From Rhodospirillales bacterium (lineage in GTDB: Bacteria > Pseudomonadota > Alphaproteobacteria > BOG-932 > Roseiterribacteraceae): a stretch of 34,163 nt of DNA. The position numbers were made by a program, and so were the translations under genes. The stretch spans positions 1-34,163 of the forward strand of contig JAQGIE010000158.1 in NCBI GenBank assembly GCA_028291365.1, read 5' to 3'. This document shows positions 1 to 34,163 of the stretch, one piece after another (positions within the stretch are counted from its first letter, which is position 1; every line of letters begins with the position of its first letter). The notes beneath the pieces were generated by a model. That model had not been told where the DNA came from and did not search any database. It saw only the letters and a list, made by a program, of their open reading frames with translations.

Positions 1-365
1 CCGTCGTCCTTGTAGCCTTTCGGACGAATCTCGAGCGCATCGACGCCGCCGATCTTGCGTTCGATGATCGTCGCGCCCATCGCCTTGACGATCGCCTCGC
101 TGCGGCTGATCGCGGATTTCTCGGAGGCCTGATAGAGCGCTTCGAAATCTGCAGCGGTCCGTGGCGGCGCAGGCTCGGGCGCGTTGATGAACGCGGCATA
201 GGCTGCGTAAACCGCAGCAGCCTCGGGCGAGATCGTGGTCGGGACATAGGCCCGCAACGAAACCGGCGGCACTGCGGCGGCATCGGCTTGCGCCCATGCC
301 GGCATGGCGCAAGCGACGGTTCCAGCTCCGACCACCGCCGCAGTCAAAATTCGCAGTGCCCGCAT
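1..365 (-). CDS. Probable secreted alpha/beta hydrolase (N-terminal part, runs off the window)
   Basis: An open frame of 121 codons reads leftward from ATG at 365 and continues past base 1. The first ~25 residues form a signal peptide: basic start (MRALR), hydrophobic core, and an A-W-A cleavage motif before QADAAA. The mature N-terminus has an acidic-helical stretch followed by ERKIGGVDALEIRPKGYKDD. That resembles the strand pair just before the HGGG oxyanion loop in Abhydrolase_3/hormone-sensitive-lipase type esterases. The catalytic parts lie outside the window, so the family call is an inference from the N-terminus only. A GGGGGA ribosome site precedes the start. The gene is divergent from the beta-glucosidase gene, with about 120 bp between starts. 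Confidence 0.55.
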   Translation of the reverse strand, partial: MRALRILTAAVVGAGTVACAMPAWAQADAAAVPPVSLRAYVPTTISPEAAAVYAAYAAFINAPEPAPPRTAADFEALYQASEKSAISRSEAIVKAMGATIIERKIGGVDALEIRPKGYKDD

Positions 366-425
366 GGCATTTCCCCCATAGTCTGTTGCCGCTTACGGTC
401 GACCTTGGTACATAACATACAAGCA

Positions 426-446
426 GGCAAGACTGTTTGTCTTGCC
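426..446. promoter_or_regulatory. Perfect inverted repeat between divergent genes; candidate operator
   Basis: GGCAAGAC (426-433) and GTCTTGCC (439-446) are perfect 8-bp arms around a 5-bp centre. The repeat lies about 40 bp upstream of the chosen beta-glucosidase start and about 60 bp upstream of the divergent hydrolase start. It could be a binding site for a sugar-responsive repressor, or an RNA hairpin in the leader. No regulator gene is adjacent in the window. Confidence 0.35.
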
Positions 447-484
447 GGATTTGCGGCTCGCCCGGCACGGGCGCAGGAAGCTGG

Positions 485-2677
485 ATGCACAAAGAGTTCG
501 ACTCGCCGAAGCGGCTTCTGGAATGCATGACGCTGGACGAAAAGGTCGGGCAGCTCAGCCTCTATTCGGCGGACGTAAAGCTCGCGGGGCCGGATCCGGT
601 CAACCCGACGCTGAGCTTCCAGGCGCCCGAACACCGCTTTGCCGATATTCGCGCCGGCCGCGTCACCGGATTCTTCAACGGCCATGGCGACGCGTTCGTG
701 CGTACGCTGCAACGCATCGCAGTCGAGGAATCGCGGCTCGGCATTCCGCTGATTTTCGGGGCCGATGTCATTCACGGCTTCCACACGGCGTTTCCGGTGC
801 CACTCGCCGAAGCCGCGAGCTTCGAGCCCGATCTGTCGCGCAAGACCGCCGAAGCCGCAGCGCGAGAAGCCACGGCGCACGGCCTCCATTGGACCTTCGC
901 CCCGGGCGCGGATCTCTGCCGCGATGCGCGCTGGGGTCGCGCGGTGGAAAGCGCGGGCGAAGACGCGCTCGTGTCGGCACGCTTCGCGGCCGCGCGCGTG
1001 CGCGGCTTTCAAGGCGAGAGCCTCGCCGATCCACAGCGCCTGATGGCGACCGTCAAACATTTCGCAGCCTATGGCGCAGCCGAAGCCGGCCTCGACTACA
1101 ACACGGCCGAACTCTCCCGAACCACGTTGATCGACCACTATCTCCCGCCGTATCGCGCCGCCATCGAGGCCGGTGCCGGCGCGGTAATGAGCGCCTTCAA
1201 CGATGTCGACGGCGTGCCGGCGACGGCCAACCGCGTGCTCCTGACCGAGATTCTGCGAGAGCAATGGGGCTTCGAAGGTTTCGTCGTTTCGGATTTCGAG
1301 TCCGATCTCGAGACCATCGTGCACGGACTCGCGGCGACGCCGCGCGAAGCGGTGCGGCTCTGCTTCACCGCCGGTCTGGACATGTGCATGCAGAGCGGCA
1401 CCTACGCCGCGCACCTGCCGGGTCTGGTTGCGGACGGCACGATCGACATTCGCCGCATCGACCACGCGGTGCTGCGCGTGTTGCGCGCCAAGCAGGCGCT
1501 CGGCCTGTTCGAAAATCCGTATCGCGGCTTGGATCTCTCCTATGATCCCGTCCCGTCCCGAACGCTGGCCCGCGAGGCCGCGCGGCGCTGCGCGGTCTTA
1601 TTGAAGAACACGCACGGCGCGCTTCCATTGAAGCCGTCCGCGCGCATCGCGCTGATCGGTCCGTTCGCGCGCGAGCAGCAGAATCTCAACGGCGCCTGGG
1701 CGATCTTCGCCGCCAATGCCGAGTCCGTGAATTTGGAGCAAGGCTTCCTCGCGGCGCGCGGCGCCGATGCGCTCGTTGTCGAACCGGGCTGTGCCATCGA
1801 CGCGCCGCTCGACGGCGGTATCGATGCCGCGTTGGCCGCTGCGCGCAGCGCCGACGTGATCGTGTTGGCGCTCGGCGAAGGCCAGCACATGTCAGGCGAG
1901 TCGCGTTCGCGCGCGGACATCGGTCTGCCGGAGGCACAGCTGCAGCTCGCGCGCGCTTTGCGGAACGTCAGCAAGCCCATCATCACCTTGCTGCGCACGG
2001 GCCGGCCCTTGGTGATTCCGGAACTGGCGGACCTGTCGGATGCGCTTCTCGTGACCTGGTTTCTAGGCAGCGAGACCGGTCATGCTGTCGCTGATCTCGT
2101 ATTCGGCCACGCCGCGCCGAGCGGCCGTCTGCCGATGAGCTTTCCGCGGCATCAGGGACAGGTGCCGATCTATTATGCGCGCAAGCGCACGGGCCGGCCT
2201 GCTGCACCGCCGCCCGCGATGTTCACCGCGCGCTATATCGATGTGGATCCGACACCGCTTTACCCGTTCGGATTTGGACTCGGTTACGGCCGGGCCGACT
2301 ACGGCGCTACCGAAGTCGACGCGGCCGGGATCGGCTGGAACGACACCGTCACGGTCTCCTGCAGCATCACCGAAACGGCCGGTGTCGAGCTCGAAGAAGT
2401 GGTTCAGCTCTATGTGCGCGACGTGGCGGCAAGCCGCGTGCGTCCGGTCCGCGAACTCAAGGATTTTCGCAAAGTGCTGATTCCGGCACGTGGCAGCGTC
2501 ACGATCACGTTCACGCTGGGCCGCACCGATCTGGCGTTTGCCGATCTCGCCGGCGGCTCGGTCACCGAGCCGGGCGAGTTCCAGGTCTGGATCGCGCCGC
2601 ATGCCGAGGCCGGAACGCCGGCCACGTTCGTGCTCAAGGCGCCGCTGCCTTCGTCGGCCACTGAGGAAGCAACATGA
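485..2677 (+). CDS. Glycoside hydrolase family 3 beta-glucosidase (BglX-like), probably cytoplasmic
   Basis: This encodes a 730-aa GH3 enzyme expected to cleave terminal beta-linked glucose or similar sugars. The N-terminal TIM barrel carries the substrate-binding KHF motif (near residue 191) and the nucleophile Asp in VSDFES (Asp270). The second alpha/beta domain carries the GE-SR motif (about Glu472), the likely acid/base. The last ~110 residues form an Fn3-like domain with the usual VQLYVRD and RELKDF motifs. I chose ATG 485 because AGGAAG lies just upstream; a TTG at 437 in the same frame is possible. Neither start gives a signal peptide, unlike periplasmic BglX. The stop overlaps the next start as ATGA, so it is translationally coupled to the symporter. 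Substrate linkage cannot be read from sequence. Confidence 0.9.
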   Translation: MHKEFDSPKRLLECMTLDEKVGQLSLYSADVKLAGPDPVNPTLSFQAPEHRFADIRAGRVTGFFNGHGDAFVRTLQRIAVEESRLGIPLIFGADVIHGFHTAFPVPLAEAASFEPDLSRKTAEAAAREATAHGLHWTFAPGADLCRDARWGRAVESAGEDALVSARFAAARVRGFQGESLADPQRLMATVKHFAAYGAAEAGLDYNTAELSRTTLIDHYLPPYRAAIEAGAGAVMSAFNDVDGVPATANRVLLTEILREQWGFEGFVVSDFESDLETIVHGLAATPREAVRLCFTAGLDMCMQSGTYAAHLPGLVADGTIDIRRIDHAVLRVLRAKQALGLFENPYRGLDLSYDPVPSRTLAREAARRCAVLLKNTHGALPLKPSARIALIGPFAREQQNLNGAWAIFAANAESVNLEQGFLAARGADALVVEPGCAIDAPLDGGIDAALAAARSADVIVLALGEGQHMSGESRSRADIGLPEAQLQLARALRNVSKPIITLLRTGRPLVIPELADLSDALLVTWFLGSETGHAVADLVFGHAAPSGRLPMSFPRHQGQVPIYYARKRTGRPAAPPPAMFTARYIDVDPTPLYPFGFGLGYGRADYGATEVDAAGIGWNDTVTVSCSITETAGVELEEVVQLYVRDVAASRVRPVRELKDFRKVLIPARGSVTITFTLGRTDLAFADLAGGSVTEPGEFQVWIAPHAEAGTPATFVLKAPLPSSATEEAT

Positions 2678-4083
2678 CCGCAACGCACGGCATCGCGTCG
2701 TCCGCACGCGCCGATGAACCCGCTCCGGCCGCAATCGTCGCGCCCTTGGGCTGGAAGTCGATCGTCGCCTTTGCTTCAGGCGATTTCGCGTTCAACCTCT
2801 ATTGGCAAAGCCTCACGCTCTATCTGCTTTTCTACTACACCGACGCCGTCGGTCTTTCGCCGGCCGCCGCCGGACTCATCTACATGATCGCGTCCATCTG
2901 GGACGGGTTGATCGATCCGCTGATCGGGATGCTGGCGGATCGCACGCGCACGCGCTGGGGTCGGTACAGGCCGTATATTCTGATCGGGGCGCTGCCGCTC
3001 GGAGTGGGCTTCACCCTGCTCTATTTCCGCCCGCCGCTCGCCGGCACGGCACTGACCGCCGCCGTTCTCGGGACGCATCTTCTGTTTCGCAGTCTCTACG
3101 CGCTGGTCAACGTGCCGTACGCGGCGTTGACGGCACGGATCACGCAGGTGGCGCGCGAGCGCGCGACGATCTCGGGCATGCGCATGCTGTTCGCGGCCTG
3201 CGCCTCGATCGTGGTCGCGCTCTCCACGCAACCGATCGTGCAGGCGGTCACCGGACGGAACGACGGTCCCGACGGATTCTTCGTCGCTGCCGTCGTCTTC
3301 GCGGTCGTGGCCACGCTGATCCTGCCTTTCGTGTTCGCGACCACGCGAGAGCGGGTCGTCGTACCGGAGGCCGCCGGCATTCGAAATGTCGGCGCGACAT
3401 GGCGCACGATCCTGAACAACCGGGCCTTCTGGACGCTCGTGCTGGGCGGCGGATTCATGATCAGCTGCGCAACTGCGTTCAGCAAATCCGTGCTCTATTA
3501 TTTCAAATACTATCTGCAGGACGAAGCCGGCGCCCGGACCGCGCTCGCCCTTGCCGGCGCGAGCGGGCTGGTGATCGTACCGGCCTGGATGATGATCGCG
3601 CGATATCTGAGCAAGCGTGCGATCTGGCTAGCGAGCTGCGGCGTGTTCGCGGTCGGGCTCGTCGTCTTCAGCCTCGTCGACATACGCGCCGCGTGGCAGA
3701 TGAATGTCTACCTCGTCTACATGCAGGTGGGGATCCTCGGCCTCGCCTTCGCCTATTGGGGACTCCTGCCGGACACGGTCGAATACGGCGAGTGGCGCAG
3801 CGGCGTTCGCGTCGAAGCGCTCACCTTCGGCCTGGCGCTTTTGTTCCAGAAAATCGCGCTCGGTCTCGGCGCCGGGCTGTTCGGCGTCGCGCTGGATTTC
3901 ATCGGCTACCGCGCCAATGAGCTCCAGTCACAAGAGACGTTGCACGGGCTGAAGAGCATTATGGTCGGACTACCGTTGTTCGGCGTCGCGATCTGCGCGC
4001 TCGCGATGTTCTTCAATCCGCTGAAGCGCGGAACGCATGAGAAGATCGTCGCAACGCTCTCGGCAGGACGTTTGCGGGGATAA
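2674..4083 (+). CDS. GPH-family (MelB/XynB-type) sugar:cation symporter
   Basis: This is a 469-aa polytopic inner-membrane protein with about 12 hydrophobic segments. It has the glycoside-pentoside-hexuronide features: an early charged segment, DGLIDPLIGMLADRTRTRWGRYRP (loop 2-3 signature), and a late PDTVEYGEWRSGVR motif typical of the family. It should import glycosides with Na+ or H+. The start overlaps the beta-glucosidase stop by 4 nt, which argues that imported glycoside is split in the cytoplasm by that enzyme. The 3' end of this gene and ~30 bp beyond it recur in diverged form at 4948-5013. The exact sugar is not determinable. Confidence 0.88.
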   Translation: MTATHGIASSARADEPAPAAIVAPLGWKSIVAFASGDFAFNLYWQSLTLYLLFYYTDAVGLSPAAAGLIYMIASIWDGLIDPLIGMLADRTRTRWGRYRPYILIGALPLGVGFTLLYFRPPLAGTALTAAVLGTHLLFRSLYALVNVPYAALTARITQVARERATISGMRMLFAACASIVVALSTQPIVQAVTGRNDGPDGFFVAAVVFAVVATLILPFVFATTRERVVVPEAAGIRNVGATWRTILNNRAFWTLVLGGGFMISCATAFSKSVLYYFKYYLQDEAGARTALALAGASGLVIVPAWMMIARYLSKRAIWLASCGVFAVGLVVFSLVDIRAAWQMNVYLVYMQVGILGLAFAYWGLLPDTVEYGEWRSGVRVEALTFGLALLFQKIALGLGAGLFGVALDFIGYRANELQSQETLHGLKSIMVGLPLFGVAICALAMFFNPLKRGTHEKIVATLSAGRLRG

Positions 4084-4114
4084 ACAATAGAGGCTGGACT
4101 CGATCACGGCTGCG
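4048..4114 (+). repeat. Imperfect 67-bp direct repeat, copy 1 (symporter 3' end)
   Basis: This segment covers the last codons of the symporter gene and 31 bp after its stop. It matches 4948-5013: about 21 of the first 24 bases agree, a middle section has diverged, and the last 25 bases (4090-4114) are identical to 4989-5013. Several of the differences in the coding part fall at third codon positions, as between homologous genes. Confidence 0.8.
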
Positions 4115-4235
4115 GGCATCGCCCAACCAACAGTCACGCCAGCGAAAAATCAGAACTTGTGCTGAAGCTGCGCGCTAGCTGTACGCGCGCCGGCACGCCT
4201 CTGGATATCGCCATGCCAAATTGGAGGACAACACG

Positions 4236-4724
4236 ATGCTGCGTACCCCTCGGAGGCTCATCCTACTCAGCTTAATCGTAGCAGGCGTGGCGGCCTTCCT
4301 TTTCAGCCCAGGCGTGGCGCAGGCACAAGACGCCGCCAGGAGGGCCCCCGCGCTGGTCGGAACGTGGCGCGTGATCTTTGATCGTCCCCCAGGACCTCCC
4401 GGCACCGCCCTCGTCACCTTCACGTCGGACGGCACGTCGGTCCGCACCACCGACAGGTCCCCGGTTATGAGCGCGTCCCACGGCGCATGGATGCAAGTCA
4501 ACGAGCGTGAGTTTCAAGCCACCTGGCACGCATTCCAGTTCGACGAGAAGGGCGTTCACATCGGAAACCAACAAGCGAGCTTCCGGGTCACCTTCGGATC
4601 GGACCTCAATAGATTTACCGGGATGGCGAAGGGGACTGCCCACGCTCTTGACGGTACATTGAAGGGCACGGTCGCAGGGCCGTTTCAGGGAACGCGAGTC
4701 GTCGTTGAGCCTTACACCGACTGA
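4236..4724 (+). CDS. Small secreted protein of unknown function
   Basis: This encodes 162 aa starting at ATG 4236, chosen because GGAGGA lies 7 nt upstream. Residues 1-31 are a clear Sec signal peptide: basic start MLRTPRR, hydrophobic core, AQA cleavage site before QDAARR. The mature part is a compact, strand-rich domain that opens with a GTWRV motif and has alternating hydrophobic segments. This is reminiscent of lipocalin-like or other small beta-barrel domains, but I do not recognise the family. It lies between the two copies of the 67-bp direct repeat, next to an IS110 remnant, so it may have been brought in with that segment. There is no obvious operon partner. Confidence 0.7.
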   Translation: MLRTPRRLILLSLIVAGVAAFLFSPGVAQAQDAARRAPALVGTWRVIFDRPPGPPGTALVTFTSDGTSVRTTDRSPVMSASHGAWMQVNEREFQATWHAFQFDEKGVHIGNQQASFRVTFGSDLNRFTGMAKGTAHALDGTLKGTVAGPFQGTRVVVEPYTD

Positions 4725-4737
4725 CGCGATCGTCATT

Positions 4738-4958
4738 CGCCGACGCGCTGCGGACCGAGCCGAGACGTTGCCCGACGAACAAGCCCACCTGCTCGACCCG
4801 TTGGTCGACATGATCGTCGGCGAGCACGCGCGGCATCGCCAATCTCCGTGAGATCGAAAAGCACCTTCTGTACCTGCAGAAGCGGCTGACCGAGATCGAT
4901 GAGGATATGGACGAGGCCATGCGCTCGTCGCCGGCCTGGCGCTTCCGGTCGCAACTCT
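4738..4958 (+). pseudogene. IS110-family transposase remnant (internal fragment, frameshifted)
   Basis: Two adjacent frames together read like the middle of an IS110 transposase. The first (to about 4839) gives ADRAETLPDEQAHLLDPLVD then MIVGEHARHR, matching the family's PLPDEQ...LVxxRRQLVxMIVAE segment, with the RRRQ part missing. After a +1 shift, 4835 onward gives IANLREIEKHLLYLQKRLTE, then a run ending SSPAWRFR, the family's helical linker before the VPGVG motif. No DEDD catalytic end and no second domain remain. It is therefore a decayed insertion-sequence scar, not an active element. Confidence 0.6.
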
Positions 4959-5013
4959 CTCGGCGGGACGTATGCCGGAGCGACACTGGAGGCTGGACTC
5001 GATCACGGCTGCG
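4948..5013 (+). repeat. Imperfect 67-bp direct repeat, copy 2
   Basis: This is the second copy of the symporter 3'-end segment (see 4048-4114), offset by about 900 bp. It follows directly on the IS110 remnant. No further symporter sequence is recognisable upstream of it, so it is a short scar rather than a gene. Confidence 0.75.
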
Positions 5014-5161
5014 ATCGCAGCCGGGTCTGTTCTCGTAGAGGCGCCGAAGTTGCGTGGTTGCACGACGCAGCCAGACGAAATGGCGTCCCCAAGGTGACGA
5101 AGCTGAGAACTGGACCTTGGACCCGGCACGATCGCGCAACGAGCCAGCCTGATTGCGGATT
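5014..5161. other. Intergenic stretch containing an att-like copy of the tRNA-Glu 3' end
   Basis: No gene is supported here. The notable part is 5081-5094, TGGCGTCCCCAAGG, identical to 8314-8327, which is the last 14 nt (with CCA) of the minus-strand tRNA-Glu gene. With one mismatch the match runs 17 bp. The orientation is the same as in the tRNA. It is a candidate attachment-site remnant marking the far edge of an island inserted at the tRNA. Confidence 0.5.
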
Positions 5162-7489
5162 TCAGCTCCGCTTTCGGAACGCTTCTGCCAGCGCAGCGCC
5201 GAGCGCGCCCTGGGGCTCCACCCGCTCCGGCCGGGCATGGTTCTGCCGTGCACCGGAATGCTTCTTTCGCTCGTCGCGCGGTTCGGGTTTGTCGGATCCC
5301 TGGCTCGAATCCTTTCGCATCGACAGGCCGATACGCTTGCGCGCGATGTCAACGTCGACGACGCGGACCTTCACGACGTCGCCTGCCTTCACGATTTCGT
5401 GCGCGTCCTTCACGAACCGGTCGGCGAGCTGCGAGACATGCACGAGGCCGTCCTGGTGCACGCCGATATCGACGAATGCCCCGAAGGCGGCCACGTTGGT
5501 CACCGTACCTTCCAGCAACATGCCGGGCTTCAGATCCTTGAGGTTATCGACACCATCGGCAAACGTCGCCGTCCTGAAGCTTGGACGTGGATCGCGGCCC
5601 GGCTTGTCCAGTTCGGCAATGATGTCGCGCACGGTCGGCAGGCCGAAGCGCTCGTCGACGAAGGCGCCCGGATCCAGCGCCTTGAGCGCGGCGCTGTCCC
5701 CCATCAGCGCGCGAAGGTCGCGCCCGCATGCGGCAACGATTTTCTTGGCTACGCCATAGGCTTCCGGATGCACGGAAGATGCATCGAGCGGCTCGATGCC
5801 GCCCAGGATGCGCAGAAAACCGGCGCACTGCTCGAATGTCCGCGGTCCGAGCCGGGTGACGTTGAGCAACTCCTTGCGGCTGGAAAACGGGCCGGCGCTA
5901 TTGCGATGCGCGACGATCAGTTCGGCCACGGAGCTCCCAAGTCCCGACACGCGCGCGAGTAGCGAGGCCGAGGCGGTATTCAGGTCGACGCCGACGGCAT
6001 TCACCGCATCTTCGACAACCGCTTCCAGCGCGCGCGCCAGCCGGTATTGGTCGACGTCGTGCTGGTACTGTCCGACGCCGATCGATTTCGGCTCGATCTT
6101 GACCAGCTCGGCCAGCGGGTCCTGCAGCCGGCGTGCAATCGAAACGGCGCCGCGCAGCGAAACGTCCAGATCCGGGAATTCCGCCGCTGCAGTTGCGGAC
6201 GCCGAATAGATGGAAGCTCCTGCTTCGCTGACGATCACTTTGAGCGGTTTCGGCGCTTGCATGTCGCCCAACAGTTCCGCCACCAGTTTTTCGGTTTCCC
6301 GGCTTCCGGTTCCGTTGCCGATGGCGATGAGTTCAACGCCGTGTTGGCGCACGAGGCTGGCGATCTCGGCCTGCGCTCCGCGCACGTCGTTTCTGGGCGG
6401 GAACGGATAGACCGTCGTGGTTGCAACCGGCTTGCCCGTGCCATCGACGACCGCGACTTTGACGCCGGTCCGGATTCCAGGATCCAGGCCCATCGTTGCG
6501 CGCGAGCCGGCCGGTGCGGCCAGCAGCAGATCCTTCAGGTTTCGCGCGAAGACCTGGATCGCCTCTTCTTCCGCGCGTTCGCGCAGTGTGCTCATCAGAT
6601 CGATGCTCAGGTGCAGTGACAGTTTCACGCGCCAGGTCCAGCCTGCCACCCCCATCAGCCAGCGATCGCCCGGGTGTTCTCCGCCGATTGCGTAGGTCTG
6701 CGCGATCATGCGCTCGACCGGCTTCACCGGTGAGACGTCGTCCGCATCGACTTCGATGTCGAGAGACAGGACGTCTTCGTTGCGGCCGCGCAGCATGGCG
6801 AGGGCGCGATGGCCCGGCACGCCGGACCAGCGTTCGGCACGGTCGTAATAGTCGGAGAATTTCGTGCCCGACTCCTGCTTGCCGTCGAGCACGCGCGACC
6901 GGAGGAACGCGCGTTCCTGCAGATAGGTGCGAAGACGGCCGACGAGATCTGCATTTTCTGCGAACTGTTCGGTCAGGATGTCGCGTGCACCATCGAGTGC
7001 GGCCTTAACATCGACCACTTTGTCCGTGAGATAGGCTTCCGCGAGTTCGGATGGTGTCGCCGTCCGGTCGGCGAGAATGGCTTCCGCGAGCGGGGCGAGG
7101 CCGTTTTCACGGGCGATTTCGCCCTTCGTACGCCGCTTCACCTTGTAGGGCAGGTAGATGTCTTCGAGCTCGGCTTTCGTGGTCGCTGCAGCGATTTTCG
7201 CTTGCAGATCATCCGACAGCTTGCCCTGTTCGCGGATCGAAGAAATGATCGTCTCGCGCCGCGCATCGAGTTCGCGCAGATAGATCAGGCGCTCTGCCAG
7301 CTGACGCAGCTGCGTGTCGTCAAGACCGCCGGTCACTTCCTTGCGATAGCGTGCGATGAACGGAACGGTTGCTCCCTCGTCGAGCAATGCGACGGCAGCT
7401 GTCACCTGCTGTGGCCTGGCACCGATTTCCGATGCAATGACCGATGTAATGGTCTGCGATGCCGGGATTGCCGGAGATGTGCCGCTCAT
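5162..7489 (-). CDS. tex: Tex-family transcription accessory / RNA-binding protein
   Basis: This 775-aa protein has the full Tex layout. The N-terminal helical region has the family motif [19 protein letters not shown] near residue 40. A YqgF/RNase H-like domain starts at [21 protein letters not shown] helix-hairpin-helix section follows, with [17 protein letters not shown] and a second hairpin ending GPRTFEQ. The C-terminal S1 RNA-binding domain spans about 656-725 ([19 protein letters not shown]...GLSMR). Tex proteins bind nucleic acid and affect transcription; Tex is usually non-essential. The ~50-residue tail is charged and low-complexity. The gene is intact although it lies between an att-like site and recombinase debris. 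No strong ribosome site is seen upstream of the ATG. Confidence 0.95.
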
Positions 7490-7507
7490 GCGCTACTCGA
7501 CGATGAA

Positions 7508-7978
7508 ATGGGGCGCGAACTTACTCAAGCCGACGCCGCACCGCAACGTGTGCGCCTTTCGCCGCACAGTGCGGGCTGGACGCCAAGCATCGGGCGCCAT
7601 CGCCAGGTCTTGTCCCTTCACTTGCATTGCGAGAGCGCGCAGCAACGCCCCGACGCACGCGTGTATGAGAAGGTTTGTCTGCACGCCGAAACTGGCGACC
7701 TGTGGGGGGAACGGTTCACCATCTTGCCGCTCGGCGAAGCAACCTACGTTGTCGATCAGCCTGCGGAGGAAAGGGTGACGCCAGCTTCGGTGGGCCAGGC
7801 TAAGGTCAACGCAAACTCGATCGGATTTTCGGTCAATGTCGATGGCCAAGTGAGACGTTTTTCGGGCCGGATTACCGACAAGGATCTCGTTGGAGAATCC
7901 GCTCGATGCGGTTTCGGCCTCGACAGGCATCGCGGTCGAATGGGTGGAGACGCTTGCGGGTCGGGTTGTTGGGGATGA
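7508..7978 (+). pseudogene. Possible remnant of a hypothetical gene, cut by IS5 debris
   Basis: From ATG 7508 a frame gives a plausible soluble protein with ETGDLWGERFTILPLGEATY and a segment VNANSIGFSVNVDGQVRRFS. It degenerates after about 7890, where transposase sequence on the other strand begins. I do not recognise the family. There is no good ribosome site, and the 5' end touches the start of tex. An overlapping minus-strand frame (7493-7930) is equally long but reads less like a protein. Function cannot be assigned, and it may be non-coding. Confidence 0.25.
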
Positions 7979-8060
7979 CCGGAACGATGCCGCGCTCGAT
8001 CAGGAACGCGCGTAGCGCATCGCTGTCGTAGGCCATATCGGCGGCGAGCTGGGCGGCCGG
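7890..8060 (-). pseudogene. IS5-family transposase fragment (DDE C-terminal part)
   Basis: About 57 codons read like the third quarter of an IS5-type transposase: ADMAYDSDALRAFLIERGI, then VPVIPNNPTRK, then CRGRNRIERI. This contains the second catalytic Asp context (D in the aDkaYDSD block) and the final Glu in the RNRIE signature; the usual Tyr of that signature is Cys here. The N-terminal half is missing or frameshifted, and the sequence stops abruptly at 7890. It lies between the hypothetical remnant and the recombinase remnant and is not functional. Confidence 0.65.
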
Positions 8061-8069
8061 GCAACGGCT

Positions 8070-8354
8070 TCGACCAGCGCGATTGCGAACCGGCGCTTTG
8101 CGGAAGCCGTCCGGCGCAAGCTGCTCGACGAAACCGAGACGAGCTTCCGACGTGATTACGTCCGGCTGCTCGTGTCGGAGGTGCTGGTGGGCCGCGATCG
8201 CCTGACGATCCGCGGCGATCGTGCCGCATTGGCCGATACGATCACGCAGACCGGACCACCACCGGAGGACGCACCCCCCGGAAGCGGGTCGGTTCTGCGT
8301 TCCATGGGCGCGTTGGCGTCCCCAAGGGGATTTGAACCCCTGTTCTCGCCGTGA
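8070..8354 (+). pseudogene. C-terminal fragment of a large serine site-specific recombinase, ending inside tRNA-Glu
   Basis: The frame gives NRRFAEAVRRKLLDE, then FRRDYVRLLVSEVLVGRDR and LTIRGDRAALADTI, which matches the conserved end of resolvase/Pin-type large serine recombinases (pattern FRRxYxRLLVDRVxVxDxEIRIRGxxAALA). It then runs on as ASPRGFEPLFSP, which is the antisense of tRNA-Glu, and stops in the anticodon-loop region. That kind of tail is typical of recombinase genes sitting at a tRNA attachment site. An in-frame stop at 8013 and the IS5 debris remove the catalytic N-terminus. This is a dead integrase. Confidence 0.65.
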
Positions 8355-8389
8355 GAGGGCGATGTCCTGGGCCACTAGACGATGGGGAC
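8314..8389 (-). tRNA. tRNA-Glu (anticodon CTC), CCA encoded
   Basis: The minus strand from 8389 folds as a complete cloverleaf. The acceptor GTCCCCA pairs with TGGGGAC, with discriminator G. The D arm is GTCT...GGAC. The anticodon stem TCGCC/GGCGA encloses loop CTCTCAC, giving anticodon CTC (Glu, codon GAG). The T arm is AGGGG-TTCAAAT-CCCCT. A 3' CCA is encoded at 8314-8316. The last 14 nt recur at 5081-5094, and a dead recombinase gene reads into the tRNA from its 3' side. Confidence 0.95.
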
Positions 8390-8497
8390 GTGGCCGGCGC
8401 GAGCCCGGTCGTATAGCCGAAACCCCGGATCGCCTGCAATTGGTCCCTTGGCCGCCCATAGCGTGCCCTCCCCCCGGCGCCTAGTCTCCGCGCCGCC

Positions 8498-9490
8498 ATG
8501 GCCGAATCCTTTGACGACGATGTGGACGACCCCGAACTGGCGGCCGAGGACGAGGCCGCGGGCGATCTGCGCGTCGCGACCATCGACGCCTCGCTGGCCG
8601 GCCAGCGGCTCGACAAGGCGCTGGCGGTGACCCTGCCGGACCTGTCGCGAGCGCGGCTGCAGGCGCTGATCGCGGCGGGCGCGGTCAGCGTCGCCGGCAT
8701 CGCCTGGACCGACGGCAACACACGCGTGCATGACGGGCTGGTCGTCACCGTCGCGGTGCCGCCGTCGGTGCCCGCGATTCCGGCCGCCCAGCCGATCCCG
8801 CTCAACATCGTGTTCGAAGACGAATTCCTGCTGGTGATCGACAAGCCCGCCGGGCTGGTCGTGCATCCCGGCGCGGGCCATCACGACGGCACGCTGGTCA
8901 ATGCACTGCTCGCTCATTGCGGCGATCAACTGTCGGGGATCGGCGGCGTACGCCGGCCCGGCATCGTGCACCGGCTCGACAAGGATACCAGCGGGCTGAT
9001 GGTGGCGGCCAAGACCGACGCCGCCCATCGCGGCCTGTCGGCGCAGCTTGCCGACCGCTCGCTGTCGCGCACCTACCGCGCGATCGTGTGGGGACAGCCG
9101 ACGCCGGTTGCGGGGCGGATCGACGCACCGATCGGGCGCAGCCTCAACAACCGGCGGAAAATGGCGGTTGTGCGCCACGGCGGGCGTGAGGCGGTCACGC
9201 TTTATTCCATGGTGACGCGGGTCGGCGGCAAAGCCTCTCTGGTAGAGTGCAAGCTGATGACGGGACGGACGCACCAGATCCGCGTGCACATGGCCTCGAT
9301 CGGACATCCGCTGGTGGGCGACCCGCTCTATGGGCGTGCCCGCAGCGACGGTTCGGCCCTGGCGCGGTTTCCACGCCAGGCGCTGCACGCCACGGCGATC
9401 GCATTCATCCATCCGATCGACGGACGAGAAATGTCCTTTGTCAGCGAGCCGCCGCAAGATTTTCGCGCCTTGATCGACCTGCCGGACTGA
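8498..9490 (+). CDS. rluD: 23S rRNA pseudouridine synthase, RluD type
   Basis: This encodes a 330-aa enzyme that isomerises uridines in helix 69 of 23S rRNA (positions 1911/1915/1917 in E. coli numbering). An acidic N-terminal extension is followed by an S4-like RNA-binding domain (LAGQRLDKALAVTLPDLSRA, about 34-80). The RluA-type catalytic domain carries HRLDKDTSG with catalytic Asp161 and the later RTHQIRVH motif. The neighbour rpoH starts 78 nt downstream in the same direction, a pairing common in alphaproteobacteria. The ribosome site is weak. RluC-type specificity is less likely given the S4 domain and the context. Confidence 0.9.
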   Translation: MAESFDDDVDDPELAAEDEAAGDLRVATIDASLAGQRLDKALAVTLPDLSRARLQALIAAGAVSVAGIAWTDGNTRVHDGLVVTVAVPPSVPAIPAAQPIPLNIVFEDEFLLVIDKPAGLVVHPGAGHHDGTLVNALLAHCGDQLSGIGGVRRPGIVHRLDKDTSGLMVAAKTDAAHRGLSAQLADRSLSRTYRAIVWGQPTPVAGRIDAPIGRSLNNRRKMAVVRHGGREAVTLYSMVTRVGGKASLVECKLMTGRTHQIRVHMASIGHPLVGDPLYGRARSDGSALARFPRQALHATAIAFIHPIDGREMSFVSEPPQDFRALIDLPD

Positions 9491-9568
9491 ACGGAACAAT
9501 CGGCGCCCCGGCGCGCTGCGCCCCCCAAGCGCCACACCGACGACACACTCGAACTGCACGACAAACCG

Positions 9569-10453
9569 ATGGCCACAACCACCCTTCCCGTCATTTCCAG
9601 CGAGAGCAATCTCGCGCGTTATCTGCAGGACATCCGCAAGTTCCCGCTGCTGACGCCCGAAGAAGAATTCATGCTGGGCAAAAGCTGGAAGGAACACGGC
9701 GACACGCAGGCGGCGCATCGTCTGGTGACGTCGCATCTGCGCCTGGTGGCGAAGATCGCGATGGGCTATCGCGGCTACGGCCTGCCGCTGACCGATCTGA
9801 TCAGCGAAGGCAATGTCGGCATGATGCAGGCGGTGAAGCGCTTCGATCCCGACAAGGGATTCCGCCTCGCCACCTACGCGATGTGGTGGATCCGCGCTTC
9901 GATCCAGGAATACATCCTGCACAGCTGGTCGCTGGTGAAGATGGGCACCACGGCGGCGCAGAAGAAGCTGTTCTTCAATCTGCGCCGGCTCAAAGGCCAG
10001 ATGAAGGCGATCGAGGAAGGCGACCTGTCACCCGAAGCGGTGACCAAGATCGCCACCACGCTCGCCGTGCCCGAAGCCGACGTCGTCTCGATGAATCGCC
10101 GCCTCGCCGGCCCCGACAGCTCGCTCAACGCACCGCTGCGCGCCGACATCGAAGGCGCCGAGTGGCAGGACTGGCTGGTCGACGAAACGCAGAGCCAGGA
10201 AGCCTCGCTGGGCGACCGGCAGGAGCTGAATCAGCGCCAGGCGCTGCTTGCCGAAGGCATGAAGTCGCTCAACGATCGCGAGCGCCGGATCCTCAATGCA
10301 CGCCGCCTGCAGGACGATCCGATGACGCTCGAAGACCTGTCGAAGGAATACAACATCAGCCGCGAACGGGTGCGCCAGATCGAAGTGCGCGCGTTCGAGA
10401 AGCTGCAGAAGGCGATGAAGAAAGAAGCCGAGGCGAAGAAGCTGACGTTCTAA
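9569..10453 (+). CDS. rpoH: Heat-shock sigma factor sigma-32 (RpoH)
   Basis: This encodes a 294-aa sigma-70-family factor directing RNA polymerase to heat-shock promoters. Region 2 has DLISEGNVGMMQAVKRFDP and the WWIRASIQEYI promoter-melting segment. The RpoH box QKKLFFNLR lies at residues 131-139 and separates it from primary sigmas. Region 4.2 near the C-terminus has ISRERVRQIEVRAFEKL. The length is normal for the family. It follows rluD by 78 nt, in which I see no clear sigma-32-type promoter. A paired palindromic repeat begins right after the stop codon. Confidence 0.95.
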   Translation: MATTTLPVISSESNLARYLQDIRKFPLLTPEEEFMLGKSWKEHGDTQAAHRLVTSHLRLVAKIAMGYRGYGLPLTDLISEGNVGMMQAVKRFDPDKGFRLATYAMWWIRASIQEYILHSWSLVKMGTTAAQKKLFFNLRRLKGQMKAIEEGDLSPEAVTKIATTLAVPEADVVSMNRRLAGPDSSLNAPLRADIEGAEWQDWLVDETQSQEASLGDRQELNQRQALLAEGMKSLNDRERRILNARRLQDDPMTLEDLSKEYNISRERVRQIEVRAFEKLQKAMKKEAEAKKLTF

Positions 10454-10545
10454 GCAATGTCCCCCCGCGAAAGCGGGGGCCCATTCTCATCCATCACGAC
10501 TGCTTCAGAACGGATCCCCGCTTTCGCGGGGACTATTGCTTCGGA
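10453..10545. repeat. Paired palindromic (BIME-like) repeat, copy A
   Basis: There are two hairpins in opposite orientation. The first is CCCCCGC-GAAA-GCGGGGG at 10462-10479 and the second is CCCCGC-TTTC-GCGGGG at 10516-10531. The flanks agree as well: AGCAAT..GTCCCC on the left is mirrored by GGGGAC.ATTGCT on the right, so the whole 93 bp is one imperfect inverted repeat. It starts at the rpoH stop and contains the last codons of the convergent membrane-protein gene. There is no T-run, so it is not a standard intrinsic terminator, though it may stop or stabilise both transcripts. Confidence 0.85.
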
Positions 10546-11060
10546 CCACCGGCGATCGTGCCGGCGGTGAGGTCGTTGACCTTCAACGCGTGCTTGGCAT
10601 TGTAGCCGACTTCCTCGCCCCACGCTTCGCGCAGAGTCTCCTGGCGCCGTTCGAGATCGCGGATACGCACGCCATGCTGCAGCACCATGCCGTGCGCGAC
10701 GGCGGGCGGAACGAGATAGTCCATCATCCAGCCGGCGGCGGCGGCGCCGTACATGGCGAGCCAGGTCTGCGACTTGACCAGGATCAGCATCGCGTGCGGC
10801 CAGCTGAATCCGTCCTGGAACAGCTGCATCACCCACGGCACCACGCCGCATGCGTTGAGCGCACCGACGGTGAGCGCGGTCGACTTCTGTGGGCTTCGGT
10901 CGATGTAGAAAGCGACCGCGGTCGGCAACATGCCGACTCCGATGATGATGGTCATCGGAAACAACACGCCCGCGGCGACGAGCGTGAAGAGGATGGCGGC
11001 GCGCGTGCTCCATTTGGCTTCGCTCTTGCGAACCAACCGCGCCTTCGTCGTCGCTGCCAT
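10533..11060 (-). CDS. Small multi-pass membrane protein of unknown function, coupled to the pseudokinase
   Basis: This 175-aa protein has a basic N-terminus (KARLVRKSEAKW) and several hydrophobic segments: about 20-55 (probably two helices), about 62-80, and about 88-110. The C-terminal part (from about 125) is charged and probably cytoplasmic. I do not recognise the family. The AGGAGG ribosome site is built around the upstream gene's TAG stop, 11 nt before this start, so translation is probably coupled to the 714-aa gene. A direct partnership with that protein in the membrane is an inference. The last codons lie within the paired palindromic repeat. Confidence 0.8.
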   Translation of the reverse strand: MAATTKARLVRKSEAKWSTRAAILFTLVAAGVLFPMTIIIGVGMLPTAVAFYIDRSPQKSTALTVGALNACGVVPWVMQLFQDGFSWPHAMLILVKSQTWLAMYGAAAAGWMMDYLVPPAVAHGMVLQHGVRIRDLERRQETLREAWGEEVGYNAKHALKVNDLTAGTIAGGPKQ

Positions 11061-11071
11061 CGCTAGCCCTC

Positions 11072-13216
11072 CTAAAGTCCCGCCAGTCCGGTGGCGCGAA
11101 CCACGACGATGCCGGCGATCACGATCACCGCGAGCACCGCCGAAATGACCGCCGCGGCTTCGCGACCGGCACCACGCTCGAGCGTCGCACGGTTGGCGAC
11201 TTCTTTTTTGAGCCGGGCGATTTCGGCGGCGAGCAGGACGAAGTTGCGGCGGGCTTCGGTGAACCCTTCTTCGTCGGAACGGATCGTCTTGGGATCGTCG
11301 ACCAGCGCCTGCAATTCGGCGAGGTCGCCCTTGCGCGCCGCGCCCAGCGCTTCTTCGGTGAGGCGCTTGCGCAGGTTGCGATTATGGAAGCGCTCGATCA
11401 CCGGCAGCATCAGGTCGCAGAACCAGCCCGCCAGGTTGGGCAGCTGCGGCGGACCAAAGCGGCGCTGGATCGAGGTCAGGATGTTCAGCGTCGCGAGCAC
11501 CTTGCCGCTGTCGCCGTCTTTGCCGGTGCCGAGCGCGTTGAGCATGATCTCCGCGACGCGCCGGTCGCGGCCGGCGATGAACGCGGCGCAGTGGCGGTCG
11601 ATCGGCGCCGACGGGCGCTGCTCGCCTTTCATCCCCACCACTTCGAAGGCGCGGATCAACTCGTAGGACGAGGTGACGTAGAATTCCTGCAGCATCTCCG
11701 ACGCGCACGGCATCGAACTGACCATCTCGTACAGAACGCGTTCCGGCCCGTAGCCGTACGCGCTGCGCTCGAGATAGGTTTTGTACTGATCGAACTGCTT
11801 GATGTAGCCGGTATGCTCGGGCTTCGCGTCGGTCTGGCAGTTGACCCAGAACAGCGGCAGCTGACCGGTGATCACTTCGCAGATTTCCTGCGGGCCTTGG
11901 CCTTCGCCGACCGCGTAGGCAAGCGCATCGCCGATGCCGAGCGGCATCATCGCGTTGCCCTTGTAACGGATGGGCGCCGACGGATCGAGCGCCATCGAAA
12001 CGCGCGCGACCAGGCGATCTTCGAAACTGCCGCCGCGGCCCGACGACGATGCCGTCGTCACCGCCTCGGCGACGCGGTTCGCCATGCCGTTGTCGCCCAG
12101 GGTACGGCGCAGCCAGCGATCGAGTTCGCCGTTGTCGATCACCTTGACCGCTTCGACGACGTTGTCGCGCATCGCCATCGCGACTGAACGCGGACGCCAC
12201 TGCTCTTGCCCGCCAAGCGCGAAGGAACGCTGCGCGCGACGCGCGATCTGCGGCTGCTTCGGCGACAGCCGGCGGCCGGCCAGCCATTGGCGTATATCGT
12301 CGAGCGTCCAGCGCTGACGCGGATCGTCGTACAGCATGCCGCGCAACGGCTCGACCAGGCCGGACGAGATACGCGTATTGCCGATGATGGCGGGATACGA
12401 GCCGCGATCGATCTTGTTTTCGATGATCTGATCGTCGCTCAGCGCCTGCGTCGGATCGTGGCCGAGCGCCAGGATCGCGAGCGTCGCGCCGAGCGCGTAG
12501 ATGTCGTCGGCGACGGTGCCGAGGCCACGGCCCGCCGGCATCGCCATGGCGCGCTCGATCGGCTCGATCACGGTCGGCTGGCCGAATGACGGCGGCGCCG
12601 ATACGCACTGGCCCAGGATCGCCGTCGCGTTGGCGCCGGAGTTGTAATAGAGATTCGTCGGCCGGATGGCGCCGTGGAAGATGCCGCGATTGAAGAGATC
12701 GCTGAGCACGCTCACCGCGGGTTCGAGAATCACGCGCGTCGCTTCGTCTTCGCCCATCGGCGCGCGATGCTCTTTCAGCGAGGTCATCAGGCGCGGCGCG
12801 TGCGGACGTTCGAACACGCACAGCAGGCGCTGGCGCCGCTCGAGGGGCCAGTTCACCACGCCCCAATCGACCAGCTGCAACAGGCCGGGATTTTCGACCG
12901 CGCGCAGACCGGGCAGAATTTCAGAGCGCGCCACCGGACGCGTGCCGGTCACGATCGCGAACGCATGCGCCTGCGACTGGCCGATGCGGCGTGCGAGATA
13001 GGTCTGCTGGTTGGTCGCATCGGTCATGACCGCCGGCGCGTTGGTCACGACCTCGTACCGCTCGCCGATCTGGACGAGATTTGCACTGTCGACGCCCATC
13101 GCCACAGCCGCCTCGGCGGCGGCGGCTTCATCGGGTCCGCCCTCGATCGGCGGCGGCGGGAGTTCGGGCGGTGGCGGCTCGTTCTCAGCCACGTCCGCTG
13201 CAGCAGCGTCGGTCAT
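11072..13216 (-). CDS. Tail-anchored protein-kinase-like protein, predicted pseudokinase
   Basis: This 714-aa protein starts with a Pro/Ala-rich segment (1-40). Residues ~50-315 follow a protein-kinase fold: HGAIRPTNLYYN aligns with the catalytic loop HRDxxxxN, ADDIYALG with the alpha-F Asp segment, and DDPRQRWTLDDIRQWL with the end of the C-lobe. The catalytic Asp of HRD is replaced (HGA, 181-183), the DFG position reads LGQ (201-203), and no convincing VAIK lysine or Gly loop is seen. It is therefore predicted to be catalytically dead. Residues ~320-650 are helical and unrecognised. A single transmembrane helix ends the protein (~687-710), so the rest should face the cytoplasm. It is followed by the small membrane protein gene. 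Confidence 0.8.
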   Translation of the reverse strand: MTDAAAADVAENEPPPPELPPPPIEGGPDEAAAAEAAVAMGVDSANLVQIGERYEVVTNAPAVMTDATNQQTYLARRIGQSQAHAFAIVTGTRPVARSEILPGLRAVENPGLLQLVDWGVVNWPLERRQRLLCVFERPHAPRLMTSLKEHRAPMGEDEATRVILEPAVSVLSDLFNRGIFHGAIRPTNLYYNSGANATAILGQCVSAPPSFGQPTVIEPIERAMAMPAGRGLGTVADDIYALGATLAILALGHDPTQALSDDQIIENKIDRGSYPAIIGNTRISSGLVEPLRGMLYDDPRQRWTLDDIRQWLAGRRLSPKQPQIARRAQRSFALGGQEQWRPRSVAMAMRDNVVEAVKVIDNGELDRWLRRTLGDNGMANRVAEAVTTASSSGRGGSFEDRLVARVSMALDPSAPIRYKGNAMMPLGIGDALAYAVGEGQGPQEICEVITGQLPLFWVNCQTDAKPEHTGYIKQFDQYKTYLERSAYGYGPERVLYEMVSSMPCASEMLQEFYVTSSYELIRAFEVVGMKGEQRPSAPIDRHCAAFIAGRDRRVAEIMLNALGTGKDGDSGKVLATLNILTSIQRRFGPPQLPNLAGWFCDLMLPVIERFHNRNLRKRLTEEALGAARKGDLAELQALVDDPKTIRSDEEGFTEARRNFVLLAAEIARLKKEVANRATLERGAGREAAAVISAVLAVIVIAGIVVVRATGLAGL

Positions 13217-13366
13217 TCAAAGCTCGGCTTCTTCGGGCGGCCGCATCCTAGCCGCGCCCCGAGCCTACTTAAAAGCTGTTAACCCTATGTTTCCGTCCCA
13301 CCGCCAACAGGCAGCGCTCTTTTTCCGGTTTGCCGGCAAAACGGCAACGGCCGTGCCGGAAACGCT
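13217..13366. other. Intergenic region with a cruciform-like structure beside purA
   Basis: The region lies between the pseudokinase start and the purA stop. At 13322-13362 an outer 7-bp stem (TTTCCGG / CCGGAAA) encloses a perfect 12-bp palindrome TTTGCCGGCAAA (13329-13340) and a smaller GC stem. It ends 4 bp from the purA stop and could act as an RNA 3'-end structure for purA, but it lacks a T-run on that strand. A TTAA-N6-TTAAC motif at 13269-13283 lies about 55 bp upstream of the pseudokinase start and may belong to its promoter. Confidence 0.45.
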
Positions 13367-14662
13367 CTAGCGGGGGGCGAAGGGATCGGTCACCAGGATC
13401 GTGTCGTCGCGCTCGGGGCTGGTCGAAAGCAGCGCCACGGGCGCCTGGATCAGTTCTTCGATGCGGCGGACATACTTGATCGCGGTGGCCGGGAGCTGGC
13501 GCCAGGACCGCGCTCCGGCCGTCGAATCGCTCCAGCCCTCGAAGGTTTCATAGATCGGTACCACCGCCGCCTGGGCCCGTTCGTCGGCAGGCAGCCGGTC
13601 GAGCCGCTTGCCGTCGAGCTCGTAGCCGACCGCAACTTTGAGCTCGTCGAACCCGTCCAGCACGTCGAGCTTGGTCAGTGCGATGCCGTCAATGCCGCCG
13701 ATGCGGATCGCCTGGCGGACCATGGTGGCGTCGAACCAGCCGCAGCGGCGCTTGCGCCCGGTGACGACGCCGAACTCGCGCCCCTTCTCGCCGATTCGCT
13801 CGCCGATCGCGTCGGTGAGTTCGGTCGGGAACGGTCCCGATCCGACCCGCGTCGTGTAGGCCTTGCAGATACCGAGCACGTAGCCGATCGAGCCCGGACC
13901 GACGCCCGAACCTGCGGCGGCGTTGCCCGCCACCGTGTTCGACGAGGTCACGTAGGGATAGGTGCCGTGATCGACGTCGAGCATGGCGCCCTGCGCGCCT
14001 TCGAACAGCACGCGCGCGCCGTCGCGAATCCGGTCGCCCAACACCTGCCAGGCCGGCCCGGCGTAGGGCAGCACGTTCGGCGCGATGTCGCGCAGCTGGC
14101 CGAGCAGCTCGTCGCGATCGATCTCGTCGGCGCCGAAGCCGCGCAGCAGCGCATTGTGATGGAACAGCAGCTCGTCGACCTTGCGCGCGAGCACCGCCGA
14201 GTCGGCCAGATCGCACAGGCGAATGGCGCGGCGCGCGACCTTGTCTTCGTAGGCGGGACCGATGCCGCGTCCGGTCGTGCCGATCTTGCTTTCGCCGCGC
14301 GCCGCTTCGCGCGCGCGGTCGACGGCGCCGTGCACCGGCAGGATCAGCGCGGCATTGTCAGCGACCAGCAGGCGCGCCGGCGTGACGTGCAGCCCTTGCT
14401 TCTCGACGCGCTCGATTTCAGCCAGCAGCGCCCAGGGATCGACCACGACGCCGTTGCCGATGATCGAATACGTCTGTTCGCGCACGATGCCCGACGGCAG
14501 CAGCGAGAGTTTGTAGACCTGTTCGCCGACCACCAGCGTGTGACCGGCATTGTGGCCGCCCTGAAAGCGCACCACCACGTCGGCGCGGCTCGACAGCCAG
14601 TCGACGATCTTGCCCTTGCCTTCGTCGCCCCACTGGACGCCAACCACCGCGACATTCGCCAT
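13367..14662 (-). CDS. purA: Adenylosuccinate synthetase
   Basis: This 431-aa enzyme converts IMP plus aspartate to adenylosuccinate with GTP, in AMP synthesis. The N-terminus [21 protein letters not shown] is the family's phosphate-binding loop with the catalytic Asp and Lys. [29 protein letters not shown] and RKRRCGWFD are further signatures. I chose ATG 14662, which overlaps the hisZ stop as TAATG; an upstream extension has no support. The hisZ-purA coupling fits a purine/histidine link, since histidine synthesis consumes ATP. A palindromic structure lies immediately after the stop. Confidence 0.96.
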
Positions 14663-15798
14663 TACGCAATCTCCGAAAGCGCGCCGTGCACCCACACATG
14701 CGTGCAGCCGAGCCGTTTGGCTTCGCTGCGCGCGTCCTCAACCGGGCCAAGCCCGGTAACCGTGATCCAGCCTTGTTCGCGCAGGCGGGCGCCTGCTTCG
14801 TCGCCGAACGGCACGAAGACGCGGCGCGTGCGCGCGGGCGGCGGCAACGCGCGCAACAGGCTGTCGCTGAACAAGGTGACGCCCACCGCGGGCTCGTTCG
14901 AGGCGGCGACGCGATAGCGCCCGCCGCGGCCGAGTTCGCCGCGCACGCCGCGCGCGAACAAGGTGAAGGACAGGCCGGTCTGGAATTCAAAGCCGCGCCG
15001 CTCGACCGGATCTACCGTCAGCGGCACCGCCGGCATGCGTCCGCGCAACTGCGCGACGGCCGCGAACAACCGGGCGCGATCCGGCTCGGCCGAGGGCGGC
15101 AAAGCCAGCGCCGCAAATTTGGTCAGGGCCGCATCGATCGGGCCGGCCAGGCCGACCAGCGCCGACAAGGTGCGGCCGATCTCGTCGCCGCGCGCCGCCA
15201 GCACGCTGGCGTCACGACGATCGAGCGCGGTTTCAATGTCGGTGCGGGCCTTACCGGTGACGCCGTGCGCTTCGAGCAGCGCCGGCACCAGCGTCGGCAG
15301 GGCCAGGTCGACGGTGAGGCCGGCGATGCCGAGCGTCAGCGCGGTCTCGACCGCCAGCGCGATGATCTCGGCGTCGGCGGTCGGCTCGAGGCTGCCGATC
15401 AATTCGCAGCCGACCTGGCGGAATTGCCGCTCGGGACGGAGCTGGTCGCCGACCACGCGCAGCACTTCGCCGGTATAGGCCAGGCGCAGCGGCCGCGGCG
15501 CGTGCCGTAGCCGCACCGCCGCGATACGCGCGATCTGCGGCGTCAGGTCGGCGCGCACCGCCATGGTCCGCTGGGTCACGGGATCGAGCAGGCGGAAGAT
15601 GCGGTCGCGATCGGCCGCGCCGACCCCGGCCAGCAGGCCCGCCTCGTACTCGACCAGCGGCGGCTTCACGCGCTCGTAGCCGTGCGCGGCGATGGTTGCG
15701 AGGGCGCGTTCGACGATCGCGGCCTCGTGGCCGGCGTCGGGCGGGAGAAGATCGTGCAGACCCTGCGGCAGCAGGGCCGCGTGCAGCGCGTCTTGCAT
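14662..15798 (-). CDS. hisZ: ATP phosphoribosyltransferase regulatory subunit (HisZ)
   Basis: This 378-aa protein has a class II aminoacyl-tRNA-synthetase-like fold. It opens with [14 protein letters not shown] and contains motif-2-like [13 protein letters not shown] and [15 protein letters not shown]. It is shorter than HisRS and lacks an anticodon-binding domain, which marks HisZ rather than HisS. HisZ pairs with the short HisG catalytic subunit to catalyse and regulate the first step of histidine synthesis; hisG is not in this window. The stop overlaps the purA start by 1 nt. The start at 15798 faces a divergent unknown gene 122 bp away. Confidence 0.9.
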
Positions 15799-15920
15799 GG
15801 CGGGCGCATGGGTAAACCGGATCGACCGGCACGTCGATGGTCGCGCCCGCAGATCAGGCCCCCGCTCTTCCGGAGCCGACAGCCACCGGCTAGGGTCTCG
15901 CCAACCAACAGGGATGTACG

Positions 15921-16922
15921 ATGCGCCGTCTGGAGATCATCGAAGGCGTCAACCGCCTCCTCGACCTCATCGAAGAGGCAAACCTGATCGACGCCGTGAC
16001 CAAGCTCCGGCTGTCACTGCGCGACGAGAAGGTCGAGCTGCCGGTCGCTGAAATCCTGCATGCGATCCAGTCGATCAGCCGGTTCAAGCCGCTGATCACC
16101 GATGTCATCGATCAGACCATCACGATCCTCGATCTCGAAATCGTCTTCGCCGACGAATTCTGGCGCCAGGCTATCGCGCGCCCGAAGGACCAGGGCGATT
16201 TGCTGCGCGCCGCCACCGAGGCGCGCCATTCGCTGGCCTTCGTGGTCAACTACCTGCCGCGCCTGCTCGACCTGATCGAAACCCGCAGCACCACCGCGGC
16301 GCTGGAAAACGCCAAGAAGAAAGACGGCCTGGGCGGCAACAGGGTCCTGTCGGTGGTGCTGCCCGAAGGCGAAGACGAATTGTCGACGCCGGCCCGCATC
16401 AAGACCGCCATGTCGGCGGTCGAAGATCTCTATGACGTCGCCATGGTGCTCGGCAGCGACAGTTTCGATCCGATCCTGGTGCTGGGCATGGATTCGGGGA
16501 GCGACAAGTCGATCGACTTCCTCGGCTCGGCCAAGCCGATTGCAACGGTGCGCGACGCGCTGGTGCAGATCCTCAACGTCACGATCTTCTTGAAGGAGAC
16601 CCGCGCCGAGCGCCGCATCGAGATCCTGGAAAAGGAAATCGGCCTGTTCGGGCGCATCGCCGAATTCGAAAACAGCGGCAAGGCGCGCGAGGGCGAGCTG
16701 GCGGTGGCGCGGCAGAAGACGTTGCGCGCGGTCGAAAGCCTGCTCGAAGCGGGCGCGGTGCTGGCCGAACAGGACCGGCCGCGCGTGGTCAATCCGCGCA
16801 AATATCTCGCGACGACGCAGGTGAAGCTGCTGCCGTCGCCGGAACCGGCCGGCGATGAGCCGCGCAAAGCGCCCGCGGTACGCCGCAAGGTCGGCGAGCG
16901 CCCGGTCGAAGACGAGCATTGA
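15921..16922 (+). CDS. Unrecognised 333-aa helical protein, first gene of a two-gene unit
   Basis: I do not recognise this protein. It has no signal peptide and no transmembrane helix. It is mostly helical, with amphipathic stretches at the N-terminus (LEIIEGVNRLLDLIEEANLI), around 95-125, and a long charged helix around 225-280 (ETRAERRIEILEKEIGLFGR). A conserved-looking patch VLGMDSGSDKSIDFLGSAKP (about 200) may be a functional site. The last ~40 residues are Pro/Lys/Arg-rich and look disordered. The repeat-rich secreted protein gene begins 18 nt after its stop, so the two are probably co-transcribed. Hypothetically it could be a cytoplasmic partner of that protein or of its export. The pair interrupts a run of minus-strand biosynthetic genes. 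Confidence 0.75.
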   Translation: MRRLEIIEGVNRLLDLIEEANLIDAVTKLRLSLRDEKVELPVAEILHAIQSISRFKPLITDVIDQTITILDLEIVFADEFWRQAIARPKDQGDLLRAATEARHSLAFVVNYLPRLLDLIETRSTTAALENAKKKDGLGGNRVLSVVLPEGEDELSTPARIKTAMSAVEDLYDVAMVLGSDSFDPILVLGMDSGSDKSIDFLGSAKPIATVRDALVQILNVTIFLKETRAERRIEILEKEIGLFGRIAEFENSGKAREGELAVARQKTLRAVESLLEAGAVLAEQDRPRVVNPRKYLATTQVKLLPSPEPAGDEPRKAPAVRRKVGERPVEDEH

Positions 16923-16940
16923 GCTAGACAGGCTGCTCGC

Positions 16941-19004
16941 ATGCCGACGACGACATGGACACTCACTACCGGCACGGACACGTTTGTCGGTGACGCGACC
17001 GATGACATTTTCAACTCGACGGTGACGGCGCTGACGGCGGGCGACTCGCTGGACGGCGCTACCGGGACCAATCGCCTCAATCTGCAGAACGGCGGACTGT
17101 TCGATCTCTCGCAGATCACGATCACGCGCGTGCAGACGGTGGCCGCCGATAGCCCGTCGACGATCAAAGTCGCGCTGAGCCAACTCGGTGGTGCGTCCGG
17201 AATCACCACCATCACCGGCGTCGGCACCGGCAACACCCTCACCGCCGCTGGGACCGGGTTCGACGTCCACAGCCTGACGATCAACGGCATCCAGACGCTC
17301 GGCGCCGCAACAGCAGGCTCGACGGTCACGATCGACACCGCGCAATTGAAAGTCGGCACGGTCGGCGGTTCGGTGACGACGATCGCGGCGACGGGCGCCG
17401 GCAACACGCTGGCCAGTGCGAGTACGACATTCGACCTGCACAGCGTGACGCTGACCAACGTCCAGACGTTGAGCGACACGACGGCCGGCACCAGCTTCGT
17501 GCTCAATCAATCGCAAGTGTCCGGCTTCGGTGGATCGCTGACGAAGATCAGCGGCACCGGCACCGGCAATGCGATCAAAACGGCGGATATCGCGTTCGCG
17601 CTGACAGGGGTCACCGTCAACAACGTGCAGACGCTGGAAGCGACCGGCGCCAGTGCGCTCTTCACGCTCGACAATACGCAGCTCGTGGCGGGCGGCGGCT
17701 CGATGGCCACGATCAAAGCCGACAACGGCGTCACCAATGGCTTGGCTACGACGGGAAGCGCACTCGATCTGACCGGCGTAACGCTGACGAACATTCAGAC
17801 GTTGGGGTCCAGCGTCGCGGCAACATTCACGGTCGACGGCAAGCAACTCGTTGCAGGGGGCGGCAGTGTGACCGCCATCGGCGGTTTTGGCACCGGCAAC
17901 GTCATTCAGTCGGCCAGCACCAAATTCGATCTGACCGGCGTCGCCACCGACGCCACCATCGCGACGATCAAGACGACCAGCACCGCCGGCGCCACAATCA
18001 CCGACAACAGCGCTGCGCACACGATCATCGGCGGCACGGGCGCCGACATCCTGACGGGCGCTGGCGGTACCGACGTCTTCACCGGCGGCGGCGGCGCCGA
18101 TAAGTTCAGCGACACAGCTGCGCACCTCAACGGCACGACGATCACCGATCTCGGCACCGACGACACGATCAGCCTGACCGACGTCCCGCTGGCCGGCGTT
18201 TATGTGAATTTTTCCGGCAGCACGCTGACGGTCAAATCGAACGGCGTCGTCAAAGCAGCGATCACGCTGAACAACAGCTTCAGCAACAACTTTTCCGTCA
18301 CAGCCGGCGGCGCCGGCATCGACCTCCAATATGGCGGCCCGCTGGATCCGACCAAAGCGACCTCCGGCACCGCGCCGTACACGATCACCGACGGCAAAAA
18401 GAATCCATTGGTGGGCACGTACGGCGACGACGTGTTCGTCGGCAGCCCCAGTACAAGCGACACGGTGCTGGAGAACGGAACACTGTTGATCCAGAACTCG
18501 ATCGTACGGAACGCCAGCGACAACACGATTACGGTGACCGGCCCCGACGGGACCGATCGGTTGGCCTATATCGACCGTATTCGATTCGACGACGGCGTGC
18601 TGATTCTAAATCCAGACGCCAAGGCAGCGTCGATCGCCGGCATCTATCAGGTCGGCTACAGCCGCCTGCCCGACGAAGCGGGACTCAATGCGCAGGTCAA
18701 AGCCGCGACGGGCGGCGTCAGCCTGTTGCAGCTCGCGACGAACTTCCTGAATTCGAAGGAAGCATCGGCGCTGGCCTTGCCGTCGCTGTCGGATTCGGCT
18801 TTCGTGACGATGCTCTATACCAACGCGTTCGGTCGCGCACCGGATTCGGGCGGCATGCAGGTACAGCTGAATGCGCTGTCGCACGGCATTTCACGCGCCC
18901 AGCTGCTGCTGAATTTCGCCACCTCCGCCGAAGAGCTCGCGTTGATCGGCGCACCGCTTAAAGGTGCGGTGTTCGCCGCCTATCCGGATCTGACATTGGG
19001 CTAG
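16941..19004 (+). CDS. Secreted beta-repeat protein with RTX motifs and a DUF4214 domain
   Basis: This 687-aa, Cys-free, Thr/Gly/Ala-rich protein has no Sec signal. The N-terminus (TWTLTTGTDTFVGDATDD) resembles RTX-like surface proteins. Residues ~53-327 hold five repeats of 54-57 aa with consensus FDLxxVTLTNVQTL...FTLDxxQLxxGGGSVTTI..GTGN. Residues ~363-390 (GGTGADILTGAGGTDVFTGG) are two to three hemolysin-type calcium-binding nonapeptides. After a linker (DRLAYIDRIRFDDGVLIL) comes a DUF4214 region (about 565-670) with two copies of the Y...GR.PD..G pattern. The composition fits type I secretion and a surface-layer, adhesin or matrix role; no T1SS genes are in view. The stop shares a CTAG with the serA stop. 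Confidence 0.85.
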   Translation: MPTTTWTLTTGTDTFVGDATDDIFNSTVTALTAGDSLDGATGTNRLNLQNGGLFDLSQITITRVQTVAADSPSTIKVALSQLGGASGITTITGVGTGNTLTAAGTGFDVHSLTINGIQTLGAATAGSTVTIDTAQLKVGTVGGSVTTIAATGAGNTLASASTTFDLHSVTLTNVQTLSDTTAGTSFVLNQSQVSGFGGSLTKISGTGTGNAIKTADIAFALTGVTVNNVQTLEATGASALFTLDNTQLVAGGGSMATIKADNGVTNGLATTGSALDLTGVTLTNIQTLGSSVAATFTVDGKQLVAGGGSVTAIGGFGTGNVIQSASTKFDLTGVATDATIATIKTTSTAGATITDNSAAHTIIGGTGADILTGAGGTDVFTGGGGADKFSDTAAHLNGTTITDLGTDDTISLTDVPLAGVYVNFSGSTLTVKSNGVVKAAITLNNSFSNNFSVTAGGAGIDLQYGGPLDPTKATSGTAPYTITDGKKNPLVGTYGDDVFVGSPSTSDTVLENGTLLIQNSIVRNASDNTITVTGPDGTDRLAYIDRIRFDDGVLILNPDAKAASIAGIYQVGYSRLPDEAGLNAQVKAATGGVSLLQLATNFLNSKEASALALPSLSDSAFVTMLYTNAFGRAPDSGGMQVQLNALSHGISRAQLLLNFATSAEELALIGAPLKGAVFAAYPDLTLG
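17097..17922 (+). repeat. Five ~165-bp coding tandem repeats
   Basis: These encode the 54-57-residue units of the secreted protein. The units are clearly related at protein level (motifs VQTL / IQTL, GTGN, GGSVTTI) but have diverged in DNA, so this is an old internal duplication rather than a recent slippage array. Units 4 and 5 are the most alike (QLVAGGGS, LTGVTLTN). Confidence 0.75.
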
Positions 19005-20575
19005 AAACGCAGCGCCCGCACCGACACGACGTTGGGAAGCTGCGCGACTTTGCGCAGCAGCCCGTCTTCGACGCGCTCGTCGACCGAGACGAGGCAATGC
19101 GCGACGCCGCCCGGTCCCGAACGGCCGTTATGGAAGCCCGCGATATTGACGCCCGCATCGCCGAGCATGCGGCCGAAAGCGCCGATGAAGCCGGGCTTGT
19201 CCTGGTTCGACACCAGCAGCATGTGCGGCGTCAGCTCGGCTTCGGTCGGGATGCCGTCGATGCCGACGACGCGCGGACGTTCGGCGAACAAGGTGCCGAC
19301 CGCCGTGCGCGTACCGGTGTCGGTGGTGACCTGCACCGTAATCTCGGTCTGGTAGTCGATCGCTTCTTCGGTGCGCGTCTCGACGATGTCGATGCCGCGT
19401 TCCTTGGCCAGGATCGGCGCGTTGACCATGTTGACGCTTTCGACCTGCGTGCCGAGCAGGCCTTTCAGCACCACCGCGGTGAGCGGCCGTAGATTGAGTG
19501 ACGCGACCTGGCCGGCATAGCGGATCTCGATCCGCTTCAGCCCCTTCTCCATGATCTGGCCGACGAACGCGCCGAGCTGTTCGGCGAGTTTCAGGTACGG
19601 CTTGAGCTTGGGTGCATCCTCGGCCGACAGCGACGGCATGTTGAGCGCGTTGGTGACGGCGCCGTGCAACAGGAAATCGCTCATCTGTTCGGCGACCTGC
19701 AGCGCGACGTTCTCCTGCGCCTCGTTGGTCGAGGCGCCGAGATGCGGCGTGCAGATCACCTGCTCCAGCGCGAAGAGCGGATTGTCCTTGGCCGGCTCGA
19801 CCGTGAACACGTCGAGCGCGGCGCCGGCGACATGCCCATTTTCGATCGCCGCCTTGAGCGCGGCCTCGTCGATCAGGCCGCCGCGCGCGCAATTGATGAT
19901 GCGCACGCCCTTCTTGGTCTTGGCGAGGTTCGCCGCGCTCAACACGTTGCGCGTCTGGTCGGTCAACGGCACGTGCAGCGTGATGAAATCGGCGCGCGCC
20001 AGCAGATCGTCGAGCTCGACCTTTTCGACCCCGAGATCGCGGGCGCGTTCTTCGCCGAGGAAGGGATCGTAGGCGATCACTTTCATCTTCAGCCCGATGG
20101 CGCGGTCGGCGACGATCGAGCCGATATTGCCGGCACCGATCACGCCCAGCACCTTGCCGTACAGCTCGACGCCCATGAAGCGGGACTTCTCCCACTTGCT
20201 CGCGCGCGTCGACTGGTTGGCTTGCGGGATGTCGCGCGCCAGCGCGAACAGCATCGCGATCGCGTGTTCGGCGGTGGTGATCGAATTGCCGAACGGCGTG
20301 TTCATCACCACCACGCCGCGCGCCGAGGCTGCCGGCACGTCGACATTGTCGACGCCGATGCCGGCGCGGCCGATCACCTTCAGCGCCAGCGCCTGTTCGA
20401 GCAGCTCCTTGGTCACTTTGGTCGAGGAACGGATGGCGAGACCGTCATATTTGCCGATGATCTTCTTGAGCTCGTCGGGCTTGAGGCCGGGCTTGAAATC
20501 GACGTCGATGCCGCGCTCGCGGAAAATCTCGACCGCGCGCGGGGACAGTTCGTCGGAAACGAGGACGTTGGGCAT
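19001..20575 (-). CDS. serA: D-3-phosphoglycerate dehydrogenase (long form with ACT domain)
   Basis: This 524-aa enzyme oxidises 3-phosphoglycerate to 3-phosphohydroxypyruvate, the first step of serine synthesis. It has the Rossmann motif GVIGAGNIGSIVADRA, the active-site Arg context INCARGGLIDE, and the catalytic His in CTPHLGAST. The intervening (ASB) domain and a C-terminal ACT domain (last ~75 residues, LLVSNQDKPGFIGAFGRML) make it the type 1, potentially serine-feedback-regulated form. ATG 20575 (MPNVLVSDELS) is the family-consistent start. It lies downstream of serC on the same strand with a paired palindromic repeat between them. The stop overlaps the convergent gene's stop at CTAG (19001-19004). 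Confidence 0.96.
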   Translation of the reverse strand: MPNVLVSDELSPRAVEIFRERGIDVDFKPGLKPDELKKIIGKYDGLAIRSSTKVTKELLEQALALKVIGRAGIGVDNVDVPAASARGVVVMNTPFGNSITTAEHAIAMLFALARDIPQANQSTRASKWEKSRFMGVELYGKVLGVIGAGNIGSIVADRAIGLKMKVIAYDPFLGEERARDLGVEKVELDDLLARADFITLHVPLTDQTRNVLSAANLAKTKKGVRIINCARGGLIDEAALKAAIENGHVAGAALDVFTVEPAKDNPLFALEQVICTPHLGASTNEAQENVALQVAEQMSDFLLHGAVTNALNMPSLSAEDAPKLKPYLKLAEQLGAFVGQIMEKGLKRIEIRYAGQVASLNLRPLTAVVLKGLLGTQVESVNMVNAPILAKERGIDIVETRTEEAIDYQTEITVQVTTDTGTRTAVGTLFAERPRVVGIDGIPTEAELTPHMLLVSNQDKPGFIGAFGRMLGDAGVNIAGFHNGRSGPGGVAHCLVSVDERVEDGLLRKVAQLPNVVSVRALRF

Positions 20576-20586
20576 TTTGTTTTCCC

Positions 20587-20674
20587 TATTCCCCGCGAAT
20601 AGCGGGGATCCATCGAGCAACGAGCTCGGAAACTGGAGAATGTGGTTGGATGGATCCCCGCTTGCGCGGGGACG
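20587..20674. repeat. Paired palindromic (BIME-like) repeat, copy B
   Basis: CCCCGC-GAATA-GCGGGG at 20591-20607 is followed in opposite orientation by CCCCGC-TTGC-GCGGGG at 20656-20671. The same GGGGATCCAT / ATGGATCCCC flanks appear as in copy C. It sits between serC and serA, so it lies inside the presumed serC-serA transcript and could attenuate or protect it. Confidence 0.85.
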
Positions 20675-20677
20675 ACA

Positions 20678-21826
20678 TCAAGCTGCGGCCGACGACTGCG
20701 AACGCACCTGGTCGTGCGCCCACTCGATCCACGGCAGCAGCTTCTCGATATCCGAAGTCTCCACCGTCGCGCCGCCCCAGATGCGCAGGCCCGGCGGTGC
20801 CGCGCGATACGCGGCCACGTCGAGCGCGACGTTTTCGGCTTCGAGCAGCTTGGCGATGGCCGCCGAATCGCTGCCGTCGGTGAAGACGAGGCAGATGGAT
20901 GTGTTGCTTCGCGTCCCCGGCACCGAGGCCAGGAACTCGACCCACGGCGTTTTTTCGACCCAGCGTGCGATGGCGCCGAGATTCGCTTCCGAGCGCGCGA
21001 CCAGCGCGTCGAGTCCGCCGATCTTCTCGGCCCAGTCGAGCCCGTCGATCGCGTCTTCGACGCACAGCATCGACGGCGTGTTGATGGTCTCGCCCTTGAA
21101 CACGCCTTCCGACAGCGCGCCTTTCGCGGTCAGGCGGAACAGTTTCGGCAACGGCCAGGCGGGCGTGTACGACGTCAGCCGCTCGGCGGCGCGCGGGCTC
21201 AGGACCAGCATGCCGTGCTGCGCTTCACCGCCCAGCACTTTCTGCCAGGACCAGGTGATGACATCGAGCTTCCGCCACGGCAGCGGCATCGCATACACGG
21301 CCGAGGTCGCGTCGCAGATTGCCAGCCCCACGCGATCGTCCGGAATCCAGTCGCCGTCGGGCACGCGTACGCCCGACGTGGTGCCGTTCCAGGTGAAGAC
21401 CACGTCGCGCGCGAAATCGACCTGGCGCAGGTCGGGCAGTTGTCCGTAGGGCGCGTCGAAGGTGCGGACGTCCTGCAGCTTCAGCTGCTTCACCACGTCG
21501 GTGACCCAGTCCTGGCCGAAACTTTCCCAGGCGAGCAGATCGACGCCGCGGAACCCGAGGAGCGACCACAAGGCCATCTCGACCGCGCCCGTGTCCGAGG
21601 CCGGCACGATGGCGATGCGATAGTCGTCGGGGATCGACAGGATGCGGCGCGTGCGCTCGATCACGTCATAGAGCCGCGCCTTGCCCTCTTTCGAGCGATG
21701 CGAGCGGCCAAGAAATGCGCCTTTGAGCACCTCGACCGACCAGCCGGGGCGTTTGGCACAGGGACCTGAGCTGAATTGGGGATTTTGCGGGCGTACGCCC
21801 GGCTTTGCCGACAGGTTCGTCGTCAT
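20678..21826 (-). CDS. serC: Phosphoserine aminotransferase (alphaproteobacterial type)
   Basis: This 382-aa PLP enzyme transfers an amino group from glutamate to 3-phosphohydroxypyruvate, the second step of serine synthesis. It has the N-terminal [15 protein letters not shown], and [21 protein letters not shown] with the PLP lysine at about residue 196. That is the divergent SerC subtype seen in alphaproteobacteria. I chose ATG 21826, which has AGGA about 9 nt upstream; the earlier TTG lacks this. serA follows on the same strand. A structured leader with a perfect stem lies just upstream (21836-21895). Confidence 0.94.
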
Positions 21827-21835
21827 CTGCAACCG

Positions 21836-21895
21836 TCCTTCCAGACGATAGCGTTCCGGTGGGGGAACGTGGCCCGGTCCGGTGGTACGTCGGCG
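21836..21895 (-). promoter_or_regulatory. Structured 5' leader of serC; candidate serC-type cis-regulatory RNA
   Basis: In the serC sense strand a perfect hairpin CGTTCC-CCCACC-GGAACG (21869-21852) lies about 26 nt before the start codon. It is preceded by a repeated ACCGGA element (CCACCGGACC then CCACCGGAAC) that allows alternative pairings. A structured motif upstream of serC-serA operons has been described in alphaproteobacteria. The position and context fit, but I cannot align it to that family here. Confidence 0.4.
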
Positions 21896-21945
21896 AAGAT
21901 GGAAGCGTCAACGCACATTGTTGCCGCAGCGCGCGCCGCAGCTAT

Positions 21946-21991
21946 GCGGTTGTTACGCGCCTGCGCCGGCGGTTGTTGCGCGCCTGCGCGC
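21946..21991. repeat. Two tandem copies of a 23-bp repeat upstream of serC
   Basis: 21946-21968 and 21969-21991 agree at 21 of 23 positions (GCGGTTGTT[A/G]CGCGCCTGCG...). They lie between the tam stop and the serC leader, about 120-165 bp before the serC start, where a promoter or operator would be. They could be a doubled protein-binding site or a simple local duplication. Confidence 0.6.
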
Positions 21992-21999
21992 GGGCCGGT

Positions 22000-22770
22000 T
22001 CAGCGTTGCGCCACCAAGAAAAGCCGGCGGAACGGGAACAGGATCGTACCGTCGCTACGGCGTTCGAAGCGGTCGGCGAGCAAAGCCGTCCCCTCATCCA
22101 GGAAATCACGCAGTTCGTCCGGCGACAGCAGGTCGAGATACGGCTTGATCGCCGTCGAGCGCACGAATTCGACGATCGCGGCTGCGTCTTGCATCCGGTG
22201 CTGGTACTCGGTCTCCCACAGCTCGACGAAGCGCGCCGCCGGCCGCATCAGGTCGTCGTAGAAACCGACGCTACCGATCGGCGGCGAAATCGCTGCGTCT
22301 TTGAGCTTGCCCGACCAGCGCGGCGATGCTGCAAGGTCGCGGAACACGCTCTGGCTCGGACTCGCTTTGTTGTTCGGCATCTGCACCGCGAACCATCCGC
22401 CCGGCGCCACCGCTTCGAACAGGCGCGGGATCAAGGTCGCGTGGTCGGGCAGCCATTGCAGCGTGGCGTTCGAATAGACCACGTCGTACGGCGCCTTCGG
22501 CGTCCAGCTCGCGATGTCGCCTTGCTCGAACCGCGCCGAGGGCAGCGCCGTGCACGCCTGCGCGACCATCGCCGCCGAACTGTCGACACCGTCGATGGCG
22601 GCACCGGGCCAACGCGCCGCGAGCAACATGGTCGAGTTGGCGGGCCCGCAACCGAGATCGACGACACGCTGCGGCGCCTCAGCCGGAACACGCGCGAGCA
22701 GGTCGAGCGCGGCGCGCGTGCGCTCGTCACCGAAGCGCAGATAGAGCTTCGGGTTCCAGTCCAGGCTCAC
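22000..22770 (-). CDS. tam: Trans-aconitate 2-methyltransferase
   Basis: This 256-aa SAM-dependent methyltransferase esterifies trans-aconitate, a spontaneous inhibitor of aconitase. SAM motif I is VVDLGCGPANSTMLLAARWP; IDGVDSSAAMVAQA follows. YSNATLQWLPDH and the active-site-like QMPNNKASPSQSVFRDLA are typical of Tam. It starts at a GTG (22770) that overlaps the thiD stop as GTGA, so it is translated by coupling from thiD. The C-terminus ends FPFRRLFLVAQR as in the family. Confidence 0.88.
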   Translation of the reverse strand: MSLDWNPKLYLRFGDERTRAALDLLARVPAEAPQRVVDLGCGPANSTMLLAARWPGAAIDGVDSSAAMVAQACTALPSARFEQGDIASWTPKAPYDVVYSNATLQWLPDHATLIPRLFEAVAPGGWFAVQMPNNKASPSQSVFRDLAASPRWSGKLKDAAISPPIGSVGFYDDLMRPAARFVELWETEYQHRMQDAAAIVEFVRSTAIKPYLDLLSPDELRDFLDEGTALLADRFERRSDGTILFPFRRLFLVAQR

Positions 22771-23567
22771 GGCCTGAAGCGCTCGAACGTATGGGCGTGG
22801 TTGAGCGGGCCGTGACCACCGCCATAGCCCGGCGCGGTGGCGATGGCGCGTTGTACATAGGCACGGGCGCGCGCCACCGAATCCTGCAGCGACAGGCCCT
22901 GCGCCATCGACACCGCGATGGCCGACGCCAGCGTGCAGCCGGTGCCGTGCGTGTGGCGCGACTTCACGCGCGGCGCTTCGAACCGCAACAGCCCGTCGGC
23001 GGTGGCAAGGATGTCGACCACTTCGTCACCGCCGAGATGACCGCCTTTGAGCAGCACCGCGCGCGACCCGAGCGTCAACAGCAGCTCGGCCGTATGCTCC
23101 ATCCCCAGCACGTCGTCGATGGTGCAGCCGGCGAGCAGTTCGGCTTCGGGAATGTTGGGCGTCAGCACCGTCGCGAGCAGCGCAAGGCGGCGCCGCGTCG
23201 CTTCGACCGCAGCGCCGTCCATCAATTGCGCGCCGCCTTTGGCACGCATCACCGGATCGACGATCAACGGAATATGCGCCACGTCATCGAGCACGTCCGA
23301 CACCGCTTCGACCGTGGCCGCGTCGCCCAGCATGCCGATCTTGATCGCGTCGGCGCCGATATCGTCGAGCACCAGCCGCATCTGCTTCACGACGAGCTCG
23401 GGCGGAACCGGAAACACGGCATGGACGCCGTGCGTGTCCTGCGCGGTGATCGCGGTGATCGCGGTCGCGGCGTAGCCGCCGAGCGCAGTAATGGTTTTGA
23501 TGTCGGCCTGGATGCCGGCACCACCGCTCGAATCCGACCCGGCGACGACGAGAACACGACCCTTCAC
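22767..23567 (-). CDS. thiD: Hydroxymethylpyrimidine/phosphomethylpyrimidine kinase
   Basis: This 266-aa ribokinase-fold enzyme phosphorylates HMP and HMP-P in thiamine synthesis or salvage. The N-terminus has VVAGSDSSGGAGIQADIKT, the HMP-binding loop. KIGMLGD, DPVMRAKGG, TPNIPEAELLAG and the anion-hole motif HGTGCTLASAIA follow in order. I chose a GTG start at 23567 because GGGGAG lies about 7 nt upstream and MKGRVLVVAGSDS fits the family length. It overlaps tam by 4 nt. Divergent from nagK with a 186-bp shared promoter region. No thiamine riboswitch is evident there. Confidence 0.93.
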   Translation of the reverse strand: MKGRVLVVAGSDSSGGAGIQADIKTITALGGYAATAITAITAQDTHGVHAVFPVPPELVVKQMRLVLDDIGADAIKIGMLGDAATVEAVSDVLDDVAHIPLIVDPVMRAKGGAQLMDGAAVEATRRRLALLATVLTPNIPEAELLAGCTIDDVLGMEHTAELLLTLGSRAVLLKGGHLGGDEVVDILATADGLLRFEAPRVKSRHTHGTGCTLASAIAVSMAQGLSLQDSVARARAYVQRAIATAPGYGGGHGPLNHAHTFERFRP

Positions 23568-23700
23568 AGCACACTCCCCGCTGGTGGCGGCACAAAGCCC
23601 GGCCCGGCCCCGATCCACAAGCCGACTTTTCGGGGCAATTTGTTGCGGAGCCGTCCGGCCGCGCCTTTCCTGGCGCCGCCAGCCTGGCCGAAATTCGATC

Positions 23701-23754
23701 TGGTCTCCTCTGGTATCATGTTGGTATGGTCGCCGCAGCGCGGAGAGCAGACCA
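23701..23754 (+). promoter_or_regulatory. Repeated TGGTAT-type half-sites before nagK; candidate GntR operator
   Basis: TGGTCT (23701), TGGTAT (23711) and TGGTAT (23722) lie in the nagK upstream region, the last two spaced 11 bp, about one helical turn. AGACCA (23749-23754) touches the nagK start. TGGTCT/AGACCA are the half-sites of DasR/NagR-type GntR operators, and a gene of that family is second in the operon. The arrangement is not a standard palindrome, so this is a suggestion. Confidence 0.35.
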
Positions 23755-24641
23755 TGGGCGAGCCAATCTTGTTTCTGGGAATCGACGGCGGCGGCACCAG
23801 GTGCCGGGCCCGGCTGACCGATGCGGCGGGCAAGCGCCTGGGTGAGGGGTTCGCCGGCCCAGCCAATATCCGGCTCGGGCTGGAGGCTGCCTGGTCTGCA
23901 ATTCTGGCGGCGACCGACCAGGCGCTGGGCCAGGCGGGCCTGAGCGCCGACGCGATGGGCCGGATCCGCGCCGGCTTCGGCCTCGCCGGCGTTTGCGGCC
24001 CGGAAGACGTCGAGTTCCTTCTCACCGGCAGATCGCCCTTCGCCAGCGTCGAGGTCGAGACCGACGCGCACACGGCCTGCCTCGGCGCCTTTGCGGGCGA
24101 GGACGGCGCCATCCTGATCGTGGGCACCGGCAGCGTCGGCTACGCGCTGATCGGCGGCGTGGCGCATTCGGTCGGCGGCTGGGGCTTCGAGATTTCCGAC
24201 GATGGCAGCGGCGCCGCGATCGGCCGCGAGGCGATCCGCGCCGCCGTCCGTGCGCATGACGGCCTTACCCGCGCGAGCGCGCTGACCGACGCCGTCCTCG
24301 CCAAGCTCGGTCCGCCCACGCGCATCGTCGAATGGGCCGCGTCGGCGAAACCCGGCAATTACGCGACATTTGCGCCGCTGGTGCTCGAACACGCGTTGCA
24401 GGACGACCCGATCGCAACCGAGATCGTGCAGCAGGGCGCGGCGCGGCTCGACGCGCATATCGAGCGCCTGCGCCAGCTCGGCGCGCCGCATATCTGTTTG
24501 ATGGGCGGCGCCGCGAGCGCGATCGAACCATTCCTGTCGCCGCCGGCGCGCGCCGCCCTGGTGCAAGCGAAAGGCGACGCGATGGACGGCGCGCTGCTGC
24601 TGGCCCGGCGCGCAGCGCGCTCCGAACATGGCGCGGCATGA
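23754..24641 (+). CDS. nagK: N-acetylglucosamine kinase (BadF/BadG ATPase family)
   Basis: This 295-aa ASKHA-fold kinase has FLGIDGGGTRCRARLTD at the N-terminus (phosphate-1 loop), then DAHTACLGAFAGEDGAILIVGTGSVGYA (phosphate-2) and a C-terminal GGAAS adenosine loop. In this operon the substrate is most likely free GlcNAc, giving GlcNAc-6-P for NagA; the family also includes glucosamine kinases. I chose ATG 23754, with GGAGAG just upstream. The stop overlaps the regulator start as ATGA. Confidence 0.85.
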   Translation: MGEPILFLGIDGGGTRCRARLTDAAGKRLGEGFAGPANIRLGLEAAWSAILAATDQALGQAGLSADAMGRIRAGFGLAGVCGPEDVEFLLTGRSPFASVEVETDAHTACLGAFAGEDGAILIVGTGSVGYALIGGVAHSVGGWGFEISDDGSGAAIGREAIRAAVRAHDGLTRASALTDAVLAKLGPPTRIVEWAASAKPGNYATFAPLVLEHALQDDPIATEIVQQGAARLDAHIERLRQLGAPHICLMGGAASAIEPFLSPPARAALVQAKGDAMDGALLLARRAARSEHGAA

Positions 24642-25405
24642 GCGGCGCCCTGTTTCATCGCGAGGCGCTGGCGGGCGCGGATTCTGAAACGGCGGGGCCG
24701 CTCTATCTCCAGCTGGCGCGTCACGTGCGCAAGCTGATCGCGGACGGCGCATTGCAGGTCGAGCAGGCGCTGCCGGCCGAGCGCGAACTCGCCGAACGGT
24801 TCGGCGTCTCGCGCGTCACGGTACGCAAGGCGCTGCAGGAACTGGTCGACGAGGGCCTGCTGCAACAACGCGCGCGCGCCGGCACCTATGTCAGCCGCGG
24901 CGTGCATGTCGTGCAGGCGCTGTCGGCGCTGACCGGCTTCACCGAAGACATGCGCTCGCGCGGGCTGGAGCCGAGCTCGCACTGGCTGCGCCGCGGCACC
25001 GCCACCGCGACGCCCGACGAAGCCATGGCGCTGGGGCTGCAACCCGGCGAAATGGTGAGTCGGCTGCATCGCGTGCGCCTGGTCGACGGCACGCCGATCG
25101 CGATCGAACATGCGACCATCGCGGCGCGCTTCCTGCCCGACCCGGACTCGGTTCGCGGCTCGCTTTATGAGCGGCTGCGCGTGCTCGGTCATGGTCCGCA
25201 TCGGGCGCTGCAGCGCCTGTCGGCGATCGTGCTCGACGCCGAGCAGTCGAAGATTCTGCAAGTCCCGCCGGGCACGCCCGCTTTGTCGATCGAGCGGCGC
25301 AGCTTTCTGAAAGACGGACGGCCGCTCGAGCTGATGCGCTCGCAATATCGCGGCGACGCCTATGACGTGATCGTCGAATTGAACCTGAACGAGGCCAAGG
25401 GATGA
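24638..25405 (+). CDS. GntR/HutC-family regulator, probable amino-sugar operon repressor (NagR/DasR type)
   Basis: This 255-aa protein has an N-terminal winged helix (about 20-85; ELAERFGVSRVTVRKALQEL) and a C-terminal UTRA ligand domain (from about 95: LTGFTEDMRSRGLEPSSHWL ... SIERRSFLKDGRPLELMRSQYRG). The UTRA type binds sugar phosphates in NagR/DasR relatives. Position inside the nag operon suggests control by GlcN-6-P or GlcNAc-6-P and autoregulation. It overlaps nagK by 4 nt and precedes the deaminase gene by 28 nt. Confidence 0.88.
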   Translation: MSGALFHREALAGADSETAGPLYLQLARHVRKLIADGALQVEQALPAERELAERFGVSRVTVRKALQELVDEGLLQQRARAGTYVSRGVHVVQALSALTGFTEDMRSRGLEPSSHWLRRGTATATPDEAMALGLQPGEMVSRLHRVRLVDGTPIAIEHATIAARFLPDPDSVRGSLYERLRVLGHGPHRALQRLSAIVLDAEQSKILQVPPGTPALSIERRSFLKDGRPLELMRSQYRGDAYDVIVELNLNEAKG

Positions 25406-25433
25406 CGGTGATCGCCGTTCTTTCTGAAACAAC

Positions 25434-26465
25434 ATGAACACGAACGCTCTTCCCCAAATGGCCCGCGAAGCGGCCGAATCCGGCGCGGCGGCGCGGCGGC
25501 AGATCGCGCGTTGCGGCCCCGGCTTTGCCGCGTTGGGCGAACGGCTGCGCGCGCTCAAGCCGCGCCTGGTCGTCACCTGCGCGCGCGGCAGTTCCGACCA
25601 CGCCGCCTATTACGGCAAATACCTGATCGAAACGCGGCTCGGCCTGCCGGTCGCGTCGATCGGCCCGTCGATCGCGTCGCTCTACGACATCAGGCTGCAG
25701 CTCGACGGCGCGCTGTTCATCGTCGTCTCGCAATCGGGCCGCAGCCCCGATCTGCTGCGCCTGGTCGCCAGCGCGCGCGACAGCGGCGCGCTGGTGGTCG
25801 GGTTCGTCAATGACGAGACCTCGCCGCTGGCGACGTCGTGCGATATCTTCCTGCCGCTGTGCGCCGGACCCGAGATCAGCGTCGCGGCAACCAAATCCTA
25901 TCTGATGTCGGCCTTCGCCTTCCTGCAGCTCGCGGCACATTGGCGCGACGACGCGGCGCTGCACCAGGCGGTGGCGGCGACGCCGCAGGCGTTCGACGAC
26001 GCGATGCGATGCGACTGGAGCGACGCGCTGGCGCGGCTCACCGAGGTCGGCGGCCTCTATGTCATCGCGCGCGGGCTCGGCAACGGTGCGGCGCTGGAAA
26101 TGGCGCTCAAATGCAAGGAGACGTGCCGCCTGCACGCCGAAGCCTTCAGCGCCGCCGAAGTCATTCACGGCCCGCTGGCGCTGGTCGGCCCCGGCTTCCC
26201 GGTCATCGCGCTGACCCAGCACGACGCGACCGAAGAGTCCAACCGCGCCGTCATCGAACGCATGGTTTCGCTCGGCGCGCCGGTGTTGAGCACCGCCGCC
26301 GTCAACGGCACGATCGCGCTGCCGACCGTGCCGAATCTCGCCGCCGAAATCGCGCCGCTGGCGCAGGTGCTGAGCTTCTATCTCGCCATTCACAAAGTTG
26401 CGCGGGCACGCGGGCTGGATCCCGACACGCCGCCGAACCTCAAGAAGGTGACGGAGACGGTGTGA
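25434..26465 (+). CDS. nagB-II: SIS-domain glucosamine-6-phosphate deaminase (NagB-II type)
   Basis: This 343-aa protein consists of two SIS domains like the isomerase half of GlmS, without the glutaminase half. The first SIS has TCARGSSDHAAYYGKYLIE and VVSQSGRSPD; the second has IARGLGNGAALEMALKCKET, and the C-terminal NLKKVTETV is the GlmS/AgaS-type ending. In the nag operon this should deaminate GlcN-6-P to fructose-6-P, replacing classical NagB. The TGATG overlap couples it to nagA. A sugar-isomerase role on another amino sugar is the alternative. Confidence 0.88.
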   Translation: MNTNALPQMAREAAESGAAARRQIARCGPGFAALGERLRALKPRLVVTCARGSSDHAAYYGKYLIETRLGLPVASIGPSIASLYDIRLQLDGALFIVVSQSGRSPDLLRLVASARDSGALVVGFVNDETSPLATSCDIFLPLCAGPEISVAATKSYLMSAFAFLQLAAHWRDDAALHQAVAATPQAFDDAMRCDWSDALARLTEVGGLYVIARGLGNGAALEMALKCKETCRLHAEAFSAAEVIHGPLALVGPGFPVIALTQHDATEESNRAVIERMVSLGAPVLSTAAVNGTIALPTVPNLAAEIAPLAQVLSFYLAIHKVARARGLDPDTPPNLKKVTETV

Positions 26466-27568
26466 TGCGCCAGACGCTCACCGGCGCACGAATCTTCACC
26501 GGCGAGTCGACGCTCGACGATCACGCGCTGGTGCTGGAGGACGAGCGGATCGTCGACCTGGTGCCCGCGCGCGACGCGCCCAACCTGCCGCCGGGATCGA
26601 TCCTGGCGGCAGGTTTCGTCGATACGCAGGTGAATGGCGGCGGCGGCGTGCTGTTCAACGCGACGCCGACCGCAGCTTCGATCCGGACCATCCAAGCCGC
26701 GCATCGCCGCTTCGGCACCACGACGTTGCTGCCGACCTTGATCACCGACACCGAAACCAAAATGCAGGAAGCGGTTGCGGCGGCGCGTGAGGCCGGCACC
26801 GGCATCCATCTCGAAGGGCCGTTCATTTCGCGCGAGCGCCGCGGCGTGCACGAAGCCCGCTACGTGCGCCCACCGACCGCGGACGACATCGCGTTTCTCT
26901 GCGCCTTGCCTGCAATCCTGCCGCGCGTGCTGGTTTCGCTCGCGCCCGAAACGGTTGCACCCGAGGACGTCGCGCGGCTTGTCCAGGCGGGGCTGGTCGT
27001 GGCCGGTGCGCATTCGGCCGCGAGCTACGAGCGCACGCGCGAGGCGCTGGCGCGCGGCATGACCGGCTTCACGCATCTGTTCAACGCGATGCCGCCCTTG
27101 GCCAATCGCGCGCCCGGCATCGCCGGCGCCGCGCTGGACGACGCATCGAGCTGGTGCGGCGTCATCGTCGACGGCGTGCATGTCCATCCGGCCATGCTGA
27201 AACTGGCGCTGGCGGCCAAGCCGCGCGGCAAGCTGTTCCTGGTCACCGACTCGATGCCGCCGTTGGGCACCGAGCTGACGCGGTTCGAGCTGTATGGACA
27301 GACCATTCATCGCCGCGACGGGCGGCTCGTCACCGACGACGGCACCCTGGCGGGCGCCGATCTCGACATGGCGCAGGCGGTACGCAACGCGGTGTCGATG
27401 CTGGGCGTCGGTCTCGACGAGGCGCTGCGCATGGCCTCGCTCTACCCGGCCCAGTTCATCGGCCTTGCCGATCGCGGCCGAATTGCCCCCGGCCTGCGCG
27501 CGGATCTGGTCCTTCTCGACGAGACGTTGCACGTGCATGCCACCTGGATTGGCGGCCAATCCGACTGA
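26465..27568 (+). CDS. nagA: N-acetylglucosamine-6-phosphate deacetylase
   Basis: This 367-aa amidohydrolase removes acetate from GlcNAc-6-P. It has GFVDTQVNGGGG near the N-terminus, the metal ligand Glu117 in HLEGPFISRERRGVHE, His183 (GAHS), His204 (THLFNAM) and the catalytic Asp262 in VTDSMPPLG. Length and motif order are normal. The start overlaps the deaminase stop by 1 nt. A 34-nt gap separates it from the osmC gene. Confidence 0.95.
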   Translation: MRQTLTGARIFTGESTLDDHALVLEDERIVDLVPARDAPNLPPGSILAAGFVDTQVNGGGGVLFNATPTAASIRTIQAAHRRFGTTTLLPTLITDTETKMQEAVAAAREAGTGIHLEGPFISRERRGVHEARYVRPPTADDIAFLCALPAILPRVLVSLAPETVAPEDVARLVQAGLVVAGAHSAASYERTREALARGMTGFTHLFNAMPPLANRAPGIAGAALDDASSWCGVIVDGVHVHPAMLKLALAAKPRGKLFLVTDSMPPLGTELTRFELYGQTIHRRDGRLVTDDGTLAGADLDMAQAVRNAVSMLGVGLDEALRMASLYPAQFIGLADRGRIAPGLRADLVLLDETLHVHATWIGGQSD

Positions 27569-27602
27569 GCAAGCGGCCCGCCTGAACCCGGCAGAGGCGT
27601 GG

Positions 27603-28073
27603 ATGAGCAAGGAACATCACTACAAGGTCGCGGTCGAATGGACCGGCGATCGCGGTACCGGCACCAGCGGGTATCGCGACTATGATCGCGACCATCGTAT
27701 CGAAGCGGCCGGCAAGGCGGCGATTCCGGGATCGTCGGATCCGTCTTTTCGCGGCAATCCGGCGCGCTGGAATCCGGAAGAGCTGCTGCTGGCGTCGACC
27801 GCCGCCTGTCACCAGCTTTGGTACCTGCATCTGTGCGCCGATGCGGGCGTGACGGTCGTGGCGTATCGCGACGACGCGGTTGCGACGATGGAAGAAGACA
27901 AAGATACCGGCGGGCGTTTCACCAGCGCCACCTTGCGTCCGCATGTGACGATTGCGGCCGGCTCCGACGCAAAGCTCGCGCTGGCGCTGCATCACGAAGC
28001 CAGCCGCAAATGCTATGTCGCCAACTCGCTGAATTTTCCGGTCCATCACGAGCCCGTGATCGAAACCGCCTGA
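27603..28073 (+). CDS. OsmC-family peroxide-reducing protein
   Basis: This 156-aa protein has the two redox cysteines of the OsmC/Ohr fold at Cys69 (STAACHQLWYLHLCADAG) and Cys137 (EASRKCYVANS), with the family's RWNPEELLLAS before the first. It is probably the OsmC/YhfA-like branch that reduces organic hydroperoxides. It starts at ATG 27603 with an AGAGG site and may be the last gene of the nag transcript. There is no known functional link to amino-sugar use. Confidence 0.88.
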   Translation: MSKEHHYKVAVEWTGDRGTGTSGYRDYDRDHRIEAAGKAAIPGSSDPSFRGNPARWNPEELLLASTAACHQLWYLHLCADAGVTVVAYRDDAVATMEEDKDTGGRFTSATLRPHVTIAAGSDAKLALALHHEASRKCYVANSLNFPVHHEPVIETA

Positions 28074-28091
28074 AGCATTGTCCGCAGGCCG

Positions 28092-28126
28092 CAAAAGAAA
28101 ACGGCCCGGAGCGAACTCCGGGCCGT
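28092..28126 (-). terminator. Strong intrinsic terminator of the TonB-receptor gene
   Basis: A perfect 11-bp stem (28101-28111 with 28116-28126) with a 4-nt loop is followed on the minus strand by TTTTCTTTT (28100-28092). It is a classical intrinsic terminator 25 nt after the receptor stop. On the plus strand the stem has no T-run, but it may also affect the end of the osmC transcript. Confidence 0.9.
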
Positions 28127-28150
28127 GCGAGTTGGGAGGAAGACGGAGCG

Positions 28151-30730
28151 TCAGTAGGTGAAGCGGACACCGCCGAAGAAGCGGCGGCCGTTCTTGTAGG
28201 CCGCGTAGGGCACGTTCTCGGAACCCGCATACTGGTACTGCAGTTCGTCGAGCAGGTTCTGCGCCTGCGCGGTGATCTGGAGTTGCGGCGTGACGTTGAA
28301 CGCGATCGAGGCGTCGAGCTGGTTGTAGTTGTCGTTATAGACCGGCGTGGCGCGATCGATCGCCCGGAAATACTTGGTGCGATAACCGTAGGTCACGCGC
28401 GCGCTCACCAGGTCGTTTTCGTAATACGGCGTCAGGTTGAACGAATGCCGCGAGTTGAACGGCAGCGGCGTGGTGCCGTCCGACGACGCGTACGAGAAGG
28501 TGTAGTTCGCCTGGATTCCGAAGCCGCGCCAGATCTGGTTCTGGTAGGTGAGTTCGAAACCCTTCACCGAGGCCGCTCCGCCGTTGCGCGGACGCGACAC
28601 GTTGAACGTCTCGAGCCGGTTCGTGTCGGTGTTGAACACGGTCTCGGGCGCGCTGGCGCGGAAGATGTACGAGCTGATGTCCTTGTAGAAGGCGGTGCCC
28701 GCGATCAGGGCTTCGCGGCCCAGGTAATATTCCACCGAGGCGTCGAAATTGGTGGCGCGGTATGGATCGAGGTTGGGATTGCCGCCGTCACCCGTGCGCA
28801 CCGTGTTGGTGGTGGTGATCGTCGCCGCCAGGTCCGAATAGTTGGCGCGGGCCATCACACGCGATGCGGCAAAGCGAACGACGACGTCCTTGGTCGCGTC
28901 GAACGCGACGTTCAGGCTGGGCAGCCAGTCGTTGTAGCTCTTGTCGAACACGACCGTGCGTACGTTCGCGTTGGAGGTCGGGATGGCGTTGCCGGTGATG
29001 TCCTGCTTGCCGGTGCTGGTCTGTTCGGTGTGCACGAAGCGCAGACCGAAATTGCCGCGGAAATTTCCGCCGTCGAAATTGACCTGGCCATAACCGGCCG
29101 AGATCTTTTCCTGCACCGAGAACTGGGCCGGCAGATACGGCAGATAGGTCGCGTTCTGACTGATGAGATAGCTCTCGAGCTTGCCCTTGTCGGCGGTCGC
29201 CCAGTTGGTCAGCGTCGAGTTGACCGCGAGACCGTCGCTGAATCCGCTCGGCGTGTTGCCGCCGAACAGGCTGGCGAGCGTCGTGTTGTTGCCGGGCACG
29301 CCGGTGAGCATCGAGTCACGCGTCGTTTCATGGGCGCGGTACTTGCCGCCGACCTGGATCGAGTTGAAGACGCCAAGCCCGTCCAGATCGTGCTTGAAGT
29401 CGAGCTGGCCGTACTGTTCTTCGTCCGAGGTCGGTTCGCGTCGCACCTGGGCGAAGCCGATCGACGTGTTGCTGGTATCGGTTGACGCTTTCGGCGACGT
29501 CACCGTGGCGAGGCGTCCCGGCGCACCGCTGATGTCGTAGCTGTAGGCCTGGATCGATTCAAACTCGCCGAAATATTGCTGCTGCGTGCCGCCGGTCGAG
29601 CGCGTCGTGCCGGCTTGCGCCGTCAGCTTCCAGCGGTCGCCGAGATAATCGCCCTTGAGATCGATGGCGTAGGTTTCGACCTCGGATTTGCGCGAGATCG
29701 CGTCGAGCAGCACCAGACCGCGCGAGAAGTTCGCCGCCGAGACGACGCCGTTCGATACCGCTGCGCTGGTCGCCGTCGCGCCACCCCAGGCGTTGAAGTA
29801 GTAGCGGCTCTGATTGTAGTTGTCGTACTTCCCCTTGACGTAGAAGCCCGTCAAATTCAGTTCCAGCCGGTCGGTCGGACGCGCCTGCAGACCCACCGTA
29901 CCGCCGGTGCGCGTGCGCTCTTGCTGGAAGAAGGCCGAGTTGATCGTGTTGGGAATGCGCACCGTCGATGCGGCCGCGGCGCCGCCGACCAGCGAAGCCG
30001 GAACCGCCGTGTCGGCCACGGTCGGATAGCCCAACGTCTCGAAACCGTCGCGCTGCAGATATTCTTCGCTGCGCAGCGCCGACACGACGAGGCCCCAACG
30101 ATTGTTGGGATCCTTATAGCCGAAGAAACCGGAGAAGTTCGGCGCAGCCTTGCCGCGGCGATCGTTGTAGCCGACCTCGGCGGTGGCGCCGAACGAATAG
30201 GTCTGCTTCAGGTCGAGCGGCCTGCGTGTTTCGACGATCACCGTGCCGCCGATGCTGCCTTCATCGATGCGCGCTTCGGGCGACTTGAACACTTCCAGGC
30301 GCCCGACGATTTCCGGCGCGAGCAACGTGTAGTTGAAGGTGCGGCCCGGGCTGTCGAGGATGAACCAGTCGGTGGACGCGACGGTCTGGCCGTTGAGCAA
30401 GGTCCGGTTCAGCGCCGGATCGGTGCCGCGGATCGAGACGCGCTCGCCTTGTCCGTAGTCGCGATCGACGGTGACGCCCGGCAGGTGCGACAGCGATTCG
30501 GCGACGTTCTTGTCAGGGAACTTGCCGATGTCTTCGGCGGTGATCGCCTCGACGATCGCGTTGGCGTTGCGCTTGGTCTGCACCGATTGCTGCAAGCTGG
30601 CGCGAATGCCGGTCACGACGATTTCTTCGGGTACCGAACCCGGGATCGTTTGCGCCGCCGCGACGTCGGCCAGCAGCAGCACAGCCACCGCACTCACGGT
30701 GCTGTGCAGGAGCAACCTGTTCAAACCCAT
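28151..30730 (-). CDS. TonB-dependent outer-membrane receptor (Xanthomonas/Caulobacter type)
   Basis: This is an 859-aa receptor. Residues 1-26 are a signal peptide (LLLADVAAA before QTIPG). A TonB-box-like EEIVVTGIRASLQQS follows, then the plug (GKFPDKNVAESLSHLPGVTV, RVSIRGTDPALNRTLLNG) and a 22-strand-type barrel ending in aromatic FTY. This plug signature is that of the large receptor group in Caulobacter and Xanthomonas that imports carbohydrates. Facing the nag operon, it probably imports GlcNAc or chitooligosaccharides. I chose ATG 30730 because AGGGAG lies 9 nt upstream; the ATG at 30739 directly abuts that site. Confidence 0.92.
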   Translation of the reverse strand: MGLNRLLLHSTVSAVAVLLLADVAAAQTIPGSVPEEIVVTGIRASLQQSVQTKRNANAIVEAITAEDIGKFPDKNVAESLSHLPGVTVDRDYGQGERVSIRGTDPALNRTLLNGQTVASTDWFILDSPGRTFNYTLLAPEIVGRLEVFKSPEARIDEGSIGGTVIVETRRPLDLKQTYSFGATAEVGYNDRRGKAAPNFSGFFGYKDPNNRWGLVVSALRSEEYLQRDGFETLGYPTVADTAVPASLVGGAAAASTVRIPNTINSAFFQQERTRTGGTVGLQARPTDRLELNLTGFYVKGKYDNYNQSRYYFNAWGGATATSAAVSNGVVSAANFSRGLVLLDAISRKSEVETYAIDLKGDYLGDRWKLTAQAGTTRSTGGTQQQYFGEFESIQAYSYDISGAPGRLATVTSPKASTDTSNTSIGFAQVRREPTSDEEQYGQLDFKHDLDGLGVFNSIQVGGKYRAHETTRDSMLTGVPGNNTTLASLFGGNTPSGFSDGLAVNSTLTNWATADKGKLESYLISQNATYLPYLPAQFSVQEKISAGYGQVNFDGGNFRGNFGLRFVHTEQTSTGKQDITGNAIPTSNANVRTVVFDKSYNDWLPSLNVAFDATKDVVVRFAASRVMARANYSDLAATITTTNTVRTGDGGNPNLDPYRATNFDASVEYYLGREALIAGTAFYKDISSYIFRASAPETVFNTDTNRLETFNVSRPRNGGAASVKGFELTYQNQIWRGFGIQANYTFSYASSDGTTPLPFNSRHSFNLTPYYENDLVSARVTYGYRTKYFRAIDRATPVYNDNYNQLDASIAFNVTPQLQITAQAQNLLDELQYQYAGSENVPYAAYKNGRRFFGGVRFTY

Positions 30731-30792
30731 ATCCGCCATCTCCCTGTTCTTAATTCCCTGGCAGCGCATCGACCGCTGCGCTCCCAGCGCTG

Positions 30793-30806
30793 GCGATTCG
30801 AATCGC
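30793..30806. promoter_or_regulatory. 14-bp perfect palindrome upstream of the TonB-receptor gene
   Basis: GCGATTCGAATCGC is a perfect palindrome with a central CG, 63 bp upstream of the receptor start. A CG centre is usual for LacI-family operators. No LacI gene lies in the window. Confidence 0.4.
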
Positions 30807-30906
30807 AGGCGGACAGCCGACTGCGCCCGGCCATGGAAACTTCTCCAGGAATCGGCGAAAGGCGAATTCCGGCAGAATGCCGAAAATGACAAAAAGCGAG
30901 CATCCC

Positions 30907-31000
30907 ATTCCCCGCGAAAGCGGGGATCCATCGGGCCGTTGGCGTTGGGTCGCCGACATCCCGGTGGTCGAATCAATGGGTCCCCGCTTTCGCGGGGAAT
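30907..31000. repeat. Paired palindromic (BIME-like) repeat, copy C
   Basis: CCCCGC-GAAA-GCGGGG (30910-30925) and the inverted CCCCGC-TTTC-GCGGGG (30982-30997) are flanked by ATTCCCCGC and its mirror GCGGGGAAT. The right end reaches the stop codon of the Cache-receptor gene. It lies upstream of the TonB-receptor gene, between two minus-strand genes. Confidence 0.85.
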
Positions 31001-32433
31001 TACGCCGCCTGCCGCAGATGGGCCTTGAGTTGCGACAGAGCGGCTTCGAGCGTGGCGCGTTCGCGCTGGGGCTCGGGACAATTGCGCAGCACGTATTCAG
31101 CGGTGCGCACCACGTCGCGCCAGCGCGGATTGCGCGGCAAGGTCTCGACCAGGAAATACTTGTCCATGGTCCGGGTCTGGAGCGAGGACCGGTCCATATA
31201 GACGCGCCACAGGCCGCTTTCCTCGGCAAGCTCGACCTTCCCGTTGCTCTTGCTGCGCTGCCAGCAATCGAGCGCGGCCACCATCACTTCGACGATGCAG
31301 CGGCGATAGCCGTCGTCGAGATCCAGCGGGTGCGGCGCGTCTTCGCCGCTTTCCGGAGCGTCGGCATCCTGCAGGTCGGGTTGGGCCGCGACCGCGCTGA
31401 CGATCGGATGCACCGACGCGATCGGCCGCTCCGGAACCTCGCCCCGCGCCTCGACCGGTACTTGCCTATACATAAGGAGTCGCAGCGACGCGGCGGTCGC
31501 GAGCAGGCCGAACAGGGCCAGCCCCCACACGAACAGCCAGCGATCGCCGGCCAATTGGCCGCGATCGGCGAGGACTGCGTATTTCCAGCCGGTTTCCGGC
31601 ACCGCAAACGGACCGTAGCTGCGTTCGCCACGTTCGATCGCAGACGCCGCGATCGGCGCGCCCTGCGCGTCGAGCAGATGAAAGCGCAGGCCCGGCCGCT
31701 GCAGTGCCGCGAGCCGCTGTTCGAGATTTGCCATCGGCAGGCGGAAGGCGACGACGCCTTCGACGGTGCCGTGCCGCACCACCGGCCGCGCCAGCAGCAC
31801 GCCGAAACTGTCGTCGAGACGCTTCAGGCCGGACACGACCAGGATCTGGGCGGGGTCGGTCGATTGCTGCAGCCGCGCCATCACTTCGCGAAACACTTCG
31901 GCCAGCGGCGTGTCGCGCTGGCGCGCCGATGCCAAGTCGGTCGCAAAGGCACTGTCTTTGCGCAAAGAGTAAACGACGCGGCCGACCCGATCGACGAGGT
32001 AGAGATCGTCGAACAGGCTGGTCTCGATCATGGCCTGGAAGCTGGGATGAAACCGCTCATGCACGTTGGCGTAGGGCGGCAGCACCGACGGCATGTCCTG
32101 CGGCTGGATCTGGCCTTGCACATAGACCTGGCGCAGCAACGCGGCGGCGCGTTCGGGATCGGGCGAGATCTGGCCGAAGGCCGGTGCGAATCCGTAATAC
32201 CGGCCGATCGAGTAGCCGATGAAACTGGTGCTGGCGAAGGCCGCGCTCTGCGTCTTGGCGAATTCGACCAGAGTGCCGAGATCATGTTCTGCCGAAGAAC
32301 GGGCGAACTCGATCTGGAATTGAGTCTTGCTCTCGATAGTATCGGCAAGCAGAAGCAACGCCGCCACAAAGGCAGCGATCAATGGCAGTAGGTATGCTGC
32401 CCCAGCATTCCGTAGCGCTCCAAGCCAGCGCAC
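31000..32433 (-). CDS. Membrane receptor with Cache-like periplasmic sensor and unrecognised cytoplasmic domain
   Basis: This 477-aa protein has TM1 at about 13-31 and TM2 at about 299-319. They enclose a ~265-residue periplasmic region that resembles a double Cache sensor (FDDLYLVDRVGRVVYSLRKD; membrane-proximal GPFAVPETGWKYAVLADRG). Usual outputs are absent: no HAMP, methyl-accepting, kinase, GGDEF or EAL motif follows. Instead there is an acidic linker (~325-375) and a ~100-residue domain (GYRRCIVEVMVAALDCWQRS ... MDKYFLVETLPRNPRWRDVV) that I do not recognise. GTG 32433 is preceded by a strong AGGGGGAG. Its position between the receptor and nagZ may hint at a cell-wall-sugar signal, but that is speculative. 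Confidence 0.78.
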   Translation of the reverse strand: MRWLGALRNAGAAYLLPLIAAFVAALLLLADTIESKTQFQIEFARSSAEHDLGTLVEFAKTQSAAFASTSFIGYSIGRYYGFAPAFGQISPDPERAAALLRQVYVQGQIQPQDMPSVLPPYANVHERFHPSFQAMIETSLFDDLYLVDRVGRVVYSLRKDSAFATDLASARQRDTPLAEVFREVMARLQQSTDPAQILVVSGLKRLDDSFGVLLARPVVRHGTVEGVVAFRLPMANLEQRLAALQRPGLRFHLLDAQGAPIAASAIERGERSYGPFAVPETGWKYAVLADRGQLAGDRWLFVWGLALFGLLATAASLRLLMYRQVPVEARGEVPERPIASVHPIVSAVAAQPDLQDADAPESGEDAPHPLDLDDGYRRCIVEVMVAALDCWQRSKSNGKVELAEESGLWRVYMDRSSLQTRTMDKYFLVETLPRNPRWRDVVRTAEYVLRNCPEPQRERATLEAALSQLKAHLRQAA

Positions 32434-32596
32434 CCGTTCTCCCCCTGATCCATGCGCTTCTCGTCTTTTGTTTTGACGATTTTGCCGGCGGTTTGATTAC
32501 CCGTCGGCTTCGCGCTTCCTCCGGACCATACCGTCAAGTTCGTTCAACCGACAAGCGAGCCTTGATCGAAAGAACACGATCCAGAAGCTCTGTTGC

Positions 32597-33613
32597 ATGA
32601 ACACGACGCCCAGCGCAGCGCCCCTCGCCGTCATCTTCGGCGCACCGGGCCCGGTCCTGACCCGGGCGCAGTTCGACTTCTTCCGCGACGCCGATCCGCT
32701 CGGCCTGATCCTGTTCAGCCGCAACTGCGAGACGCCCGACCAGTTGAAGCGGCTGTGCGAGCAGTTCCGGGAGGCGGTCGGGCGCGAGGCGCCGATCCTG
32801 ATCGACCACGAGGGCGGCGAGCATCAGCGCATGGACCCGCCGGTGTGGCCGGCCTTCCCCGCCCCTGCTGCGTTCGGCCGGCTTTATGCACGCGACCCCG
32901 CCCGCGCCGTCGAGCTGGCGCGGCTCAACGGCAACGCCATCGGCAGCCTGCTATGCGACCACGGAATCGACGTCGATTGCGCGCCGCTGCTCGACCTGCC
33001 CGTCGCCGGCGCCGATCCGGTCATCGGCGAACGTGCCTTCGGCTCGGCGCCGGCGCAGGTGATCGCGCTGGGCCGCGCTTTCACCGACGGCATGCTGGCG
33101 GCGGGCGTCACGCCGGTGATCAAGCACATTCCCGGACACGGGCGCGCGCTGGTCGACAGCCACAAGCAGCTTCCCACCGTCGACGTGCCGCTCGACGAAC
33201 TCGACCGCACCGATTTCGCGCCGTTCCGCGCGCTGGCCGACGCGCCCTGGGGCATGGTCGCGCATATCGTCTATCCGGCCATCGATCCCGAACGGCCGGC
33301 TTCGACCTCGCAAGCGATCGTCGAGGGATTGATCCGCAAGCGGCTCGGCTTTGGCGGCGTGCTGATTTCGGACTGTATCTACATGGATGCGCTGGCGGGC
33401 GACTTGCCCCGACGCTGCGCCGACGTGCTCGCCGCGGGCATGGATATCGCGCTGTCGAGCCATGGCGACGTCGAAGACTGGACGCGAATCGCAGCCGCGG
33501 CGCGACCACTGACGCAGGATGCCCAGCAACGGCTGGTGCGACGCCGCACGACTCAGCAGACGGTCGACGTCGAGCGGGCGGTGCGCGAGCTCACGCGGCA
33601 ACTCGCGGCGTGA
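32597..33613 (+). CDS. nagZ: Beta-N-acetylhexosaminidase (NagZ, GH3)
   Basis: This 338-aa single-domain GH3 enzyme splits GlcNAc from anhydro-muropeptides in peptidoglycan recycling. It has LILFSRNCETPDQLK, IDHEGG (usually IDQEGG), the KHIPGHG motif at 176-182 with the general acid/base dyad Asp187/His189 (DSH), and nucleophile Asp259 in ISDCIYMDAL. There is no signal peptide, as expected for the cytoplasmic enzyme. It lies with an ABC solute-binding gene downstream and nag genes nearby, consistent with feeding GlcNAc to NagK and NagA. Confidence 0.94.
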   Translation: MNTTPSAAPLAVIFGAPGPVLTRAQFDFFRDADPLGLILFSRNCETPDQLKRLCEQFREAVGREAPILIDHEGGEHQRMDPPVWPAFPAPAAFGRLYARDPARAVELARLNGNAIGSLLCDHGIDVDCAPLLDLPVAGADPVIGERAFGSAPAQVIALGRAFTDGMLAAGVTPVIKHIPGHGRALVDSHKQLPTVDVPLDELDRTDFAPFRALADAPWGMVAHIVYPAIDPERPASTSQAIVEGLIRKRLGFGGVLISDCIYMDALAGDLPRRCADVLAAGMDIALSSHGDVEDWTRIAAAARPLTQDAQQRLVRRRTTQQTVDVERAVRELTRQLAA

Positions 33614-33629
33614 ACGCTGATTTCAAGAC

Positions 33630-33677
33630 ATGCGGCGGCGCCGCATCTGGTTTCGGCACGGCGGCGAAGCCGCCTTT
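33630..33677 (+). terminator. Two tandem hairpins after nagZ; weak terminator candidate
   Basis: ATGCGGC-GGC-GCCGCAT (33630-33646) is followed by GGCGGC-GAA-GCCGCC (33660-33674) and a TTT. The T-run is short, so termination may be partial and the next gene could still be co-transcribed. Confidence 0.4.
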
Positions 33678-33779
33678 GCGACAAACCGCCGAACTTGCCG
33701 CAGCGAACGCGCCTGCCATGACGAAATCAACGAGTTTACGACTAGCAGACGCGGCCCCGGACTTGGGACAGTGCGCATC

Positions 33780-34163
33780 ATGAATCGCATCGCCCGCTGC
33801 CGCCTGACTCTTGCCGCCCTTCTCGTTGCCGGCGGTGCTGGTCTGTTCGTCGGCAGCGTCGCTGCCGCGCAGACCGCGCCGGCGCCGGCCACGCTGAACG
33901 TGGTGGCGAACCTGACCACCGGCTGGGTGCGCAACTTCAACCCGTTCAACGAGACGACGCGGCTGCATTCGGTCCGCGAGTTCGTCTACGAGCCGCTGGT
34001 CATCTTCAACGCCATGCATAACGGCCAGCCGCATTTCCGGCTGGCGACCAATTTCGACTTCTCGCCCAACCTGCTGAAGCTGACCTTCACGCTGCGCGAT
34101 GACGTGAAATGGTCCGACGGGCAGAGTTTCACCTCGAAGGACGTCGCCTTCACCTTCGAGCTG
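33780..34163 (+). CDS. ABC transporter family 5 solute-binding protein (N-terminal part, runs off the window)
   Basis: The first 128 residues are visible. A signal peptide ends with VAAA before QTAPAPA. The mature start LNVVANLTTGWVRNFNPFNE and the segment LRDDVKWSDGQSFTSKDVAF are hallmarks of SBP_bac_5 proteins (OppA/DppA/chitobiose-binding type). Periplasmic binding of peptides, muropeptides or oligosaccharides is expected. It lies 166 nt after nagZ in the same direction. The substrate is unknown; a cell-wall peptide or chito-oligosaccharide would suit the context. Confidence 0.88.
   Translation, partial: MNRIARCRLTLAALLVAGGAGLFVGSVAAAQTAPAPATLNVVANLTTGWVRNFNPFNETTRLHSVREFVYEPLVIFNAMHNGQPHFRLATNFDFSPNLLKLTFTLRDDVKWSDGQSFTSKDVAFTFEL

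Follow-up and report, generated by a model that had tools for sequence, protein, structure and literature searches.

A kinase-less relative of ChiS in Alphaproteobacteria, predicted to join a dCache-type sensor directly to a ChiS-family DNA-binding domain

The question raised by this locus is what a 477-residue membrane receptor might control when its periplasmic sensor is of a familiar type and its cytoplasmic end had been left without an assignment. The window, by which we mean the whole stretch of 34,163 nucleotides analysed here, is one entire contig of a Rhodospirillales bacterium (genome G000), and its end cuts the gene for a chitooligosaccharide-binding protein (CBP). The receptor gene occupies positions 31000–32433 of the minus strand, as the first-pass annotation had it, with a GTG start and a stop codon at 31000–31002; a whole-protein search of the genome found a single copy. 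We call its product mini-ChiS, a kinase-less ChiS. Hydropathy and an AF2 model (mean pLDDT 83.1; 32 alignment rows) place one transmembrane segment at residues 12–30 (32344–32400, a long helix in the model) and another at residues 299–317 (31483–31539, model helix 298–323), flanking a periplasmic sensor of the dCache type at residues ~31–298 (31540–32343). An acidic linker follows at residues 327–368 (31330–31455), a low-confidence stretch with pLDDT below 50, and then a compact domain at residues 370–477 (31003–31326) that contains MDKYFLVETLPRNPRWRDVV and appears in the model as a helical domain at 369–476. All of these features are encoded on the minus strand, and the order of a poorly modelled linker and a compact domain agrees with the separate C-terminal domain proposed previously.

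ChiS is a membrane protein of vibrios that senses chitin and switches on genes for chitin use. By sequence and by model, the C-terminal domain of mini-ChiS is a ChiS-family DNA-binding domain, and we infer that it binds DNA. With the whole protein as query, phmmer found one strong match among PDB sequences, 7kpo (residues 374–470, E 2.2e-27), which the C-terminal domain alone recovered at E 6e-29; identity between the two is 48% over 97 residues. Foldseek ranked 7kpo second for the whole AF2 model (E 1.6e-6, target TM 0.82) and first for a model of the domain (E 5e-7, TM 0.82), where it alone among 167 matches fell below 0.001. This entry is the C-terminal DNA-binding domain of Vibrio cholerae ChiS, described as a variant helix-turn-helix, or ‘helix-sheet-helix’ (PMC8092284). 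The first-pass annotation had supposed an unassigned, perhaps new, output domain; sequence and structure searches refute this, since a known output domain is matched clearly in both sequence and fold.

Finer detail supports the same assignment. Five ChiS residues are reported as critical for DNA binding, namely R1068, R1074, K1078, R1090 and R1092 (PMC8092284), and alignment to ChiS shows all five kept in mini-ChiS, as R415, R421, K425, R437 and R439, in a stretch encoded at 31117–31197 of the minus strand. The equivalent of R1068, present in the window protein, is missing from seven of the eight domains of other architecture in the same alignment. The domain also sits at the very C-terminus (370–477 of 477). 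Its fold matches 7kpo overall, yet no strands are assigned in the sheet region, where confidence is low (pLDDT below 50 at residues 414–418, and at residues 42–49 of the domain model). Domains of this type are easily missed, because 12 members scanned singly, Vibrio-like ChiS included, have no Pfam or NCBIfam model in common; the few matches obtained were each confined to one member and due to chance, the best at E 0.0029. For mini-ChiS itself, Pfam at E up to 10 returned only weak dCache_1 and CHASE4 matches, with no model for the output domain, and an NCBIfam scan gave no match. The ChiS-type DNA-binding domain is therefore a practical gap in the Pfam and NCBIfam copies that we used. A candidate for a second such domain in the same genome, a weak match on C20 (E 6e-4), was rejected, as the stretch examined there (L123) yielded nothing at E 1e-5.

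The Cache-like character claimed for the periplasmic part held up. Pfam dCache_1 matched it at E 0.0017 (18.4 bits, below the cut-off of 45), and Foldseek of the AF2 model retrieved the sensors of DctB, Mlp24, KinD and Tlp3 (E ~1e-6, target TM about 0.4–0.66), indicating a dCache fold. Profile-profile comparison (hhalign) of seven mini-ChiS sensors with six Vibrio-like ChiS sensors gave a probability of 99.1 and E 4.9e-19 over 213 columns. When the window sensor was compared by blastp with 18 minis, seven full-length ChiS proteins and the long ORFs of 22 further loci, the ChiS sensor of the alphaproteobacterium G211 scored 149 bits, the Vibrio-like ChiS sensors 77–88 bits, the proteins of the 22 other loci 54–73 bits and the mini of genome G247 63 bits. 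Outside the minis, the nearest sensor relatives among the proteins compared are thus ChiS sensors by sequence similarity, the margin being modest for the Vibrio-like ones, since many other proteins resemble the window sensor nearly as closely as these do.

What distinguishes mini-ChiS is its missing middle. Pfam at E up to 10 found no HAMP, histidine kinase, receiver or PAS domain in it, and the linker at 327–368 stands where ChiS has its HAMP-kinase-receiver-PAS region. Full ChiS relatives, by comparison, are frames of 1122–1173 residues in six Vibrio-like genomes (six of the nine with a match) and in G211, where the protein carries HAMP, HisKA, HATPase and receiver domains. In comparison with the sister genome G014, mini-ChiS as a whole has a dN/dS of 0.165, its sensor 0.132 and its DNA-binding domain 0.072; the linker evolves fast (0.458, 42 aligned codons). 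Low dN/dS and an architecture that recurs in 19 genomes together argue that mini-ChiS is not a chance ORF. These 19 genomes, all alphaproteobacterial and from four families, comprise the window’s own, G014, G277, G355, G247 and 14 of the 82 in the order of G175; the copy in G849 is incomplete, being cut by the edge of its contig. A draw of 385 alphaproteobacterial genomes (the window’s included) had the domain in eight, as seven minis and the G211 hybrid, and among gammaproteobacterial genomes the domain was found in 8 of 369. The examined stretches of the seven newly found gammaproteobacterial loci, some of which end at a contig edge, had neither a ChiS-like sensor nor a CBP gene. Gammaproteobacterial ChiS-family domains (L063–L070, L116–L122) are carried on other sensors; the domain protein of G406 has eight predicted hydrophobic segments, and that of G647 is 391 residues long with one segment.

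The neighbouring genes bear out the place given to mini-ChiS in the first-pass annotation, between a TonB receptor and nagZ. The TonB-dependent receptor gene (28151–~30748, minus strand) is the next gene downstream, as it is in 18 of the 19 genomes. On the plus strand, a GH3 gene of the NagZ type (32597–33613), predicted to encode a beta-N-acetylhexosaminidase, is the first gene of a divergent operon and is followed by the CBP gene (33630–34163, probable start ~33780). Close by, GlcNAc catabolic genes for a BadF/BadG-type kinase (nagK-like), a GntR/UTRA regulator, an SIS deaminase-like protein and nagA lie at 23700–27568 of the plus strand. Across the loci nagZ is not constant: 13 of the 19 have it as the next divergent gene, and G838, G840, G841 and G842 lack it at that position, while in G849 the divergent gene lies beyond the visible contig and in G247 the gene order differs, the regulator coming last in the CBP-transporter run. 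A 16-bp palindromic, REP-like element, CCCCGCGAAAGCGGGG, occurs five times in the window against an expectation of 0.10 (four copies are exact and the fifth has a mismatch; two inverted pairs are among them) at 10463–10531, 20656–20671 and 30910–30997, one pair falling between mini-ChiS and the TonB receptor gene.

The CBP gene is beside or near that of mini-ChiS in all 17 testable genomes (the contigs of G851 and G849 are too short). The 178-residue window frame matches VhCBP at E 1.5e-25, compared with 4e-6 for the next family, and the full-length CBP of G277 reaches E ~1e-160 with VcCBP and VhCBP, compared with ~1e-48 for the next family. Downstream of CBP, 12 mini loci (11 and G247) have genes for a permease and an ATPase, and no such gene was found in the examined stretches of G840, G841 and G842, with either protein or translated searches; the contigs of G000 and G838 stop before these genes could appear. 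Retention of CBP without nearby transporter genes in G840, G841 and G842 fits a role for it in signalling. The sugar contacts described for VhCBP are E10, N204, S221, W363, D365, N409, F411, R436, F437 and W513 (PMC8449061). Among 17 alphaproteobacterial CBPs (those of 16 minis and the G211 hybrid, the window copy being cut before the contacts and left out), N204, W363, D365 and R436 are kept in every one, F411 in 13 and F437 in 12, with T in four and W in one of the others; E10 and N409 are changed in all 17, S221 in 16, and W513 has become F in 16 and H in one.

Other genes bear on which sugar is sensed. The product of murQ is N-acetylmuramic acid 6-phosphate etherase, an enzyme of peptidoglycan recycling. 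Its gene adjoins CBP in G840 (L109:5511–6434) and G842 (L114:11579–12514) and follows the transporter genes in G837 (L111:16260–17081); only these three of the loci searched have it, and in them its position links the CBP cluster to cell-wall sugar recycling. A GH18 chitinase was found in 9 of the 19 genomes searched, with 8 of 16 minis having one and 8 lacking it; genome searches found none in G000, G014, G247 or the G211 hybrid, and of two non-mini relatives G147 has one and G246 does not. The lack of GH18 in the window’s own genome, taken with murQ and nagZ, suggests that the cue may be oligomers released by other organisms or peptidoglycan fragments. The earlier guess of an amino-sugar or cell-wall cue gains support from the CBP gene next but one and from murQ in three loci.

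Two putative operators lie between mini-ChiS and nagZ: operator A, GTTTTGACGATTTTGCCGGC, a 9-bp direct repeat at 32470–32489 of the plus strand found by both matrix and pattern, and the weaker operator B, GGTTGAACGAACTTGACGGT, with the same core on the other strand at 32530–32549. The matrix was built from 12 putative ChiS sites in the CBP promoters of six Vibrio-like genomes, each of which has two tandem sites of the form TTTTRACGNTTTTRACG 30 bp apart; conserved elements upstream of the minis were already known when these sites were picked, so that the matrix is not blind. Pchb is reported to require two helically phased ChiS sites (PMC13316777). Sites A and B of the window, by comparison with the tandem Vibrio-like pairs, face each other 60 bp apart.

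In a scan of 21 alphaproteobacterial loci on both strands (713,432 scores), the highest-scoring site of a 460-base region around and upstream of the regulator start was one of the top 24 for 18 of the 19 loci, the window included, a count that does not amount to 18 independent cases, as the 19 loci are related. With 150 column-permuted matrices, a top-40 site appeared in a mean of 2.0 and a maximum of 12 of the 19 loci, against 18 for the real matrix. Operator A is the single window match to the operator pattern with at most one mismatch, where 0 of 100 shuffles had any, and also the only one with at most three, where 12 of 100 shuffles had at least one; when the intergenic region was shuffled 2000 times, its matrix score was reached twice. 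Across ten whole genomes, a degenerate pattern gave 37 matches compared with 2 for the reversed pattern, and the site upstream of chiS was among them in eight; the other two matches in G000 lie within ORFs that have no link to chitin. Four high-scoring matches inside transporter genes (L037, L038, L105, L106) are probably due to chance. G247 has no good matrix site upstream of its regulator or of CBP, no strong site was found upstream of the window’s GlcNAc catabolic set, which has its own regulator, and a promoter scan of the mini-ChiS/nagZ intergenic region found nothing. The g471 genomes have a site upstream of nagK or the SIS gene in six of seven. In G211, high-scoring putative sites lie upstream of CBP, and a GH20 hexosaminidase frame (L039:6311–8367) has one upstream and one at its start; an OprD-type porin gene is divergent to chiS there.

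We propose, with a probability of about 0.7, that mini-ChiS is a membrane-anchored one-component regulator controlled by CBP loaded with GlcNAc-containing oligomers, a reading in which ligand, signalling and DNA binding are all predicted from sequence and from what is known of ChiS. In V. cholerae, CBP is reported to repress ChiS without chitin and, when chitin-bound, to activate it, and activated ChiS binds Pchb while still anchored in the membrane (PMC10208484, PMC11856585). A chimera in which the cytoplasmic part of ChiS is placed on the membrane segments of Mlp37 still activates Pchb (PMC11856585), and the mutations with which ChiS evades repression by dephospho-EIIA(Glc) lie at and just after HAMP (PMC10208484). 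As mini-ChiS keeps both ends and drops the middle, control would pass directly from sensor to DNA-binding domain. GlcNAc oligomers, most likely chitooligosaccharides and possibly peptidoglycan fragments, would enter through the neighbouring TonB receptor and be bound by CBP in the periplasm; ligand-bound CBP, or the loss of apo-CBP, would then switch the dCache sensor. The change would cross the membrane and reach the DNA-binding domains by way of the short flexible linker; these domains would occupy the intergenic sites and turn on nagZ-CBP, together with the transporter where present, and perhaps also the TonB receptor and nag genes. No phosphotransfer would be needed.

Two other readings keep this output and change the cue. 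The ligand may be a peptidoglycan fragment such as the GlcNAc-MurNAc disaccharide, possibly still carried by CBP, which would make mini-ChiS a regulator of cell-wall recycling; nagZ beside 13 of the 19 genes, the murQ genes of G840, G842 and G837, the lack of GH18 in G000, G014 and six other minis of 16, and the several altered VhCBP contacts all speak for it. We nevertheless think it unlikely, given that N204, W363, D365 and R436 are kept in all 17 CBPs, that murQ occurs in only three of the loci searched, and that the closest solved relatives of these CBPs, by ~110 orders of magnitude in E, bind chitooligosaccharides. Alternatively, the dCache domain might bind a small ligand such as an amino acid or a carboxylate directly, with CBP as a regulated target only. 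The best PDB folds for the sensor, DctB, Mlp24, KinD and Tlp3, are ligand-binding dCache domains and would suit such a mechanism; however, the closest relatives found are ChiS sensors, which depend on CBP in V. cholerae (PMC10208484, PMC11856585), and the link to CBP in 17 of 17 testable genomes, three of them without nearby transporter genes, makes direct binding improbable.

The remaining two readings concern the missing modules. Were mini-ChiS a truncated remnant that binds DNA with its signal control lost or reduced, acting as a constitutive activator or repressor, this would accord with the absence of everything from HAMP onward, the modules thought to pass the ChiS signal (PMC10208484). 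Purifying selection on the sensor (0.132) as well as on the DNA-binding domain (0.072), and the recurrence of the architecture in 19 genomes of four families, leave this quite improbable. We give still less credence to a split system, with mini-ChiS as one half and a kinase or response regulator supplied in trans as the other. ChiS in its full form is a hybrid kinase, and orphan kinases are common in genomes, but the examined stretches of the 19 mini loci contain no kinase ORF and only one receiver ORF, a separate 235-residue protein in G271, and mini-ChiS itself has no receiver or phospho-acceptor domain. CBP-gated, one-component control by GlcNAc-containing oligomers therefore stays our preferred reading.

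As to descent, mini-ChiS probably derives from ChiS or shares a common ancestor with it. A tree of the DNA-binding domain unites 17 minis in one supported clade (97/93), with the placement of G247 unsure, and in a CBP-permease tree 11 minis group together (100/100) with the G211 hybrid as sister (91/89) and G247 outside. A single clade of all minis appears in 9% of bootstrap trees, yet the AU test does not reject it (p-AU 0.448). As full hybrids are present in both classes, and minis with a ChiS sensor turned up here in Alphaproteobacteria alone, the simpler reading is that the kinase module was lost, once or twice. More tentatively, ChiS may have shed its whole kinase-receiver module, possibly twice (in the 17-mini clade and in G247), with the sensor, the link to CBP, the DNA-binding surface and the operator still recognisable across two classes; this would be a natural experiment in which a hybrid kinase can work as a CBP-gated one-component receptor, with the kinase as an add-on.

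Compared with V. cholerae ChiS, mini-ChiS shares the DNA-binding domain, a CBP gene nearby and a similar predicted operator, as well as a related sensor with two membrane segments (a comparison made with Vibrio-like relatives and not with V. cholerae itself). It differs in lacking HAMP, kinase, receiver and PAS, with ~150 cytoplasmic residues where ChiS has ~750, and in having divergent intergenic operators of other spacing with nagZ as the usual next divergent gene. Membrane-anchored regulators of other DNA-binding families offer a further parallel, for which no homology is claimed; the DNA-binding family of ToxR differs from the ChiS type. TfoS, an AraC-family protein (PMC7564644), and ToxR are like mini-ChiS in combining a membrane-anchored sensor and a DNA-binding domain in one chain (PMC11856585, PMC13316777). 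Within the ChiS family as described in PMC8092284, mini-ChiS agrees in the domain, its key residues, its C-terminal position and its overall fold; the Fig. 5 legend of that paper names HAMP, HK, Rec, PAS, TPR and 7TMR-DISM as partners, and a dCache sensor leading straight to the domain is absent from that legend. Our literature searches, which lacked the 2020 PNAS paper on ChiS, found no description of a kinase-less ChiS. The domain is thus a known one, but the shorter architecture, dCache sensor straight to DNA-binding domain, is apparently undescribed and is strongly supported by comparison.

In conclusion, mini-ChiS can be put forward as a specific regulator, for which a ligand carrier, an operator and target genes are all predicted, in a lineage for which literature searches found no work on ChiS. 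If the proposal is true, the sensor and DNA-binding ends of ChiS would suffice without the kinase, and the family would have an operator consensus that spans two classes. Mini-ChiS would also offer a small protein with which to study structurally how binding proteins gate DNA-binding domains tethered to the membrane.
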